Shown here: in pieces, positions 1 through 64,000 of the stretch
Position numbering within the stretch: the stretch's first letter is position 1
How the letters are laid out: every line of letters starts with the position of its first letter
Assembly: GCA_019359715.1 (NCBI GenBank)
Contig: JAHHGS010000033.1
Coordinates: 1-64,000, forward strand
DNA: 64,000 nt
Source of the DNA: Aphanocapsa sp. GSE-SYN-MK-11-07L
Lineage (GTDB): Bacteria > Cyanobacteriota > Cyanobacteriia > Thermosynechococcales > Thermosynechococcaceae
Direction of reading: 5' to 3'
The notes under the pieces: model-generated
What the model was told of the DNA's origin: nothing
Databases searched by the model: none
Seen by the model: the letters and a program-made list of their open reading frames with translations, nothing else
Program-made: the position numbers and the translations under genes

Positions 1-105
1 GTCAAGGCTTGGAACAGACGCAGAAATCGACAAAAGAACCTGATTGACTGGAGCTTTACTCGTCAAGATGCAGACCAAAAACTGGGCAGACATTATGTTG
101 CATAA
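1..105 (+). mobile_element. IS630-type transposase, 3' end only
   Basis: Frame 1 is open from the first base and stops at 103-105, encoding 34 residues that begin VKAWNRRRN and continue LIDWSFT. This resembles the C-terminal tail of cyanobacterial IS630-family transposases, which typically ends in a Trp-rich, basic segment followed by a W.FT motif. The rest of the gene lies outside the window, so its completeness is unknown. The next gene piece, a 5'-truncated acetyltransferase, follows immediately, which suggests that the element inserted into that gene. The family is assigned from memory of the motif only. Confidence 0.65.
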
Positions 106-120
106 TTAATTACTCGCTCT

Positions 121-237
121 ACTAGGGTTACTAAGGTAAAATTCTATCAAAAGTTTGATTTTGAGTCAGTTGGCGAAGTATTTGCGTCATCAATGACTGA
201 TGTGCCGCATATTAAAATGCAAAAGGAGATGATGTAG
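121..237 (+). pseudogene. GNAT-family N-acetyltransferase, 5'-truncated remnant
   Basis: The frame ending at the TAG at 235-237 encodes the typical end of a small GNAT acetyltransferase: a V.FY.KF.FE..GE.F segment (beta-6/beta-7 region), then a PHIKM motif and a basic tail. No start codon or N-terminal acetyl-CoA-binding part is present, because the preceding sequence is the end of an IS630-type transposase in the same frame. The remnant ends 11 bp before the attC site at 249-335, the position expected of a gene inside an integron cassette. Acetyltransferases are common cassette genes. The exact left boundary is uncertain. Confidence 0.65.
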
Positions 238-248
238 TGTCTCCAGCA

Positions 249-335
249 GCCCAACAAGGGCTTGCAGCGGATGGCCGCAACACTCTGGTTATGGCTCCAA
301 GACTTTCCCCACCGCTGAAGCCCACGCCGTTGGGC
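249..335 (+). other. Integron attC recombination site
   Basis: The outer boxes are exact inverted copies. R'' is GCCCAAC at 249-255 (consensus RYYYAAC) and R' is GTTGGGC at 329-335 (consensus GTTRRRY). Inside them, L'' at 258-270 (GGGCTTGCAGCGG) pairs with L' at 312-323 (CCGCTGAAGCCC) over 12 bp and leaves one unpaired G, the extrahelical base typical of attC sites. The 87-bp length, the central spacer and the position just after a stop codon all fit. Cleavage would fall between G329 and T330, which makes the downstream prolyl-tRNA synthetase gene the next cassette. Confidence 0.88.
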
Positions 336-458
336 GCTTACCTCTTGTTAAGAAATGTCAAATACCCGAAGGCAAACTTTATAGCTCGACCATCAGTAGA
401 TAAGTTGTGTACATTATGGAGGCAGGTTCTAACTGAAAATTTTAGCCATAAAGAGTAA

Positions 459-1901
<1,443 letters not shown>

Positions 1902-1931
1902 GTTGCCACGTGCCATGTTGCCCCACGCCGC

Positions 1932-1951
1932 GCCCAACAAGGGTTTGCAGC
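1932..1951 (+). other. Truncated attC (left half only)
   Basis: GCCCAAC at 1932-1938 followed by AAGGGTTTGCAGC repeats the left half (R'' plus L'') of the attC at 249, with one base changed in L''. It starts 30 bp after the proS stop codon, where a cassette's attC should begin. No matching L' (GCTGNAACCC-like) or GTTGGGC box follows. The GTTAGAT at 1990-1996 fits GTTRRRY but does not pair well with R''. The right half therefore seems deleted or replaced. Confidence 0.65.
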
Positions 1952-2016
1952 TTACGTTACAGGTGGTGGCGGTGGTTTGAGAATTACTGGTTAGATGAAC
2001 AATAAAACACCTACTA

Positions 2017-2109
2017 ATACCAAAACTTGATGAGCGTGAATCATATAAATCTTTGTAAGACAAGCATTACAGGTATCTAATTCAGTGCAGTGCTGACAAG
2101 AATTGGTAT
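2017..2109. repeat. Possible MITE-like element (93 bp)
   Basis: The ends are imperfect inverted repeats. The left end reads ATACCAA, two mismatched bases, then CTTG. The right end (2097-2109) is its reverse complement with only those two bases different. A TA dinucleotide flanks the CCAA/TTGG tips on both sides, as expected for Tc1/mariner-IS630 type insertion at TA. There is no coding capacity. It sits just before the recombinase remnant, in its frame. Only one copy is visible, so mobility is an inference. Confidence 0.35.
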
Positions 2110-2248
2110 CAAGCATTATTCATACCGTACAGAGCAGACCTATTTGGACTGGGCTTATCGCTTTATTCTGTTTCATCACAAGCGCTATTCCAAGAAAACG
2201 AGGGGCGCTGAAATTGAAGCCTTTTTAATGCATCTTGTGCAGAAATAA
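2093..2248 (+). pseudogene. Integron-type tyrosine recombinase (IntI), N-terminal remnant
   Basis: The frame ending at TAA 2246-2248 encodes about 51 residues with the signature of the SAM-like N-terminal domain of integron integrases: HYSYRTEQTYLDW, then FILFHHKRY and EIEAFL.HL. IntI proteins carry the near-identical pattern R.HYS.RTEQ.Y..WI.RFI.FH..RHP. The frame stops where the core-binding domain should continue, and no catalytic R-H-R-Y region follows, so this is a fragment. The upstream limit is uncertain (an in-frame stop lies at 2078) and a small inverted-repeat element overlaps its start. It lies on the same strand as the cassettes, not divergent as in a standard integron, so the locus is rearranged. 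Confidence 0.65.
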
Positions 2249-2292
2249 GTTAAGGAGGCGATCGCGGTTGTTGGAAAGCTATCCAACATATC

Positions 2293-2325
2293 GATTGGAG
2301 GCTGCGTAGAATGCAACCTCCAATC
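2293..2325. terminator. Stem-loop beyond the RTX gene
   Basis: A 13-bp stem with one mismatch (GATTGGAGG.TGC at 2293-2305 against 2313-2325) and a 7-base loop lies 40 bp past the stop of the minus-strand RTX gene. No clear U-run follows, so its role as a terminator is only likely. Confidence 0.4.
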
Positions 2326-2364
2326 AATACCAGCCCCCGGTTCTAAGCGGGTTAGTTATAGCAA

Positions 2365-4977
2365 CTAGGCAATTTGGAAGTCAGTGGCTTGCAGAGAGGG
2401 TGTATCAACGGTGGCAAACTGGGAACCTGTGCCCAAGCCAGCTTGGCTACTATTCTGGTTATAGAACAAGCTGCCGCTGCCTCGATTGAACACAATTTGG
2501 GCAGAGCTGGTTGCTGCTTGCAAGTCGTTCTCGACGATCGCAAACTCTCCAGCCGTGCTAAACCCCTGACCGACGGCACTGGTCAAAGACGAGAATATCG
2601 CTTTGTTCAGCACAATCTTGTCGAGTCCACTGGCAAAGCCAACAATCTTGTCGAGACCGCCGCCAGCAATCAGCAGATCATTGCCGCCACCGCCAATTAA
2701 GAGGTCATCACCACTGCCGCCAGTCAAGGTATCGTTGCCATCGCCGCCGCGCAGCGTGTTACCGCTATCGGCGCTAGGTGCAGTCGGAGCTGCCAGACCA
2801 ATCAGGTTGAATCCGCCCTTGCCGATTTCGCCCAAAGACGTGGCTGCTCCGGTGGAGAGGTCAATGCTGTACAGAGTGGAGCCAGAGGTAGCATAGGCAA
2901 AATTTACGCCATTGATTGGAGAGAAGATATCAAAGCCACTGCTGGCTCCAAAGTTAACGCCCAAGGCACCAATGGTGGTCAATTTGCCGTCATTGGGCGG
3001 ATTTTGCAGCACCAGAACATCCAAATTGGCATCAATTCCAAACAGTTGAGTTGTGCGCGTGGGTGGGATGACTCCGGTGGGAGAAGGCGGGCCAAAGAAG
3101 GCGTTAGTGTAAGCAACAGCAGTGATATTGGGGTCTTGACCGAAATTGCGATCGCCCATTGAGTACGACACATTTTTGTCTGGCTCAATGGCAGGCGTCG
3201 TTAGGTCAAAATCGCCGATCGCGCCAGTATCCACGTTTACCCGCAGGTTTTGATCGTTGCTGCCGACTAGGCGCAGGCGATCGGGTACGGGGTTAAAGTC
3301 TACGCCAGACTGCTGCCCAGCATTAAAGTTAATCGGAGAAAGGGCGCTGACCAAGCTGGCGACGCCAGTGCTGGCATTAATCGTGTAGATTTTATTGGTA
3401 TCGGTGATACCGTAGAGCAGCCCATTGGCCGGGCGGAAATCAATCCCCAGTAGGTTGCCGTCAACGCCTGTTACCTGGATTGTCTGCGCCTGGTCGATTT
3501 GATCAGGGTCAAACGCAATCAGGGCATTTCGATCCGTCAGACCAAACAGCGTCGTGCTGCTACCACCCAGCAGCAAGTCATTGCCATCGCCGCCGTTCAG
3601 CTTGTCGCTGCCCAGACCACCAATCAAGAGGTCGTTGCCGCTGCCACCCCATAGGAAGTCATTGCTGCTACCTCCATCTAGGCTGTCGTTGCCGCTGCTG
3701 CCGCTCAGGGAGTCGATGTCAGCGCCGCCCCGCAGGCTGTCATGAAGATTCCCACCGTCGAGATTGTCATTGCCCAGACCACCGATCATCCGGTCATTGC
3801 CATTGCCGCCGCGCAGGAAGTCATTGCCGTTGCCCCCGTTCAGGACATCTTGGCCGTCGTCGCCCTTGAGGGTATCTTGGCCATCATTGCCCCGCAGAGT
3901 GTCATTGCCATTGCCGCCCGACAGCAAGTCGTCGCCTAGTCCACCCACAAGCAAGTCGTTGCCATTGCCACCCTGGAGGATGTCATTGCCTTCCGCTCCC
4001 GACACAGTGGTGGCGGCCAAACCCAGCAGTTTAAATTCGCCATTGCCAATCTGCCCCAAAGACTTGGCTGCTCCGGTCGAGACGTCAATGCTATACAGGG
4101 TGGAACCAGAGGCAGCGTAGGCAAAATTTACCCCATTTACTGGGGAAAAAATGTCAAAGCCGCCCTTGGTGCCAAAGTCAACACCCAACGAGCCGATCGT
4201 CGTCAATTTGCCATCATTCGGCGGATTTTGCAGGACTAGGGTATCTAGTTTAGAGTCAATCCCAAACAGTTGAGTTGTGCGGCTGGTGGAGGGAGCGCCA
4301 GCAAAAGCGTTAGTGTAGGCAACAGCGGTAACATTCGGGTCTTGACCAAAATTGCGATCGCCCATTGGGTACGACACATTTTTGTCTGGTTCAAAGGCAG
4401 GTGTGGTGAGGTCAAAGTCGGCGATCGCTCCCGTATCGACATTCACCCGCAGGTTTTGATCGTTGCTGCCGACTAGTCGCAGGCGATCGGGCACCGGGTT
4501 AAAGTCTACGCCAGACTGCTGTCCGGCGTTGAAGCCAATCGGTGAAAGCGGGCTGACTAGAGTGGCAATTCCGGTTTTAATATCAATCGTGTAAATCTTG
4601 TTGGTATCAGTGATGCCGTAGAGCAATCCGTTGGCAGGGCGAAAATCAATCCCGATCAAGTTGCCATCTACGCCCGTGACTTGGATCTTTGTTGTCTGTT
4701 TAGGGTGGCTGGGGTCAAAGGCAACCAGCCGATTTTGATCTGCTAGCCCCAGCAATTGACTGTCACCGTTAGCCAGCAGAATGTCATCACCATCGTCACC
4801 CTTCAGAACATCGCTACCCAGTCCACCCGACAGCGTGTCGTTACCGCTACCTCCACTGAGTAAATCGCGATCGCTGTTTCCATTTAGAACATCATTTCCG
4901 CCCAGCCCAAAAATCAAGTCTCTGCTGGAAGTGCCCCGCAGTGTCTCTGCTTGGGAGGAACCAAAGATCGTCGCCAT
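2365..4977 (-). CDS. RTX-repeat protein with two DUF4394 domains
   Basis: This 870-residue protein is probably exported by a type I secretion system. Nonapeptide RTX repeats (GGxGxDxLx), which bind calcium in this family, occur near residues 10-65, about 335-475 and about 745-790. Between them lie two DUF4394-type domains with repeated NGLLYGITDTNKIYTI and RLRLVGSNDQNLRV motifs. The C-terminus lacks RTX repeats and resembles RTX secretion-signal regions. There is no Sec signal. I place the start at 4977 because AGGAG stands at good spacing before that ATG; an in-frame ATG 60 bp upstream lacks this. No secretion genes are adjacent. Its biological role is unknown; adhesion or S-layer-like functions are guesses. 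Confidence 0.85.
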   Translation of the reverse strand: MATIFGSSQAETLRGTSSRDLIFGLGGNDVLNGNSDRDLLSGGSGNDTLSGGLGSDVLKGDDGDDILLANGDSQLLGLADQNRLVAFDPSHPKQTTKIQVTGVDGNLIGIDFRPANGLLYGITDTNKIYTIDIKTGIATLVSPLSPIGFNAGQQSGVDFNPVPDRLRLVGSNDQNLRVNVDTGAIADFDLTTPAFEPDKNVSYPMGDRNFGQDPNVTAVAYTNAFAGAPSTSRTTQLFGIDSKLDTLVLQNPPNDGKLTTIGSLGVDFGTKGGFDIFSPVNGVNFAYAASGSTLYSIDVSTGAAKSLGQIGNGEFKLLGLAATTVSGAEGNDILQGGNGNDLLVGGLGDDLLSGGNGNDTLRGNDGQDTLKGDDGQDVLNGGNGNDFLRGGNGNDRMIGGLGNDNLDGGNLHDSLRGGADIDSLSGSSGNDSLDGGSSNDFLWGGSGNDLLIGGLGSDKLNGGDGNDLLLGGSSTTLFGLTDRNALIAFDPDQIDQAQTIQVTGVDGNLLGIDFRPANGLLYGITDTNKIYTINASTGVASLVSALSPINFNAGQQSGVDFNPVPDRLRLVGSNDQNLRVNVDTGAIGDFDLTTPAIEPDKNVSYSMGDRNFGQDPNITAVAYTNAFFGPPSPTGVIPPTRTTQLFGIDANLDVLVLQNPPNDGKLTTIGALGVNFGASSGFDIFSPINGVNFAYATSGSTLYSIDLSTGAATSLGEIGKGGFNLIGLAAPTAPSADSGNTLRGGDGNDTLTGGSGDDLLIGGGGNDLLIAGGGLDKIVGFASGLDKIVLNKAIFSSLTSAVGQGFSTAGEFAIVENDLQAATSSAQIVFNRGSGSLFYNQNSSQAGLGTGSQFATVDTPSLQATDFQIA
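2790..3550 (-). repeat. Internal duplication, DUF4394 copy 2
   Basis: This segment encodes the second DUF4394 domain of the RTX protein. At both DNA and protein level it closely matches 4010-4755, with long stretches identical, for example around NAGQQSGVDFNPVPDRLRLV. It differs by a short Pro-rich insertion near GVIPPT. Approximate limits were judged by eye. Confidence 0.75.
4010..4755 (-). repeat. Internal duplication, DUF4394 copy 1
   Basis: This is the N-terminal partner of the repeat at 2790-3550, in the same orientation and about 1.2 kb away. An RTX block lies between the copies. The arrangement indicates duplication within the gene of a unit made of RTX repeats plus DUF4394. Confidence 0.75.
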
Positions 4978-5352
4978 AGCTGTAACTCCTAAAAATTTAA
5001 TTTGTCTTCCGGTTGATTTCAGCCCGATCGGCATCACCCTCTGCTTAAACCCAGCGGGTGACAGGCGGATTGTCCGCCCAGCTTTTAATGCCTTAGGGGT
5101 TTTAAGAACCCGCTAAGAATTGCGAATTTTGTCAGCAAACCTGGAGCAGACCAGCATCCGGTTGCCTGCTGTCATAACTAGCAGTCAACTTGTTTGAAGT
5201 TGAATTGTTGTTCCAGTTCTATAGGTACTACCCGCTAGAGCGCCGAATGGATGCAGCAGCACTAAAAAAAGTTTGATTTGGGCTGATATTAATCCGGTTT
5301 ATTTTGTAAAACCCTTAGTTTGTAAGGGTTTTACAAAATAAACGATTCCCAT
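4978..5352. other. Intergenic region upstream of the RTX gene
   Basis: This 375-bp gap holds the RTX ribosome-binding site (AGGAG just above 4977), a short GGCGGA-ttg-TCCGCC hairpin near 5074-5088 and the strong terminator at 5298-5342. No credible ORF is present on either strand. I could not identify a promoter with confidence. Confidence 0.5.
5298..5342. terminator. Strong palindromic terminator
   Basis: A perfect 20-bp stem (5298-5317 against 5323-5342) encloses a 5-base loop. Its A/T-rich outer arms give a U-run in either direction. It begins 11 bp past the stop of the minus-strand transporter gene and insulates it from the RTX gene. Confidence 0.85.
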
Positions 5353-6243
5353 TCAAGTCACCATCCGCACCCCAAAAGCCATCACAACTGACAGGAATAA
5401 CTTGAAAGGAAAATGATTCCAGGCATCTTGATCGCCAAACGGGCTAAAGATAGTCAGTAGCAAGATTGACAGGGCAAACGTATAAGCCGGCACTGTCGCT
5501 TCAACGGCTGCCACTAAAGAGGGGACGCCTAAGTCAATCGCACGTTGGCTCATAAACAGGGCAATTAAGTTTGCAATCTCAATCCCAAACAGCATGGGGA
5601 TTGCTGGCTGTAATAGTGCCATATTCTTCCGAAAAGTTTGTCGCACCTTTGCCAACAACAAAGGCAAAATACCACTGACAATAATCCCAACGGTAATCAA
5701 CAAAAATCCAATAAAAAATGTACAGTGCTTAAAGACTTGATCTTCTAGCAATAGCGCATTGACTTGAAAGCAAGAAGCAATCAACATTAGCCAAAAGGCT
5801 TGCCAATTTGTTTGAATATTGGTGCCAACCAAGCAGAAGCAAACCGAAGTGATCACAAGCACAGAAATTCCAAGATATTGCTGTGTTAACAACAACTTAC
5901 CAAAAAAAATAAAGCTAGCAACCGGAACCATAGCTGGAGTCAAGTTCCAGTAGGCAGCAACCACTCCTGCTTCGCTGTTGTTTAAAGCCTGAAAATAAAA
6001 GATTTGACTGCTCTGAATCAGAATCCCTGCTAAGAGGGCCAGCAAAATAGTCTTTGTTTCAGGCCAAGTCCAATCCACAAATGGGAAGACAAAAGGCACG
6101 ATCGCAATCACGATCGTTGAGGCGATCGAACTTGTAATTACTCCCATCCAGGGGCGATCAAAGACCCGCTCAACGCAGTGAGAGTCAAGGACATGGACGA
6201 TCGCCCAAAACACTGGACTTAGGAGGGCGAAAACCAGCCACAT
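5353..6243 (-). CDS. DMT/EamA-type membrane transporter
   Basis: The 296-residue protein has about ten hydrophobic segments arranged as two similar halves, as in the drug/metabolite transporter superfamily (EamA). It begins with a membrane segment carrying the W.I.HV.D motif seen in this group, and has a small-residue-rich segment near residues 90-105 (NNSEAGVVAAYWNLTP). The substrate cannot be told from sequence. The gene starts 3 bp after the stop of the upstream GGDEF/EAL gene, so the two are almost certainly co-transcribed, and a strong terminator follows. An export or uptake function connected with cyclic-di-GMP is only suggested by this pairing. Confidence 0.75.
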   Translation of the reverse strand: MWLVFALLSPVFWAIVHVLDSHCVERVFDRPWMGVITSSIASTIVIAIVPFVFPFVDWTWPETKTILLALLAGILIQSSQIFYFQALNNSEAGVVAAYWNLTPAMVPVASFIFFGKLLLTQQYLGISVLVITSVCFCLVGTNIQTNWQAFWLMLIASCFQVNALLLEDQVFKHCTFFIGFLLITVGIIVSGILPLLLAKVRQTFRKNMALLQPAIPMLFGIEIANLIALFMSQRAIDLGVPSLVAAVEATVPAYTFALSILLLTIFSPFGDQDAWNHFPFKLFLSVVMAFGVRMVT

Positions 6244-6246
6244 AAA

Positions 6247-8793
6247 TTAAGCACCTGAACTAAAATCTTGAAAGGGAGCAGGCTTGGCAATCCCATAGCC
6301 TTGAGCATAATCTACCTGAAGATAGTTGAGGGTGTTTAAGGTTTCCAGATTCTCGACGAATTCGGCAATTGTCATCATGTTCATTAGGTGGGCAATCGAA
6401 TTAATTGATTTGACAATCTCATAGTTGATTTGATTCTGATTCAAGCTTTTGATAAAAGCGCCATCAATTTTCAAGAAATCAACCGGCAAGCTTTGTAAAT
6501 AAGCAAAAGAAGACATCCCACTGCCGAAATCATCCAAGGCAAACTTGCAGCCGACCTGCTTTAAAGTTTGAATAAAGTTGATTGCTTGCTTGAGATTAGA
6601 AATAGCAACAGTTTCAGTAATTTCAAAGCAAATTAATGAAGGGGGAACCTGAAAATGCTGAAATTGCTCTAACAGAAAATCCGCAAAATCAGGATCATTA
6701 ATACTGCCGCCAGAAAGATTAATCGCATACTGGTAATCTTCTAGGGGCAAGATTGAACCAGCCGCAACCAGGGGTTGGAGTTGAGCCAGCAGCGTTCGCA
6801 CAACCCATCGATCGATAGCGGGCATTAAATTGTAGCGTTCCGCGATCGGAATGAAAGCTGCAGGCGAAACGATGTTGCCAGCCTCATCTTTGAGCCGCAG
6901 CAGAATCTCGCATTGCCGGGAGAACTCAGCAGGAGAAGCGTGATCAGGAACAAGGGAAGAATGCTCTAAGCCCAGAGCCAAGTCCGCAACCGGCGGCGGT
7001 GATGTCAACACTCTAGAGTCTGGATTCAGGAATTGATCAACAGCCACAATCGGCTGGTAGTAGAGGCAGAAGCAGTTCTCTTCAATCGCTTGGCGAATTT
7101 TGAGCGCCCAGTTCATTTCACTCAATTGCAGCTGCACATCACTGCTGCCAATTTCATAAAAGTGAATCCGATCGCCGCCTTGGTTTTTGGCAGCGTAACA
7201 GGCTAAATCAGCCGCCGTCATTACATTGGTGATTTCAGCACTCTCCTGCGTAATTTGAGTTAGACCAATACTGGCGCCAATCGTAAACACTTTGCTCTGC
7301 CAAACAAACCGATAGGCCTGTAAACTTTTTTGCAAAGATTGAGCGATCGCTTGCGCTTCTTCCAAAGCGCAATGACCAAATAAAATCCCAAATTCATCAC
7401 CCCCCAGCCGGGCCAAAAGATCCGTTTTGCGGACTTGCTTCTGAATCAATAGGCCAATTTGCCGCAACAGTTCATCCCCTGCCGCATGCCCACAGGTGTC
7501 GTTCACAATCTTGAATCGATCCAGATCGAGAACACAAACAACGTGTTTTTCGCCTAGATCGTCGATATTTCTGAGTAGCGTCTGGAGATGTTGTTCAAAT
7601 TGGCGGCGGTTAGGCAATTCAGTTAACGTATCGTGGTTGGCTTGCCATTGGTACTGGGCCCGACTTTGCCACAGTTCTTGCTGAGACAGTTCCAACGCCG
7701 CCAGCATTTTGTTGATGGCGATCGGCAAGTGCGAGAGTTCGTCTTCGCCTTTAATGGGCAAGCGCTGGCTCAGGTCTTGTTTGAGCTGAATTGTTTTGAT
7801 CCCATCTGTAATTTCAAAGACGCGGGTCAGCACCAGTTTTTCTAACAGCAGCAGCGTCACGAGCGTAAACAGAATGCCGGCAATCAGCAGCAGGCCCAGG
7901 AAAGTTTGTAAACTTACCTGGGCCTGCTGAAAAACCAAGCGCGGAATATCCACCCGAATCAGCAATCCAGGCTGACCATAAATGTTGGGCAGCAATCCAT
8001 AACCGGCAATTAGATTTTGGTTCAGCGGTTGAACGGCGATCGGATTTTGCAGCGTCAATTTAGGACTGATCGCTTTAAAATCTGGCGGCAATTGTTTGCT
8101 GCTGCGCGGATAAATACTGATCGTCGGCACTTCGGTTTTTTGCGTTAACCTGCGGATTTTAGAGGCATCGAGATACCGACCCACAATCAATGTGCCTCGC
8201 ATTGGCCCCTGCTGCTCATTTGTCAGAATTGGGCGCGAGATCAACAGCACTGGGCCAGTTGGAAACTCCATTGTGCCTCGATACTCACTGTCATTATTCT
8301 GATGCTGTAGCAATTTTGGGTTTGACCGAATGGTGGCTAAGAGGTTAGTCACGGGAACCGCTTGCTGGCGCTCCAAATCTACTCCTTTGCCATACACTAG
8401 TTGACCAGAGCGATTAAAAAATAATGCAAAGTTAAACTCTAATAAAATTAAAGTCTCGGTGCTTAGGTTTTCGTGAATATAGGCGGGATTACCATTCTGA
8501 ATAAAGTCATAGGTGGCACCCCAGGCCGACCAGTCTTTGGCCGTACTGTCTAATTTGTCTAGAGAATCGTTTAAAGCCGTGAATACTCGCTTAACGTCAG
8601 TGGCGACGCTTCTCTGCTCGACCGTCGTAAATCCAGCTTCGAGGACGGTTGAACCAATCGTATACAAGGAGACAAACAGACAGATGGTAATTGCACCAAT
8701 AATCCACAAAACCTTCTGACGTAAGGTTATAGCACCAGCACGACGACCAGCATCTTTCTTTTTGCTATGCAATCCTTTGCTGGCCATAGGCAA
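6247..8793 (-). CDS. Membrane sensor with CHASE4-like, HAMP, GGDEF and EAL domains
   Basis: This 848-residue protein is predicted to make and/or degrade cyclic-di-GMP. A membrane helix at about 28-50 is followed by a CHASE4-like extracytoplasmic domain (55-290), a second helix (about 297-318) and a HAMP linker. The GGDEF domain has an intact GGDEF at 464-468 and an inhibitory I-site RKTD at 455-458. The EAL domain keeps N-, E-, DDFG- and K-type catalytic motifs (e.g. FEITET, LDDFGSG, LKIDG), but the signature reads EIL (629-631). About 40 extra Pro/Ser-rich residues separate the YYQPIV strand from it. An alternative start lies two codons later. It forms an operon with the downstream transporter. 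Confidence 0.9.
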   Translation of the reverse strand: MPMASKGLHSKKKDAGRRAGAITLRQKVLWIIGAITICLFVSLYTIGSTVLEAGFTTVEQRSVATDVKRVFTALNDSLDKLDSTAKDWSAWGATYDFIQNGNPAYIHENLSTETLILLEFNFALFFNRSGQLVYGKGVDLERQQAVPVTNLLATIRSNPKLLQHQNNDSEYRGTMEFPTGPVLLISRPILTNEQQGPMRGTLIVGRYLDASKIRRLTQKTEVPTISIYPRSSKQLPPDFKAISPKLTLQNPIAVQPLNQNLIAGYGLLPNIYGQPGLLIRVDIPRLVFQQAQVSLQTFLGLLLIAGILFTLVTLLLLEKLVLTRVFEITDGIKTIQLKQDLSQRLPIKGEDELSHLPIAINKMLAALELSQQELWQSRAQYQWQANHDTLTELPNRRQFEQHLQTLLRNIDDLGEKHVVCVLDLDRFKIVNDTCGHAAGDELLRQIGLLIQKQVRKTDLLARLGGDEFGILFGHCALEEAQAIAQSLQKSLQAYRFVWQSKVFTIGASIGLTQITQESAEITNVMTAADLACYAAKNQGGDRIHFYEIGSSDVQLQLSEMNWALKIRQAIEENCFCLYYQPIVAVDQFLNPDSRVLTSPPPVADLALGLEHSSLVPDHASPAEFSRQCEILLRLKDEAGNIVSPAAFIPIAERYNLMPAIDRWVVRTLLAQLQPLVAAGSILPLEDYQYAINLSGGSINDPDFADFLLEQFQHFQVPPSLICFEITETVAISNLKQAINFIQTLKQVGCKFALDDFGSGMSSFAYLQSLPVDFLKIDGAFIKSLNQNQINYEIVKSINSIAHLMNMMTIAEFVENLETLNTLNYLQVDYAQGYGIAKPAPFQDFSSGA

Positions 8794-8966
8794 AAAATCG
8801 AAAAATACTGTGCTAGAGGTTCAGCCCAATTTGCTTGAACAATTAAAATCTGGCGTCGGCTCTTCAATCATAGACCCTCTCGCTTGACATCCTGCACAGC
8901 AGTGAGCAGGCGTGAAGCGCCATAACCCATGCCTGTCTACTAGATATCCCAGATATCCCTACAGAA

Positions 8967-10604
8967 TCAACTAGAGAGCGGTGGCTGCATCTGTTGCAGT
9001 TTGGCATCTAGGCGTTGCTCAGAGGCTAAGCGTTCCAAAGCATAGTCATTCAGGTCAACAAAGTGCATCTTGGCAACTAGGGCTGGATGAACCGTCTGGA
9101 TTTGCTGATACATGGCTTGGGCGATCGCCCGATAGCCGGAATGCCCCTGCCGGGAACTGCGTAATTCAATAAAGTGATAGGCTTCGCGCAGGTTCAGCTT
9201 CATTCGCCAGCGGACTCGATAGGCAAACGGCACCACATACTGGGCCGCTTCTGGCAAGTCTTGACCAATTAACTCAGCCGTTTCGGCCGCCCGATCTAAG
9301 GCTTGGCAATAAGGGGCGGCTAAATTGGCAGCAACCAGTTCTGGCGGCACCGCGTAGCCATGCTGCACCGTGTATCGCTGCCGCTCTTGGCTCAAGACGC
9401 GATGCCGATGCAAATCACGATAGGCGCCCAAATCTGCCAGGAGATCAAAGCTGTAGTAGGTTTCTTCAAAGGCTCGCCCCGGCCGATGAAATCGCACCGC
9501 CCGATCGCCAATATAGGTGTTGATGATTTCCAGTTTTGCCGCCGCTGATAGCTCAGCCGCGTAGGCGTTCAGTTGGTCAAATCCCAAATTGGTTTGGGGA
9601 TAGAGAATGGCGGCGACAATTTTAGTTTCGGCATTGGGGTCATATTCGACTAGCTGAACCATTGCTGAAGCATCAGTCTTCAGGTCAGCCGTCAGCTTTT
9701 GGGTCAGGGCAGCCGTGCGATCGCCATTGTCAGCCAAGTAGCGAACATAGGCTTGTCCCCGCTCTGTTTTGGCCCGCTTCACAAACGAGGGAATCATTTG
9801 GTCTAGCTCCTGCTGCATGGCCAAGCCCAACTCCTGCACCTCTGGGTGGGGCGAAGCCGCCAGTTTGACCAATAGATACTCAAAAGCCCGCCCATTCCCG
9901 AATAAACCGACATTGGTCAGGGTGGCCATCGGCAGTAAGCCCCGCAGCAGGTCGAGGGCTTTGGCTCTGGTGGCGCTGGCATAAGCTCGTTCTGAAGTAG
10001 ATTCTTCTTTTGGGGTACAAGCCTGCACCCAACTGATCAGCGGGTCAATCAGGGCCGTATAAGTATCAAATAAATGATCAAGGCTAGCTTCGTAGCGTGC
10101 GGCATGGCTTGAGACCATAATTGCCGGCTCGCGATAGTACAAATAGCGCCCATTTACCTTTTTGTTAAAGGGCACGTAACGAGTCGATTTTTCGAGTGGA
10201 GAAATGCCCAAGCGGCTGTCTTCTAGGGCTTTAGCAGCAATATTGCTCACGCCTTCGCAGGCCAAGTGCGCTCCGCCTAATTCGGCCACGGAGTCATCGC
10301 CGTAGCCAATCAAAACGCGATCGTAGAAGGCTTCTGCTTTCTGAATGGCCACCAGTTGGTCAGCTTGATTACCGCTTGCTGACCCAACAATCCCGGCAAA
10401 GTCAGCTTCTGGGGCTTTGATAAATTCGTCCAACAGAATCCGGCGTAAGCCTTTTTCACTGCGGCTATAGCGAGAAAACAATGCCCCTTTCACCACTTCC
10501 GGCAAGTTGCGAAACCCAAACACGGGGCGATCTAAGTTAGTTACAAAGGGCTGGAGCAAACGGCTCTCTTGCTCGGTTAGGGATTCCTGGAAAAAATCAC
10601 TCAT
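8967..10604 (-). CDS. Double-length FAD-dependent thymidylate synthase-like protein
   Basis: At 545 residues this is about twice the size of ordinary ThyX, which methylates dUMP to dTMP using FAD and methylenetetrahydrofolate. Two ThyX-like halves can be seen. The C-terminal half has RHR at 400-402 followed by LSQERQRYT, comparable with the ThyX motif RHRX7S, and later a F.ELR...Q segment. The N-terminal half has the equivalent segment SRLGISPLEKSTRYV near 129-143, but without RHR. The gene lies 24 bp downstream of dUTPase, which makes dUMP, so a role in thymidylate supply is well supported. Whether the enzyme is active or an RNA/nucleotide-related paralogue cannot be decided here; a separate standard ThyX may exist elsewhere. 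Confidence 0.75.
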   Translation of the reverse strand: MSDFFQESLTEQESRLLQPFVTNLDRPVFGFRNLPEVVKGALFSRYSRSEKGLRRILLDEFIKAPEADFAGIVGSASGNQADQLVAIQKAEAFYDRVLIGYGDDSVAELGGAHLACEGVSNIAAKALEDSRLGISPLEKSTRYVPFNKKVNGRYLYYREPAIMVSSHAARYEASLDHLFDTYTALIDPLISWVQACTPKEESTSERAYASATRAKALDLLRGLLPMATLTNVGLFGNGRAFEYLLVKLAASPHPEVQELGLAMQQELDQMIPSFVKRAKTERGQAYVRYLADNGDRTAALTQKLTADLKTDASAMVQLVEYDPNAETKIVAAILYPQTNLGFDQLNAYAAELSAAAKLEIINTYIGDRAVRFHRPGRAFEETYYSFDLLADLGAYRDLHRHRVLSQERQRYTVQHGYAVPPELVAANLAAPYCQALDRAAETAELIGQDLPEAAQYVVPFAYRVRWRMKLNLREAYHFIELRSSRQGHSGYRAIAQAMYQQIQTVHPALVAKMHFVDLNDYALERLASEQRLDAKLQQMQPPLSS

Positions 10605-10628
10605 GCTTTGCTGGAAGGGTTAATAAAT

Positions 10629-11111
10629 TTAATCAGAAGGCAATCCTTTATCGGCGGCATCCACATAGGTAATCCCAGTCGAACCAAAGCCGCCACTGCC
10701 CCTGGATGACTCTGCCAAATCGTCCACCTCCTGAAACCGACCGAGCATGACCGGAGCAACGACGAGCTGAGCAATTTTTTGACCCTTGCGAATTGAGAAA
10801 GGCTCAGACCCTAAGTTGAGTAAGAGCACCTTAATTTCGCCGCGATAGCCCGCATCAACCGTACCCGGAGTATTCAAAACCGTCAATCCATACCTGAGCG
10901 CTAAACCGCTGCGGGGGCGCACCTGCAATTCAAACCCGGCTGGCACTTCAGCAGCTAAACCTGTCGGGACAGCAAACCATTGCATCGGCGGCAAAGTGTA
11001 ATCCACCACAGACACCAAATCGGCACCGGAGTCACCCGGATGCTCGTATCTGGGTAGAGTTGCCTCCGGCAGCAGGCGTTTTATTTTGACCAGAATTTGG
11101 CGATCGGTCAT
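10629..11111 (-). CDS. dut: dUTP diphosphatase (dUTPase)
   Basis: This trimeric dUTPase hydrolyses dUTP to dUMP and diphosphate, keeping uracil out of DNA and supplying thymidylate synthesis. All five family motifs are present in order: PGDSGADL, the PRSGLA loop, GTVDAGYRGEI with the catalytic Asp and Tyr, GQKIAQLV and the C-terminal P-loop-like RGSGGFGSTG. The length is about 160 residues, normal for the family. I prefer the ATG at 11111 (MTDRQ), but an in-frame ATG at 11138 adds nine residues and neither has a clear ribosome-binding site. It is the first gene of a probable operon with the ThyX-like gene. Confidence 0.93.
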   Translation of the reverse strand: MTDRQILVKIKRLLPEATLPRYEHPGDSGADLVSVVDYTLPPMQWFAVPTGLAAEVPAGFELQVRPRSGLALRYGLTVLNTPGTVDAGYRGEIKVLLLNLGSEPFSIRKGQKIAQLVVAPVMLGRFQEVDDLAESSRGSGGFGSTGITYVDAADKGLPSD

Positions 11112-11789
11112 GTCTCTAATCTTCAAATGAACTACCATCTAGCCGCTACGCTGAGCTAGAGGTCTCTGACGCTTCGCTTGAGCCACTTACCTTTTCGCAT
11201 CCGGAGGCACGATTGATAGAGGTTTCTCATCCACGTCTGACGACGCTAGTTCCTAACGCCATTTGCCAGAGGATCTGGCAAATTGAGCAAAGTATTATTA
11301 ACTTGGCTCAGAATCTCTACATGGGCTACAGCTAGGTGCAGCGCAACACGTTCCTTACGAAGTCTGATCTCCGGATACTGGACGTTACTGTGCGTATCGA
11401 TTCGGGTTAGACAAGAGCTTTTGTCCCAAGTGGGAAGGAGGTTGTCGTCCTCACGTCCGAAGTGGCTCTGTTATTGGAATGGCTCACTATTGTCATTCTA
11501 CCGGAATGTTGGCGCTTCCTCAACCACCCCAATCTCTCGCATTGCTTGGCCCCTAAGCCGAGCCGAAGGGCGCTATCCTTCCCTACCCCGCTTCGCTGAG
11601 GGTAGGGACTGTCGCGAGAACGTTCAAAAATTCAAATCTTCAAAGTTTAAGCTGTCGGAGGCAGATTTTTCTTTTTGCAATAAATCAGCCCTGTCCTTAT
11701 TAAGGGGAGCCACTGCGTATTCCTAGCGGAACGCTCCGCGAGGCGACGGGTTCCCCGGCTTAAAGCAAGTGGCGTCGATTTAGGGGGAT
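11112..11789. other. Gene-free, hairpin-rich region
   Basis: No convincing gene is visible in about 680 bp. The region holds several inverted repeats: ATTTGCCAG/CTGGCAAAT at 11261-11283, TCCCTACCC/GGGTAGGGA at 11580-11608 and GCGGA/TCCGC near 11728-11742, plus short GC-rich phrases such as CGCTTCGCTGAGGG and CTCCGCGAGGCGAC. These look like the short interspersed hairpin repeats common in cyanobacterial intergenic DNA, or the non-coding end of a decayed IS200/IS605-type element. I cannot choose between these. Confidence 0.45.
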
Positions 11790-12230
11790 CTAAATGCATA
11801 ATTTCTCAGCATTAATAAAGTCAAGCAGAATTCTCTGGTGAATGCCTGTCAGTGGGCGCTCTTCACCCGCTTGGACAGAATAGTGCCGCCCAGCCCGAAT
11901 GGCAACGGGTTCAAGCAAGCCCAGATCCCATCCTTCCTGCAATACTAGCTCTGGCAGACTAACCGACAGCGGCCCATGAAAGACATGCCGGATCACTCCC
12001 AGATCCTCATAGCAACCAAAAGGCAGCAGCTCCTCTGCGACATAGCTAATTTCTTCCTCTAACTCTCTTCTGACGGCAACTTCCGGCGTTTCGCCGAGTT
12101 CGATGTGTCCGCCAAAAAATCCCCAGCAGCCTGGATAAACAATGCCAGGAATGTTATCTCTCAACTGCATAAGAAAGCTGTTTTGTCTATACAGGATAGC
12201 GATAGCGACAGTAATCATTTGGTCAGTCAT
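11790..12230 (-). CDS. Nudix hydrolase
   Basis: This 146-residue protein contains a Nudix box from about residue 41 (GHIELGE, then REL.EE at 55-60), the metal-binding site used to hydrolyse nucleoside diphosphates linked to another moiety. The glycine normally near the end of the box is Ser62, a tolerated but less common change. The substrate is unknown; MutT-like cleaning, ADP-ribose or NAD-derivative hydrolysis are all possible. It stands alone on the minus strand next to the divergent DUF1815 gene. Confidence 0.88.
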   Translation of the reverse strand: MTDQMITVAIAILYRQNSFLMQLRDNIPGIVYPGCWGFFGGHIELGETPEVAVRRELEEEISYVAEELLPFGCYEDLGVIRHVFHGPLSVSLPELVLQEGWDLGLLEPVAIRAGRHYSVQAGEERPLTGIHQRILLDFINAEKLCI

Positions 12231-12332
12231 ACATAGTTTTCAGGCAACTGAGCAATTTGGATTGAAATATAAAATTTTCGTTAAATTCTGAGATCGACTA
12301 CAATGTAAACGTTAGCGCGTGAGGGGTGAACT

Positions 12333-12659
12333 ATGTTCCTCAGACTTGCGGATCAGCATCGACAGTTTATTCAAGACCTCGTGATGAATCTCCAATCTTT
12401 GGCGATCGTTTTAGAGCGTCGAGGATACCTCGCTTCCTGCTATACCTGCGGGGGGCAAATGAACAGTGCCTCCTTTATGGTGAGCCTGGGAGAGAGTCAC
12501 TTGATTCGGTTTTTGGTGTCTGACTATGGCATCACTTGGACTGAGATGCGGGACGACCGAGAACTGATGAAGCTAGAAGGCGCAGAGGCAATTAGCCAAC
12601 TGCAAGACCTAGCGAATTTGATCAAATATCAGCCCAGCCCGGCTGTCACGATTGGCTAG
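12333..12659 (+). CDS. DUF1815 family protein (cyanobacterial, unknown function)
   Basis: The 108-residue protein matches my memory of the DUF1815 family, short proteins conserved across cyanobacteria, with motifs FLRLA.QHRQF.QDLVMNL, CYTCGG and DYGITWTEMRDDRELM. It has no signal peptide or membrane segment and contains two Cys in a C.TC pattern. GAGGGG lies about 7 bases before the ATG, supporting this start. The function is not known. An 18-bp palindrome containing a HIP1 octamer (GGCTAG-CGATCG-CTAGCC, 12654-12671) covers the stop codon. Confidence 0.88.
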   Translation: MFLRLADQHRQFIQDLVMNLQSLAIVLERRGYLASCYTCGGQMNSASFMVSLGESHLIRFLVSDYGITWTEMRDDRELMKLEGAEAISQLQDLANLIKYQPSPAVTIG

Positions 12660-12792
12660 CGATCGCTAGCCAGCAAAATGTTATCCTCAACACAGGAAGG
12701 GTTGAAGCCTAGAGTCGTGCGCCCTAAAGCACTGGCTGAGAGTTCTTTGACTTTTCGCTAGTGTCTAAATCGGTAGATCGTGCTGCAACTCT

Positions 12793-13692
12793 ATGGGTGT
12801 TCTGAATTCGGGCTGGCAACATCAATTTATTCAAACCAACAAAATCCGCTTACACTGTGTCACCCAGGGCGAAGGTGACTTAGTTATTCTTCTCCACGGC
12901 TTTCCTGAATTTTGGTATGCCTGGCGATTCCAGCTACCGATTCTCTCCCGCTACTTCAAAGTCGTGGTGCCAGATTTACGGGGCTATAACGATTCTGACA
13001 AGCCCAGCAGCGGCTACGATCTTGATACCCTCAGCGCTGATGTTGTCGGTTTGATTGAAGCCCTCGGCTACCAGCAAGCCCACATTGTCGGACACGACTG
13101 CGGCGGTTTAATTGCTTGGCACCTAGCGCAAAAATTTCCGGAATACGTGCAGCGCTTAGCGGTTTTGAATGCACCCCACCCCACCCGATTGGTGCGAGAT
13201 TTATTTGGCAACCTAGAGCAACTGCTGCAAAGCTGGCAGCTTCTGGCCTTACAGGTGCCGGCTTTACCTGAGTATTTGATTCAGCAAAACTTAAAGAATT
13301 TCCTGCAAGATTGGTTTCAGCGACATTCGATTCGCAAGGGAGCTTTTTCCTCAGAAACAATTCAGATTTATCAGTCTGCGCTCGAAAAGGCCGGCACGCT
13401 CTCGGCTGCGATTAGCTCCTATCGCCAGTTGCTCTCGCCCAAAGATTGGTTGCCCAACTTAGTGCGGCGGCCGCAACTGATTACGGCTCCAACCCTAGTT
13501 CTGTGGGGGGAAGAAGATACTGTCGTCAGTCCGCTCCTAGCTGAAGGTCTAGACCGCCTGATCAGCGCTCCTTTTCGCCTCCGGTTATTGTCTGAATGCG
13601 GACATTGGGCGCAGCAGGAAGTGCCAAGCATTGTCAATCAAGAGCTATTAGATTTCCTCCGCCAAGGCCTGAATAGACCCTACTTTACCTGA
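12793..13692 (+). CDS. Alpha/beta hydrolase, epoxide hydrolase/haloalkane dehalogenase-like
   Basis: The 299-residue protein has the order typical of this subfamily: HGFPEFWYAW (oxyanion region, about 35-44), a nucleophile elbow GHDCGG with Asp102, a helical cap, an acidic residue in LWGEEDTVV and the catalytic His in ECGHWAQQE. An Asp nucleophile, not Ser, points to ester-intermediate enzymes such as soluble epoxide hydrolases or (fluoro)haloacetate dehalogenases. The substrate cannot be fixed from sequence. It is monocistronic, ending at a very strong stem-loop terminator. Confidence 0.87.
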   Translation: MGVLNSGWQHQFIQTNKIRLHCVTQGEGDLVILLHGFPEFWYAWRFQLPILSRYFKVVVPDLRGYNDSDKPSSGYDLDTLSADVVGLIEALGYQQAHIVGHDCGGLIAWHLAQKFPEYVQRLAVLNAPHPTRLVRDLFGNLEQLLQSWQLLALQVPALPEYLIQQNLKNFLQDWFQRHSIRKGAFSSETIQIYQSALEKAGTLSAAISSYRQLLSPKDWLPNLVRRPQLITAPTLVLWGEEDTVVSPLLAEGLDRLISAPFRLRLLSECGHWAQQEVPSIVNQELLDFLRQGLNRPYFT

Positions 13693-13695
13693 GCC

Positions 13696-13744
13696 TCAGA
13701 ATCTTGAATCGTTTGATCTTTGCTCAAACGATTCAAGATTCTGA
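13696..13744 (+). terminator. Terminator after the alpha/beta hydrolase
   Basis: A perfect 21-bp stem (13696-13716 against 13724-13744) with a 7-base loop starts 3 bp after the hydrolase stop codon. The stem is long and mostly A/T, and no long U-run follows, so it may also stabilise the 3' end. Confidence 0.8.
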
Positions 13745-13933
13745 CTTATTGCTGTCTACAACATCTCCATCTCTCATCTGGCTGATCAATGCAGCGATAA
13801 TTCTCTTGCCTTTTAGAGACAGGAGCTGGCTGCGATCGCTGTTAATCTGAACGGCATCACGCAATTCAGAGACGCTGTTGACAGTTTTGACGCTAACGCA
13901 GATGGCCTGATTGTTACTGACGAGGAAAATATT

Positions 13934-14158
13934 ATGTTACCCACTGTCAATGTTCTGATGGCGATTTCAGCGGTTGAAAAAACTGCTGATCCAATCGCGG
14001 CTATTTTATTGCCGATTGTTGCAATTGGCGGCTTCTTGGCGGCTACTATCATTGGCTCGATCGCCTGGTATAACTCGAAGCGCCCACCGGGTTGGGAAGA
14101 TAAAAAACGTCCCGACATTGTGCCCAAAATTGATACCTCTAGCAATCCTGAGCCATAG
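13934..14158 (+). CDS. Small single-span membrane protein with an EF-hand-like sequence upstream
   Basis: From the ATG at 13934, with GAGGA 8 bases before it, the frame encodes 74 residues: one hydrophobic helix (about 20-45) followed by a short, Pro-rich charged tail. The same frame is open back to a stop at 13814, and the residues just before the Met form a perfect EF-hand loop (D-A-N-A-D-G-L-I-V-T-D-E). No ATG, GTG or TTG was found upstream in that frame. The protein may be a 5'-decayed calcium-binding membrane protein, may start at an unusual codon, or the loop may be a remnant. No family was recognised. Confidence 0.5.
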   Translation: MLPTVNVLMAISAVEKTADPIAAILLPIVAIGGFLAATIIGSIAWYNSKRPPGWEDKKRPDIVPKIDTSSNPEP

Positions 14159-14204
14159 CTTCTTCACAGAATAACTGAGCTTGCTTTCTCTTTTCCCTTA
14201 ACTT

Positions 14205-14236
14205 AACCCTTGTTTCGCATAGAACGAGGGTTTTAT
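14205..14236 (+). terminator. Rho-independent terminator
   Basis: AACCCTTGTTT at 14205-14215 pairs with GAACGAGGGTT at 14222-14232 (two G-U pairs) and is followed by TTTTATTATT. It ends the small membrane-protein transcript. Confidence 0.7.
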
Positions 14237-14308
14237 TATTCTCAACCAAAGTCGAGGTGTTTTGACTTTGCCTGATTATTTAACAGTTAGTTTGTTCGGT
14301 TTTAATCG

Positions 14309-15019
14309 CTAAGAAACAATGCCCGATCGCAGGGCCCGAACGGCTGCTTCTGTCCGGTCATCAGCGCAGAGCTTGGCTAGGATATTGCGGACGTGGGTTT
14401 TGACAGTGCCGACGGTGATGTATAGCTTTTCAGCGATCGCAATATTGGTGCAGCCTGCTACCATCAGTTCCAAGACTTCTCGCTCGCGGTCGGTAAGGGG
14501 ATCGGCGGCTAGCACTTCTTCTAAGTCTGGGTCAACGGCATGAATTTCAATTCTTCGCTTCAGTTCAGACTGGGGCATTGCTTGTCGCATTTGCCGCAGG
14601 ACGACGCTGGCGATCGCCGGATCAATCCAAGCGCTTCCTTCATGGGTCATCTGAATCGCTTCCGTTAGCCGATCTACCCCAATATCTTTAATGCAGTAGG
14701 AGTCGGCACCAGAAGCAAAAGACGCCAAAACGGCATCTTCGTTGCTTTGCATGGTTAGCATCAAGATTTTAGTCGTCGCCTCAGGACTATCTGATTGAAA
14801 TTGCCGAAACTGCTTAGTCATTTCAATCCCATCCATGCCCGGCAAGCCAATATCGACTAAGGCAACATCAGCCGGAGTCGTTTGCAAAAGTTTTAGCCCT
14901 TGAACGCCATTGATTGCTTCTCCGACAACTCGAATCCCATTTTGACTCTGGAGAGCAGTTCGCAAACCAATTCGCACTACATCGTGGTCTTCAATCAAAA
15001 CGATCCGAATATCACTCAT
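14309..15019 (-). CDS. NarL/LuxR-type response regulator
   Basis: This 236-residue regulator has an N-terminal receiver domain with the acidic pocket EDHD, the phospho-acceptor Asp in LVDIGLPGMDG and Lys in CIKD. It ends in a LuxR-type helix-turn-helix (LTDREREVLELM to VGTVKTHVRNIL). It probably activates or represses transcription on phosphorylation. I place the start at ATG 15019; a GTG 9 bp upstream is possible. The gene is divergent from the histidine kinase at 15265 across a 245-bp gap that holds the palindrome GTTAGGCCTAAC (15114-15125), so the neighbouring kinases are candidate partners. Confidence 0.9.
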   Translation of the reverse strand: MSDIRIVLIEDHDVVRIGLRTALQSQNGIRVVGEAINGVQGLKLLQTTPADVALVDIGLPGMDGIEMTKQFRQFQSDSPEATTKILMLTMQSNEDAVLASFASGADSYCIKDIGVDRLTEAIQMTHEGSAWIDPAIASVVLRQMRQAMPQSELKRRIEIHAVDPDLEEVLAADPLTDREREVLELMVAGCTNIAIAEKLYITVGTVKTHVRNILAKLCADDRTEAAVRALRSGIVS

Positions 15020-15264
15020 GGCTAGCACAATTTACTCTAAGGCACCTCCACAATAGCGGAAATCTCCGTCGCAAATGACTACCAATGGTATCTTGAGTTC
15101 CTCGCTGGTTTATGTTAGGCCTAACCCATTAATAATTGCGCGATCCGATTCACGATCGCTAAAAATTTTCAAACCTTCAGTTAGTGCCATCTCCTGATCT
15201 GACTAGCCGAGAGGATAGTAAACCTGATTATTGCTTGAATTACTAGCTATCATTCCGGCTCAAA

Positions 15265-17238
15265 ATGGACAATCCTGTTCTAATCGTAATGCCAACCGCG
15301 ACGCCATCTAGTCTGAGCAATCACCCAGCAAATTTTCAACCCCAGATTTTTTGGAAGGCTGATGCCCAAGGGCACCTGATTTATCTGGCACCGCAATGGC
15401 AAGCGGTGACTGGGCAATCAGCAACTGCAAGTCTGGGCGATCGCTATTTGGAATGCATCCACCCCGACGATCGCCATTTAGGGCTGGACTCGCAATCTCT
15501 AGCCCAGCCCTATGCAGCAGCCCTGCGCCTGCGCCTGCTAGATGGCACCTATGCCAAGTGGATTGCCCAAGCTCAGCCAATTACTGATGCCAACCAGCAG
15601 ATCTTGGAATGGCTGGGTGCCTTTACCCTTGCTCAGCCTCAACCATCTGCCCTTCAGTTCAACGCAGAACTGGAATTGTGCGTTGCCCAGCGCACAGCAG
15701 AAATGGAAGGTTCGATGATCCGGGTGCGAGACTACGTTGAGCGCGTCACTGTTGCTTTAGATGCCGCCAAGATGGGCATGTGGGACTGGGATCTGATCAC
15801 GAATCAGACGGTCTGGAGTCCCTATCATGAAATGCTGTTGGGCTACGAGTCAGGAACACCTCGTCGCACCTATCAAGACTGGGCCGAGCGGGTGCATCCT
15901 GATGATTTGGCCTGGGTGGAAGCAGAAATGGAGCATTGCAGAAGATCTGGCAGCGACTATAACCCCGAATATCGGGTGATTTGGCCGGATGGCAGCCAGC
16001 ATTGGCTGACTGCTTTTGGTCGCTTCCATTACAATCCGGCAGGACAACCGATCCGAATGGTGGGGATGATTTGGGATATTAGCGATCGCAAGCAAGCCGA
16101 ACTCAAGCTGATCGAAACCCAAGAAAGGTTTCAGGCGACTTTTGAGCAAGCAGCGGTTGGGATCGCCCACGTCGCTTTGAATGGGCAATGGCTGCGGGTG
16201 AACCAAAAACTGTGTGAAATCGTTGGTTATAGCCATGCTGAGCTTTTAGCTCTGACGTTTCAGGATATTACTCACCCAGAAGATTTAGCGGCTGATTTAG
16301 CCTGCATCCAGCGGTTACTGAGCGATGAAATTAATACTTATGTCCTGGAGAAACGCTATCTGCGTCAGGATCAGACGGTCGTTTGGGTAAATTTAACGGT
16401 TTCCTTGGTGCGCCAAGCCCAGAACTCGGCTGAACCGGGTGCGCCCAAATACTTTATTTCTGTGATTGAGGACATTGGCGATCGCAAAGCGGCTGAACTG
16501 ACGCTGCAAAATCGCAGCCGCGAATTGAACCAGTTGAATTTGCTGTTTGCTCAGACGACTGCCCTGGTTGAAAAGCGCAATCAGGAGTTAGACCAGTTTG
16601 CCTACCTGGTTTCCCATGACCTGAAAGCTCCCCTGCGAGCAATTTCTAACCTAGCCCACTGGATTGAAGATGATTTGGGCAGGCAACTGCCGCCCGAAAA
16701 CCAACAGCACCTGCAACTGATGCAGTCTCGCGTCGGGCGGATGGAAAAGCTGATCAATGGGCTACTGGAGTACTCCCGGATTGGGCGGGTGAACATGGAA
16801 ATTCAACCCGTTGCTGTGGCTGATTTGCTGGCAGAAGTGATTGACTCGATTGATCCACCGGCAACGTTTAAGATTCAGATTGCTGCTGATCTGCCGACTT
16901 TAAAAACCAAGCGACTGCTGCTGCATCAAGTTTTTTCTAACCTGATCAGCAACGCGATTAAGCATCACGATCGCCCGGATGGGCAAATTCAAATTAGCGC
17001 TCAGCCGCAGCCAAATGGATACGAATTCGCCGTTGGAGACGACGGGCCAGGCATTGCCGCCAATCAACATGAACGCATCTTTGGCATTTTCCAGACCTTG
17101 CACCAGAGCAAAGATGAAAATACCGGGATTGGGCTGGCGATCGTCAAAAAAATTGTTGAGAGCGAAGCGGGGCAAATTTCAGTGGAGTCCAGCCTGGGCG
17201 AAGGCACAACCTTTCGATTTACCTGGTCAGCAAGCTAA
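15265..17238 (+). CDS. Histidine kinase with three PAS domains
   Basis: This 657-residue protein has no membrane segment, so it is probably soluble. Three PAS/PAC units (about 20-125, 160-280 and 285-405, each ending near an HPDD-type or DISDRK/DIGDRK motif) precede a coiled linker and a kinase core. The core has H-box His451 (VSHDLKAP), N-box NLISNAIKH, G1 DDGPGI, an F-box and G2 NTGIGLAIVKK. The kinase core is very like that of the next gene at 17346 and of cyanobacterial phytochrome-type kinases, which pair with Rcp1-like receivers; such a receiver is encoded at 19309. No cofactor-binding residue for the PAS domains was identified. Confidence 0.9.
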   Translation: MDNPVLIVMPTATPSSLSNHPANFQPQIFWKADAQGHLIYLAPQWQAVTGQSATASLGDRYLECIHPDDRHLGLDSQSLAQPYAAALRLRLLDGTYAKWIAQAQPITDANQQILEWLGAFTLAQPQPSALQFNAELELCVAQRTAEMEGSMIRVRDYVERVTVALDAAKMGMWDWDLITNQTVWSPYHEMLLGYESGTPRRTYQDWAERVHPDDLAWVEAEMEHCRRSGSDYNPEYRVIWPDGSQHWLTAFGRFHYNPAGQPIRMVGMIWDISDRKQAELKLIETQERFQATFEQAAVGIAHVALNGQWLRVNQKLCEIVGYSHAELLALTFQDITHPEDLAADLACIQRLLSDEINTYVLEKRYLRQDQTVVWVNLTVSLVRQAQNSAEPGAPKYFISVIEDIGDRKAAELTLQNRSRELNQLNLLFAQTTALVEKRNQELDQFAYLVSHDLKAPLRAISNLAHWIEDDLGRQLPPENQQHLQLMQSRVGRMEKLINGLLEYSRIGRVNMEIQPVAVADLLAEVIDSIDPPATFKIQIAADLPTLKTKRLLLHQVFSNLISNAIKHHDRPDGQIQISAQPQPNGYEFAVGDDGPGIAANQHERIFGIFQTLHQSKDENTGIGLAIVKKIVESEAGQISVESSLGEGTTFRFTWSAS

Positions 17239-17261
17239 TTGTTTCTATGCAAGCAAGTCCC

Positions 17262-17336
17262 TCTAGCCCCCCTGCCCCTCAATTCTGGGGGGTTCTGAAG
17301 TCAGAGTCCCCCAATTCTGGGGGATTTAGGGGGCTT
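17262..17336. repeat. Cyanobacterial C/G-run interspersed repeat
   Basis: Two similar C-run/AATTCT/G-run hairpins stand in tandem: CCCCTCAATTCTGGGGGG near 17275-17292, and CCCCCAATTCTGGGGG near 17308-17323 followed by ATTTAGGGGGC. The second core recurs, inverted, at about 62615. Such repeats are widespread between genes in cyanobacteria. This copy fills the gap between the two paralogous kinase genes. Confidence 0.7.
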
Positions 17337-17345
17337 TGATTGCCG

Positions 17346-19163
17346 ATGAAACTCAGTTTTTTTTCTTGGCAAACGCTCAAAACCTGCTGGCAGGCCTTGC
17401 CTCTGGAAGGACGAGGCTCGATCGCAATTTCGATTCCCCTGCTTTGCCTGATTGTGTCTGTGGTTGCCAATACGCTGCTGCGCCAAAAAATTGTCCAGTC
17501 TCAGGCTTATGTTAGTCATACCCAAAAGGTTTTGCTGAACAGCCACAGCGCTCTGATTAGCCTCTTAGATGCTGAAACTGGCGTCCGCGGTTATTACTTG
17601 ACTCGACAGCCAGAATTTCTGGCCCCCTATAAGCAATCTCTGACGAGGCTTTGGCCCTCCCTTGATCGCCTGCAACAGTTGATGCGAGACAACCCAACCC
17701 AGGCAAACCGGGTGCAACGTCTGGCCCAAATTGCCCAACTGCGGATGGCGATTTTGCAGCGGCGAGTGCAGGAGGTGGAGAAAAATACAAAAAATTCGCA
17801 ACTGTTGGTTCCTCGCTTGTCTGAAGGCAAACAAGTGATGGATCGGTTTCGGCTGAATCTGGCTCAATTTGAAGCCGAAGAGTACCGCTTGCTAGATATT
17901 CGCACCCGCAGACTGGAGCGTCAGCAGGACTTTAATGCCTGGGTGATGTGGTGCAGTGTTGCGATTAGCCTCTTGGGGACTGGCCTGGCGCTGAATTTAC
18001 TGAGGCTGTTGGCCCGCGAACTGCGGGAAAGAGAGCTGAGTCTGACGGAAAGCCGCAATTTAATTCAGGCGATCGTTGCCAATGTCGTGGATGGGGTGAT
18101 GGTGATTAGCCCCCAAGGTAAAATTGCTAGCTTTAACAGCGCGGCTGTGACGATGTTTGGCTACACTCCGGCCGAGGTAATTGGTTGGAACTGGCAGCAG
18201 CTCTTGACTAAAGAGGCGGCTGCTAGCCAAAAACTGCTGCTGAATTCATCGGAAATGCTGGTAGAAGCGACCCCGATCGGGCGAATTTGGCAGGCGATGG
18301 GGCGACGCAAGAATGGCGACTGGTTCCCAATTGAAATTTCGGTCAGCCGGATTGATCTAGATGATGACCGGATTGCAATTATTCGGGATATTAGCGATCG
18401 CCTCCAGACTGCCGCCAAACTGGCAGCCAGAGCTGAGGAGTTAGCAAAACTAAACACTATCTTGATTGCGACCAATCAATCTTTGGCGGAGCGGAATCGG
18501 GAGTTAGATCAATTTGCCTACGTCGCTTCCCACGATCTGAAAGCTCCCTTACGGGCGATTACCAGTCTTTCCGAGTGGATTGAGGAAGATTTGGCTGGCC
18601 AGTTGCCGCCCCAAAATCAAACTCAAATGACGCTGCTGCGGGGGCGAGTGCAGCGAATGCAAGCCTTGCTGAATGGCTTACTAGAATATTCACGGGTCGG
18701 ACGCAGCGAATCGCCAATTCTGGCCGTGAATGTGGCTAGCTTGCTGGCAGAAGTGGTTCAAATTCTGGCGCCGCCGCCGACGTTTCAAATTGAAATTACT
18801 CCTGATTTGCCAACCTTCTCGACGCGGCGAAAATTGCTAAAACAAGTCTTTATCCACTTAATTGATAACGCGATTCGGCATCATCCGACTGAAACGGGTT
18901 GGGCAAAGGTTTCAGTTAGTGACCTTGGCGATCGCTACGAGTTTGCAGTTTCTGATAATGGTGAAGGCATTGATCCGCAGTTCCAAACCAAAATTTACAC
19001 AATTTTCCAAACCCTGAAAGCTCGCGATGTCCAAGAAAATACTGGGATTGGGCTAGCGATCGTCAAAAAAATTGTTGAGATGGAAGGCGGCACAATTGAC
19101 TTAGAGTCGGCGCTCAACCTAGGGGCGATCTTTCGATTTACCTGGCTCAAAAAGCCAATCTAA
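17346..19163 (+). CDS. CHASE3-PAS histidine kinase
   Basis: The 605-residue membrane sensor kinase has an N-terminal helix (about 22-45), a CHASE3 periplasmic domain (about 50-195, with the LLDAETGVRGYYLT motif), a second helix near 198-220, one PAS domain (about 240-350) and a kinase core. The core includes His396 (ASHDLKAP), N-box IDNAIRHH, G1 SDNGEGI and G2 NTGIGLAIVKK. The core and linker are strikingly similar to those of the preceding kinase, indicating a tandem duplication with exchanged sensors. I use ATG 17346; a TTG 6 bp upstream is less likely. It is followed by an Rcp1-like receiver gene, a likely phosphotransfer partner. Confidence 0.9.
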   Translation: MKLSFFSWQTLKTCWQALPLEGRGSIAISIPLLCLIVSVVANTLLRQKIVQSQAYVSHTQKVLLNSHSALISLLDAETGVRGYYLTRQPEFLAPYKQSLTRLWPSLDRLQQLMRDNPTQANRVQRLAQIAQLRMAILQRRVQEVEKNTKNSQLLVPRLSEGKQVMDRFRLNLAQFEAEEYRLLDIRTRRLERQQDFNAWVMWCSVAISLLGTGLALNLLRLLARELRERELSLTESRNLIQAIVANVVDGVMVISPQGKIASFNSAAVTMFGYTPAEVIGWNWQQLLTKEAAASQKLLLNSSEMLVEATPIGRIWQAMGRRKNGDWFPIEISVSRIDLDDDRIAIIRDISDRLQTAAKLAARAEELAKLNTILIATNQSLAERNRELDQFAYVASHDLKAPLRAITSLSEWIEEDLAGQLPPQNQTQMTLLRGRVQRMQALLNGLLEYSRVGRSESPILAVNVASLLAEVVQILAPPPTFQIEITPDLPTFSTRRKLLKQVFIHLIDNAIRHHPTETGWAKVSVSDLGDRYEFAVSDNGEGIDPQFQTKIYTIFQTLKARDVQENTGIGLAIVKKIVEMEGGTIDLESALNLGAIFRFTWLKKPI

Positions 19164-19308
19164 AACCGCGTTTTGGCTCAAAAACCTGTCGATGGATAGA
19201 CTCTTTTTGCTACGATTAAATGTTTAGAATTGTGTAGTAACCGTTACCCTTTGCCCTCGCTTAATGCCTTGGGCAAAAAACCGTTAAGGCTCAGTTCCCT
19301 AAGATTCT

Positions 19309-19740
19309 ATGGAAAGTTTAATGCTCAATGTACTTTTAGTTGAAGATGACGAGGTGGATGTGATGAACGTCCAGCGCGCCTTCAGAAAGGGGCATATTGC
19401 CAACCCCTTACATATTGCTGGCAATGGGTTAGAAGCCCTAGAAATGCTGCGAGGCACCTCGGAAACAGCGCCAACGGTACCCTCGGAGCGGCGACTGATT
19501 TTGCTGGACTTAAATATGCCGAAAATGAATGGCATTGAGTTCTTAGAGGCGTTAAGAGAGGATCAAAACCTCAGACAAATTCCGGTCGTGGTGCTGACAA
19601 CCTCGAACGAAGACCGCGATCGCCTCCGCGCTTACAACTTCCATGTGGCTGGCTACTTGCTTAAGCCCGTTACCTTTAATACCTTTGTTGATGTGATGAC
19701 AACCCTTAACAAGTACTGGACGTTGTGCGAAATGCCTTAG
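19309..19740 (+). CDS. Rcp1-like single-domain response regulator
   Basis: The 143-residue protein is a receiver domain only. It has the acidic pair in VEDDEVD, phospho-acceptor Asp67 (LLDLNMPKMNG), conserved Thr in VLTTS and Lys in LLKPV. The C-terminal tail resembles that of Rcp1, the receiver of cyanobacterial phytochrome Cph1. It lies 145 bp downstream of a kinase of the matching type and 70 bp upstream of a receiver-kinase, so it probably passes phosphate within this island. A second in-frame ATG at 19321 is possible. Confidence 0.9.
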   Translation: MESLMLNVLLVEDDEVDVMNVQRAFRKGHIANPLHIAGNGLEALEMLRGTSETAPTVPSERRLILLDLNMPKMNGIEFLEALREDQNLRQIPVVVLTTSNEDRDRLRAYNFHVAGYLLKPVTFNTFVDVMTTLNKYWTLCEMP

Positions 19741-19767
19741 TCAAAAAATAAACTTCCAAAAATTCTG

Positions 19768-19790
19768 AATTGCCAGAGCGACTGGCAATT
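19768..19790. terminator. Intergenic hairpin between receiver and hybrid kinase genes
   Basis: AATTGCCAG at 19768-19776 pairs perfectly with 19782-19790 around a 5-base loop. There is no U-run, so it may be an attenuator or RNA-stability element. Its inner bases TTGCCAG/CTGGCAA also occur in the hairpin at 11261-11283. Confidence 0.4.
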
Positions 19791-19810
19791 ACCTGCCTAA
19801 AAAAAATACT

Positions 19811-21073
19811 ATGGATGAGCTGCTACAGGTATTAATTGTTGACGATGATCAAGTTGATCGAATGGCAGTCCGCCGCGCGCTCAATCAGTCTGGAATGCAA
19901 ATTTCTTTTACCGAAGCAGAAAACTTTACGAATGCGATCGCGATCTTAGAAACGACAGCCTTTGACTGCATTTTTTTAGACTACGGCTTGCCCGATCAAA
20001 CCGGTTTAGCGCTGGTACAGGCCATTCGCCAAATTGGCATTATGCAGCCCCTGGTTGTCCTGACCGGGCAAGGCGACGAGCAAATTGCCGTGGATTTAAT
20101 GAAGGCTGGAGCGGTCGATTACCTGATTAAATCTCGCCTTTCCCCAGAAACTTTGTCGCTAGCCCTGCGGAATGCCGTCCGAACTCATCGGGCAGAAATG
20201 CAGGCCTTCCTGGCCAATCAAAAGCTGCAAGAAAGCCACCAACTGCTAGTGCGGCAAAATCAAGCTTTAGAAGAGCAGCGGCAGCGAATTCAGCTCCAAA
20301 ACTTGCAGTTAATCGAGGCCGCTCGCCTCAAGTCGCAGTTCTTAGCCATGATGTCCCATGAACTCCGGACGCCGCTGAATGCGATTTTAGGCTTTTCGCA
20401 ACTGCTTCAGCGCCCCAATAAAGCAGCATTACCCCCCAAGCAAGTCGAGATGGTGCAGCGGATTCATAGTAACGGCAAGCACTTGCTGGAAATGATCAAC
20501 GAAATTCTTGACCTATCTAAAATTGAAGTCGGACGATTGGAGTTAGATCCGGCCCCGTTTAATCTCCGGCAAGTCATTAACTCAACCCTAGACGAACTTC
20601 ACTCTCTGTTGGAAGAAAAGAACTTGCGCTTGGTTGTACGCCTCGATCTAACCCAGCCTGAGGTGTTTAATGATGCCGGACGAGTCCGGCAAGTCTTAGT
20701 CAATTTGCTCTCAAACGCGATCAAGTTCACCGAGCGCGGTCAGATTGAAATTGCAGTCCAAGAACTGGGCAGCGATCGCCTCGCAATCAGCATCCGCGAC
20801 ACTGGGATTGGGATTGCTGAATCTGAGCTAGAGCATATCTTTGAAGCCTTTCGACAGGTGAATCAAACCACGACCCGGCGGCATCTTGGCACCGGCTTAG
20901 GACTAGCGATTACCGACTCTTTGGTCAAAATGATGTCTGGCACGATCGCCGTCGAGAGCCAAGTCCGCCAAGGGTCAACCTTTCGGATTGAACTCCCCCG
21001 GTCTGTGCCGATGCCGATGCCGAGTGGTGAAATTAATGCCGCTACTCAACCGCTGCTGTTTAATTCAACTTGA
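19811..21073 (+). CDS. Receiver-histidine kinase protein
   Basis: This 420-residue protein carries a receiver domain first (1-125, phospho-acceptor Asp57 in FLDYGLPDQTG, Lys in LIKSR), a coiled coil (about 135-170) and then a kinase core. The core has His183 (MSHELRTPLNAILGF), N-box NLLSNAIKF, G1 RDTGIGI, F-box FEAFRQVN and G2 GTGLGLAI. It lacks a transmembrane segment. An N-terminal receiver on a kinase suggests that its activity is set by phosphate from another kinase, for example one of the two upstream sensors. It shares direction and close spacing with the gene at 21137. Confidence 0.9.
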   Translation: MDELLQVLIVDDDQVDRMAVRRALNQSGMQISFTEAENFTNAIAILETTAFDCIFLDYGLPDQTGLALVQAIRQIGIMQPLVVLTGQGDEQIAVDLMKAGAVDYLIKSRLSPETLSLALRNAVRTHRAEMQAFLANQKLQESHQLLVRQNQALEEQRQRIQLQNLQLIEAARLKSQFLAMMSHELRTPLNAILGFSQLLQRPNKAALPPKQVEMVQRIHSNGKHLLEMINEILDLSKIEVGRLELDPAPFNLRQVINSTLDELHSLLEEKNLRLVVRLDLTQPEVFNDAGRVRQVLVNLLSNAIKFTERGQIEIAVQELGSDRLAISIRDTGIGIAESELEHIFEAFRQVNQTTTRRHLGTGLGLAITDSLVKMMSGTIAVESQVRQGSTFRIELPRSVPMPMPSGEINAATQPLLFNST

Positions 21074-21136
21074 CTTGTATCTGCTTGATTCGGAACTGTC
21101 TGTCTCTGCTGCCCCCGATGTTTCAATCTGCCTGCC

Positions 21137-22294
21137 ATGCTGCCTGCTCCAGATTCCACCCGCGCTCCTCGGATTTTGGCTGTCGATGACCTTGTTGACA
21201 ACTTGGCACTGATTGAAGCGGTTCTAGAAGACGAAGGATACAGTATTACCCTCGCCCTCGATGGCGCAACTGCCCTGGCTCAAGTTGAACACGCTCCACC
21301 CGATTTAATTTTGCTCGACATTATGATGCCCGACATGGATGGCTACGAAGTCACCCGGCGGATTCGGCAGAATAAAGACCTGCCCTTTATTCCGATTCTA
21401 CTGCTGACCGCTTACGACAAAGCTGACGTTGTGCTGGGCTTAGATGCTGGCGCTGATGATTTTGTCCGCAAGCCCGTCGATGCCGATGAGCTGACAGCCA
21501 GAGTGCGATCGCTGCTGCGGCTCAAATTCAGCTTTGATGAGCGCGAGCAGTTGGCCATGCAGCGGGAAGACTTTATCGCTCACCTGACCCACGATCTGCG
21601 AACGCCGCTGGTGGCCGCCGATATGATGTACAAGCTGTTTCAAAAAGAAGCCTTTTGCCCGCTGTCTGCTGATATGCAGGGCGCAGTGACTGCCTTGGCT
21701 CGCAGCAATCAAAACTTGCTGGAGATGGTGAATACCCTTTTAGAAGTCAATTGCTATGAAGCAGGTTCGAAGACACTGACGCTGATTACCTGCGATATGT
21801 GGAAAATCTCCCAGTCCGTGATTCAAGAAATTCAGCCCCTGGCCAAAGCCAAGGAAATTAGTCTCAGCCTCAGCATCAATCCTGATCTACCCGACCTCAG
21901 TCAATTAAAAGTGCTTGGAGATTGCCAAGAAGTCCGCCGGATGGTGACGAATGTAGTCGCCAACTCGATTAAATTTACAGATACGGGAAGTGTCAAACTG
22001 CGGCTGGGGTTTGAGCCGTCCGCTCCCAATGATGCAACGCCCGATGGCTGGGTGATTGTGGCTGTCCAAGATACGGGCTTTGGCATTTCGGCTGAAGAAC
22101 AGTCCACTATTTTTCAGCGATTTCGCAAGGGCAGCCACAAGCAAGCTGGCAGTGGTTTAGGATTGCATCTGGTGCAGCGAATTGTCACCGTCCACCACGG
22201 CACGATCAGCGTTAGCTCTCAGCCTGGGCAGGGTAGCCTATTTACTATTCGGCTACCGGCTTACATTGAGCCAGCCCCCTCAGCCACCGAATGA
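21137..22294 (+). CDS. Receiver-histidine kinase protein
   Basis: The 385-residue protein has a receiver (phospho-acceptor Asp61 in LLDIMMPDMDGYE, Lys in VRKPVD) joined to a kinase core with His152 (LTHDLRTPLVAADMM), N-box NVVANSIKF, G1 QDTGFGI and G2 GSGLGLHLV. It is the last member of a co-directional run of two-component genes starting at 15265 and follows the previous gene by 63 bp. This receiver-kinase layout is found in multi-step cyanobacterial relays. No output domain is present, so the final regulator is elsewhere, perhaps the NarL-type protein encoded at 14309. Confidence 0.88.
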   Translation: MLPAPDSTRAPRILAVDDLVDNLALIEAVLEDEGYSITLALDGATALAQVEHAPPDLILLDIMMPDMDGYEVTRRIRQNKDLPFIPILLLTAYDKADVVLGLDAGADDFVRKPVDADELTARVRSLLRLKFSFDEREQLAMQREDFIAHLTHDLRTPLVAADMMYKLFQKEAFCPLSADMQGAVTALARSNQNLLEMVNTLLEVNCYEAGSKTLTLITCDMWKISQSVIQEIQPLAKAKEISLSLSINPDLPDLSQLKVLGDCQEVRRMVTNVVANSIKFTDTGSVKLRLGFEPSAPNDATPDGWVIVAVQDTGFGISAEEQSTIFQRFRKGSHKQAGSGLGLHLVQRIVTVHHGTISVSSQPGQGSLFTIRLPAYIEPAPSATE

Positions 22295-22496
22295 TGATTT
22301 TTGAGATAGGTTTATCCAAGCACCTCAAATCAGATTACGATTTATGCAGTCCCAATTCAACAATCAGAACTTTCTAGTCAAGCTCAACTGCTGTGTCCCC
22401 TGATCTAATGCAAATGATGGAGATGACAATCAGGAAGCAAATCCATTGAGATAGGATCAACTGTAATCAGTGCTGATAAGTCAACCTACGTACAGT

Positions 22497-24218
22497 ATGC
22501 GATCGCCTCTTCCCCCTGGAACGGTTGTGTGCAGCCGCTATTGCATTTCCCAACTGCTGGGGCAGGGAGGGTTGGCCTATGCCTATCTAGCCGAAGATTT
22601 AGGGCGATTTAATGAGCTGTGCGTCCTGAAAGAGTTAGCTCCGATTCAGAATAATAAGCTTGAGAAAGCCTGGGAACTGTTTCAGCGAGAATCGTGGATT
22701 CTTTATCAAATCCAACATCCGCAGATTCCGAGGTTTTTAGCTAACTTAGAGTACAAAGATACTCAGGGAACAAGGCTATTTTTAGTTCAAGACTATGTGG
22801 CTGGCAAAACCTATCGCCAGCTTTTGAAAGAGCGCGTCGCCAAGGGTGACAGCTTCTCGGAACCTGAAGTCCGCACTCTCCTGATCAAAATTCTGCCCGT
22901 TTTAGACTATATTCACGCGCAGGGAATTATCCACCGAGATATCACGCCAGAGAACTTAATCCTCTGCCAAAAAACACTCCAACCCACCCTGATTGATTTT
23001 GGGATTGTGAAAGAGATCGCCAACTCTCTGCGCGAGTCCGATCTTGATCATCACGCGACGCGAGTTGGCAAATTAGGATTTGCGCCGATTGAGCAGTTGC
23101 AAACGGGCAGAGTCTATCCCAGCAGCGACCTGTATGCCTTAGCCGTGACGGCGATCGTTTTGCTGACCGGGCGCGAACCCAAAAAATTGTTTGACGAGCG
23201 GACAGCCACCTGGCGCTGGCAGCATTTGGCAAATGTGACCCCAGAATTCGCCCAAGTCCTAGAGCGAATGCTGCTTTATAGCCTTGAAGACCGCTTTGCG
23301 ACGGCATCGGAGGCGCTAGCGGCGATTGAGTCTTTGCCGCTGCCCGCCGAAATGCAGGCGGGTGCGATCGACCCCAGCCAATCTGGCCGAACTCCGCTGG
23401 TAGACGTCGGGTTCAACCAAGCCGTTACCATTACTCCGCTCAGATCGCCCACGCCGACGGTTTTAAGGCAGTTGCTTCGCCAGTATCCCTGGCAGTTGGC
23501 TGGATTAACGCTGATTGCGCTATCCGGTACGTTGATTTGGCTATTTGGCATCTTGACGGAAAAGCCGCCGTCTCCTGTCCCGGAGCCAGTTGTCATCCTC
23601 AGTCCTGCTCCGGTTGCAGTTCAGGCAATTAGCCAGTCTCTCTCCCTTGGTTCAAACGGTCAGGGAATGGCGAGTGGTGTGCTGCAACAAAACCAAACGG
23701 TAGACTATCGGTTCACGGTTCCTGCTCAGGCTAAACTGCTGACATTAAAGCTAATTGACAGTCCAAAGGTACTTGTAAAACTGCTCTCCCCCAACGGTTC
23801 AACGGTAGCGGGCAAAAACTTGGCAGACTCCCAGAGATTTGCTTTACCGAGTCAGGGGGAATATCGACTGCAACTGCGACTCCAGCCGGGCGTGATTGAG
23901 CAACCCTATCGTCTGAATCTGAGCTTGCAGCCTGATTTGCAAGCTAAACCCAAACCTGTTCAGCCAGCCGCGGCTGCGATCGCCCCAGTCCAGCAGAAAA
24001 AAGTAGCGCCTTCCTATTATCAGCCCCAGCGCCAGCCGGCGGTTTATACGCCTCCCAAACCGAAAAGACGGACGGTAATCAAAAAATCAGCCCCTAGACC
24101 CGTCGTGACTCAAAAGGTGCGTCGATCAGTCAGCGCTCCGGCAAAAATAATGGTTGTTTGTGGTAGAGATGCCGTCTATATTGTCGAGCGCATCCCGCCA
24201 GGCTGTCGAGTTCGCTAA
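22497..24218 (+). CDS. Membrane-anchored Ser/Thr protein kinase
   Basis: This 573-residue Hanks-type kinase has a Gly-loop (LLGQGGLAYAYLAED, 20-34), ATP-binding Lys45 (VLKEL), catalytic loop HRDITPEN (146-153) and DFG at 167-169. Thr150 replaces the usual Lys of HRDxKPEN; bacterial kinases with HRDIS/HRDIT loops are known, so activity remains plausible. After the kinase domain come one membrane helix (about 335-355), an outer domain resembling a pre-peptidase C-terminal (PPC) fold and a Pro/Lys-rich, basic tail ending in a Cys-containing segment. I prefer ATG 22497 over GTG 22470, because the family starts close to its PPGT..RY motif. Confidence 0.88.
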   Translation: MRSPLPPGTVVCSRYCISQLLGQGGLAYAYLAEDLGRFNELCVLKELAPIQNNKLEKAWELFQRESWILYQIQHPQIPRFLANLEYKDTQGTRLFLVQDYVAGKTYRQLLKERVAKGDSFSEPEVRTLLIKILPVLDYIHAQGIIHRDITPENLILCQKTLQPTLIDFGIVKEIANSLRESDLDHHATRVGKLGFAPIEQLQTGRVYPSSDLYALAVTAIVLLTGREPKKLFDERTATWRWQHLANVTPEFAQVLERMLLYSLEDRFATASEALAAIESLPLPAEMQAGAIDPSQSGRTPLVDVGFNQAVTITPLRSPTPTVLRQLLRQYPWQLAGLTLIALSGTLIWLFGILTEKPPSPVPEPVVILSPAPVAVQAISQSLSLGSNGQGMASGVLQQNQTVDYRFTVPAQAKLLTLKLIDSPKVLVKLLSPNGSTVAGKNLADSQRFALPSQGEYRLQLRLQPGVIEQPYRLNLSLQPDLQAKPKPVQPAAAAIAPVQQKKVAPSYYQPQRQPAVYTPPKPKRRTVIKKSAPRPVVTQKVRRSVSAPAKIMVVCGRDAVYIVERIPPGCRVR

Positions 24219-24702
24219 AATATTAAATAAAATATTTATCAAATAAAAATGACCAGTCTAAAAGCGAACTGGTCAAGTTAAAAGTTACGTTATCGTCTCA
24301 CGTGGAGGAAGACCTGTGCTGCGCGTTCCCAAACTAGCAGTAGATTTTCTCCCTACATATCCATAGTAATGTAACAAACGACACCAAGGAGGATTTATAA
24401 AACTTTACATTCTTCCGATCGATAGATATAATTTTGGCTTATCTATGATTGCTTGCAGTTCAGATGGCAAAATTGCAGCTTCCTTAGCTCAGGATTAATC
24501 AACAATTGAGCTAGCAAAGATTAGACAACGCAACAGGATTGTAATTACGGGTTAAGAGTAACATTTATTCATTTTTACCAAAGCAGCATGCAACATTCCC
24601 AAGAGGGCTGGGGTATACTTGGTGCAGCCATCATGTGCTGGCCAAGAAAATTGGCCAGCGCTTGCTCTGAGCACAATTGTTAATGAGATAGGTTTAGTTT
24701 GC
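24219..24702. other. Intergenic region upstream of the DUF3370 gene
   Basis: About 480 bp without a convincing gene. It holds a GACCAGT/ACTGGTC hairpin at 24251-24274, a strong ribosome-binding-like AAGGAGGA near 24387 with no start codon behind it, and a perfect 9-bp hairpin GCTGGCCAA/TTGGCCAGC at 24637-24659 close to the DUF3370 start. The last probably lies in that gene's leader. Confidence 0.45.
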
Positions 24703-26385
24703 ATGTTTCCTGTCATTGCAAGTCTGCTGTTATCTGAAAATTTGCCTCAACCCGTGCAGCCACCCCCAAATTTTGACCAAGCCGCCGTCGTAAAGTTTTC
24801 TCAAGTGCCTTTGGTCGCCCAAGCTGTGGCTCCAGAAGCAGATCAGCAGGCAGCGATGACAGCGCCAAACCCAGCCAATCCAGTTCCTGCTCAGCCTACC
24901 GCTCCAGTTATGACTGAGGTCTTTCAGTCGCAGCAGGTGCGCCCTCTGCCGGGGCACTTGGACAAAGTGCCTGTGTTTAACAGCAATAGTCCAGAGATGG
25001 TGCGCTCAGAAGGAATTCTGCTCTCGACGTTTCCGCCCCAGGGTAAGCGATCGCCAGCAGCCCATCTCAACTTTCCCTTGCAGGGGCGGTTCGATTTGTT
25101 TGCTCATCACGTCACCCAAGCAAATCGCCCCCATGATTTGACCACCCTCTATTTGGGGATTCTGCTTTACAACCCCAGCCAATCGACCGTTACGGTTAAC
25201 TTACAGCAGGCTGCCAGTTTCTTGAGTACCCCGGATGCTCCGTTTCGCAACTTGCCAGCAGTTGTCGATAATCCGATCGGCTATGTGTTTTCTGGGCCTG
25301 GCAGCCGGGTGATGACTCAAGTCCTGCGCGGGCAGCGGCAGCGGCACTTTCCAGGTCAAATTGTGATTCCAGCCGGCGAGAGTCGGATGCTAGTCAATTT
25401 GCCGATTCCAGTGCCTAAGCTGCGGCTGGCTAGATCTCGTCCGCCGGCTGCGGCTCAGCTACTCGTCAATCAAGTCGGCGAAATTCAGCCCTTTGCCCCT
25501 TGGATGAATGAATTTCCAATCCAGAATCAGACGCCTTCCTCGAATGGGCGATCGACCTTTATGCAGTTGCAGACCACCGGCCCAATTTATGCTGCCAGTA
25601 TGGCCATGTACTCTCGCTTAAACCCAGATCGGACAGAACGAGCGCCAGCCTTGCAGGATTGGCAGACGATGTTGGTGAATGGGCGATTGGCTAGCCCGAG
25701 AGATATTCCACCGACTCCGCCTGAGCGCCAAAGTGTCCGGATCTATTATGGGCGGGTAGCTGGAATTAGTCAGGGGTCGGCTTGGCAAGCCAAGCTAACA
25801 GACAAACCCAATGCGGCTGATCTGACGATTCCTCGCCTGGGACAAGCTTTTTCCTATGGCATCAGCACGCTGCCGCGCGGTACTTTGGGCACAGGTCAAG
25901 TGCAGAGCGCTCCCATGTTGGCCCGCTATCCTGATACGGCTTACTTTGCGAATGGCAATTATGGCGTGCATTACAACTTAGATCTACCGTTGTACAATCC
26001 AACTCGCCAAGTCCAGGCAGTCGCTGTCTCAATTCAAACCCCGCTCAAGCAAGATCAGCTCAGAGCAGGGCTAGATTTCTTAAACCCACCCGCTCCCCAA
26101 ATCTTTTTCCGAGGCACGGTGCGACTTGGCTTTAATGATGACTTTGGGCAAAATCAGGTGCGCTATGTTCACTTGGTTCAGCGGCGGGGACAGCGGGGTG
26201 AACCGTTGACGACCGTCAATCTGCAACCGGGAGAGCGCCGCAATGTCGAGGTGGATTTTCTGTATCCTCCCGATGCAACGCCACCTCAAGTTCTAACCGT
26301 CAGCACATTGTTGGCCTCCAATACGATAACCACTCAAAAGCCTGCCCCAGCTAACTCTCCCCAGGGTCAGCTTTCCCAAAATTAA
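24703..26385 (+). CDS. DUF3370 family protein, probably exported
   Basis: The protein (about 560 residues from ATG 24703) matches the cyanobacterial DUF3370 family, recognised by LPG.LD.VPVFNSNSPE and EGILLSTFPP near the start of the conserved part and a YFANGNYGVHYNL motif later. A short hydrophobic N-terminus and a Pro/Ala-rich linker suggest export to the periplasm or outer layer. The function is unknown. An earlier GTG start at 24619 would put the perfect hairpin at 24637-24659 inside the coding region, so I prefer 24703. It stands alone, 485 bp after the Ser/Thr kinase gene. Confidence 0.82.
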   Translation: MFPVIASLLLSENLPQPVQPPPNFDQAAVVKFSQVPLVAQAVAPEADQQAAMTAPNPANPVPAQPTAPVMTEVFQSQQVRPLPGHLDKVPVFNSNSPEMVRSEGILLSTFPPQGKRSPAAHLNFPLQGRFDLFAHHVTQANRPHDLTTLYLGILLYNPSQSTVTVNLQQAASFLSTPDAPFRNLPAVVDNPIGYVFSGPGSRVMTQVLRGQRQRHFPGQIVIPAGESRMLVNLPIPVPKLRLARSRPPAAAQLLVNQVGEIQPFAPWMNEFPIQNQTPSSNGRSTFMQLQTTGPIYAASMAMYSRLNPDRTERAPALQDWQTMLVNGRLASPRDIPPTPPERQSVRIYYGRVAGISQGSAWQAKLTDKPNAADLTIPRLGQAFSYGISTLPRGTLGTGQVQSAPMLARYPDTAYFANGNYGVHYNLDLPLYNPTRQVQAVAVSIQTPLKQDQLRAGLDFLNPPAPQIFFRGTVRLGFNDDFGQNQVRYVHLVQRRGQRGEPLTTVNLQPGERRNVEVDFLYPPDATPPQVLTVSTLLASNTITTQKPAPANSPQGQLSQN

Positions 26386-26676
26386 ACGCCAGCCCCCTGT
26401 AGATTGCATCGATCGCTAGCATAAGCTGAGTCTATTCCTCAACACCCTGCATATTATTGCTGCGATTTGACGCATTCTATAGTGATAGAGAGACGGGCTG
26501 AGCAGGATGTTTGGCCTTATGTCTAAGATGTTGCTATTCAGGTAATTCTCTGGCCAAAAGCGATGAGATGATCCTTGGGCAATATTGACGGTCTACCTTT
26601 GCAAGTCCTCTGCTTGAAAAGTGTTAAAAGCAACCGGCCTCCTTACGTTTGGTGTTTACTTCACCTTTAGCTGTTC

Positions 26677-27423
26677 ATGACTGAAGCCGCTCATCGTCGC
26701 CTATTTATTGGAGATGTCCATGGGCATTACAAAGGGCTGCTGAGCTTACTTGAGGCGATCGCCCCTAGCAGCAATGATCAGATCTATTTTTTGGGCGACT
26801 TGATTGATCGTGGCCCCGCCAGTTGCCAGGTGGTTGAGTTAGTTAAAGCTAGCGGCTATCAGTGCTTGCTGGGAAATCATGAACAGCTAATGCTGAATGC
26901 GTTTCCGACCAATGGCAATGCTCACCAAGCCGGTTTATTTTCCTGGTTTTACTGCGGCGGACGCGATACGATGGCAAGCTACCGAGATCAAGCGTCTAGC
27001 CTGATGTTAGAGCACGTTGCCTGGATGAGAACCTTACCCTTGTATTTGGACTTAGGCGATGTTTGGTTAGTTCATGCCGGGGTTCACCCGGCAATGCTGA
27101 TCCAAGATCAAACCTCTGATCAGTTCTGCTGGATTCGGAATGAATTTCATCGCAGCCCTGAACCCTATTTTGCTGACAAACTGATCATTACTGGGCACAC
27201 AATCACCTTCACGTTGCCAGAGGTCAAGCCAGGGCAACTGGCTCAGGGGAGCGGCTGGCTAGATATTGACACTGGAGCCTACCATCCCAAGAGCGGCTGG
27301 ATGACAGCCCTAGACTGGACAGAGCAGCAAGTGTATCAGGTCAATGTTTACGATCGCCAGGTGCGGGTGCGCCCCTTCAGCGAAGCGGTGACTCCAGTAA
27401 ATCCCAGCAAGATTAAAGCGTAG
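26677..27423 (+). CDS. PPP-type serine/threonine phosphatase (calcineurin-like)
   Basis: The 248-residue metallophosphoesterase has all signature blocks in order: GDVHGHY (14-20), GDLIDRGP, GNHEQ, a VHAG block and GHT. These bind a two-metal centre for phosphoester hydrolysis. Size and motifs fit bacterial PPP phosphatases such as PrpA/PrpB or cyanobacterial PP1/2A-like enzymes. Its nearness to a Ser/Thr kinase gene (22497, same strand) suggests, but does not prove, that they act on the same proteins. Diadenosine tetraphosphatase is an alternative. Confidence 0.88.
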   Translation: MTEAAHRRLFIGDVHGHYKGLLSLLEAIAPSSNDQIYFLGDLIDRGPASCQVVELVKASGYQCLLGNHEQLMLNAFPTNGNAHQAGLFSWFYCGGRDTMASYRDQASSLMLEHVAWMRTLPLYLDLGDVWLVHAGVHPAMLIQDQTSDQFCWIRNEFHRSPEPYFADKLIITGHTITFTLPEVKPGQLAQGSGWLDIDTGAYHPKSGWMTALDWTEQQVYQVNVYDRQVRVRPFSEAVTPVNPSKIKA

Positions 27424-27609
27424 GGTTGCCCTAAATTATGATTTTTATACCGCTACCAGAAATAGTCGGGTGGCCAAATCACCTGTTTTCATGCGCTGAG
27501 CGGTAAATACCACCATCCCCTAACAATTCAGCCTGGTTGGCTGCCAAATCGCCAGATTCATCATCCGCGTGGTTTACCCTAGACTAAGATTTTGTTGGCG
27601 AGGCGCAAT

Positions 27610-28707
27610 ATGGATGTTGGGGTTCCTAAAGAAGTCAAAGACCAGGAATTTCGAGTTGGGTTGACACCAGGCAGTGTGCGATCGCTGCAAGAGCAAGGGC
27701 ATCAGGTTTATCTCGAAGCAGGAGCGGGTTTGGGGGCAGGCTTCAGTGATGCAGACTACCTGCTGGCCGGAGCGACGATTGTACCTGACCCTGAGAGCGC
27801 CTGGAATCGAGAATTAGTGATCAAGGTGAAAGAGCCGCTAGCCCAGGAATATCCGCTGCTGCAAAAAGGGCAACTGCTGTTTACCTATCTCCACCTCGCG
27901 GCCAGTCGAGAATTGACAGAGCAATTGTTGACCTCCGGCGTGACGGCGATCGCCTATGAATCAGTGGAAGTAAAGGTCGGCGATCGGATTGTGCTCCCCC
28001 TGCTGACGCCGATGAGCGTGATTGCCGGACGGCTCTCGATCCAGTTTGGGGCCAGGTTTTTAGAGCGACAGCAAGGCGGTCGAGGAGTGCTGCTGGGCGG
28101 GATTCCCGGTGTCCGCCCTGGCCAGGTTGTAATTTTGGGTGGGGGCGTGGTTGGCACCGAGGCAGCGCGGATTGCCGTTGGCATGGGCGCAAAAGTAACA
28201 ATAATTGAAGTCAGCTTGGATCGGTTAGCCTATTTGGAAACCCTGTTTGGTTCACGGGTTGAGCTGCTCTACAGCACCTCCCATCACATTGCGGAGGTTG
28301 TCCCCCAAGCCGACTTATTAATTGGGGCAGTGCTGGTGCCAAATCGTCGCCCACCGCTGCTGGTGAAGCGATCGCTGGTGCAGAAAATGCGCCCAGGCTC
28401 GGTCTTAGTTGATGTGGCTGTTGATCAGGGCGGATGCATTGAAACCTTGCATCCCACGTCTCATACCAACCCGGTTTACATTGACGAAGGGGTGGTTCAT
28501 TACGGGGTGCCCAACATGCCCGGAGCCGTGCCTTGGACAGCGACTCAAGCCTTGAATAACAGCACGCTGCCCTATATCCTCAAACTGGCCAAACTGGGAG
28601 CCAGCGCCCTCGAAGCTGATCCGTCTCTGGCTAAGGGGTTGAACGTACAAGATCATCGGATTGTGCATCCCACAGTGCAGGAAGTGTTTCCTGAGTTGGT
28701 AGCCTAG
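27610..28707 (+). CDS. ald: Alanine dehydrogenase
   Basis: This NAD-dependent enzyme interconverts L-alanine with pyruvate and ammonium. The 365-residue protein begins MDVGVPKE..DQEFRVGLTP, typical of the family. It has the substrate-binding Lys in KVKEP, His in YLHLA, a Rossmann motif GGGVVGTEAA and a conserved C-terminal MPGAVPWTATQALNN. I start at ATG 27610, with GAGG about 9 bases upstream; the frame extends 18 bp further to a TTG. The stop lies 2 bp from the stop of the convergent menB gene. Confidence 0.95.
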   Translation: MDVGVPKEVKDQEFRVGLTPGSVRSLQEQGHQVYLEAGAGLGAGFSDADYLLAGATIVPDPESAWNRELVIKVKEPLAQEYPLLQKGQLLFTYLHLAASRELTEQLLTSGVTAIAYESVEVKVGDRIVLPLLTPMSVIAGRLSIQFGARFLERQQGGRGVLLGGIPGVRPGQVVILGGGVVGTEAARIAVGMGAKVTIIEVSLDRLAYLETLFGSRVELLYSTSHHIAEVVPQADLLIGAVLVPNRRPPLLVKRSLVQKMRPGSVLVDVAVDQGGCIETLHPTSHTNPVYIDEGVVHYGVPNMPGAVPWTATQALNNSTLPYILKLAKLGASALEADPSLAKGLNVQDHRIVHPTVQEVFPELVA

Positions 28708-28709
28708 AG

Positions 28710-29549
28710 CTAGGGCAACCAGGGGAAATCTTGGAAGTTGGGCGATCGCTTCTCTAAGAAGGCATTTTTTCCTTCTGCGGCTTCTTCGGTCATGTAGTAG
28801 AGCAGCGTAGCGTTTCCAGCTAATTCTTGTAGCCCGGCTTGACCATCGCAGTCCGCATTGAAGGCGGCTTTTAAGCAGCGAATTGCCAGCGGGCTTTTCT
28901 GGAGGATTTCGGTTGCCCACTGAATGCCTTCGGCTTCTAGCTGTTCGACCGGCACAACACAATTGACGAGGCCCATCTCTAGAGCCTGCTGAGCATCGTA
29001 CTGGCGACACAAGTACCAAATTTCCCGCGCTTTTTTTTGCCCGACTGTTCTGGCTAAGTAACTGGCCCCAAAGCCAGCGTCAAAGCTACCTACCTTTGGG
29101 CCAGTTTGGCCAAAAATTGCGTTATCGGCGGCGATCGTCAAATCGCAAACGAGGTGCAAAACTTGCCCACCCCCGATCGCATAGCCCGCCACCAAGGCAA
29201 TCACTACCTTGGGCAAAGACCGAATCAAGCGCTGCAAATCCAGCACATTTAAGCGCGGGACTCCGGCTTGATCCAGGTAGCCCCCCGTACCGCGCACGCT
29301 CTGATCGCCACCGGCACAAAAAGCATACTTGCCATCACTGTGGGGGCCAGCCCCAGTTAACAAGACAACCCCAATCCGGGCATCTTCGCGGGCATTGGCA
29401 AACGCATCGTAGAGTTCAAACACCGTCTGGGGACGAAAGGCATTGCGCTTGCCCGGACGATTAATCGTAATCCGGGCAATCCCCAACCCATCTGCTTTGT
29501 GGTAGAGAATGTCTTCGTAGGTTTTAGCGCTGTTCCATCTGACAGTCAT
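28710..29549 (-). CDS. menB: 1,4-dihydroxy-2-naphthoyl-CoA synthase
   Basis: MenB closes the naphthoquinone ring from o-succinylbenzoyl-CoA. In cyanobacteria the product leads to phylloquinone, the A1 electron carrier of photosystem I. The 279-residue crotonase-fold protein shows [12 protein letters not shown], the oxyanion-hole region [29 protein letters not shown] and the C-terminal [11 protein letters not shown] end typical of MenB. The start is taken as MTVRW at 29549; an in-frame ATG four codons upstream is also possible. It is tail-to-tail with ald, with almost no gap. PsaA and PsaB, which bind its end product, are encoded nearby, but there is no operon link. Confidence 0.95.
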
Positions 29550-29662
29550 GGGCGATCGCAATTAGACAACGCAGCTATTGTATGCTTCTGATGCCCCTTC
29601 CTGAAGGTTTCTCTGCCTAATTGCTATGCGCTTGTGTGTGATTGGCGATCGCCCCCACTGAC

Positions 29663-29681
29663 ACCCGATTTTGCATCGGGT
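29663..29681. other. Hairpin upstream of menB
   Basis: ACCCGAT at 29663-29669 pairs with ATCGGGT at 29675-29681 around a 5-base loop. It lies between the cupin gene stop (29731) and the menB start and may end the cupin transcript. No U-run is present. Confidence 0.35.
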
Positions 29682-29730
29682 CAAAACGCTAATTGAGTCG
29701 TTAGTTGCAGATTGTCAACATCTCCTCTGA

Positions 29731-30081
29731 TCAGACCAGTTGATACCCCGCATTACTCGGTGAAACGACTGAAATAAAAACTAAGGGCTGATCACCACTG
29801 TTAAATACTCCATGCACAGATTCAGAAGGGGCAACCACGATGTCTCCTGACGCGATCGGTTTTGTTGACCCTGCTTTGTCTAAATAATATTCTCCTTGAC
29901 CACTCAGAATTGTCCAGGTATCTTGCCCATGCGGGTGGATATGCGCCGGGATCTCTTGCCCTGATTTGACGTACCAAGCGACAACAACAGCATCTTGAGA
30001 TTCCGTCACGACTGAGCGAATCGGTTCCCCGTCGGTTGGCTGAAAAAACTCAGAACTGCTAAATATTCTGGTTGTGCTCAT
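29731..30081 (-). CDS. Cupin-domain protein
   Basis: The 116-residue protein is a single small beta-barrel cupin. Motif 1 reads PAHIHPHGQDTW....GEGEYYLD-like, supplying His ligands and Glu for a metal, and motif 2 is SGDIVVAPSESVHGVFN with a further His. Single-domain cupins serve many roles, from dioxygenases and isomerases to sensors, so the function is not assigned. The short palindrome CGATCAG/CTGATCG at 30126-30145 lies 45 bp before its start and could be an operator or the end of the upstream gene. Confidence 0.8.
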   Translation of the reverse strand: MSTTRIFSSSEFFQPTDGEPIRSVVTESQDAVVVAWYVKSGQEIPAHIHPHGQDTWTILSGQGEYYLDKAGSTKPIASGDIVVAPSESVHGVFNSGDQPLVFISVVSPSNAGYQLV

Positions 30082-30205
30082 CGGTGCCTACTCTTACAAC
30101 TAGCAACTATTGTTTTGCCAATCACCGATCAGCACTGTCTGATCGATCACATTGCAGAGAATCTTTCAATTGCTTGCTGAATATGAACTAGAATCTGCTG
30201 CCAGA

Positions 30206-32989
30206 TTATTGATCTGCTTGACCGGGGTCTGGCTTTTTCAAATATCGGCTAGGTACAGTTGGCGTTTCTTCTGGGCGAATGATCTTCAACTTGGGGCTGG
30301 GTTGGGGCGGGGCAGAGAATACTTTTAACCCTTCTGGCACTGTTTGAGCTTTAGGAGCAATGGTTTCCGACTGACCAGAGGTGATTGCTGGTTTAGGAAC
30401 CATTGGCACTTTGACAGTCGGTGATTTGACGGTTGGCACTAGCTGAGGCTGAAAAGGCATAACCGGGAGCTTGACAACAGGTGGCTTGGCAGGAGCTTCC
30501 ATTGCTGGCAACACAGACGGCAATGCCAGGTTATCAGGGGTTCGCGGGGTTGGACGATTCCGGTTCAAGTAGTCTTGGAGGGGTTTCTTGTCTTGATTCT
30601 GATCCGACGATCGCTGACGCAGCCGCTCTAGAAATCCAGGCGGTTTCTCAGGTTGACTGGCAGGTGGGGGGAGTTGAATGATCTTTGGCTCAGAGGGTAG
30701 AGATTCTGCTTTAGGCGTGGGTTGCAGCTTGGGAGTCTCCACTACAGTGGGTTTTGGGGTCGATTTCGGCTCAAATTTGCTGACAGACGGCGCAGGTTTA
30801 GGAGCAACTTGAGGCGATGGAGTCGCCTTTGGCTCAGCCATGACTGGAGTTGATGGCACTTTGGGAGTAGCGCTGGGTGGTGATTCTGCTTCTGGTTTTC
30901 GCCAGCGATCGAAAAAGCCCTTCAATTTCTCAACCGGAGCCGGATCTGGTTTGAGCGGTGGAGCGACGGCAGCAGGTGGCTTAACAGGGGCAATGACGGC
31001 TGGCTCAGTTTTAGCCGGAACAGACTTTTCTACTTTCGGCAGTGGCTGTGGTTGGAGGGGTTCTACCACAACGGGTTTAGGAGTAATTTGAGGCGCAACC
31101 TCCAGAGCAGGTTTTGCGATCGGTTTTGGCTCCAACTTGGTTGCGGTCGGCGCAGGTTTGGGCGTTTGCACCACAGCAGGTTTGGGCATCAGCTTAGGCG
31201 AAGATTCTGGGATCGGTTTCGGTGCAAACTTATTTGCCGGATCTAGTTTAGGTTTTACTTCAGGAGCTGGAGTAGCCTGCGGCTCTGTTACCGCTGGCGT
31301 TGATTTGGGAGTGACCAGAGATGGCTCTGCTTCTGGTTTACGGAAGCGATCCAAAAAGCCCTTGAGCTTCCCAGCTTGGGACGGAGGGTGAGGCTGGGCA
31401 GGTGGAATGATTGCTGGCTTGGTGGACTCAGCTTCTGGCACGCTCTTGAGCGGCAGAGGCTTGACCAAATCAGGGCTTGGCTTCAGATCAGGCGTTTTAA
31501 CCTTTAATGGCTGGGGCGTAATTGTTGGTGAAGGTTTCGGAGTTGGCTTGGCTTCAAACTTGGTTGGTTTAGGCGCAGGTGCCAGATCAGGAACTGGGGT
31601 AACCTTCGGCTCAATCGCTTTAGGTGCGACCTTTGGAGGCGCAACCAGCTCAGGTTTAGGGCTAGGAGCGAGTTTAGGGGCTGGAGTCAGCGTTGCGGTT
31701 GGCTGAGGGCGATCGCCCGGTTCTGGAGCCAGTGACTTCTCCGGCTGTGGGACTGTTTTGGTTGCTTTAGGAGCAATAACAGTGGGTTCAGGGCTAGGAG
31801 ATTCTTTAGCTTCCTTCCGAAAACGGCTGAGCAAACCACCCGGTTTTTCTTTTTTCGGCGCTGGCGGGGCAATTCCCTTCGGTGCAGCGGGGAGCGCAGG
31901 GCTCAGCTTCTCTGGCAGAGGCACAATTGGGACTACTGGCAGCTTTTTAACGGGCTGCTCGGCGGCTGGGATCTCTGTAGGGGTAGGGGATGCTTTAGGG
32001 GTAGGACTTGGCGAAGGCTTGGGAGGAGCAGTTGGCTGGGCACCCGCAGTCACAATTCCTTTCACCTCTGCGGCTTTGAGTTCACCGCGCACCAGTTTTG
32101 AGAGCGTATCTTTACCACCGGGTTGATAGTCAACAATCCGGGTCGTGGTATTGAAGGCATTCTTGATGGGCTGCCCTTGCTCGTCCAAAAGCTCTAGCTG
32201 TACCCAGTTCTTGCCGGGTTTAAACCCTTGTAGATAGAGGGGCTGCCAGCGATCGACAATAAAGCTAGTGCCGTTAACCGTGCAGCGAATTCGCCAATCA
32301 TCCACCTCGTCATCCGCTTGGGCGATCAAATGCAAAGGCGCATTCGCCAGATAAAAATCCAGCAGAATTGGCTCTGCCCCATAGGTGCCTTGCGGGCGGC
32401 TGTAGGTCAACAGGGGCTGCCGGGGATCAGGGTTATTTTCTTGCGTTTTAGTGAAAACATGAAATGTGACCTGTGCGTAAGCTCCTTCATTCTTAAAGCT
32501 TTCGTGCCAAGGGCGAGAGGCAAAAGCGCGAATGGTGTGAGTACCAGGGGTCAAGTCAGAGAAAACAACGGGTTGGCTAACGTCATATACCGCCTGGTAG
32601 GTTTGATTGTCTATCAGAACGTGTAGGTGAGGGCCAAGTCCCAGCTTGGCGTCCTTAAACAAAGGCAAATCTGCAACCTGGAACTGGACTGCCACAGAAT
32701 TATCTTCTAGCACCGCTTCTGCTTTCGGGCTGAGAATTTCAACTTGGGGCTGGTACTGCTCTAGCGTTTCCCGCAACTCTTGAAGCACCGCTGGCGGTGA
32801 AACCTCAGAAATATTTACGGTTTTAACCAAGGGCGCATCGCTGCGGGGGCGACTCGCCTGAGCTGAGGTTTTAGCAGAGTTGCTTGGCTGGGAAGACCCG
32901 CCACAGCTCACTACACCGAGGGCTAGTCCGGCTGCGATCAGCCCTCCAAGAAGTAGCGTGGTTGCCCGCCGCCAATGGATTCCGAACAC
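30206..32989 (-). CDS. Long Pro/Lys-rich lipoprotein with repeated amphipathic motif
   Basis: The 927-residue protein starts with GTG 32989 (GGAG 10 bases upstream). It has a lipoprotein-like signal peptide with Cys29 (GVVSC). Residues about 60-310 form a folded, beta-rich domain with PHLHVLIDNQTYQAVYD and PGTHTIRAFASRPWHE, familiar from cyanobacterial hypothetical proteins. From about 315 to the end it is low-complexity Pro/Lys/Ala/Thr sequence. Within the tail a short motif recurs: GLLSRFRK (about 385), GFLDRFRK (544), GFFDRWRK (691) and GFLERLRQ (785). The tail could span the periplasm or bind envelope polymers. No database family is assigned. Confidence 0.72.
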   Translation of the reverse strand: MFGIHWRRATTLLLGGLIAAGLALGVVSCGGSSQPSNSAKTSAQASRPRSDAPLVKTVNISEVSPPAVLQELRETLEQYQPQVEILSPKAEAVLEDNSVAVQFQVADLPLFKDAKLGLGPHLHVLIDNQTYQAVYDVSQPVVFSDLTPGTHTIRAFASRPWHESFKNEGAYAQVTFHVFTKTQENNPDPRQPLLTYSRPQGTYGAEPILLDFYLANAPLHLIAQADDEVDDWRIRCTVNGTSFIVDRWQPLYLQGFKPGKNWVQLELLDEQGQPIKNAFNTTTRIVDYQPGGKDTLSKLVRGELKAAEVKGIVTAGAQPTAPPKPSPSPTPKASPTPTEIPAAEQPVKKLPVVPIVPLPEKLSPALPAAPKGIAPPAPKKEKPGGLLSRFRKEAKESPSPEPTVIAPKATKTVPQPEKSLAPEPGDRPQPTATLTPAPKLAPSPKPELVAPPKVAPKAIEPKVTPVPDLAPAPKPTKFEAKPTPKPSPTITPQPLKVKTPDLKPSPDLVKPLPLKSVPEAESTKPAIIPPAQPHPPSQAGKLKGFLDRFRKPEAEPSLVTPKSTPAVTEPQATPAPEVKPKLDPANKFAPKPIPESSPKLMPKPAVVQTPKPAPTATKLEPKPIAKPALEVAPQITPKPVVVEPLQPQPLPKVEKSVPAKTEPAVIAPVKPPAAVAPPLKPDPAPVEKLKGFFDRWRKPEAESPPSATPKVPSTPVMAEPKATPSPQVAPKPAPSVSKFEPKSTPKPTVVETPKLQPTPKAESLPSEPKIIQLPPPASQPEKPPGFLERLRQRSSDQNQDKKPLQDYLNRNRPTPRTPDNLALPSVLPAMEAPAKPPVVKLPVMPFQPQLVPTVKSPTVKVPMVPKPAITSGQSETIAPKAQTVPEGLKVFSAPPQPSPKLKIIRPEETPTVPSRYLKKPDPGQADQ

Positions 32990-33478
32990 GCTAGGGTTGC
33001 TCCTAATTTATACGAATTCAAAATTACAGAAATCAGGTTTCCTAATTGCTGATAGATCTATCAGACCATCACCAATAATTTATGACTAATTAGGGTCAGA
33101 TCATTCTTGGCAAGTAGTAGTCTTAGTTACTATTTTCTAAGTTGAAACCGTCTGGAATCAAAGTTTTTATTTATGTTAAGTATAAGCGACGACCCGCTTA
33201 TGAATATTTATTAAAATTTGTTTAAAAATGAACAATCTGACTTAATTCTGCTATGCCAGAAGGCTTGATTGCGGTAGACAATTCAAACATCTTAATTATT
33301 GTTAATTAGCTGAAAACACTGGAGCAGGCTTCTATAATTCATTAAAGAGAACTCCTGCCCGCCAGTCCTCATGGCTTAACTTGATGTCTTTTGCGCCCAA
33401 CAGGCTACTGTTCAGTGCAATCTAAGGTTGGCAGGAGTTAATTTCGTTCCTTTTTTGTCTAAAGAGAGGAGAGTCTCG
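32990..33478. promoter_or_regulatory. psaA upstream region with candidate -10 box
   Basis: This A/T-rich, gene-free 489-bp stretch separates the divergent lipoprotein gene from psaA. TATAAT at 33333-33338 is a good -10 candidate and would give a leader of about 130 bases. No good -35 hexamer stands 17 bases upstream, which is not unusual for regulated psaA promoters. AGAGGAG before the ATG at 33479 is a clear ribosome-binding site. Confidence 0.45.
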
Positions 33479-35749
33479 ATGACAATTAGCCCACCGGAGC
33501 GAGACAAAAAGGTCAAGGTTGTTGTAGATAGAGACCCGGTGCCCACTTCTTTCGAGAAGTGGTCTAAGCCGGGGCACTTTGAGCGCACCTTGGCTAGAGG
33601 TCCCCAAACCACAACTTGGATTTGGAACCTCCACGCTCTCGTCCATGATTTTGATACACACACAGATAGCAGTCTGGAAGATGTATCCCGCAAGATTTTC
33701 AGCGCTCACTTTGGCCACCTGGCCGTTGTGTTCGTCTGGCTCAGCGGGATGTACTTCCACGGTGCCAAATTTTCAAATTACGAAGCCTGGATGACCAATC
33801 CTACAGGCATTAAACCCAGTGCTCAGGTGGTTTGGCCAATTGTTGGTCAAGGCATTTTGAACGGTGATGTCGGCGGCGGCTTCCACGGAATTCAGATCAC
33901 CTCTGGTCTGTTCCATCTGTGGCGCGCTTCTGGATTCACCAACGGGTTCCAGCTTTACTGCACTGCCATTGGCGGTTTAGTCATGGCTGGCTTGATGTTG
34001 TTTGCTGGCTGGTTCCACTACCACAAGGCAGCTCCCAAACTGGAATGGTTCCAGAATGTTGAGTCAATGATGAACCACCACCTAGCAGGCTTGCTGGGCT
34101 TGGGTTCGCTTGGCTGGGCTGGGCATCAAATCCACGTTTCATTGCCGATCAACAAGCTGTTGGATGCCGGTGTTGCAGCGAAAGATATTCCGCTGCCCCA
34201 CGAGTTTATCCTCAACCCCAGCTTGATGGCAGAGCTGTATCCCAAGGTGGAATGGGGAATTCCGCAAGGTGTTGTGCCTTTCTTTACGTTTAATTGGGGA
34301 GCCTATTCTGACTTCCTCACCTTCAAAGGGGGCTTGAACCCAGTGACGGGTGGTCTGTGGCTGTCTGATACGGCCCACCATCACCTGGCGATCGCGGTTC
34401 TGTTCATCATCGCTGGGCATATGTACCGCACCAATTGGGGTATTGGCCACAGCATGCGGGAAATTCTGGAGGCCCATAAAGGCCCCTTCACTGGAGAGGG
34501 TCATAAAGGTCTTTACCAAGTTCTCACCACCTCTTGGCACGCTCAACTGGCGCTTAACTTGGCCATGTTAGGGTCACTGACGATTATTGTCGCCCACCAC
34601 ATGTACTCGATGCCGCCCTATCCCTATTTGGCGACCGACTACCCCACCCAGTTGTCACTGTTTACCCACCACATGTGGATCGGTGCTTTCTGTATTGTTG
34701 GCGGTGCTGCTCACGGTGCCATTTACATGGTGCGGGATTACGATCCGGTGGTGAATCAAAATAACCTCCTGGATCGGGTGCTTCGTCATCGGGATGCGAT
34801 TATTTCTCATCTCAATTGGGTCTGTATTTTCCTCGGCTTTCATAGCTTTGGGCTATACGTCCACAACGATACGATGCGCGCCTTTGGCCGCCCGCAAGAT
34901 TTGTTCTCCGATACGGGGATTCAACTTCAGCCCGTATTTGCCCAATGGATCCAAAATCTGCACACCTTGGCACCAGGGACGACTGCGCCCAATGCGGTTG
35001 AGCCTGTTAGCTATGCCTTTGGTGGCGGCGTATTAGCCGTGGGTGGCAAGGTAGCCATGATGCCGATCGCCTTAGGGACGGCCGACTTTATGGTGCACCA
35101 CATCCACGCCTTTACGATTCACGTGACAGTGTTAATTCTGCTGAAGGGTGTGCTGTTTGCCCGTAGCTCTCGTCTGGTTCCAGACAAGGCTAACTTGGGC
35201 TTCCGCTTCCCCTGCGACGGCCCCGGTCGGGGTGGCACCTGCCAGGTTTCTGGCTGGGATCACGTTTTCCTCGGTCTGTTCTGGATGTACAACTGTATTT
35301 CCATCGTGATTTTCAACTTTAGTTGGAAAATGCAGTCGGATGTCTGGGGTACAGTTGCGCCCGATGGCACGGTTTCTCACATTACTGGCGGAAACTTTGC
35401 CCAAAGCGCTCTGACCATCAATGGCTGGCTCCGGGATTTCCTGTGGGCGCAAGCCTCGCAAGTGATTGGCTCCTATGGTTCAGCCCTGTCGGCTTACGGC
35501 TTACTGTTCTTGGGTGCCCACTTTGTCTGGGCCTTCAGCTTGATGTTCCTGTTCAGCGGTCGCGGATACTGGCAAGAGCTGATTGAGTCCATTGTTTGGG
35601 CCCACAACAAGCTCAAAGTTGCGCCAGCTATCCAACCCCGTGCGCTCAGCATCATTCAAGGACGGGCGGTGGGCGTCGCTCACTACCTCCTGGGAGGAAT
35701 TGCCACAACCTGGGCGTTCTTCTTGGCTCGCATCATTTCAGTAGGATAG
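33479..35749 (+). CDS. psaA: Photosystem I P700 apoprotein A1
   Basis: PsaA forms, with PsaB, the thylakoid reaction-centre heterodimer that binds P700, most photosystem I chlorophyll, phylloquinone and the FX cluster. The start [20 protein letters not shown] fits known PsaA proteins and has a strong AGAGGAG before it. The frame extends 51 bp further upstream, but that part is not conserved. The 756-residue length is normal. Eleven membrane helices and many His ligands are evident. FX ligands are Cys579 and Cys588 in [10 protein letters not shown]. psaB follows after 19 bp. Confidence 0.98.
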
Positions 35750-35768
35750 CGAGGAATTAACACGAACT

Positions 35769-37997
35769 ATGGCAACTAAATTTCCTAAATTTAGCCAGGA
35801 CCTCGCTCAAGACCCGACCACTCGTCGGATTTGGTATGCGATCGCCACTGCCCACGATTTTGAAAGCCACGATGGCATGACAGAAGAAAATCTTTATCAA
35901 AAGATTTTTGCCTCTCACTTTGGTCATCTGGCGATCATTTTCCTCTGGACTTCTGGCAGTCTCTTCCACGTCGCCTGGCAAGGTAACTTCGAGCAGTGGA
36001 TCAAAGATCCGCTCAACATTCGCCCAATCGCCCATGCGATTTGGGATCCGCAGTTTGGCAAAGGGGCGATTGATGCCTTCACCCAAGCTGGCGCTTCTGG
36101 CCCGGTGGATATTGCCTACTCCGGTGTTTATCACTGGTGGTACACGATCGGGATGCGAACCAATAGCGACCTTTACATGGGTGCCATTACCCTGCTGGTC
36201 TTTTCATCCCTATTCCTGTTTGCCGGCTGGCTGCACTTGCAACCCAAGTTCCGCCCCAGCCTGGCCTGGTTTAAAAACGCTGAATCTCGCCTTAATCACC
36301 ACCTGTCTGCTCTGTTTGGGGTCAGCTCGCTGGCTTGGGCCGGTCACTTGATTCACGTTGCGATTCCTGAGTCGCGCGGTCAGCATGTCGGTTGGGATAA
36401 CTTCCTCAGCACCATGCCTCACCCGGCAGGTCTGGCTCCCTTCTTTACCGGCAACTGGGCTGTTTATGCCCAAAATCCTGATACGGCTCAGCAGGTCTTT
36501 GGCACAAGCCAAGGTTCCGGCACCGCTATTTTGACCTTTTTGGGTGGCTTCCATCCGCAAACAGAGTCGCTCTGGCTGACGGATATGGCCCACCATCACT
36601 TGGCGATCGCCGTCCTGTTTATTGTTGCCGGTCACATGTACCGGACAAATTTTGGGATTGGACACAACATCAAAGAGATGTTGGACAGCAAGAAGGGTCT
36701 GCTCTCGCCCAATAGTGAAGGTCAGTTTAATCTGCCTCACCAAGGGCTGTACGACACGATGAATAACTCGCTGCACTTCCAACTGGCATTTGCCTTGGCT
36801 GCTCTAGGGGTTATTACTTCTCTGGTCGCTCAGCACATGTACGCGATGCCGCCCTACGCGTTTATCAATCAGGATCACACAACGTCGGCTGCTTTATATA
36901 CCCACCACCAGTACATTGCTGGTTTCATTATGGTGGGGGCATTTGCCCACGGTGCGATCTTCTTGGTGCGCGACTACGATCCCGTCCAAAATAAAGGCAA
37001 TGTGCTTGACCGGGTGCTCCAGCACAAAGAAGCGATTATCTCTCATCTGTCCTGGGTGTCGCTGTTCTTGGGTTTTCATACCCTGGGACTGTACGTCCAC
37101 AACGATGTCGTTGTCGCTTTTGGTACGCCTGAGAAGCAAATTCTGATTGAACCTGTGTTTGCTCAGTTTATTCAGGCTGCTCACGGCAAAGTCCTCTACG
37201 GCTTTGATACGCTGCTGTCTAACCCCGATAGCATTGCTGCTACCGCCTGGCCAAACTACGGTAATGTCTGGCTGCCTGGGTGGCTAGATGCAATTAATAA
37301 CGGCGCAAATTCGCTGTTCTTGACGATTGGGCCTGGCGATTTCTTGGTTCACCATGCGATCGCCTTGGGGCTGCACACCACCACCTTGATTTTGGTCAAA
37401 GGTGCCCTGGATGCCCGTGGTTCTAAGCTGATGCCCGATAAGAAAGACTTTGGCTATGCCTTTCCTTGCGATGGGCCAGGCCGAGGCGGTACTTGCGACA
37501 TCTCTGCTTGGGACTCCTTCTACCTGGCAATGTTCTGGATGCTAAATACGATTGGTTGGATTACCTTCTATTGGCACTGGAAGCATTTAGGGATTTGGGA
37601 AGGAAATGTAGCCATCTTTAACGAGTCTTCTACTTACCTGATGGGTTGGTTTAAAGACTATTTGTGGCTCAACTCATCCCAGTTGATCAATGGGTACAAC
37701 CCCTATGGCACAAATAACCTATCGGTCTGGGCTTGGATGTTCCTGTTTGGGCATCTGGTTTGGGCAACAGGTTTCATGTTCCTGATCTCTTGGAGAGGCT
37801 ACTGGCAAGAGTTAATTGAAACTCTAGTCTGGGCTCACGAACGGACTCCGCTAGCTAACCTGGTTCGCTGGAAGGATAAGCCAGTTGCCCTGTCGATCGT
37901 TCAGGCTCGTGTGGTTGGCTTAGCTCACTTTACCGTCGGCTATGTCCTGACCTACGCTGCCTTCCTGATTGCGTCGACAGCCAGTCGGTATGGCTAG
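35769..37997 (+). CDS. psaB: Photosystem I P700 apoprotein A2
   Basis: PsaB is the second half of the photosystem I core and shares the FX iron-sulfur cluster with PsaA through Cys567 and Cys576 ([10 protein letters not shown]). The protein begins [20 protein letters not shown], as expected, has 742 residues and eleven predicted helices. It ends in the conserved [11 protein letters not shown]-like tail. It is co-transcribed with psaA (19-bp gap), and a strong terminator lies 42 bp after the stop. Confidence 0.98.
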
Positions 37998-38038
37998 TCT
38001 AGAGCTAGTTTGAATTTAGTTTCAAGCTAAAACTTTGA

Positions 38039-38068
38039 AATCCCCTGCTGTCAGGCAGGGGATTTTTT
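38039..38068 (+). terminator. psaAB terminator
   Basis: AATCCCCTGC (38039-38048) pairs with GCAGGGGATT (38055-38064) around a 6-base loop. It is followed by a T-run ending at 38068, a classical intrinsic terminator. Confidence 0.93.
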
Positions 38069-38860
38069 AATTAAGGTAAGCATTCAAGTGTAAATATGAT
38101 TGGGCAGTTTGGCTAATGTTATTCCTGATTTAACTTAATCTTCTAAGAACTTTTTAAGGATATTTTTGATAATCGATAAATCGTGTATCTTTCGATACAA
38201 ATTAACGGCTTTCAAATCATTAAATATAGTCTGGAGAGTGACAATTTTTCGTTACTGCCAAAAATCAATGATGTAAACAGAAAACCCAAGTTAGGCCCTA
38301 TTCATAAGGTATGCCTCAAGATAGTTGCAGTTGTCGAGCGATTTGGTGTTACTTGCCAAAACTTTAGTCAAATCAACCTTAAGGCTCCTTATCCTAAATA
38401 CTTTTCTGCTGGCATTAGTAAAAGCGTCCTGACGAGCTGATAGCAAACTAACGTTGCTTATTTCAACTGAGGTGGGCCGCAGACTAGTTGTGATGCTGAT
38501 ATTTTTGGATTTTTGCTCAACAACTCCGATCAAGTAGTGTTCAGGCTTAATTTTCTCAAAATTGCCTGACTTTAAACTTGAGCAAACTGGCTGTTGCCAA
38601 AACTGTTCGAGATTTTGCTGCTTCTGGAGCGATTTGAGCTGCGATCGTAAAAGTTTAATGCCAGCACTTTAGGAGTGATGTTGATCAATCAGCCAACTAG
38701 ATCACTGATTTGTCTCAAGTCCCAGAAAAACTTGCGTACTCCTTGCATACTCCGAGGTTTAATGTTCTATTAACCTCTATGCTCTTTCTGTGATTTAGTC
38801 GCCCTCACTCACAATTTTGTTTCATTTCGTTCACCTTAAGGATAAGGAACTTGTTGCCTG
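38069..38860. other. Long intergenic region upstream of the ammonium transporter gene
   Basis: About 790 bp without a convincing gene; the two ORFs of 80-85 codons on opposite strands have no recognisable features. It holds a perfect GTAN8TAC palindrome at 38185-38198 and a GTAN9TAC near-match at 38736-38750, discussed as NtcA-type sites. An AAGGATAAGGA ribosome-binding-like stretch lies about 12 bases before the amt start. Confidence 0.5.
38185..38198. promoter_or_regulatory. NtcA-like site (GTAN8TAC)
   Basis: GTA-TCTTTCGA-TAC, flanked by T and A, matches the NtcA consensus exactly. TATAGT at 38225-38230 fits the TAN3T -10 box, although the 26-base gap is a little longer than the usual 20-24. 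The site is about 660 bp from the amt start, so it would drive a long leader or a separate small transcript. Confidence 0.3.
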
Positions 38861-40369
38861 ATGTATAAGATGTACAAGCCGAAGCTGATGCGCTCTCGGA
38901 AGTTCAAGCTGATTTCAAACCTGAACTTCCAAAAAATTCGCTTTAATCTCTCTCCCAGTTGGCAAGCCTGTCTGCCGATCGCAGGCATTATTCTCTTGGG
39001 CTGGGGCTACGCTGCGGTTGCTGCCGACCCTCCCACCCTAGAAAGCCTAGCCGAGGGTCAGGCCAATCTAAAAGTTGGCATGGACACGATGTGGGTGATG
39101 ATTACCGGCATGCTGGTGTTCTTTATGAATGCTGGCTTTTGTATGCTGGAAACCGGCATGTGTCGCCAGAAAAACGCCGTCAACGTTCTCTCTAAAAACC
39201 TAATTGTTTTCGCCCTCTCAACCGTTGCCTTCTGGGCGATCGGCTTTGGCTTGATGTTTAGCACCAGCAATGGCTTCATTGGCAGTAGCGGCTTCTTTTT
39301 GACGGGTGCCGACAATAGCCCAGCCACAGGCGATGCCTACCAAGGGATCTTTTCTGCTCTCAATTGGACGGGTGTGCCGCTGGCCGCCAAATTCTTCTTT
39401 CAGCTTGTATTTGCTGGAACGGCTGCCACCATTGTTTCCGGTGCAGTTGCCGAACGAGTTAAGTTTGTGGACTTCCTGATTTTTAGTTTGCTGCTGGTTG
39501 GGATTGCCTACCCAATCACCGGTCACTGGATTTGGGGTGGCGGTTGGCTGTACGGAATTGGTTTTTGGGACTTTGCTGGCTCGACTGTCGTCCATGCCGT
39601 TGGCGGCTGGTCAGCTCTTATGGGTGCAGCTTTGCTTGGCCCACGGACAGGGCGCTATAACCCAGATGGAACTGCCAACGCGATGCCTGGACACAATATG
39701 AGTATTGCCACCCTGGGCTGCTTAATTCTTTGGTTAGGCTGGTTTGGATTTAACCCCGGCTCGACAATGGCTGCTGATCCAAATGCAATTTCTCATATTG
39801 CTTTGACTACTAATACTGCCGGTGCCTTCGGCGGTATTGCCGCCACTCTAACGGCTTGGTTGGTGCTGGGTAAGCCTGACCTTTCAATGGTGATCAACGG
39901 CATTTTGGCGGGTCTTGTGGCTGTGACTGCCCCTTGTGCGTTTATTAACGTTCCTTCCGCTGCCGTGATTGGCTTTATCGGTGGCATTTTGGTTGTGTTT
40001 GGAGTTGGCTTCTTTGACAAACTCAAAGTCGATGACCCGGTCGGAGCAACTTCAGTCCACCTCCTCAACGGGGTGTGGGGCACTCTGGCAGTGGGCTTAT
40101 TTGCCGTTGGAGCCAGCGATCAGGCGGGAGCAATCTATGCGGCTGGGCCAAAGGCTGGACTTTTATTCGGTGGTGGGATTGAACAACTCTGGATTCAGTT
40201 CCTGGGCACAATCACGGTTGGTGGAATGACCGTTCTGCTCTCCACCATCTTTTGGCTTGCTCTCAAAGCAACTCTGGGTATCCGAGTCACAACTGAAGAG
40301 GAATACGAAGGGTTGGATTTGGGCGAACATGGCATGGAAGCCTACAGTGGCTTCTTGAAAGAAAGGTAA
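38861..40369 (+). CDS. amt: Ammonium transporter (Amt family)
   Basis: This 502-residue protein moves ammonium across the cytoplasmic membrane. After a basic N-terminal extension and a cleavable-looking hydrophobic segment (about 35-55, ending AAVAAD), there are eleven predicted membrane helices. The family signature is present in the [12 protein letters not shown] segment with the first pore His, and the second pore His is in VHLLNGVWG. Phe gate and [10 protein letters not shown] motifs are also seen. Several in-frame ATGs occur in the first ten codons. Such genes are usually induced by nitrogen limitation through NtcA. An intrinsic terminator follows. Confidence 0.95.
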
Positions 40370-40404
40370 GCGATCGCCCTTAGAACCACCATTTCCTAAT
40401 CATG

Positions 40405-40433
40405 ACCTGCCTCTAGCCGGAGGCAGGTTTTTT
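40405..40433. terminator. Terminator between amt and gloB
   Basis: ACCTGCCTC (40405-40413) pairs with GAGGCAGGT (40420-40428) and is followed by six T on the plus strand. It terminates amt and lies between two convergent genes. Confidence 0.92.
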
Positions 40434-40447
40434 ATGATCTACTGAGG

Positions 40448-41218
40448 CTAAAACTGGTCTTTCATGCCTCGCAGGCGAGCAAAGGTTTGAATAGAATCAT
40501 GGGCGTTGACAGCCTGCTGCAACTTTGGGTTATCCCAGCGCAGAAACGGATTGGTTAGTTTTTCCAGGGCGATCGCTGTTGGAATGGTTGGTCTTCCCTG
40601 CTGCCGAATTTGCTTCACCTCAGCCAACCGAACCTCCAAATCAGCATTATCTCGATCAACCGTCTGGGCAAACAAAAGATTTTTGAGAGTGTACTCATGG
40701 GCGCACCAAACCCGCGTTGGAGCAGGTAAATCTCGGATCTTACTCAAGGAAGCCACCATTTGAGCCGGGCTGCCTTCCTTCAGGCGTCCACAGCCACCGG
40801 CAAATAACGTGTCACCACAGAACAGTTCGCCAAGCTTATGCTCCGTAGCTGGAAAGTAATAGGCAATATGCCCCAACGTATGACCTGGCACAAACAAGAC
40901 TTCGGCCGTCCGATCGCCAAAAGTAACCCGATCGCCCTCCTGCAAGTAGACTTGCTGCCCCGGAATTCTGCCTCGATCGGCGGCCCCGCCATAGACAATT
41001 GCCTGGGGAAATTCCTTCAGCAATTGAGAAATGCCACCAACATGATCGTGATGGTGATGGGTAATCAAAATTGCTTCTAGGTTGGCCGACAGGGAAGCCA
41101 AGCAAGCCAGCACAGGCTGAGCCGCACCCGGATCGATCACGGCTGCTGATTGTCGCTGCGGGTCGTGCAGGACAAAAAAGTAGTTGTCGGTAAAGGCGGG
41201 CAGCAGGTGAATTTCCAT
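40448..41218 (-). CDS. gloB: Hydroxyacylglutathione hydrolase (glyoxalase II)
   Basis: The 256-residue metallo-beta-lactamase-fold enzyme hydrolyses S-lactoylglutathione to lactate and glutathione, the second step of methylglyoxal detoxification. The metal site THHHHDH lies at 53-59. Further ligands appear in VPGHTLGH, GDTLFAGGCGR and the CAHEYT motif, the last being characteristic of glyoxalase II. Length and motif order are normal. It is monocistronic and convergent with amt. Confidence 0.94.
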   Translation of the reverse strand: MEIHLLPAFTDNYFFVLHDPQRQSAAVIDPGAAQPVLACLASLSANLEAILITHHHHDHVGGISQLLKEFPQAIVYGGAADRGRIPGQQVYLQEGDRVTFGDRTAEVLFVPGHTLGHIAYYFPATEHKLGELFCGDTLFAGGCGRLKEGSPAQMVASLSKIRDLPAPTRVWCAHEYTLKNLLFAQTVDRDNADLEVRLAEVKQIRQQGRPTIPTAIALEKLTNPFLRWDNPKLQQAVNAHDSIQTFARLRGMKDQF

Positions 41219-41437
41219 GCCTTGATCCTACTGACTCGGTGCGACGATTACCCTGTTTTGAAAAGATTTTTGTTGGATGTGAGTTTGGATGTGACTGAGA
41301 AAAGGCCGAATTGGCAGAGCAATGGTTAACGTCCCTTTCTAATCGCTTTTTTGGGCTGGCTCTAGGCACAGGACTCGCTGTTTGGCAAGCAGAAGTTAGA
41401 AGTGGCAGAATGGATAAAATGGATTTTTACTCCACCT

Positions 41438-41788
41438 ATGGCATTTAACCCCGACAACGCTGACTTTGTTTCAAGTGGTTCTGACGAGGCTAATCTTCTC
41501 CTTAAGTACCTGCAAAATCAGTCACCTGAAGTTTTGGCTCGCGTTGCAAAGTCCGTCAGCCCGGAGATTCGGCAGATTATTTCTCACAATGTGCAGGGGC
41601 TAGTCGGAGGTTTGCCGAATGAAGCCTTTAACGTCCAAATCACCACCGATCGCGATAACTTGGCGGGTCTACTTGGCTCTGCCATGATGACGGGCTACTT
41701 TTTGCGCCAGATGGAGCAGCGGATGCAACTAGACGTTGGCTTTTCTGGTTCCCGATCCAAGTTTGGTGAGGCAAGCAACGAAGATTAA
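41438..41788 (+). CDS. DUF760 family protein
   Basis: The protein of about 116 residues contains the DUF760 core (LLLKYLQNQSPEVLARVA.S, ISHNVQGLVGGLP, FNVQITTDR, MMTGYFLRQMEQR), conserved in cyanobacteria and plastids. No membrane segment or catalytic motif is evident. Plant members have been linked with chloroplast proteostasis, but the cyanobacterial role is not settled. I start at ATG 41438 (MAFNPDNADF); the frame is open to 41402, which would add twelve unconserved residues. Confidence 0.85.
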   Translation: MAFNPDNADFVSSGSDEANLLLKYLQNQSPEVLARVAKSVSPEIRQIISHNVQGLVGGLPNEAFNVQITTDRDNLAGLLGSAMMTGYFLRQMEQRMQLDVGFSGSRSKFGEASNED

Positions 41789-41814
41789 AGGCTAGCCCAA
41801 CCGGGCACAATCTC

Positions 41815-42804
41815 CTACAGCCGTACAGGTGTCCGCTCGGCTGGGGAAATTTCTGCTTCCGCTAATTCTGCGGTGGCTGCCAGCCCTGCCTCTAAATACT
41901 CAATGTCGCTGGCTTGAATCGCTTCTGGCTCAGCGTGGAAGCGAATTCCAATCAGGGCATCGTAGATGAAACTCCAGAAGTTTTGGCGGTCTTCTAAAAT
42001 CCCAAAACACTGTTTACTGCCCTTAGCATCTAACAGCGGTTTAACTGCATAGTAAGCGGGCTGTACCTTGTACCAAGGAATTGACGGCCAAAGATGATGG
42101 ATCAGATGATAGTTTTGCCCCAAAATCAGCAAGTTTAAAATCGCACCGGGATAAACTCTGGCATTGTGCCAGCGATCGCGCTCTTTGTGGGGACGATGGG
42201 GTAAATAGTCAAAAAATAGCCCCAGCATCAAGCCAACACAGCCCGCTGGCGAAAACCAGAAATTAAACACGTAGCCCAACTGACCTTGGCTGGCGGCAAA
42301 GTAAACAATCCCCGCCAGACAGAGGCGGCTAATCAGCCATTCTAAAAGCTCGTATTTGCGCCAAAGGCGGCGCCGGAAAAAGAAAACTTCGTGATAGAAA
42401 AACCGAGGGGCAATTAGCCACAGCGGCCCACCCGTCGAAACAAAATGATCGGGGTCGTTTTTGGGGTCGTTGACGTTGGCGTGATGCTGCATGTGGACAC
42501 GGGTAAACACCGGAAACACAAACCCCAGCATCAAAGCACTCCCATGCCCCAAAACGGCATTCACGAGCGGATTGCGGTGAGCCACATTATGAGAAGCATC
42601 ATGAATCACCGTCCCGACCAAATGCAGCGCCAGCACATTCGTCAAAAACGTACACCAGCCCGGCCAGCCCCAGGCAAAATGCCCCACCGTCGAAACCACC
42701 GCTAAGCCGATCGCCGCTAGGAACATTAACAGGGTAGGGTTGAAGTCTCCAGGCGGGCCAATGAATGTCCTGGGAACCGTCGTTAAATTACCTACCGCTG
42801 TCAT
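41815..42804 (-). CDS. crtR: Beta-carotene hydroxylase (desaturase type)
   Basis: CrtR adds hydroxyl groups to beta-ionone rings, producing zeaxanthin and contributing to myxoxanthophyll in cyanobacteria. The 329-residue membrane di-iron protein has the three His boxes HDASH (68-72), HMQHH (104-108) and HLIHH (about 235). CrtR-type context is clear: VLGHGSALMLGF.FPVFTRVH, NDPDHFVSTGGPLWLIAPRFFYHE and LWPSIPWYK. It has a Glu/Ala-rich C-terminal extension. It stands alone on the minus strand. Confidence 0.94.
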   Translation of the reverse strand: MTAVGNLTTVPRTFIGPPGDFNPTLLMFLAAIGLAVVSTVGHFAWGWPGWCTFLTNVLALHLVGTVIHDASHNVAHRNPLVNAVLGHGSALMLGFVFPVFTRVHMQHHANVNDPKNDPDHFVSTGGPLWLIAPRFFYHEVFFFRRRLWRKYELLEWLISRLCLAGIVYFAASQGQLGYVFNFWFSPAGCVGLMLGLFFDYLPHRPHKERDRWHNARVYPGAILNLLILGQNYHLIHHLWPSIPWYKVQPAYYAVKPLLDAKGSKQCFGILEDRQNFWSFIYDALIGIRFHAEPEAIQASDIEYLEAGLAATAELAEAEISPAERTPVRL

Positions 42805-43025
42805 TCGGCTACTTGCTCCAAACTTAAAGGACGCTTGCTACTTTGAGAGCCATGCAGAGCGCGGCTCTCAGAAAGCTGAAAACACTTGACTGACGCTAGT
42901 TGCACTTTCTTAAGTGTCTTATATATTTATTTCTTATCCTCCGGTAGTATACGATACCCTCGATCATTAAATAAAGTTTTGTAAGTTTTTTGCCGTCTAG
43001 AGCAATGGGTTGGGCTATGGGCTGC

Positions 43026-44354
43026 TCAATCGTCTGTGCGGTTGCCTGCTTCAGCGGTGAGTGGGCGATCGCCCTGCTGCAATAAAAACGCTTCTCGATC
43101 GCGGATCGTATGCATGGTGACTTGCCAAGCAGCAGCAAAGGCCTGAAAGGATTCTGGCGTCAGTTTGTCTTGGTCTAAGTCTTGAATCACCCGCTTGAAA
43201 ATTTCCATTAGCTGGCGACGGCAGGCAGCTAAATCAGCCAAGCTGAAAGAGGTGGAAACTTGATCAACCAAATCCAGGACTTTCAGATTGTAGGCATCGG
43301 CTCGATTTTTTTGTTTTCTAGCCAAGTACATTCGCAACTGCCACAGACAGGAAATCGTAATTCCAGCCACGGTAATTAAGAGGGCGATCGACTCAGCATA
43401 TCGCTCTAGAAAAGTCGGCTCGTTTTTGGTGTAGTAGGCTTCTGCGCCAGGGTTGAGGGGCAGTCCTAAGCGATCAGCCGAGATGGTCGGGCTAATTGTC
43501 GCAGCTCTAGAATTGAGCGCAGACAATTCATTGCGGTACTCGTAGAGGGTGCGGGTGAGCAAATAAATCAGCTCTGGGTCAACATCCTGATGCGTGAGCA
43601 ACAGCGCCCGCACCGAAGCCACGGTCAAATCTTGGGGTGGAATGGCTGGATTGCCGCTGTAGAGACCTTTGGGAATCCTTAAACTTTGCAGATAGGGGTA
43701 AGTCAACTGCAGGGCGGCTAGCTGATCGACTGAGACTAAGCGGGCTTGCGTGGCTTGAATCAAGGCTTGCATTCCTTGGTTGGCGGGGGCAATGCTCCGA
43801 AATAGCCCATCGACTTGCCCCTGCCGAAATTGGGCTTGAGCAGCGGCTGGAGGGAGGGAGATTCCTTGCACGTCATTTTGATTCAGTCCATAGTGCTTGA
43901 TTAATTTCCAGAAGAAAATATAGGAGCCGCTGTCTTTGGGCATCAGAGCCACCCGCTTTCCCTTCAGGTCAGGAATCGTCTGAATGCCGGAATTGGGCTG
44001 CACGATCAGATGAAAGGCTTCTGGAAATAGGGCAGCGACGGCTTGAACTGAGGGAGTTGTCGGAGTATCGCTCTGGGCGATCGCCAATCCAACTTGCCGC
44101 GACTCCAGCAGGCTCATATTTTCGCGGGAGCCGCTGGTTTGACGCAATTGCAGGCGCAGACGGGGCTGATGCAGGGCAACCACCTTGGCGAGGGCTTGGG
44201 CAAACCGATCGTACTCACCATCTCGGCTAGCAGTGGCGATCGTTAACACCTCAACCTGAGTCTGATCGTTAATCCAGTCAATCAGGAAAGCTGCTCCGCC
44301 TCCTAAGACCAAGATGCCGCCCAAGAGCGCAGGCAGCCAAGATTTATTTTTCAT
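43026..44354 (-). CDS. TAXI-family solute-binding protein with membrane anchor and cytoplasmic tail
   Basis: The 442-residue protein has an N-terminal hydrophobic segment (8-25). A periplasmic-binding domain of the TAXI (TRAP-associated extracytoplasmic immunogenic) type follows (35-310, with TIATASRDGEYDRFA, LALAQSD-like and GKRVALMPKDSGSY motifs). A second membrane helix lies near 325-345, with a helical cytoplasmic tail of about 95 residues. TAXI proteins normally feed TRAP transporters, but no TRAP membrane subunit is encoded nearby. The two-helix topology resembles a receptor more than a free binding protein. The ligand is unknown. Confidence 0.8.
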   Translation of the reverse strand: MKNKSWLPALLGGILVLGGGAAFLIDWINDQTQVEVLTIATASRDGEYDRFAQALAKVVALHQPRLRLQLRQTSGSRENMSLLESRQVGLAIAQSDTPTTPSVQAVAALFPEAFHLIVQPNSGIQTIPDLKGKRVALMPKDSGSYIFFWKLIKHYGLNQNDVQGISLPPAAAQAQFRQGQVDGLFRSIAPANQGMQALIQATQARLVSVDQLAALQLTYPYLQSLRIPKGLYSGNPAIPPQDLTVASVRALLLTHQDVDPELIYLLTRTLYEYRNELSALNSRAATISPTISADRLGLPLNPGAEAYYTKNEPTFLERYAESIALLITVAGITISCLWQLRMYLARKQKNRADAYNLKVLDLVDQVSTSFSLADLAACRRQLMEIFKRVIQDLDQDKLTPESFQAFAAAWQVTMHTIRDREAFLLQQGDRPLTAEAGNRTDD

Positions 44355-44407
44355 CGTGGATTTCTGGTTTTCGGATAGGCTCTAAAAGCACGCTTACTGA
44401 TCCAATT

Positions 44408-45589
44408 ATGTCTGCTAGCACTCTCTTGGTCTTGGGCATTACGCTGCTATCGCTGCTGATTTGGACAGTTTTACTGATCGGTTGGGGACAGTTTTGGCGT
44501 AGCGATCAGCGTCTGCCGACCGATCAGCCAGATTTACTGACTTGGCCCTCGGTCTGCGCCGTAGTTCCCGCCCGCGATGAAGCGAGTATGCTGCCAGAAA
44601 CCCTGCGATCGCTGCTGCGGCAAGATTACCCTGGTTCTTTTCAAATTATTTTGATCGATGACCAGAGCAGTGATGGAACAGCAGAAGTGGCTCGTCAGAC
44701 AGCGGTTGAGTTAAACAAGAGCGATCGCCTGCAAATTCTGTCTGGGCAACCCCTCCCGGCTGGCTGGTCTGGCAAGCTGTGGGCGGTTGAACAGGGCATC
44801 CAAGCTGCTAGCGCAGCCGCACCAGACTACTTATTGCTGACGGATGCAGATATTGTGCATGGCCCTAACAACCTACGGCAGTTGGTTAGTAAAGCGACCG
44901 TAGATAATTTAGATCTCGTCTCTTTAATGGTCTTGTTGCGCTGCACCAGTTTTTGGGAACGGTTTTTGATTCCGGCCTTTGTCTTTTTCTTTCAGAAACT
45001 CTATCCCTTCCCCTGGGTCAACGATCCGAGCCGAAAAACAGCGGCGGCGGCGGGCGGCTGCATTTTAATCAAGCGTCAGAGCTTAGCTGCCGCGGGTGGG
45101 ATTGCGATCGTTCGGCAAGCCTTGATCGACGATTGTGCTTTAGGAGCGGCGATTAAAAATTCCGGCGGGCGGATTTGGCTGGGACTGAGCAAAACCACCC
45201 GCAGTTTACGCCCCTACCCTTCGTTAGAAACGATTTGGACAATGGTGGCCCGGACGGCTTTTACCCAACTCGGCTATTCTCCTTTGCTCTTGGTGGGTGC
45301 CTTGGTGGGGATGGTGTTGGTTTACTTGGTGCCACCTTTGGCGGCGATCGGGGGGGGATTAACTGGAAATTGGCCAGTGGCGATCGTTGGCGGCATCACT
45401 TGGCTGTTGATGAGCCTGGCCTACTGGCCTACCGTGCGACTGTATCGCTTATCGCCAGTGTGGGCGTTTAGCTTGCCTGCGATCGCCCTCCTCTACAACC
45501 TAATGACCCTCGACTCGGCCCTCCGACACTGGCGCGGTCAAGGCGGAGCCTGGAAAGGACGAGTTTATGCAATGCCTAAGCCAGATTAG
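44408..45589 (+). CDS. hpnB: Glycosyltransferase family 2, HpnB-like
   Basis: This 393-residue membrane GT2 has an N-terminal helix (5-26). The catalytic domain carries VVPARDEA, DDQSSDGT, the PAGWSGKLWAVEQG motif, DADI (the metal-binding DxD) and DDCALG. Several C-terminal membrane helices follow. The PAGW.GK..A..QG motif and domain order match hopanoid-associated HpnB proteins. An HpnG-like phosphorylase and a squalene synthase follow within 3 kb, which supports a hopanoid role. Its end overlaps by 14 bp the end of the convergent HEAT-repeat gene. Confidence 0.82.
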   Translation: MSASTLLVLGITLLSLLIWTVLLIGWGQFWRSDQRLPTDQPDLLTWPSVCAVVPARDEASMLPETLRSLLRQDYPGSFQIILIDDQSSDGTAEVARQTAVELNKSDRLQILSGQPLPAGWSGKLWAVEQGIQAASAAAPDYLLLTDADIVHGPNNLRQLVSKATVDNLDLVSLMVLLRCTSFWERFLIPAFVFFFQKLYPFPWVNDPSRKTAAAAGGCILIKRQSLAAAGGIAIVRQALIDDCALGAAIKNSGGRIWLGLSKTTRSLRPYPSLETIWTMVARTAFTQLGYSPLLLVGALVGMVLVYLVPPLAAIGGGLTGNWPVAIVGGITWLLMSLAYWPTVRLYRLSPVWAFSLPAIALLYNLMTLDSALRHWRGQGGAWKGRVYAMPKPD

Positions 45590-46235
45590 CTGACGCATTC
45601 AATTGCTTCCTTTGCCAAGCACCTTTCTTGAGCTGCGCCAGGTTTTCTAGGGCAGTTTCTGCCGCCTTTTGAACATCAGGGTGCGAATCAGTGAGCAGCG
45701 ATCGAATCAGAGGGATGGCTTCAACTGCCCCCAGTTGATCTAACTCATCCAGAGCATTTTCCCGCACGGTATAATCAGGGTCGTCTAAGGCTTCTACTAG
45801 CATCACAGAAGCAATTTTAGGATCATACTGGCTCATATAGCGCAACACACTGCCGCGCACACAGGGCGCAGGATGTTTGCTAAGGGCAAAAACTTGATCA
45901 CGCACTTGCCATATATGCTGATGCCGCAGCCCATCAATCGCGCTAGCAACGATTTCTGGTCTGTCATCCTTAAGAAAATTTGTCCAAATCTGATTGATGA
46001 GTTTTCTGTTACTGACAGGAGGCAGTAGGCAAAGAATTGCTGCTAGTTTTTGAAGGTTAGCGGTTGGGACTTCTGCCAGTAAAAATTTAACCCCAGCTTC
46101 TCCCTGCTGGCGGATTAAGTCGACGATCTCTTGGTAGTACGAGGCTGCGTAGGCCTCACCATCGATTGCCGGTTGATGCCACCGTGCGATCAACTCCTTC
46201 AAGCCAAGTTGATCTAGCTCTGGATAGGCACTCAT
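45576..46235 (-). CDS. HEAT-repeat protein
   Basis: The 219-residue protein is all helical, with HEAT/PBS-lyase-like repeats in its second half (about 90-205; e.g. DDPDYTVRENALDELDQLG and DSHPDVQKAAETALENL). Such repeats bind proteins; in cyanobacteria they occur in bilin lyases (CpcE/F) and phycobilisome factors, but also in general scaffolds. No lyase-specific motif was recognised, so no function is assigned. The gene is tail-to-tail with hpnB, overlapping by 14 bp, and lies downstream of two other minus-strand genes. Confidence 0.75.
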   Translation of the reverse strand: MSAYPELDQLGLKELIARWHQPAIDGEAYAASYYQEIVDLIRQQGEAGVKFLLAEVPTANLQKLAAILCLLPPVSNRKLINQIWTNFLKDDRPEIVASAIDGLRHQHIWQVRDQVFALSKHPAPCVRGSVLRYMSQYDPKIASVMLVEALDDPDYTVRENALDELDQLGAVEAIPLIRSLLTDSHPDVQKAAETALENLAQLKKGAWQRKQLNASANLA

Positions 46236-46337
46236 GATTTCAACCCTCTACCTAAGGCGCTCCAAATTGACCAGATCAAGTTTGGTGGACAATTACCCAA
46301 TCGCACGAATTTCACTCAAACTTGTACCAGAAAATTG

Positions 46338-46520
46338 CTAGGGAAACTCTCGCCGCAAAATGCTGTGTAGATCGTTAACCGTGATGGTTCCATCATCGTG
46401 CATCCGATTTAGCTCTTGAATTCTGTTTGGGCTCAGCTTGCTGTTGAGTTTATTTGCTAGCCGCTCATATTGCGTCAAAAGCTTAATCGCCTTTTGACAA
46501 TCTTTTTTTTGCTTACTCAT
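46338..46520 (-). CDS. Small conserved-looking helical protein, unknown
   Basis: The frame encodes 60 residues from ATG 46520 (an in-frame ATG lies 15 bp upstream). It is rich in Lys, Leu and Asn, with probable helices separated by an SPNRIQE turn and a final DDGTITVNDLHSIL segment. It overlaps the end of the phosphorylase gene by 8 bp, typical of translational coupling, which argues that it is real. No family was recognised. Confidence 0.55.
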   Translation of the reverse strand: MSKQKKDCQKAIKLLTQYERLANKLNSKLSPNRIQELNRMHDDGTITVNDLHSILRREFP

Positions 46521-47229
46521 CAAAATTGAGAGCAAAAACTAACTGCTGACTCACCTGTTGCAAAATCTTTAGCCCTTTTAAAGAGCCTTGAATTAAGCGA
46601 GCTGCTGCCCAGGGTTGGCGCAGCATTCCGATCGCCAAGGGCAGCGGACGCAATGATCCATCCGCGCTAAAGGCGGTAGAGAGATCCGGGAGATCGTGCT
46701 GGCAATCGTCGCTAACAATGCGGATCATTCCGATCGCCACGCCGTGAACAGCTAGCACCTCCAAGGCTGAACTGCCTTCCATATCAACAACCTCGGTTTG
46801 ATATTTTTGGTAAGTCTGCTGCTTTTCGGTCGCTTGGTGAATCAGGCGATCGCTGGTAAACGCTGGCACGGGCTGGCAATTAAAAACTTGGCAAAGCTGA
46901 TTTGTGAGGGCGCGATCGCACTCCCACCGCTGGCCTGTCTCGTCTAAGCAGCTCCCGTAAACCACAACATCTCCGACCTGATGTTGGTTTGTCAAACTGC
47001 CGCACAGCCCAATCAGCAGCACAGACAGCGGTTTTTGGGGGAGGGAATAAATCTGCAAAAACTCTCGAAATGGTGCTTTGCCAACAGGGACAGGTACAAC
47101 CACTGGCACAGTTGAGCCTGAGTTTGCGGATTTTTTCGCTGACAATTGTTCCGATATCCCTCGACGCACAGCTTGATGCTCCTGCCCTTGGGGAACAAAG
47201 ATGATCTGGATCGGTTGGACTGTTAGCAC
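46513..47229 (-). CDS. Phosphorylase-superfamily nucleosidase, HpnG-like
   Basis: The 238-residue protein has the nucleoside phosphorylase (PNP/UDP) fold motifs: LIGLCGSL, GDVVVYGSCL and the substrate-binding VVDMEGSSAL. It is related to MTA/SAH nucleosidases and to HpnG, which removes adenine from adenosylhopane during hopanoid side-chain synthesis. The HpnG reading rests mainly on context: an HpnB-like glycosyltransferase and a squalene synthase gene flank it. General purine nucleoside cleavage is the alternative. It is divergent from the squalene synthase gene across 278 bp. Confidence 0.72.
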   Translation of the reverse strand: MLTVQPIQIIFVPQGQEHQAVRRGISEQLSAKKSANSGSTVPVVVPVPVGKAPFREFLQIYSLPQKPLSVLLIGLCGSLTNQHQVGDVVVYGSCLDETGQRWECDRALTNQLCQVFNCQPVPAFTSDRLIHQATEKQQTYQKYQTEVVDMEGSSALEVLAVHGVAIGMIRIVSDDCQHDLPDLSTAFSADGSLRPLPLAIGMLRQPWAAARLIQGSLKGLKILQQVSQQLVFALNFDE

Positions 47230-47507
47230 TTAGTTTGGGCACTCTAGAACCATGACTATTGTTGATCACTCAGTTGCAGGAGTGCGAAATGTGTATTTTT
47301 AGACTAAAAAGGACGATTGTATTGAATTAAGTTAAGAATCTTTTCCCTAAGCTGTGGTATCTTCCTCGGAGATGGTGCTAAGCGACCTTTGGCACCTCGG
47401 CGTTTGCGCCCTCACCTTGAGAGTCTTGTTCAATCGGGTTGTCAATTAGATTTTGCTTAATGTGGTGTGTTTAAACGATTAATTTGGTATTAAGTGCAGG
47501 AGTGAGT

Positions 47508-48575
47508 ATGGTGCAAATGACGGAAATAATCCTGGAGCCGCCCGTCTATCAGCAGAACGCTGAGCGATTTTGTCATGAAATTTTACCGGAGGTTTCCAGA
47601 ACCTTCGCCCTTAGCATTCGATTCTTGCCTGGAACCCTTGGTCGGGCAGTGCTGGTCTCTTATTTACTCATGCGAATGGCTGATACGATCGAAGATGATC
47701 CCGTCGCCTCTGTTGAAACCAAGACGGCTCTGCTGGACAAGTTTATGGACTGCTTTGATAGCCCCAGCATGGCCACCAGTTACCCCAGGCTAGTGCGTAA
47801 TCTGGAGGGTGAACCTGCCCATGTCCGCTTAGTGCAAAATGCTGACCTCGTGTTTACCTTCTATCGCAGCTTGCCCAGCCCGACCCGACGGCACGTTTTC
47901 CATTGGGTAAATGAGATGGTGCAGGGGATGAAAAAGTTCGTGACTGTGCATCAGCATGGAATTCGGATTCAGACCTTAGCCGAATATAAAGAGTATTGCT
48001 ACTACGTCGCTGGTACCGTGGGCTACCTGCTGACGGATCTTTGGCAGGAACACTCTCCCTATGTGAACAGCGATCGCTATCAAATTTTGCTCCAGCGCTG
48101 CGCCGACTTTGGTGAAGCCCTCCAAACCGTCAATATCCTGAAAGATATTGCTTGGGACGCTGAGCACGAAAATTCAATTTATATTCCTCAACAAGCTTTG
48201 GTTGAGCAGGGCAGTAGCCACCAAACCCTTTTAAGCTCTCAGCATTTACAGCAAAATCATGCGGCGATTAAAGACCTTGTTCAACTGGCCTGGGAAGATT
48301 TAGACCAAGCTCAAGAGTATTTGCTTTCCCTGCCGCGACTGGCGATTCCGATTCGGATGTTCTGCGTCCTGCCGCTGCTGTTTGCCTATGCCACCCTGCG
48401 CGATGTCACTCAGACGACAAGCATGCTGCAAGCGGGCGGCAACGTCAAAATTTCGCGAGCAGAGGTTAAATCCCTGATGCTGTTGGGCCCCCTGTCGATT
48501 CTCAGCAACCGGGGGCTGCGCTGGCTGATTGCTCAGGTGCGCCAAAAACCGTTTGTGATTGGGCTAAAGTCTTAG
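47508..48575 (+). CDS. Squalene/phytoene synthase family, probable squalene synthase
   Basis: The 355-residue prenyl synthase condenses two isoprenoid diphosphates. Both aspartate motifs are intact: DTIEDD at 59-64 and NILKDIAWD at 209-217. The early SRTFALSIRFLPGTLGRAV segment resembles SQS-type enzymes more than CrtB. The product is probably squalene, the hopanoid precursor, as suggested by the neighbouring hpnB- and hpnG-like genes. I place the start at 47508, where AGGAG lies 5 bases before the ATG; the frame is open to 47484. A large GT39-like gene follows after 27 bp. Confidence 0.83.
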   Translation: MVQMTEIILEPPVYQQNAERFCHEILPEVSRTFALSIRFLPGTLGRAVLVSYLLMRMADTIEDDPVASVETKTALLDKFMDCFDSPSMATSYPRLVRNLEGEPAHVRLVQNADLVFTFYRSLPSPTRRHVFHWVNEMVQGMKKFVTVHQHGIRIQTLAEYKEYCYYVAGTVGYLLTDLWQEHSPYVNSDRYQILLQRCADFGEALQTVNILKDIAWDAEHENSIYIPQQALVEQGSSHQTLLSSQHLQQNHAAIKDLVQLAWEDLDQAQEYLLSLPRLAIPIRMFCVLPLLFAYATLRDVTQTTSMLQAGGNVKISRAEVKSLMLLGPLSILSNRGLRWLIAQVRQKPFVIGLKS

Positions 48576-48602
48576 GCTCTGCTTGTCTTGGTGAAAGCGC
48601 CG

Positions 48603-51113
48603 ATGGGATCAGAATCGCCAGCGATCGCCATGGAAGGTCAGGGCGGCGGATGGCAGCGCGATGGGCTAATTTTGTCGGGGCTGTGGCTGGCAGCAGCACT
48701 CTGCGATCGCCTCTGGCTGCGGCTTGACCATTCCGTGCCAGCCTGGGATCAAGGCGACCATCTCAGTCGGGCGCTTGACTATTGGCAGGCTTTCCAGAAT
48801 CCTCAGTTTTCAAGCTCAGCCTGGTGGTGGCAGCTTTGGCAGTTGTCCCCCAGCTATCGGGGGCCGTGGGTCTATTTACTGACGGTGCCTTGGCTAAATG
48901 GGTTTGGCTTGGGGTTTGATCAGGCGACTCTAGTCAATCTGGTGTTCACGGCTCTGATCATGCTGTCGGTGTATCTGCTTGGCAGAAGTTTATTTAGCCG
49001 TCAAGTTGGGGTATGGGCAGCGGGCTTATCGCTACTGGCGCCCGCTCTGGCTTACCAGCGCACAGACTATCTGCTCGACTACGGGCTAACCGCGATCGTA
49101 ACTGCCACCTTTACCTGTTTGACCCTCTGGTGGGTGGCAGCTCAGCGACGCTGGGCGTGGAGCATTGCCTGGGGGCTGGGGCTGGGCTGCGTTTTCTTAA
49201 CCAAACCAACTGGCATATTTTTTCTGCTCTTGCCCTGCTTGTACCTGCTGGTGCAACTTCTGTTACCGCAGCGCTATCAGGGGCATCGCTGGCAGCGACT
49301 GGCTCAGTTTGGACTGGCGCTAGTTGTGGCACTGCTGGTGGCATTACCTTGGTTTCGCACCAATTGGCTGACTATTATTACCTCTGCCCTCGGTGCCAAT
49401 GCAGTCGGGGCGAGGGAAGGCGATCCGGGCAACACGCTGGCAGGCTGGCTGTATTACGGGCAGCAGTTGCCAGAGATGGTGTCTTGGCCAGTCTTGTATT
49501 TGAGTCTGGGAGGAGTCTTGGTGGTAATCGGGCGATGGGTGTTCGGTAAGCCATTCCCCCAGACCCAGCCAACGACGAGTTTAGCCAGGCGAAGATGGCT
49601 GGCGATTTTTTGTTTGGGGGCTTATGCCTTTTGCTCGTTGGCCACGAATAAAGACAACCGATTTATTTTGCCCTACTTGCCAATTGTGATTTTGGTTTTG
49701 GCAGATGGTCTGACGCTATTGCCGGGAAGATGGGGAGCTGGACTGCGCTGGGCAACCCTTGGCTTAGCCAGCCTGAGTCTGCTCGTGAATTTGTTTCCGC
49801 TACCGTTGCCTGGGCAGCACCGCCCCTACACTGGCCCGGTCTGGCCCCACTCACAGGTCGTAGCTGAAGTGCAGCAGCAGGCTCCTTACCTGCGCTCAAC
49901 GATCGGGTTGAATTTGGCCAGCCCGCAGGTGAATGCCTTTACCTTCGATTTTTTTGGCAAACTGCAAAACTTTCAGGTTTATGCCCGTGAACCCGATTGG
50001 TCAGCCCAGCAAGTCGCCCAAAACAGCCGCTCTTGGGATTGGTATTTGACCAAAACTAGTCAGCCGCTCGATTTAGGCCCCGACCAATTGCTATTGCAAG
50101 CAGCGATCGAACAAAGTCCAGACCTGAGCATTCTCAAAACTTGGGACTTGCCCGATCGCACCCGCCTCCGCCTGCATCAGCGTCGTCGGCCGCCTGTGGT
50201 TGTCCAGCCATTGGCTTCGGCGGCCCCCACCCAAGTTGAACTAGCCGCAGTCAAAGTTCCTGCTCAAGCCAAACCAGGCCAGCCGGTGCCTGTCACTTAT
50301 CAAGTCGTCGGCCCGTGGCAGCAGCTTCAAAATGGCATTTTAGTTTTGAGCTGGCAGCGCCAGCTTGATCTAACTGCGTCGAATGCAAAAAACTCTGCCT
50401 GGATTCATGATCACGGAATTGGGCTAGGGAATTTGCTGGCTGGATCAGCCGAGGTCGTTCCTGATCGGGGGTTTGAAGTGATTGAGTCCCTGGCGATGCT
50501 GCCCCCCGCCGACCTGTCGCCTGGCAACTATCAACTGTCGGGGCAATATCTGGATCGGTTAACTGGCAAGACAACTGCCCTTTCGGTGCCAAAAGTAACG
50601 CTGAAACTGGCAGCGGATGCCCCGGTTAACCCAGCCCCAGAGTTAGATTGGTCAAGCCAACTCCGGCAATTAACGGCCGATTTTCAGCAAGGTAAGTTGG
50701 ACAGCTTATTCAGCGAAGTGGCTCGAATTAACTTGTATGACCCCACCCAGGACTACCTGAGCCAGACCGCCCACGCTCTCAGCTTTCGGTTACAGCAGCA
50801 GCCCGATCGCTTGGACTGGTGGTACAACTTGGCCCTGGCCCAAGCCTTGCAAATCAATCCAGCCGTGATTCAGACTGGCGATCGCCTGCCCCAACTAGAC
50901 CCCAACAATTTTTATGCCTGGGCTTATGCTGCCGTTGTTGATCTTTATTTTTGGCAGCCCTGGCAGGCCCAAACCGCCCTCACTCATGCTGAGAAACTAA
51001 GTGCAACCCCTCCAGAACAGGAGATCCTGCAAATTTTGCAGGGAGCGACAGCCCTGATGCAGTTCAACCTATTCCGCGCTTGGGTCGTACTCTCACCCCT
51101 AATCAAGTCGTAA
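48603..51113 (+). CDS. GT39/ArnT-type membrane glycosyltransferase
   Basis: The 836-residue protein has an N-terminal membrane helix followed by an acidic loop (WDQGDH, about 46-51) typical of GT-C enzymes. About ten more helices reach to residue 400, and then comes a large soluble domain (about 430-836) with beta-rich and helical, TPR-like parts. GT39-type enzymes use polyprenyl-phosphate sugars to modify lipids or proteins. The close spacing to the squalene synthase gene suggests co-transcription, but a role in hopanoid modification is speculative. Upstream GTG (48591) and TTG (48588) starts are possible. Confidence 0.75.
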   Translation: MGSESPAIAMEGQGGGWQRDGLILSGLWLAAALCDRLWLRLDHSVPAWDQGDHLSRALDYWQAFQNPQFSSSAWWWQLWQLSPSYRGPWVYLLTVPWLNGFGLGFDQATLVNLVFTALIMLSVYLLGRSLFSRQVGVWAAGLSLLAPALAYQRTDYLLDYGLTAIVTATFTCLTLWWVAAQRRWAWSIAWGLGLGCVFLTKPTGIFFLLLPCLYLLVQLLLPQRYQGHRWQRLAQFGLALVVALLVALPWFRTNWLTIITSALGANAVGAREGDPGNTLAGWLYYGQQLPEMVSWPVLYLSLGGVLVVIGRWVFGKPFPQTQPTTSLARRRWLAIFCLGAYAFCSLATNKDNRFILPYLPIVILVLADGLTLLPGRWGAGLRWATLGLASLSLLVNLFPLPLPGQHRPYTGPVWPHSQVVAEVQQQAPYLRSTIGLNLASPQVNAFTFDFFGKLQNFQVYAREPDWSAQQVAQNSRSWDWYLTKTSQPLDLGPDQLLLQAAIEQSPDLSILKTWDLPDRTRLRLHQRRRPPVVVQPLASAAPTQVELAAVKVPAQAKPGQPVPVTYQVVGPWQQLQNGILVLSWQRQLDLTASNAKNSAWIHDHGIGLGNLLAGSAEVVPDRGFEVIESLAMLPPADLSPGNYQLSGQYLDRLTGKTTALSVPKVTLKLAADAPVNPAPELDWSSQLRQLTADFQQGKLDSLFSEVARINLYDPTQDYLSQTAHALSFRLQQQPDRLDWWYNLALAQALQINPAVIQTGDRLPQLDPNNFYAWAYAAVVDLYFWQPWQAQTALTHAEKLSATPPEQEILQILQGATALMQFNLFRAWVVLSPLIKS

Positions 51114-51238
51114 GTTTGTCGTTCCACCAGCCTGATTTCAAATCGCTGCTTCAGGTGATTCAGGCTCCTAAGGTAAGTGATTTTATCTGCTTTCGTAACC
51201 CGCTATATTGTATGTATTCAAGTCAAAGAGAGCGAGAA

Positions 51239-51454
51239 ATGCAAGCAAGTGAGGAATCTTCCCGTCTCGACCGAATTGAAATTGCGATCGAAAAGTTGAC
51301 CAAAGATATTGACGAGTTGCGACAGGAATCGAAGGATTTGGGAACTCGATTCGGGTTTTATCAGCAATCGACTCAAGCAATCGTCAATTTAGCGTTCAGC
51401 CTAGTTGCTAGCGCAACAGTATCGGTATTTGTGACTGGGCTGCTGCGACATTAG
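51239..51454 (+). CDS. Small coiled-coil membrane protein, unknown
   Basis: From ATG 51239 the frame encodes 71 residues: a charged coiled coil (SRLDRIEIAIEKLTKDIDEL, about 6-30) followed by one hydrophobic helix (about 45-68). This layout is common among small cyanobacterial proteins of unknown function and is also seen in some holin-like or toxin-antitoxin proteins. Alternative in-frame starts are 51212 and 51080; the latter overlaps the preceding gene by 34 bp. No family was recognised. Confidence 0.55.
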   Translation: MQASEESSRLDRIEIAIEKLTKDIDELRQESKDLGTRFGFYQQSTQAIVNLAFSLVASATVSVFVTGLLRH

Positions 51455-51519
51455 AGCAATACTGAGCTATATCCGGGGAAACCTATACTAAATGGTTGAG
51501 AAATCGCGCAGCTTTGCCG

Positions 51520-52752
51520 TTACAGCAAGTTCCAGACCAGCCCGATCGCCCCGCCAGCTAACACTAGCCAAGCCGAATTGAGTTGAAACCGAAAGACGGC
51601 GATCGCCGCTAAAATTGCCACAATTACGGTCAAGCTATCCACCAAGGCAGTGCGTCCTAGCGTGTAGGTGACTCCCGCCATTAAGCCCAAAGAAGCAGCA
51701 TTCACGCCATCGAGAAATCCACTTGCCCAAGTGGATTGGCGTAGTTTTGGCACCCAAGGGTTAACGACCCAGACCAGCACAAAGGCAGGCAAAAAAATGC
51801 CAGCGGTTCCCGCCAAGGCCCCAGCATTCCCGGCCAACAAATAGCCAATAAACGTGGCGGTCGTAAACACTGGCCCCGGTGTCACCTGCCCGATCGCCAC
51901 TGCATCCAGCAACTGCTGTGAAGTCAACCACTGGTTGCGCTCCACCAAATCTCGCTGGAGAAATGCCAATAAGACATAGCCACTGCCGTAGAGGACAGAC
52001 CCAATCTTGAGAAAAAACAAAAAGACGCTGAGCCAACTGATTGAAACAGCAGTGGCAGTGCCGGCTTGGGCGAACAGGCTGGGCAGCAAGAAGGCGCCGG
52101 TTGTCCGGCCCAGCCGATTTTTGACCAGCATGACGGCAATTCCCAGCCCCACCAGCACCAAAATTTCATTCAAACCAGCCAGGTAAGCGGCGATCGCCAC
52201 CAGACCCGCCACAATTGTCGGCCAATCTTTGGCCGCTTTTTTGCCCAGATTCCAGACGGCTTGCAGCACAATAACAATGATCACGGGCTTGATGCCATAC
52301 AGCAGCCACTCCACCTGCGGCACGGTTTGGTAGCGATCGTAAATTGCTGCCAGTGCCCAGACAATCAGCATTGCGGGCAAAATAAAGCAGCTTCCCGCCA
52401 CCAGCAAGCCTCGCCAGCCAGCTCGTTCATAGCCAATATGAATCGCCAGTTCAGTCGAGTTCGGCCCCGGAATCAAATTCGTGATGCCAAGCAGATCCAG
52501 CAGCTTCTCCCGGCTCATCCATTGACGGCGATTGACCACTTCGTTGTCCATCAGCGCAATGTGGGCGGCCGGCCCGCCAAAGGCGATCGTCCCTAATCGC
52601 AGAAAAACTGTCGCTAGTTCTACCAATCGCCGTTGCTTTTGCTGGGGTGGCAAAGCATGATAAACCTCCTGTTCTTTTGGCTGGATAGGCTCAGCTTCCT
52701 GTGACACTGCAATCCTCCTCAATCTTGATCCAAGCAAGCGTAGAATTCTCAA
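51520..52752 (-). CDS. chrA: Chromate transporter (ChrA, two-domain form)
   Basis: The 410-residue membrane protein consists of two homologous halves, as in long-chain CHR transporters. The halves carry paired signature motifs: FGGPAAHIALM with PGPNSTELAIHIGY in the first, and GSGYVLLAF with GQVTPGPVFTTATFIGY in the second. ChrA exports chromate, giving resistance; some members act on other oxyanions or sulfate. There is no chrB regulator next to it. A two-component pair lies immediately upstream on the same strand (48-bp gap), so co-regulation is possible. Confidence 0.9.
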   Translation of the reverse strand: MRILRLLGSRLRRIAVSQEAEPIQPKEQEVYHALPPQQKQRRLVELATVFLRLGTIAFGGPAAHIALMDNEVVNRRQWMSREKLLDLLGITNLIPGPNSTELAIHIGYERAGWRGLLVAGSCFILPAMLIVWALAAIYDRYQTVPQVEWLLYGIKPVIIVIVLQAVWNLGKKAAKDWPTIVAGLVAIAAYLAGLNEILVLVGLGIAVMLVKNRLGRTTGAFLLPSLFAQAGTATAVSISWLSVFLFFLKIGSVLYGSGYVLLAFLQRDLVERNQWLTSQQLLDAVAIGQVTPGPVFTTATFIGYLLAGNAGALAGTAGIFLPAFVLVWVVNPWVPKLRQSTWASGFLDGVNAASLGLMAGVTYTLGRTALVDSLTVIVAILAAIAVFRFQLNSAWLVLAGGAIGLVWNLL

Positions 52753-52800
52753 CCGTCAATCGGATATCGGAGTGGAGCCTTGAAATTATAAATCCATAAC

Positions 52801-53433
52801 TTAAAGTAAGTGTTCCTGGGCCCACAGAGCCGCTTTGACGCGATCGCGAAGGTTTAATTTACTGAGAATTTGGCTAATGTAGTTTTTGACTGTGCCCTTA
52901 CCCAAGTAAAGCTCTTGAGCAATTTCTTGGTTATTTTTGCCTTGCCCCAACAGTCTGAGGACTTCCAGCTCTCGCTGACTGATCAGATTGTTGCAAGCAT
53001 GACCCAACAGCGAGGGAGACTTCAACTGGGCGAACACCTTGGGGGCAATCGTCGGCCCAAGTTGACTATAACCTTGATACACCGAACGGATTGAAGCAGC
53101 GATCTGTTGAGACGGAGTGCGTTTCAGCAGGTAGCCTAAAGCACCTGCCAGCAAAGATTGTGCAATATACTGGTCGTCGTCAAAGGTGGTTAGCACCAAA
53201 ATCCGAATCCACGGGTAACGTTGATGAACATTCTGAGTTGCCACAACACCGTCACAAACTGGCATCCGAACGTCCATCAAAATTACATCAGGTTGGAGAG
53301 TTTGAGTGAGCAGGATCGCTTCCTGACCATTTTTTGCTTGTCCAACCACCTCTAAGTCTGCCTCGACTGAGAGCAATGCCGCTAATCCCTGTCGGAAAAT
53401 ATCTTGGTCGTCAACCAGCAATAGACGAATCAT
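52801..53433 (-). CDS. NarL-type response regulator
   Basis: The 210-residue regulator has a receiver domain (acidic VDDQ, Asp in ILMDVRMPVCDG, Lys in LLKRTP) and a C-terminal LuxR helix-turn-helix (SQRELEVLRLLGQGKNNQEIA to KGTVKNYISQIL). Its start overlaps the end of the kinase gene by 4 bp (ATGA), so kinase and regulator are translationally coupled and almost surely cognate. Targets are unknown; the downstream chrA gene is a candidate from position only. Confidence 0.93.
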   Translation of the reverse strand: MIRLLLVDDQDIFRQGLAALLSVEADLEVVGQAKNGQEAILLTQTLQPDVILMDVRMPVCDGVVATQNVHQRYPWIRILVLTTFDDDQYIAQSLLAGALGYLLKRTPSQQIAASIRSVYQGYSQLGPTIAPKVFAQLKSPSLLGHACNNLISQRELEVLRLLGQGKNNQEIAQELYLGKGTVKNYISQILSKLNLRDRVKAALWAQEHLL

Positions 53434-54683
53434 AGTGGGAGCACTACCAAAATTTGCGTACCCTGATCAGGATCAGTGTTGATTGTAAGTGCTCCTCCTA
53501 GAAGTTGAACTCGCTCAGCAATTCCTTGAATGCCAAAGCCTTTACGCTGAACGCGCTCCAAATCAAATCCAACTCCATTATCTTTCAGTTCTAACAGAAT
53601 TTCCTCGGTTGTCCAATGCCCACGAAACCAAATTTGCGAGGCATGAGCATGCTTCTGAATGTTAGTTATCCCTTCTTTGACAATGCAGTAGATTTGGTGG
53701 CTTGTCTGTAGAGGCAGGGGTGGAAAGTTAATTTCATAGTGAACTTGCAAAGCTGGATTTTGTCGCACCTGCTCTACAAGGGTAGCCAAGGCTTGATTTA
53801 AGTCAAAGTCAGACTGGCGCATCGTTTGGATCGCTTGACTCACCTCCTCAATACATTGACTTGCCAATAGCTTTGCTGTGTCAATCGCCTGCAATGCCTG
53901 GTTTGGGTTGTGATGACGTAGCTTTTGTGCCACTTCCAACTGGTTGTCAAGGTCGGTCAGGGTGTGTCCAAGTGAATCATGGATATCGCGGGCAATCCGA
54001 TGTCGTTCTAGAGCAGTTGCTAATGTTTCGACCTGCTCTGCCAAGGACTCTGCTCGCTTTCGGCTTTTATACTCAGCAATCATCATTAGGCTAAAGAGAA
54101 TTGCAAGGGTACTGCTAATGAGGTAAATGCTACCAAAAACGATCGTGAAGGTGATTAGATTATCAGTCTCAAACCCAGATGGAAGATTTGCTTGGAGAGG
54201 CTGCTTCACCAAGATCAAATTTGATAAGAGTTGACCTAAAACCCAAAAAAAACCTGTGATCGCCGTCATCAGGTAAACTTGCTTGCGCTCAAGTAAAAAA
54301 CAGCTTTTTCCTAAATAAATAAAAACAAATAAATCTGAATTAATCCCTAAAAAGCTGGTTGAAATTGCCAGAAAAATACCAAATACTAGGTAGCCAATTC
54401 GCTGCCATAGTGGACAATCCTGACCAGGAAAAACCCAGCTCAACAGGAAAAAGATGCCATAAGCTGTCAGGCTGGATGCTATTAATGTGAAGCTCAATTC
54501 TGCTTGGCTGCATTCCATCAACAAGAGCATTGCTGTGAAGAACCACTCCAGATACTGGAATGTTCGGCGGGTAGACAGTGAGGCTTTCATTGCAATGTCG
54601 GGTACACAGAAACGGCTGGTAGTACCGAAGGCACCCCTGGATTCTATGACATTTAGATTTTTGTCGAATGTGACCACTGTCAT
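53430..54683 (-). CDS. NarX/DesK-type membrane histidine kinase
   Basis: The 417-residue protein has about six membrane helices in its first 200 residues and little outside the membrane, as in DesK-like sensors of membrane state. A short coiled region follows, then a HisKA_3 dimerisation domain with the phospho-His in ARDIHDSLGHTL, and an HATPase domain (KEGITNIQKHAHAS N-box, LKDNGVGFD, GFGIQGIAERV). The first 30 residues before MKASLST look non-conserved, so a start at 54590 is possible. It is coupled with the downstream NarL-type regulator. Confidence 0.9.
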   Translation of the reverse strand: MTVVTFDKNLNVIESRGAFGTTSRFCVPDIAMKASLSTRRTFQYLEWFFTAMLLLMECSQAELSFTLIASSLTAYGIFFLLSWVFPGQDCPLWQRIGYLVFGIFLAISTSFLGINSDLFVFIYLGKSCFLLERKQVYLMTAITGFFWVLGQLLSNLILVKQPLQANLPSGFETDNLITFTIVFGSIYLISSTLAILFSLMMIAEYKSRKRAESLAEQVETLATALERHRIARDIHDSLGHTLTDLDNQLEVAQKLRHHNPNQALQAIDTAKLLASQCIEEVSQAIQTMRQSDFDLNQALATLVEQVRQNPALQVHYEINFPPLPLQTSHQIYCIVKEGITNIQKHAHASQIWFRGHWTTEEILLELKDNGVGFDLERVQRKGFGIQGIAERVQLLGGALTINTDPDQGTQILVVLPL

Positions 54684-54876
54684 ATCTTTTCATGACCCTG
54701 GGGAATTGGGGCATCGCTCCTGTTTGGCTTAAGATTCTAGCTGCCCTCCCTCGCTTTAATGACGCAGTAATCGCTGTATCAAGCGAAAACGCTAAGGCTC
54801 AAGTTCAATTCCAATACCTGCTGGGCGGTTGAAGAGAAACCCCTCAAGCTTCTTTACACACAAGAAAACTATCCCC

Positions 54877-55434
54877 ATGAAAACTCAAACAACCTACTGC
54901 TTGCTAAGTCTGGCAATTTTTGCTAGCTATTTGTTACACAGCCCAGCTCAGGCCAGCGATCGCTCCTTACAGGGTGTAACTACGACCACAATAGTTTCAG
55001 AAAAAGCACAAATGGCAAAATCCGGCACCATCGTTGACATTACTGCCAGCAACAGTTCATTCAAAACTTTGGTTGCAGCTATTCAAGCGGCTGGATTGGC
55101 AGAAGTCTTGTCTGGAAAAGGGCCGTTTACCGTGTTTGCTCCGACTGATGATGCCTTCATTGCTCTACCACCAGGCACCTTAGAAGAATTGCTTAAACCT
55201 GAAAACAAGGAAAAATTACAGAAGATTCTGACCTATCACGTTGTCTCAGGTGACATTAAGTCTAAAACCCTTAAATCCGGTGAGGTCAAAACCGTTGAGG
55301 GCAGCTCAGTCAATATTCAGATTAAGGACGAAAAAGCGATGGTTAACGACGCAAATGTGATCAAGACCGACATTAAAGCCAGTAATGGCGTGATTCATGT
55401 CATCGATCGCGTGATTTTGCCACCGGGCATATAG
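54877..55434 (+). CDS. Secreted fasciclin (FAS1)-domain protein
   Basis: The 185-residue protein begins with a clear signal peptide (MKTQTTY, hydrophobic core, cleavage near SPAQA-S). It is followed by one FAS1 domain: the H1 motif [17 protein letters not shown], the YHVVSGDI block and the H2-like [14 protein letters not shown] end. FAS1 domains mediate adhesion or matrix binding. I start at ATG 54877 because upstream in-frame residues would spoil the signal peptide. It is monocistronic with a stem-loop terminator. Confidence 0.92.
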
Positions 55435-55488
55435 TGGGCTAACAATTACGAATCCAGATACGGCTATTCTTGATTCGGAGTGAAAACC

Positions 55489-55527
55489 ATTTCTTGAGAA
55501 GCTATTAGAGTATGCTTCTCAAGAAAT
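55489..55527. terminator. Terminator between FAS1 and peroxiredoxin genes
   Basis: A perfect 14-bp stem, ATTTCTTGAGAAGC (55489-55502) with its complement at 55514-55527, has an 11-base loop and A/T-rich ends. It lies between two convergent genes and may serve both. Confidence 0.75.
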
Positions 55528-55596
55528 AATTCTCAACCCTACGCTAAAGCACGAGGCGCAATAGTTTTATGCAATTTCAACCCGTACTTGAGTCAA

Positions 55597-56169
55597 CTAG
55601 CCCACAAATGCCAAGCGAGGAGCAGACACTCCTGCCGACTCAGAGCCTTTTAGGTAAGCCAACATGGTGTCAGCATCAGAAACCTCAAACGGATCGATCG
55701 GGCAGTTGTCGCCAAAATCTGGTTCGACAAAAATCTTCTCAATCTGACCATCGTTGACCAGCATGGAATAGCGCCAAGAGCGCAAACCAAACCCAAGGTT
55801 GGACTTATCTACTAACATGCCCATTTTGCGGGTAAATTCCCCATTGCCGTCGGGCAGCAAGAATACATTCTCAGCACCAACCTGCTTGCCCCACTGGAAC
55901 ATTACAAAAGCATCATTGACTGAGACACAGACAATTTGGTCAACGCCTGAAGCTTTGAACTCTTCGTATAGCTCTTCATAGCGAGGCAGATGGTTGGATG
56001 AGCAGGTGGGAGTAAATGCCCCAGGTAAGGAGAAAACAACTACTTTTTTGCCCCCAAAAAGCTCTTGGGTGGTTTTATCTTGCCAGCGATAGGGATTCGG
56101 CCCAGGCACAGACTCATCACGAACACGAGTCTTAAACACAACGTTCGGTATACGCTCAACAGCACCCAT
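55597..56169 (-). CDS. Type II peroxiredoxin
   Basis: This 190-residue thiol peroxidase reduces hydrogen peroxide and organic peroxides. The peroxidatic Cys56 lies in the motif PGAFTPTC, with the conserved Arg later in the domain. The type II/Prx5 group is indicated by [11 protein letters not shown] and the [21 protein letters not shown] end. It is divergent from a PerR-type repressor gene. Synechocystis has the same arrangement (sll1621 next to slr1738), where PerR controls this peroxiredoxin. An inverted repeat in the gap is a candidate operator. Confidence 0.93.
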
Positions 56170-56237
56170 AATTACCTCTTCCTGGTTTGAAACAACTTAA
56201 ATTAGATTTGCTTGCGCGATCGCTTTCTATCTCAGAG

Positions 56238-56257
56238 TAATTCCGAGTTAGGAATTA
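56238..56257. promoter_or_regulatory. Inverted repeat, candidate PerR operator
   Basis: TAATTCC-gagtta-GGAATTA is a perfect 7-bp inverted repeat in the 229-bp gap between the divergent peroxiredoxin and Fur-family genes. A second, looser repeat (TCATTC ... GAATGA, 14-base spacer) lies nearer the regulator. Either could be the repressor site; the sequences are not a textbook Per box. Confidence 0.4.
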
Positions 56258-56398
56258 GTCAATAGTCATAGTTAATTCTTTGTCTGTACTAGTTTAAAGT
56301 CATTCCTCTTCTCAACTAAGAATGATATGCTGATAGACAGGTAGCGTGGGCAGTTTCTCTTTCAGAGAGGTTTCGGCCCAGTTGAGAGTAAGGTACGT

Positions 56399-56827
56399 AT
56401 GCAAAAGCAAGCCGATCAGGTCATTCAAGCTCTACAGACAAAGGGGTTGCGGGTCACGCCTCAACGCTTTGCCGTCTATGCGAATCTGCTGGCGCGAGCA
56501 GATCACCCGACAGCCGAGGAAATCCTCAGCGATCTGAATCAGGATGCTCCTACCTCTTCTCAGGCCACGGTCTACAGTTCACTCCACGCGCTCCAAACTG
56601 CTGGGCTGGTGCGGGAAGTTTTTCTGGAAGAAGGGGTTTGCCGCTATGACGCCAACGTGGCCCCACACCATCATTTTCAGTGCAAAGCCTGCGGGAAGAT
56701 TGAAGACATTGCCTGGGAGTTGTTTCAAAGCGTTGACCTCCAGAATCTCCGTTCAGGGTTAAAGGCTGAGGGCTATGAGGTAACGGTCTATGGCTCCTGC
56801 GATGCCTGTACTCGCGAAAACCGATAG
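56399..56827 (+). CDS. perR: Fur-family regulator, PerR-like
   Basis: The 142-residue repressor has an N-terminal winged helix (VTPQRFAVYANLL, SQATVYSSLHALQ) and a dimerisation domain with metal ligands. These include HHHFQC (about 90-95) and two zinc Cys pairs, C..CG (95-98) and CDAC (134-137). The spacing fits PerR/Fur. PerR identity rests on its divergent pairing with a type II peroxiredoxin, as in Synechocystis. It probably represses both genes until peroxide oxidises its metal-binding His. Confidence 0.88.
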   Translation: MQKQADQVIQALQTKGLRVTPQRFAVYANLLARADHPTAEEILSDLNQDAPTSSQATVYSSLHALQTAGLVREVFLEEGVCRYDANVAPHHHFQCKACGKIEDIAWELFQSVDLQNLRSGLKAEGYEVTVYGSCDACTRENR

Positions 56828-56917
56828 ACCTGCATCTGCTACGGTTGAGCCGAACGGGATTGCTAGCGGGCTGGCCCTGAGCAACCTGAATCAACAAGAG
56901 ACAACTACTAGCGACTT

Positions 56918-58309
56918 CTATTCAACTGGGGGCTGTTCGGGTCTGCGGGCGGGTGGAATCCGGGGCGACTCTAGCCAATCCATCCGGCGAGTAAAGTACA
57001 TGATGATCGCTAAGAAGCCAAACAGCCCGATTGACCCCATTAGCAGCGAATAGTCTTGATTGGCTAGCACGACGTAGAGGTAGCTGTAGAGGGCAACCTG
57101 CATGATGCCGATAATTGCGCCTCGCTTTTTGGCTCGCAGCACCGCCACAGAGTAAGCCGTCAGCATCACGACAACGGCGACGCTGGCAATTAAATAGGCG
57201 ATCGTGAAGCCCAAGTGTTCCGAAATTGCCAGTTGCAGCATATAAAACATCGACATTGCCACGCCCACCAGCAAATACTGCAAGGGGTGGACGCGCAGTC
57301 GAGTCGCAGTTTCAAACAGCCAGAAGACGACAAAGGTCAAAATCAAGAACAGGAAGTTGTATTTGATACTGCGATCGGCCATCCGGTAGTTATCAACCGG
57401 AGAAATTAAATCAACCCCAAAGATCGAGGCTTGGACGGTTTCTGGCTTGACGGGAGATTCATTATTCCACTGTTGCGGATAGTTACGCCCTAGGGATGGA
57501 ATATCCCAAGTGGCATCAAAGCCTTTGTTAGTGACCGATCGCTGGTCGGGTAGCCAGACGCCCTGAAAACTCGGATTTGTCCAGTTAGAGCTGAGGCTGA
57601 CTTTGCTAATCTTGCCAAAGGGAGCAAAGCCGATTTTCTCGCTGCCATTCACGGTCAGCGGAATTGCAAATGTAAATGTGTCGCCCTGCATCTGCCCCTT
57701 TAGGTTGGCGTGAATGCCCTGCCCGTCAACGCCAAATTTACCTTGCCCGGCCGTAAATGGAAGTGCCTTTTGATTCCACTTTAGGACGGCCTGATTTTGG
57801 ATCGCATGGGCATCAGAAACCTGCAAACTCAGTTCCGCTCGATCCCAGCTCACGTCTTCGGGGCGGATACCCCAACTGCTGAAGTCGGGGCGAACGAACT
57901 GCCCCCGGATTTCTAGCTTGGTCTGGTAGACAGGTACTTCAAAAATGCCCCGATAGCGGGTTTCAGTGTCTAGTTTGCCGCTGACTTGCAAATCGTCGGG
58001 CAAAAAGATGCCGTAGCCCGACTGGGTTTTTTCTTCTTTGCCAACGATGACTCGTTTGACGTAGGGCACTGCCAGACGGGGGCCAATCAGAATTTGCTCT
58101 CGCCCCCAGTTAGAGGTGATGCCGGAGATTGCTTCTTGCCGCAGATTTTGGCGATCGCTAATCAACCCTTGCAGCATGACGGTGGGAATTTGCAGCAGCA
58201 GAATCAAAAAAGCAATAAACAGGATTCGGACGAATTGAGAATTTTTAATTTGTTCGTAGGTGGTCATAGATGTTGAGTTCCAGTCAAGCAATTTAGATAA
58301 AAAGTTCAA
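56918..58309 (-). CDS. creD: CreD family inner-membrane protein
   Basis: The 463-residue protein has one N-terminal membrane helix, a large periplasmic beta-rich domain (about 50-305, with GPRLAVPYVKR and the YRGIFEVPVYQTKLEIRG region) and a cluster of five to six C-terminal helices (LLVGVAMSMFYMLQLAISEH). This layout and the SIKYNFLFLILTF.VFWLFE stretch identify CreD, an envelope-integrity protein of unclear biochemistry. Cre two-component genes are not adjacent. A start at 58267 (MTTYEQIKNS), just before the first helix, is an alternative. Confidence 0.88.
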   Translation of the reverse strand: MNFLSKLLDWNSTSMTTYEQIKNSQFVRILFIAFLILLLQIPTVMLQGLISDRQNLRQEAISGITSNWGREQILIGPRLAVPYVKRVIVGKEEKTQSGYGIFLPDDLQVSGKLDTETRYRGIFEVPVYQTKLEIRGQFVRPDFSSWGIRPEDVSWDRAELSLQVSDAHAIQNQAVLKWNQKALPFTAGQGKFGVDGQGIHANLKGQMQGDTFTFAIPLTVNGSEKIGFAPFGKISKVSLSSNWTNPSFQGVWLPDQRSVTNKGFDATWDIPSLGRNYPQQWNNESPVKPETVQASIFGVDLISPVDNYRMADRSIKYNFLFLILTFVVFWLFETATRLRVHPLQYLLVGVAMSMFYMLQLAISEHLGFTIAYLIASVAVVVMLTAYSVAVLRAKKRGAIIGIMQVALYSYLYVVLANQDYSLLMGSIGLFGFLAIIMYFTRRMDWLESPRIPPARRPEQPPVE

Positions 58310-58449
58310 GCAGATCAGGAGTCAGATCGCGCCCGCCAGCTTTGATGCCGCTTCCAGCCTAAACAGCCAAGGGGTCTGTAGTCAGTCGGTCGAAGTCAGA
58401 GCTTTGCCCCACTTCTGAGCCGGAAGTCGGGTAAAGTCGGATTTTCCAC

Positions 58450-59271
58450 TCAGCCAACGTTGACCACAAGCGGATGGAAAAAATCAATCAGTTCTGGTTG
58501 ACTTGCAACTAAGGTTGGGTACGGGCGATCGCCGTAGTCTGCTCCGACCTGGAGCGGAAAAATCGGTTTGTCGTCCAGCGCCAGCCAACTGCCGCCAGCG
58601 GCTTGGACGATCGCCCAAGCCGCCGCAATATCCCAAATTTTGGGGGTAGCTTCGACTCCGCCCAGGGTGGCTCCTGCGGCCACGGTCAGAAAGTTATAGC
58701 TGGCTGACCCCAACATCCGAATTTTGCAGGGGAAGGGTTTAGCTAGCACCGAGGTACTGCGGGCGCAGAGGCTAAAGAATTGATTTGAGCCCGGTTGATC
58801 AGCGCGGGTATGAATTGGGCAATGATTTAAGAAGGCTCCATTCGGGCGTTCGGTCTTGCCGTCCCAGCGGGAATCGCGAACCTGCCAAAAGCCGTGAAAG
58901 GTCTGCTGCAAGGGCGGAAAATGAACGTAGCCAAACACGGGTGTCCCCTGGTAGAGCAATCCGAGAGAAATGCCCCAAATTGGGATGCCGCGAGTGAAGT
59001 TGGTCGTGCCATCCAGGGGGTCAATAATCCAGCACCAGTCTGGATCAGGGAACGTATGCGCTCCTTCTTCGCTTAAGATGCCGTGGCTAGGGAATTGGCT
59101 GCCGATCGCTGCTCGTAAGGTGCGATCAGCCCACTGATCTGATTGTGTCACTAAGCTACCATCAGCTTTTTCATCCGCCTGTACTTGGCCAAAGTCTTGC
59201 AGCAACTGCCGTCCAACTTGATCGGTAATGCCCTGCGCTAGCTCTAAAATCTGATCCCAAAAATCGGTCAT
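58450..59271 (-). CDS. Inositol monophosphatase family phosphatase
   Basis: The 273-residue Mg-dependent sugar phosphatase has the metal-binding motifs GILSEEG, DPLDGTTNF and WDIAAAWAIVQAAGG in the correct order. The family includes inositol-1-phosphatase, histidinol phosphatase and CysQ. Sequence alone does not show which substrate is used. It starts 23 bp after truB ends and is likely co-transcribed with it. Confidence 0.88.
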   Translation of the reverse strand: MTDFWDQILELAQGITDQVGRQLLQDFGQVQADEKADGSLVTQSDQWADRTLRAAIGSQFPSHGILSEEGAHTFPDPDWCWIIDPLDGTTNFTRGIPIWGISLGLLYQGTPVFGYVHFPPLQQTFHGFWQVRDSRWDGKTERPNGAFLNHCPIHTRADQPGSNQFFSLCARSTSVLAKPFPCKIRMLGSASYNFLTVAAGATLGGVEATPKIWDIAAAWAIVQAAGGSWLALDDKPIFPLQVGADYGDRPYPTLVASQPELIDFFHPLVVNVG

Positions 59272-59294
59272 CTTGTCTCAACTCTCATTAGTAA

Positions 59295-60245
59295 TCAGGA
59301 TTGGGTTTGAATCTGGTGCTCAGCCCTGATGGGTCTGGCTAACTGAGTCCGCTGTTGACTTTCTGGCATCACAACCTTGGCAACGAGCAACCCAGCCGTC
59401 TGTTCGCCAATCCCCAGCAAGTTGCCTGCTTGATCGTGGACACGCAGAATCTGGTGGGTTGGATCTAGATCGGCAACTGTCTCGACTGGAGTTGGCTGGC
59501 CACAACACCACCGCCAAGCTGTTTCAGCCTCAAGTTGCACCAAAGGTAAGTGAGCCAAAGCAATCGTTGGCTCGATTGGCGTCAAAGATCCGCTCTGGAG
59601 ACAGGCTGCAAGCGTTTCAAACGAGTAGCTCTCTGACAACTGAAACCCACAGCTCGCAGTCCGACTGAGGGCAGTCAGGGTGCCACCTGTAGCCAACACA
59701 ATTCCCAAATCACGGGCGATCGCTCGAATGTAGGTGCCTGGCCCACAGGCGATCGCCAAATCGAGTTCTGGAAAATCGCCCGCTCGCCAGTCCAGCACTT
59801 CTAGCTTAAAAATCTCAACCGGACGAGCTGGAACATCAAGGATTTCGCCGCGACGAGCCAAATCGTACAGCCGCTGCCCAGCGACTTGAATCGCACTAAA
59901 GTTGGGTGGAATCTGCTGAATTCTGCCCTCAAATTGCCCTAGTGCCTGTTTGACTTGCTCAAGGCTCAAATTAGGAACAGCTTGGGTGGCGATCGCCGCG
60001 CCAGTAATATCATCGGTAGCGGTGCGAATGCCCAACCGAATTGTGGCTTGGTAGGCTTTAGCCGTCGGCAAATACTGCAAAAGGCGCGTTGCATTGCCAA
60101 AGGCAATGGGCAGCACACCCGTCGCCATTGGGTCGAGGGTGCCACCGTGGCCAATTCGGCGTAGCCCTAGCAGTCGGCGCAGTTTACCCACGCAATCATG
60201 GGACGTAAAGCCGATCGGCTTATTGAGGTTGAGAAATCCTTGCAC
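59295..60245 (-). CDS. truB: tRNA pseudouridine-55 synthase
   Basis: TruB isomerises U55 in the T-loop of tRNAs. The 316-residue protein starts MQGFLNLNKPIGFTSHD and carries the catalytic Asp38 in GHGGTLDPMATGVLP. It also has the conserved AYQATIRLG block and a substrate-binding region CGPGTYIRAIARDLG. Its C-terminal PUA-like portion is shorter and divergent. It lies between a DUF1400 hydrolase gene (38-bp gap) and the phosphatase gene on the same strand. Confidence 0.95.
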   Translation of the reverse strand: MQGFLNLNKPIGFTSHDCVGKLRRLLGLRRIGHGGTLDPMATGVLPIAFGNATRLLQYLPTAKAYQATIRLGIRTATDDITGAAIATQAVPNLSLEQVKQALGQFEGRIQQIPPNFSAIQVAGQRLYDLARRGEILDVPARPVEIFKLEVLDWRAGDFPELDLAIACGPGTYIRAIARDLGIVLATGGTLTALSRTASCGFQLSESYSFETLAACLQSGSLTPIEPTIALAHLPLVQLEAETAWRWCCGQPTPVETVADLDPTHQILRVHDQAGNLLGIGEQTAGLLVAKVVMPESQQRTQLARPIRAEHQIQTQS

Positions 60246-60283
60246 GTTAAATCCAGTCCAATCAACGAAACGTTAGGGGTAAC

Positions 60284-62017
60284 TTAGGGGACAAATACAG
60301 CCCGTGGATAGATCGGCGATCGCCCAGAAGACTTTTCTGGCAAAGGCGGGCGGGATGGCGCCTGCAAAGCCGTCCTCAACTCTGCGGCCGTAAATTGCCG
60401 ACTCAGGCTCACGGGCAAGGGAGTCTGACTGATGGCATGCACAGCCGCCGGCGTCAGCAAGGGTGCAGAGGGGCGCTCTAACCCAAGATAGGTTTGGAAA
60501 AAAGCCGTACTCAGCGCCCCTAAATAGCGGCGGGCTAAACTGGGCTGGGGGCCAATCAATCCACTCGGAACCGGCAAAACCGTGCTGTTGGGGGGAGCTT
60601 CTCCGAGGGTAGAAAAGTGAGTTGCCCGATCCATCGTGACCAGATATCGTTGGGGGCTAGTCAGCCAAGTAAAGGGTTGAATTTGCTCTGGCAGCGGCGG
60701 AGCAAACGTATCCGCGCTCCCAGCAACCACCATCACAGGAAGCCTGACTTCCGCTAGGCTAGCCGGGCCAAACATGCCGCTGATAATTGGATTGACGGCA
60801 ATCACGGCTTTAATCCGCGAATCAGAAAAGTCATAATCTCGCTGGGGCAACTCCAAAGATTGGCATTGAAACAGCAGGGCAAGGTTTAGAGATGTGTCTA
60901 GCTGAGCATGACAAGCCTGGTGCAAATAAGCTAGGTCAATTTTTGCGCCAGCCAAGGTCAGGACGGTGTAGCCGCCAAAGGATTGCCCAATTAGACCCAC
61001 CTGTTTCAGGTTTAGCCGATCGCGAAACAGCGGCTCAGTTTGCGATCGCCGCTCTAATTCATCCAGTAAAAATTTAATATCCAAGGGGCGATCAACAAAT
61101 TCCGCTGGTTGAATCGGCAGTTTGCCAGCCCCTTTGAGCCAAGCCACAAGCTGGTCGGTTGAACTGCCCGGATGCTCTAGCACCGCTACCACAAAGCCAA
61201 AAGAGGCTAAATGCTCTGCTAAATAAGCATAGCTTTGCAAATTAGATCCCAAGCCGTGGGAAATGACCACGACTGGCTGAGGCTCGATCTGGGGCAAGCG
61301 AGGCAAATAAATCTCGGCCGCAAAGTTACGAGCTGCGCCTGTGAGGTCTAACCGCTGAGAGCTACTGTCTGTCAGCTTGAGGCTAACTTTATCCCAGTCG
61401 AATGGGCCAGAGTCTTGCAGTTCCAATAGCTGCGGCGGCAGTCCTAAAGGAACCTGAGCCGTCTCAGCCTCTGACTGAGTCTGGACGGCCACTAAGGCTT
61501 GCTTACTCTGGGCTACGACACGTTGAATGGAGGCAAATATTTCCAGTCCTTTGACCAAATCAACCCGCAGGGTTGGGCCAGGATAATGGCGCAGCAAGCT
61601 CATCAGCGTTAGCCCATCTGGATCGTCTGCGGCCAAAATTAAGGCTGAGCGCAAGCCATAAAAACTCACCCGATCTGTGGGTCGAATCACTTGGGCTAGC
61701 CGCTGCAACAATCGCTCTCCAATCGGTGAGTATAAAAACTGCGCGACGGAGACTGGCTCGATCTGAAGCCGCTCTTGCAGCAGGCTGCGTAGTTGCTGCT
61801 GCTGAGCTGGGCGCAGAAACCGGAGATAAGAGTCGAGTTGGGGCGATCGCTGGCCATGTTTGACATAAGCTTGCAGGTCGGCAATGGAGAGCGATCGCTC
61901 AAAGATTGAGTAGCGCACGTACAGTCGTTCGGCCGCCATGACTGGGGGACGGGCAGTCACTAAGACACTCATGGCGCTCAGTCCACCCAGACAGACTCGT
62001 TTGGTAATCCTGTTCAC
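60284..62017 (-). CDS. Exported DUF1400 alpha/beta hydrolase
   Basis: The 577-residue protein has a signal peptide (cleavage near VMAAE) and a cyanobacteria-specific DUF1400 domain (about 30-170, starting AERLYVRYSIFERSLSI). An alpha/beta hydrolase of the PET-hydrolase/platelet-activating-factor-hydrolase type follows (about 200-500). The nucleophile Ser lies in GQSFGG, with an oxyanion HGLGS and late Asp/His (GSADTFAPP, RATHFSTLG). It is probably a periplasmic esterase or lipase; the substrate is unknown. It leads a minus-strand set with truB. Confidence 0.88.
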   Translation of the reverse strand: MNRITKRVCLGGLSAMSVLVTARPPVMAAERLYVRYSIFERSLSIADLQAYVKHGQRSPQLDSYLRFLRPAQQQQLRSLLQERLQIEPVSVAQFLYSPIGERLLQRLAQVIRPTDRVSFYGLRSALILAADDPDGLTLMSLLRHYPGPTLRVDLVKGLEIFASIQRVVAQSKQALVAVQTQSEAETAQVPLGLPPQLLELQDSGPFDWDKVSLKLTDSSSQRLDLTGAARNFAAEIYLPRLPQIEPQPVVVISHGLGSNLQSYAYLAEHLASFGFVVAVLEHPGSSTDQLVAWLKGAGKLPIQPAEFVDRPLDIKFLLDELERRSQTEPLFRDRLNLKQVGLIGQSFGGYTVLTLAGAKIDLAYLHQACHAQLDTSLNLALLFQCQSLELPQRDYDFSDSRIKAVIAVNPIISGMFGPASLAEVRLPVMVVAGSADTFAPPLPEQIQPFTWLTSPQRYLVTMDRATHFSTLGEAPPNSTVLPVPSGLIGPQPSLARRYLGALSTAFFQTYLGLERPSAPLLTPAAVHAISQTPLPVSLSRQFTAAELRTALQAPSRPPLPEKSSGRSPIYPRAVFVP

Positions 62018-62277
62018 AACCTTATGTCACTATCGGTAGAGGGGTTCGCCGCAAACGATTTGAGAGTCAGTATTTGGGCCGCTCATGTCCCAGTTATATC
62101 AATTTTGAAATTGGATTCAGATGAACCTAAATCACAAAGCGGGTGTGTTCGCTAGCACGGCGCTCAGCTCAAATTGATATTGCAGGGCAATCTTCAAAGT
62201 TTTATGGACAGATCAAGCTTGCCCCAAAAAACCTGAGAGAGTTATTTAATCAAATGTTTTTTGAGAGGAGATCACGA

Positions 62278-62598
62278 ATGAATGCAGGTTTTATGGCCGC
62301 GATCGCCTATGGGATTTTGGCTATTATTGGCGGCATCATGGGCTACGCCCAAGCCAAAAGTAAAATCTCTTTAATTGCCGGGTGTGGCTGCGGGGCCTTG
62401 CTGATTTTGAGCGCGATCGCTCCGCTGCCAGAACAAACCTGGGGTTTAATTAGCGCCTCAGTTGTAACCGTCATTTTGTTGCTGGCTTTTGTGATCCGAT
62501 TCATGAAAACCCGCAAGTTTATGCCGGCTGGTTTAATGTTAGTTTTGGGCGTTCCTGCCTTGGGAGTGATGCTGAATCAACTAATCGCCGCAGCCTAG
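62278..62598 (+). CDS. TMEM14 family membrane protein
   Basis: The 106-residue protein has four predicted membrane helices and Gly-rich AYGILAIIGGIMGYAQAKSK and KFMPAGLMLVLG motifs, as in the TMEM14/FAX1 family. Plastid FAX members move fatty acids across the envelope; the cyanobacterial role is not established. GAGGAG lies 7 bases before ATG 62278, which fixes this start against the longer frame opening at 62143. Confidence 0.87.
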   Translation: MNAGFMAAIAYGILAIIGGIMGYAQAKSKISLIAGCGCGALLILSAIAPLPEQTWGLISASVVTVILLLAFVIRFMKTRKFMPAGLMLVLGVPALGVMLNQLIAAA

Positions 62599-62611
62599 AA
62601 TAAGTCTTTCT

Positions 62612-62640
62612 TGCTCCCCCAGAATTGGGGGCTGGGGGGC
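62612..62640. repeat. C/G-run interspersed repeat, second copy
   Basis: CCCCCAGAATTGGGGG with a following CTGGGGGGC is the reverse complement of the core of the repeat at 17308-17323. It lies just past the TMEM14 stop. Confidence 0.65.
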
Positions 62641-62672
62641 GATTCGATGAATGTCCTAAAAATTAACCAGCT

Positions 62673-62709
62673 TTGTAAAAAAGGGTTTGTACAGAACCCT
62701 TTTTTACAA
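62673..62709. terminator. Bidirectional terminator between TMEM14 and cpeR genes
   Basis: TTGTAAAAAAGGGTT (62673-62687) pairs perfectly with 62695-62709 around a 7-base loop. A/T runs within the arms give U-tracts in both directions, suited to the two convergent genes. Confidence 0.88.
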
Positions 62710-62731
62710 TCCAGATCCGATCGCTAGAGCA

Positions 62732-63097
62732 TTAAGCTTGGACATCAAATCGCGTCCGAAAACTGCCGTATTTCAACCAATATTGCTTTAAGTTATGGCA
62801 AGGCGTATGCAAACTCGCCTTCGAGCGATAAAGCACGACTTGCCGATGTTCGCCCATCCAAATTTTGTCCACGGGTTCGACTGCAATTACTGTTCCACCC
62901 AAGGAGATCACACAGTCAGAGAAACGTTCCAGGGCGCTATTGTCAACGGTTTCAAAGATGAAAAAATTACCCGTGCAAATCAAATGACGGCTGCGAATCC
63001 AGCATTGCATTTTCTTCTGAGCTTCTGGAGGTAGCATCTTAACTTCAACCTGCGACAAGCTCACAGCCGGAATTTCATGGGATAGCTGAGACTTCAT
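62732..63097 (-). CDS. cpeR: Phycoerythrin operon regulator CpeR
   Basis: The 121-residue protein matches CpeR, which is needed to activate phycoerythrin genes in green light in Fremyella and relatives. The conserved stretch runs from MLPPEAQKKMQCWIRSRHLI through FIFETVDNSALERF, IAVEPVDKIWMG to KASLHTPCHNLKQYW and YGSFRTRFD. The gene order cpeS-cpeT-cpeR on the minus strand supports this strongly. I choose ATG 63097 for the good GGGAGAG upstream, which overlaps cpeT by 23 bp; a shorter start at 63037 (MLPPEA) is the length known from homologues. Confidence 0.8.
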   Translation of the reverse strand: MKSQLSHEIPAVSLSQVEVKMLPPEAQKKMQCWIRSRHLICTGNFFIFETVDNSALERFSDCVISLGGTVIAVEPVDKIWMGEHRQVVLYRSKASLHTPCHNLKQYWLKYGSFRTRFDVQA

Positions 63098-63698
63098 CGG
63101 CAAAACTCTCCCGTTTTTCAAACCGCAGCGGGCCAAATCGAGACCCCCAAATCTGCTGATGGGTATTTACATCCATGCCTCTGTCTAAGCTGACCCAGGT
63201 GGATTCCGTCACCTCGACCTCGCTAATCAAATAGGTCTGGCAACCATTGCTCTCAATCAAACACAAATTGCCAGGCTCAACGCTGCCGCGCCAAAGTTCG
63301 CCATCTCGGCGAAAAACCATCGCGCAATTGGGCCGGCGCTGAATCTTGTCTGGGCTGATCGTGTTTAAGATGTCTAAGTTACGGGCTGCTCCAGCGTACA
63401 AAAAAGCATCTTTGAGGCTGTAATTTTCGATGTAAATCTGGTCTGATTGAGCGACTAAGCGATGAATGCCCTGCCGATAGGGACTCCAGAGGTCATAGTC
63501 GTAAACTTGCTCAGAGTAGAAGCCAATTCCTGAGAAAAATTCAAGCGGGAGCGGGCGAAATAAAACGTGAATGTGGGCATAGTTTTTGGCATTCTCCAGC
63601 GCTTGCTTTTGATTGCTAAAATCCCCTGCCATGCAGCGAGCTAAATCAAGTAAGTCTGGTGATACAGCCTCAGACATAGACAGCGGCGTCGTCATCAT
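63075..63698 (-). CDS. cpeT: Bilin lyase of the CpcT/CpeT family, probable CpeT
   Basis: The 207-residue protein is a T-type phycobiliprotein lyase. Motifs include LARCMAGDFSNQKQA, the HVLFRPLPLEFF block, GFYSEQVYDYDLWSPYRQG and VEVTESTWVSLDRGMDV. T-type lyases attach or handle bilin at the beta-155-type Cys. Its place between cpeS and cpeR points to phycoerythrin and phycoerythrobilin, so CpeT rather than CpcT; family members can be hard to tell apart by sequence alone. It overlaps the preferred cpeR start by 23 bp. Confidence 0.87.
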   Translation of the reverse strand: MMTTPLSMSEAVSPDLLDLARCMAGDFSNQKQALENAKNYAHIHVLFRPLPLEFFSGIGFYSEQVYDYDLWSPYRQGIHRLVAQSDQIYIENYSLKDAFLYAGAARNLDILNTISPDKIQRRPNCAMVFRRDGELWRGSVEPGNLCLIESNGCQTYLISEVEVTESTWVSLDRGMDVNTHQQIWGSRFGPLRFEKRESFADEVSAIP

Positions 63699-63729
63699 TA
63701 GGATTGCTCAAGCGAACCGAAGAGATAGC

Positions 63730-64000
63730 TTAATGTTTAACTTCTTGGCGAATTTCTGAGGAAAACGAAGCTGTCACAACGCCAGTTCCGGCGCTAGTTT
63801 TAATCAGCGACACCCGACAGCGAACGTTAGGGTTAACAAACCAAATTTTTTCTTCGGCTGCGGCCCGATCGTAAGCAGTGTTCAAAACAAACGTGCCGTC
63901 CTCAGTCAGAGAGTAATCTCCAACGGCTGCAATGGTTTCGGCATAGCCTTGATCGCGCAGTAATTTGCCCCGCTGTGGGGATTCAGGCACAGGCACGAGA
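63730..64000 (-). CDS. cpeS: Bilin lyase of the CpcS/CpeS family, C-terminal part (runs off the window)
   Basis: About 90 residues of the C-terminal half of an S-type lyase are visible, with LLRDQGYAETIAAVGDYSLTEDGTFVL, AAAEEKIWFVNPN.R and a final SLIKTSAGTGVVTASFSSEIR. The fold is a lipocalin-like barrel that attaches bilin to the Cys82/84-type site. The gene continues beyond 64000, so the start is not seen. Adjacent cpeT and cpeR genes make phycoerythrobilin-specific CpeS the likely identity. Confidence 0.85.
   Translation of the reverse strand, partial: LVPVPESPQRGKLLRDQGYAETIAAVGDYSLTEDGTFVLNTAYDRAAAEEKIWFVNPNVRCRVSLIKTSAGTGVVTASFSSEIRQEVKH

Follow-up and report, generated by a model that had tools for sequence, protein, structure and literature searches.

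The first few hundred bases of contig JAHHGS010000033.1 from Aphanocapsa sp. GSE-SYN-MK-11-07L contain, at positions 249-335 of the + strand, a hairpin that an initial annotation read as a canonical integron attC site in a cyanobacterial chromosome. This raises the question of whether the hairpin is a genuine recombination site or an ordinary dispersed repeat and, if it is genuine, of what kind of integron surrounds it. We analyzed the whole 64-kb stretch of DNA (hereafter the window, whose base 1 is also base 1 of the contig) together with the rest of the genome assembly, which spans 5.1 Mb and is 99.5% complete. The window encodes PsaA (33428-35746), so the host is indeed a cyanobacterium.

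The site is 87 bp long and consists of R'' (249-255), L'' (258-270) with an extrahelical G, a variable terminal structure, L', and R' (329-335). R'' (GCCCAAC) and R' (GTTGGGC) are, as annotated, inverted copies of each other, complementary at 7/7 positions, and they fit the consensus RYYYAAC/GTTRRRY. The predicted fold also agrees with the annotated L arms: GGGCTT[G]CAGCGG pairs with CCGCTGAAGCCC over 12 bp and leaves one G unpaired. Beyond this pairing come an A bulge and three additional pairs. The attC sites of class 1 plasmid integrons (for example the cmlA1 and aadA2 sites, L180 and L181) have the same R''/L''/L'/R' order and, like the site at 249-335, have one additional base 8 nt past R'', on the L'' side. 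They differ in being mobile and associated with resistance genes, in their length (60-70 bp) and in an L'-R' spacing that is 2 nt shorter. A small departure from the canonical layout concerns the unpaired spacers that separate the R and L arms, which are 2/5 if the 12-bp L pairing is drawn or 5/8 if 9 bp are drawn, against 5/6 in canonical plasmid sites; the L-side spacer is 2 nt above the usual length. Integrases use the bottom strand of attC, and the bottom strand of this site has the more stable predicted DNA fold (-21.9 kcal/mol, z -2.9, compared with -19.2 kcal/mol, z -2.1, for the top strand). The cut is predicted between G329 and T330. An upstream frame on the same strand has its stop at 235-237, 11 bp ahead of R'', which bears out the annotated position directly after a gene.

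A scan of the window against Rfam at the gathering threshold gave no match, and we therefore built the attC covariance models in this analysis, with a short calibration and leaving the host genome out of both. Model R1 was trained on an alignment of canonical-geometry sites that came from the surroundings of intI genes of other cyanobacteria and from plasmids with class 1 integrons, and model R2 was built from 47 cyanobacterial hits. The initial annotation had named a covariance-model search as the check on its reading. R1, an independent model, has a single match in the window, at exactly 249-335 (36.5 bits, E=2.6e-6 over 206 kb), and R2 gives the same site 44.9 bits (E=9.5e-8, genome-wide). 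When we scanned the window for R boxes combined with a bulged L arm, this was again the sole site, and none of 150 dinucleotide-matched random windows (9.6 Mb) contained one with as high a score. The chance expectation for such a site is near zero. The paired arms also covary: arm-pair covariation is 0.408 among the attC sites of cyanobacterial relatives and 0.342 among those of the host genome, whereas slid versions of the same arms reach at most 0.146 and 0.119, respectively.

The surroundings of the site form a broken array, with the + strand order IS end, GNAT tail, attC, proS, half attC, 90-bp element and intI fragment. The window begins, at the contig edge, with the probable C-terminal end of an IS transposase (1-105, +, VKAWNRRRNRQKNLIDWSFTRQDADQKLGRHYVA followed by a stop), which we take to resemble IS630; a Pfam search with this 34-aa tail gave no match. 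Next comes the C-terminal tail of a probable GNAT acetyltransferase (106-237, +, LITRSTRVTKVKFYQKFDFESVGEVFASSMTDVPHIKMQKEMM followed by a stop), the IS-cut cassette gene to which attC 249-335 would belong. It matches the C-terminal end of the Pfam profile Acetyltransf_10 (E=0.076) and the aminoglycoside acetyltransferase 3f5b (E=0.4), both weakly, and with scores this low for such short tails the GNAT-like and transposase identities are no more than probable.

The following cassette extends from 330 to 1938 (+), that is, from the TTGGGC of attC 249-335 through the R'' of a truncated second attC. R' at 329-335 is perfectly complementary to R'' at 1932-1938, as expected for the two ends of one cassette. 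Between them lies a complete proS gene (462-1901, +) encoding a type I prolyl-tRNA synthetase (ProRS) of 479 aa. The second attC is a half site (1932-1951, +) with R'' and part of L'' only. It matches the first bases of attC 249-335 at 19 of 20 positions, its remainder is lost, and the covariance-model search gave no match at its position. There are four copies or part-copies of this attC subfamily in the genome (two in the window, one on contig C148 and one on C103), and a match to the attC start on contig C91 covers 19 bp only.

Further along, an N-terminal fragment of intI (2102-2248, +) is a pseudogene truncated past about 52 residues. It matches TIGR02249 (2.3e-9) and PF13495 (1e-10), and its DNA is 79-80% identical to the full-length intI genes on contigs C82 and C21. 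An insertion element of about 90 bp (2014-2101, no strand assigned) sits at its start. With a first cassette truncated by an IS, a second attC of 20 bp and a mere fragment of intI, the array is a remnant and not a complete integron. The initial reading as an integron attC is supported, with the correction that the site lies in a degraded remnant and not in a working integron. A complete integron has an intact intI next to attI and the cassette array, where this locus has just the 52-residue fragment at 2102-2248, the full-length intI genes being on other contigs. CALIN are defined by the lack of intI and by a minimum of two attC sites separated by less than 4 kb, and here a single complete attC lies 1.6 kb from a half attC of 20 bp. 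The remnant shares with CALIN the presence of attC sites and cassettes without a complete intI nearby, and CALIN are thought to be degraded integrons; in a published survey they average almost 6 attC sites, whereas the window keeps one and a half site of 20 bp. The order in which the array was broken is something that we infer rather than read from it directly.

The ends of the 90-bp element read TACCAAAACTTG...GGTA. A second copy, 95% identical, is found on contig C54 (L204 11456-11551, -), where it breaks the 5' part of another intI fragment at the same position, and both junctions carry TCA. The shared insertion point looks as if a single intI::element had been split by rearrangement, or as if the element had recombined. 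The remnant adjoins a gene for an 890-aa protein (2365-5037, -) in which two DUF4394 domains alternate with ten stretches of RTX calcium-binding repeats.

The cassette ProRS resembles the enzymes of Thermus, archaea and eukaryotes. It scores 587 bits against TIGR00408 (cut-off 437), matches PDB 1h4q end-to-end (645 bits across residues 5-479) and has the domains PF00587, PF03129 and PF09180 (catalytic, anticodon and C-terminal) of a full-length type I enzyme. The host has an intact native ProRS gene of the bacterial type on contig C105, so the cassette encodes an extra copy of another structural type. The nearest relatives of the cassette ProRS are in Acidobacteria MAGs (82% identity), and in a ProRS tree the cassette copy is sister to one Acidobacteria MAG (100/99) inside 38 acidobacterial rows (99/88). 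Clear relatives were found in 18 of 385 other cyanobacterial genomes, at 53-65% identity; 17 of these genomes are outside the class of the host and none is in its family. Judging from these sequences, proS is of foreign origin and was most likely acquired horizontally from an acidobacterium. No attC was found flanking the acidobacterial and chloroflexal proS homologues (one 17-bit match, E=0.52), which gives no indication that proS had been a cassette in those donors before. The simplest reading is that an acidobacterial-type proS was captured into a cassette. An integron cassette can therefore carry a translation enzyme of essential function and foreign origin. We regard this acidobacterial origin as one of the less expected features of the locus, and we found no description of a ProRS cassette in the largely open-access literature searched.

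The initial annotation had looked to further sites in the genome, with or without intI, for support, and both are present. Besides three full-length intI genes, the host carries one copy broken by an IS, as well as fragments. The full-length genes have the IntI-specific insert, and the product of the copy on contig C60 aligns end-to-end with IntI4 (2a3v), the nearest solved relative (320 bits). In the C82 copy, a Y replaces the catalytic H. This copy, which adjoins mutS, and the C21 copy are near-identical genes at contig ends with a common upstream repeat (L038 48-1148 and L037 16156-17127). As for attC, we count about 16-19 strong sites in the host and, with R2, 26 loci at E<0.01 on more than 20 contigs. 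These 26 comprise 20 singles and three pairs; contig breaks may conceal bigger arrays. Many of the sites directly follow same-strand ORFs, and the adjacent genes, which include typical cassette genes, encode a nucleotidyltransferase, HNH, VOC-type, RibD-C and MerR-TipAS proteins, and HigBA. The HigBA toxin-antitoxin pair on C103 (L041 8072-8544, -) runs directly into an attC that belongs to the subfamily of the window site and has a degraded R'.

Integron logic makes a further prediction. The final R' bases at a given site derive from the following cassette, so that their predicted partner is the R'' one site further on. We scored 4 positions in 38 pairs of neighbouring sites from cyanobacterial arrays. 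The R' end matches the R'' of the next site at 3.13 of the 4 positions, compared with 2.29 for its own R'', 2.23 for other R'' in the same locus and 2.09 under permutation. None of 10,000 permutations reached the observed value (Wilcoxon p=0.002). The window locus scores 4/4 for both its own and the next R''. Since R' ends match the next R'' better than their own, we have direct evidence that these cyanobacterial segments are true site-specific cassettes joined at G^TT, and not ordinary dispersed hairpins.

These results leave very little room for the hairpin being an ordinary dispersed repeat, whether REP/MITE-like or a terminator hairpin, with no link to integrons. Related copies do stand alone at other genomic positions (C148, C103), and many cyanobacterial genomes have similar sites dispersed through them, as would be expected of a repeat. 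However, the layout of the R and L boxes, the extrahelical base and the covariation all speak against it, as do the intI genes in the genome, the intI fragment nearby and the many sites behind same-strand ORFs, and the cassette-end matching of neighbouring sites largely refutes it. Moreover, a copied hairpin would keep its outer pairs, whereas the outer four R pairs are disrupted in about one third of the cyanobacterial attC sites while the L pairs are kept. Such breakage of the outer R pairs would follow from an R' end that belongs to the next cassette. We therefore hold with confidence that 249-335 is a genuine attC, that of an IS-truncated GNAT-like cassette, followed by a complete, horizontally acquired type I proS cassette in a remnant array.

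A genuine attC may still be a dead fossil, with proS a passenger retained by chance, and we consider this quite possible, if somewhat doubtful. Its neighbours are truncated on both sides, the locus lacks an intact intI and the L-side spacer is overlong; on the other hand, R'' and R' are perfect complements in a stable predicted fold, the proS frame is uninterrupted over its full 479 aa, and full-length intI genes persist elsewhere in the genome. It is rather unlikely, by analogy with other accessory translation enzymes on cassettes, that proS confers tolerance to a natural inhibitor of the bacterial-type ProRS. The intact native enzyme, to which the cassette adds a second one of a different structural type, would suit such a role, and accessory peptide deformylases on integrons offer a published precedent (PMC12690207). 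Against it, no promoter-like site was found on the + strand of the 126-bp proS leader. A second ProRS would plausibly benefit the host through tolerance of this kind, or not at all.

For the genuine attC that we favour at 249-335, recombination would follow the usual integron mechanism, in which the hairpin formed by the folded bottom strand is bound by IntI at its R and L boxes, and strand exchange takes place between the G and the TT of the R box. The IntI would have to be provided in trans, by full-length genes located on other contigs (C60, C21). Precise excision of the proS cassette would no longer be possible because its downstream attC is incomplete, and attC 249-335 itself could still be usable as an insertion target.

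How common are such sites in the phylum? Integron cassettes had been described in the initial annotation as rarely discussed in cyanobacteria, but their attC sites are not a novelty. Cyanobacteria are on lists of integron-bearing phyla (PMC8618304, PMC2426708, PMC9668308), an attC model specific to Cyanobacteria dates from 2021 (PMC8352920; also PMC9176274), and the site at 249-335 adds one more to those already published. It shares with the Cyanobacteria-type chromosomal attC (PMC8352920) the phylum, the architecture and the chromosomal location, and differs in that it belongs to a remnant of two cassettes that keeps a fragment of intI. It is a well-tested case from a phylum whose integrons, although known, have received little study, and cassette logic holds for the sites of that phylum. 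Among 58 relatives, 48 gave attC matches with our models, as did 49 of the 194 genomes sampled across the phylum (36 of 96 genera), whereas an intI that passes the curated cut-off is present in 23 of 386 genomes. No attC match was obtained in five complete genomes of a single genus, which argues against a high rate of false positives.

Many of these sites are isolated. Of the 41 strong attC (E<1e-6) in three near-complete relatives, 15 have no second site within 10 kb, which we consider another less expected feature; one near-complete relative has a nine-site cluster. The isolated sites fit cassette insertion outside arrays, with the decay of old arrays as the alternative. Insertion of cassettes at attG sites is reported from E. 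coli experiments by Loot et al. 2024, as cited in later papers (PMC12444791, PMC12901181), and it would account for single chromosomal attC without arrays. We tentatively suggest, at somewhat less than even confidence, that cassettes are scattered in many cyanobacteria, often singly, having been inserted at non-attI (attG-like) sites by a sporadically present integrase, and that the window locus is one decaying pair with a foreign translation enzyme. We found no description of scattered single cassettes in cyanobacteria in the same, largely open-access literature. Should the scatter indeed stem from cassettes entering outside arrays, cyanobacteria would preserve in their genomes a natural trace of a process for which E. 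coli experiments have so far been the main cited source. In one complete genome of 2.8 Mb (G398), a VapBC-like toxin-antitoxin pair is accompanied by a single isolated attC of 74.5 bits (L219 1501-2565). In an empty-site comparison of this cassette (G398:C1:2440357) with ten congeners, synteny stops about 130 bp before the attC and is not resumed within about 6 kb.

Two other loci of the host genome are worth recording. Just upstream of two intI copies (L036 9100-9350 on C60 and L204 11650-11860 on C54) there are imperfect palindromes spaced by 41 bp, with GTTAGRYGGAT...RTCCGYCTAAC-like ends, which also occur at L198 7509 and 7550 and could represent either an atypical attI region or a dispersed repeat. 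A candidate attC at 9249-9318 of C60 lies inside these palindromes, spaced there by about 41 bp, upstream of intI; it had no covariance-model match and was dropped. Contig C94 carries a class D beta-lactamase gene (L207 5246-6142, -) nearest to the OXA-2/OXA-46 group (PDB 1k38, 361 bits; NCBIfam OXA-2_like, 302 bits). The gene, which has ureC/MerR-TipAS on one side and clpP on the other, starts 110 nt past the R' box of an attC. Enzymes of the OXA-2/OXA-46 group occur on mobile integrons, and this gene may be a chromosomal relative.

Follow-up and report, generated by a model that had tools for sequence, protein, structure and literature searches.

A MITE-separated remnant of an integron integrase gene in a cyanobacterium, and a dyad array at the parental attI as putative IntI accessory sites

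Introduction

The core of attI1, the attachment site of class 1 integrons, consists of an L box, a short spacer and the crossover box GTTRRRY. Outside this core, attI1 has two accessory direct repeats (DR1, DR2; ~65 bp), whereas attIA has none (PMC8946536). Integrons are already known in Cyanobacteria (PMC8352920, PMC9668308), and in one survey nearly one third of the known intI genes were pseudogenes (PMC2426708).

Here we analysed a 64,000-nt stretch (hereafter the window) of the cyanobacterium Aphanocapsa sp. GSE-SYN-MK-11-07L, whose genome is a 5.1-Mb draft in 159 contigs. An earlier reading of the letters alone, the original prediction, had placed the remnant of an integron integrase next to cassette debris there. 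We consider it likely that the window holds a dead intI fragment split from its gene by a MITE, and that the parental attI takes the form of a dyad array, most likely of accessory sites for IntI.

Results

A dead piece of an integron integrase gene beside cassette remains

The part of the window concerned comprises the following features:
249-335, + strand: attC1, complete, 87 bp (RYYYAAC ... GTTRRRY), which ends a first, cut cassette
462-1901, + strand: cassette gene for a proline--tRNA ligase (proS; TIGR00408, 3e-176, 587 bits)
~1932-1951, + strand: attC2, left half only, 20 bp matching the left end of attC1 at 95% identity
2109-2253, + strand: intI pseudogene fragment, IntI residues ~19-63, ~45 codons (profile and genome searches)
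2289-2329, no strand: inverted repeat between the fragment and a convergent RTX-type gene, 17-nt arms, 88% complementary

The open reading frame on which the original prediction was based, LTRIGIKHYSYRTEQTYLDWAYRFILFHHKRYSKKTRGAEIEAFLMHLVQK* (51 residues, 2093-2248, +), is present, and its assignment to IntI was borne out. Searched against profile models, the fragment matched the NCBIfam family TIGR02249, 'integron integrase' (2.5e-9), PRK15417 (2e-8) and, above the Pfam gathering score, PF13495, the family of the N-terminal SAM-like domain (1.3e-10); neither an Xer model nor a PHROG phage family came up in this comparison. The protein search returned cyanobacterial integron integrases as closest relatives, as had been predicted for an IntI, and the closest solved structure is that of IntI4 (2a3v, E 0.0017). 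Only the peptide from 2109 on is IntI, the first residues (LTRIGI) being MITE sequence. The frame is closed by an in-frame stop at 2246-2248 and the homology runs out near 2253, a limit judged by eye from the sequence alignment, with the blastn alignment extending to 2235. Because the fragment ends at about residue 63, ahead of the catalytic R-K-HxxR-H-Y residues and the IntI-specific patch, all of which are absent, it is the remnant of an IntI gene and not an IntI. Judging from these comparisons, 2109-2253 is debris from one of the several intI genes of this genome; it is dead, without function, and as such represents an ordinary, common kind of decay.

The same genome holds other integron parts, namely three full-length intI genes and attC sites on several contigs. 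The full-length genes (contigs C21, C82 and C60) score 449-471 bits with TIGR02249, for which the cut-off is 265, and the fragment is 67-72% identical to them. Aligned with relatives, the C60 and C21 integrases retain both the catalytic residues and the patch region of IntI type, and that of C60 is ~54% identical to plasmid IntI1. Further intI remains are an N-terminal scrap on C44 and a broken copy on C99. About 7 kb from the intact intI of C60 there are CRISPR-like tandem repeat arrays with a period of 61-62 (L008 461-1169).

As to the cassettes, a search for attC by R- and L-box pattern matched inside intI genes, so a covariance model was used instead. In attC1 the R and L boxes pair (R''/R' and L''/L'), with an extrahelical base and a folded bottom strand (z -2.5). 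It scores 96.6 bits in the covariance model, among whose building sequences it is itself included, and attCs from complete integrons of relatives fall in the same 87-bp family. The attC2 region (1905-2020) folds no better than shuffles, and the right half of this site is lost. Thus, the attC sites invoked in the original prediction amount to one complete site and the left half of another. The tRNA synthetase cassette may be a resistant spare; the other proline--tRNA ligase of the genome, on C105, is 29% similar to the cassette copy over part of its length and resembles the usual bacterial long form. Strong attCs elsewhere in the genome lie on C148 and on C103, the latter immediately behind a HigA-type antitoxin gene (TIGR02607; L045 7991-8460), a probable toxin-antitoxin cassette.

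The inverted repeat at 2289-2329 is probably the terminator of the RTX-type gene and not an integron part. This gene (2365-5037, -), convergent with the intI fragment, encodes an RTX-type protein of two near-duplicate halves. At the contig start (1-160) stands the end of a transposase-like sequence, which also ends C1 beside another MITE copy.

A dyad array between the attI crossover box and intI

Upstream of an intI gene start on C54 and of the intact intI on C60, tandem dyads follow each other at ~40 bp, and the same was found in relatives. These dyads lie between the attI crossover box and intI, have the form TTAGRCNGA-N5/6-TCNGYCTAA and are repeated every 40-42 bp. With 9-bp arms around 5-6 bp, they are shaped as core sites of tyrosine recombinases usually are. 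An IntI-alignment scan of the genome collection yielded 80 named loci, and a half-site matrix (TTAGRCNGAAA) was refined, and hence trained, on 30 cyanobacterial upstream regions. These 30 loci had 4.23 dyads per 400 bp, compared to 0.11 in shuffled and 0.02 in control DNA (same loci), and the spacing of neighbouring dyads was 40-42 bp in 68 of 104 cases. Since the matrix had been trained on the same data, two further tests were run. Five-fold cross-validation retained at least three dyads in 28 of the 30 loci, and a motif-free self-similarity test gave lag peaks at 40, 41 and 80-83 in Cyanobacteria and nothing comparable in Proteobacteria, the array being absent from the proteobacterial integrons examined. 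Scanning for generic inverted repeats with 9-bp arms lacked the power to reveal the array.

Strict array clusters occurred at 24 loci in 714 kb, all directly 5' of intI and none elsewhere. Outside the training set, C60 has seven dyads, and a held-out plasmid integron of Kovacikia minuta has four, 76-195 bp from the ATG, with none else in 13 kb. For the intact intI genes on C21 and C82, no array was found within the ~170 bp of upstream DNA present. In the Kovacikia minuta plasmid (pB, L192) the first gene beyond attI encodes a DNA cytosine methyltransferase, and a TIR-domain gene follows behind intI. Two loci from unrelated hosts (L082, L089) carry near the array start a GC-rich palindrome, GCCGCGAACG...CGTTCGTCGGC, which is short-attC-like.

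The far end of the array coincides with the attI core. An AAC-ending box stands there 5-7 bp before the first half-site (exactly 6 bp in 22 of 32 loci). For three of the 32 loci the box was placed by a half-site for which no dyad had been called, and at least one placement, that of L113, is probably mistaken. On the opposite strand, this end gives an L box, a short spacer and GTTRRRY, the first array half-site occupying the L-box position of attI. On C54, on C60 and in relatives the GTTRRRY crossover box lies beside the intI start, with cassettes beyond; the covariance model found no attC adjacent to the C60 site, and relatives show the full canonical layout of intI, attI and attC. The attCs that this model detected beyond the box were canonically oriented in 25 of 25 matches from 17 loci of relatives, three of the 25 having helped to build the model. 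In addition, four copies in a genome of the same family (G003) share an identical left boundary at the AAC box, with unrelated DNA beyond it.

From its sequence we infer that the cyanobacterial attI is a putative multi-site IntI-binding region. A spacing of 40-42 bp amounts to about four turns of the helix, and therefore the dyads would point to the same face of the DNA. The half-sites of the array scored 0.700 against the L box of their own locus and 0.669 against those of other loci (permutation p 0.0016), so that the coupling between a half-site and its own L box is weak. IntI would most likely bind the half-sites as accessory sites, in the way proposed for DR1 and DR2 of attI1, but many more of them. 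Bound there, it would bring recombinase to the side of the crossover box and might also repress intI; an effect of the array may lie in raising insertion, filtering topology or repressing intI.

It is possible, if doubtful, that the array instead consists of operators for a host regulator or forms a structured RNA leader. Its units are palindromic and lie near the promoter, the dyad shape is common to many regulator sites, and at two loci (L101, L103) LexA-like boxes occur close to the ATG. These boxes, however, are separate from the array, and the array starts at the attI core. Moreover, the half-site consensus differs between two integrons of one host (L084/L092, L087/L094), so that a single shared host regulator is disfavoured. 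Against the RNA leader speak the dyad spacing of about four helical turns, which suggests protein on DNA over RNA hairpins, and the position of the array upstream of the LexA-like boxes. The boxes themselves (AGTACATCTGTTC, AGTACATATGTTC) lie between the array and the intI start, and their sequence suggests SOS control of cyanobacterial intI.

Arrays without intI and the spread of intI/attI modules

Five arrays in the host genome, where array counts are lower bounds, had no recognisable intI:
L175 1925-2225, contig C8: solo array
L176, contig C12: solo array
L177, contig C53: solo array
L178, contig C135: solo array
L189 1690-1893, contig C102: solo array

Their neighbours include housekeeping genes, ubiD on C8 and folP on C12, and a weak attC-like site in the right orientation lies 6.5 kb off on C8. 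In the related genome G003, one full-length intI stands beside at least 12 intI fragments (on its contigs C140, C72, C74, C64, C73, C7, C62, C54, C146, C20 and others), several with complete arrays and with the gene cut at differing points. Given the solo arrays of the host and the many fragments of G003, intI/attI modules seem here to be copied and to decay frequently, the window fragment being one of many remains. We would go only tentatively further, to a poly-site attI of helically phased half-site dyads whose scattered intI-less copies might serve the few intact IntI proteins in trans as additional docking sites for cassettes.

A MITE junction between the fragment and the cassettes

The fragment is joined to the cassette side by a mobile element, with the following features around the junction:
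2007-2016, + strand: left arm of a hairpin (ACACCTACTA), whose right arm stands on C54, on the right side of the MITE copy there
2015-2017, no strand: left flank triplet of the MITE, TAA, with its partner TAA on C54
2018-2108, no strand: MITE, 91 bp, ends TACCA/TGGTA, one of seven copies
2109-2111, no strand: right flank triplet of the MITE, TCA, with its partner TCA on C54, beside intI codon 18

A DNA search of the host genome with 2014-2109 returned six more copies at 94-97% identity. The element is short and non-coding, with terminal inverted repeats, a target duplication and several copies, as in a MITE; five copies have TTA on either side, an apparent target duplication. In the window, TAA flanks the element on its left and TCA on its right; on C54 the pair is reciprocal, TCA standing to the left and TAA to the right of the copy. 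To the left of the C54 MITE stands the intI gene start, MVERPKKILDQMGDAIRL. When the left side of C54 and the right side of the window were joined with one target triplet, the result was in frame (MVERPKKILDQMGDAIRLKHYSYRTEQTYLDW... / MVERPKKILDQMGDAIRLKHYSYRTEQTYLDWAYRFILFHH...). The left side of the window and the right side of C54 together gave ACACCTACTAAGATCTCAAAAATCTAGTAGGTGT, which forms a hairpin whose 10-bp arm is exact and touches the junction; 8 of 20,000 shuffles of the flanks attained this arm length.

The reciprocal triplets, together with the intI frame and the hairpin restored by re-pairing the flanks, indicate that two MITE copies have swapped partners. One copy would have inserted at codons 18-19 of intI (target TCA), and a second would have sat downstream of the proS cassette (target TAA). 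Both would then have traded flanks by recombination, in the simplest form by an inversion between opposed copies, after which the 3' portion of intI would stand next to the proS cassette, and codons 1-18 together with the attI region on C54. The remainder of intI would have been lost at ~2253. Both recombination as the mechanism and the authenticity of the junction, as opposed to an assembly error, are inferred from these patterns.

The junction could alternatively be an assembly chimera, in which case one MITE really lies within a single contiguous intI pseudogene and another interrupts the hairpin that follows the proS cassette. A misassembly across the repeat would produce the same pattern, the draft is in 159 contigs and the two MITE copies are identical over a ~55-bp core. 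However, private variants on either side of this core are ~60-70 bp apart, such that one short read would phase them, and several other MITE copies were assembled with unique flanks at both ends. On these sequence grounds we think a chimera unlikely, and less likely than a real exchange. In either case, exchange or assembly join, the intI fragment was originally not next to these cassettes.

The original prediction had seen here a former complete integron, with an inversion or rearrangement implied by the strand of the fragment. A complete integron at this spot, with intI inverted in place relative to its own cassettes, is improbable. The attC and the intI fragment are <2 kb apart and both are of the same integron type as in relatives, but the start of this intI and its attI region lie on C54, next to another flank, and the triplets assign the two sides of 2018-2108 to different original sites. 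What remains at the locus is an intI fragment on the cassette strand with a MITE junction in between; no attI array, and no strict dyad cluster, was found in the 64-kb window. A rearrangement is indeed indicated, by a MITE-to-MITE junction with mismatched triplets, and the same-strand orientation is real, yet it is the MITE exchange that accounts for it, while a complete integron at the window lacks support. Since this neighbourhood was made at a junction between two MITE copies, neither the adjacency nor the same-strand layout is original.

The GTG at 2090, the only start codon of the frame, was rejected as a gene start, as it is MITE sequence; the frame is open from there, but with its start in the MITE, its stop within the N-terminal SAM-like domain and zero catalytic residues, we dismiss a functional small protein of 52 codons as extremely improbable.

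Discussion

A literature search, with most subscription papers lying outside its reach, returned no description of attI arrays or of solo attI, and the multi-dyad attI is apparently an undescribed architecture. It was found in nearly all cyanobacterial integrons examined, a plasmid-borne one included. The recognition of attI by IntI has been described as poorly known (PMC4792948), and in the array a putative recognition sequence recurs 6-14 times per locus. The repeated half-sites, combined with natural variation between integrons of one host, would make the IntI half-site code directly testable, and beyond the Proteobacteria the dyad array offers a marker by which attI sites, stray copies included, may be found.

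Compared with the cyanobacterial chromosomal integrons, the window copy belongs to the same integrase family (TIGR02249), which the full-length copies of the host pass, but it is a split, truncated pseudogene beside cassettes that were not originally its own. As in CALINs (attC clusters that lack intI) and other decayed integrons, cassette debris lies without a working integrase nearby; unlike there, full-length intI genes are present in the same genome, and attI-type arrays occur without intI as well. The element at the junction resembles bacterial MITEs in being short and non-coding, with inverted ends, a target duplication and several copies, and departs from the usual ones in that two copies have swapped target triplets, a sign of inter-copy exchange. 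Finally, the cyanobacterial attI shares with attI1 of class 1 integrons the GTTRRRY crossover box, an L-box-like half-site 5-7 bp away and, towards intI, additional putative integrase sites (PMC8946536, PMC4792948), but extends this plan to an array of 3-7 inverted dyads, 40-42 bp apart, over ~100-350 bp.
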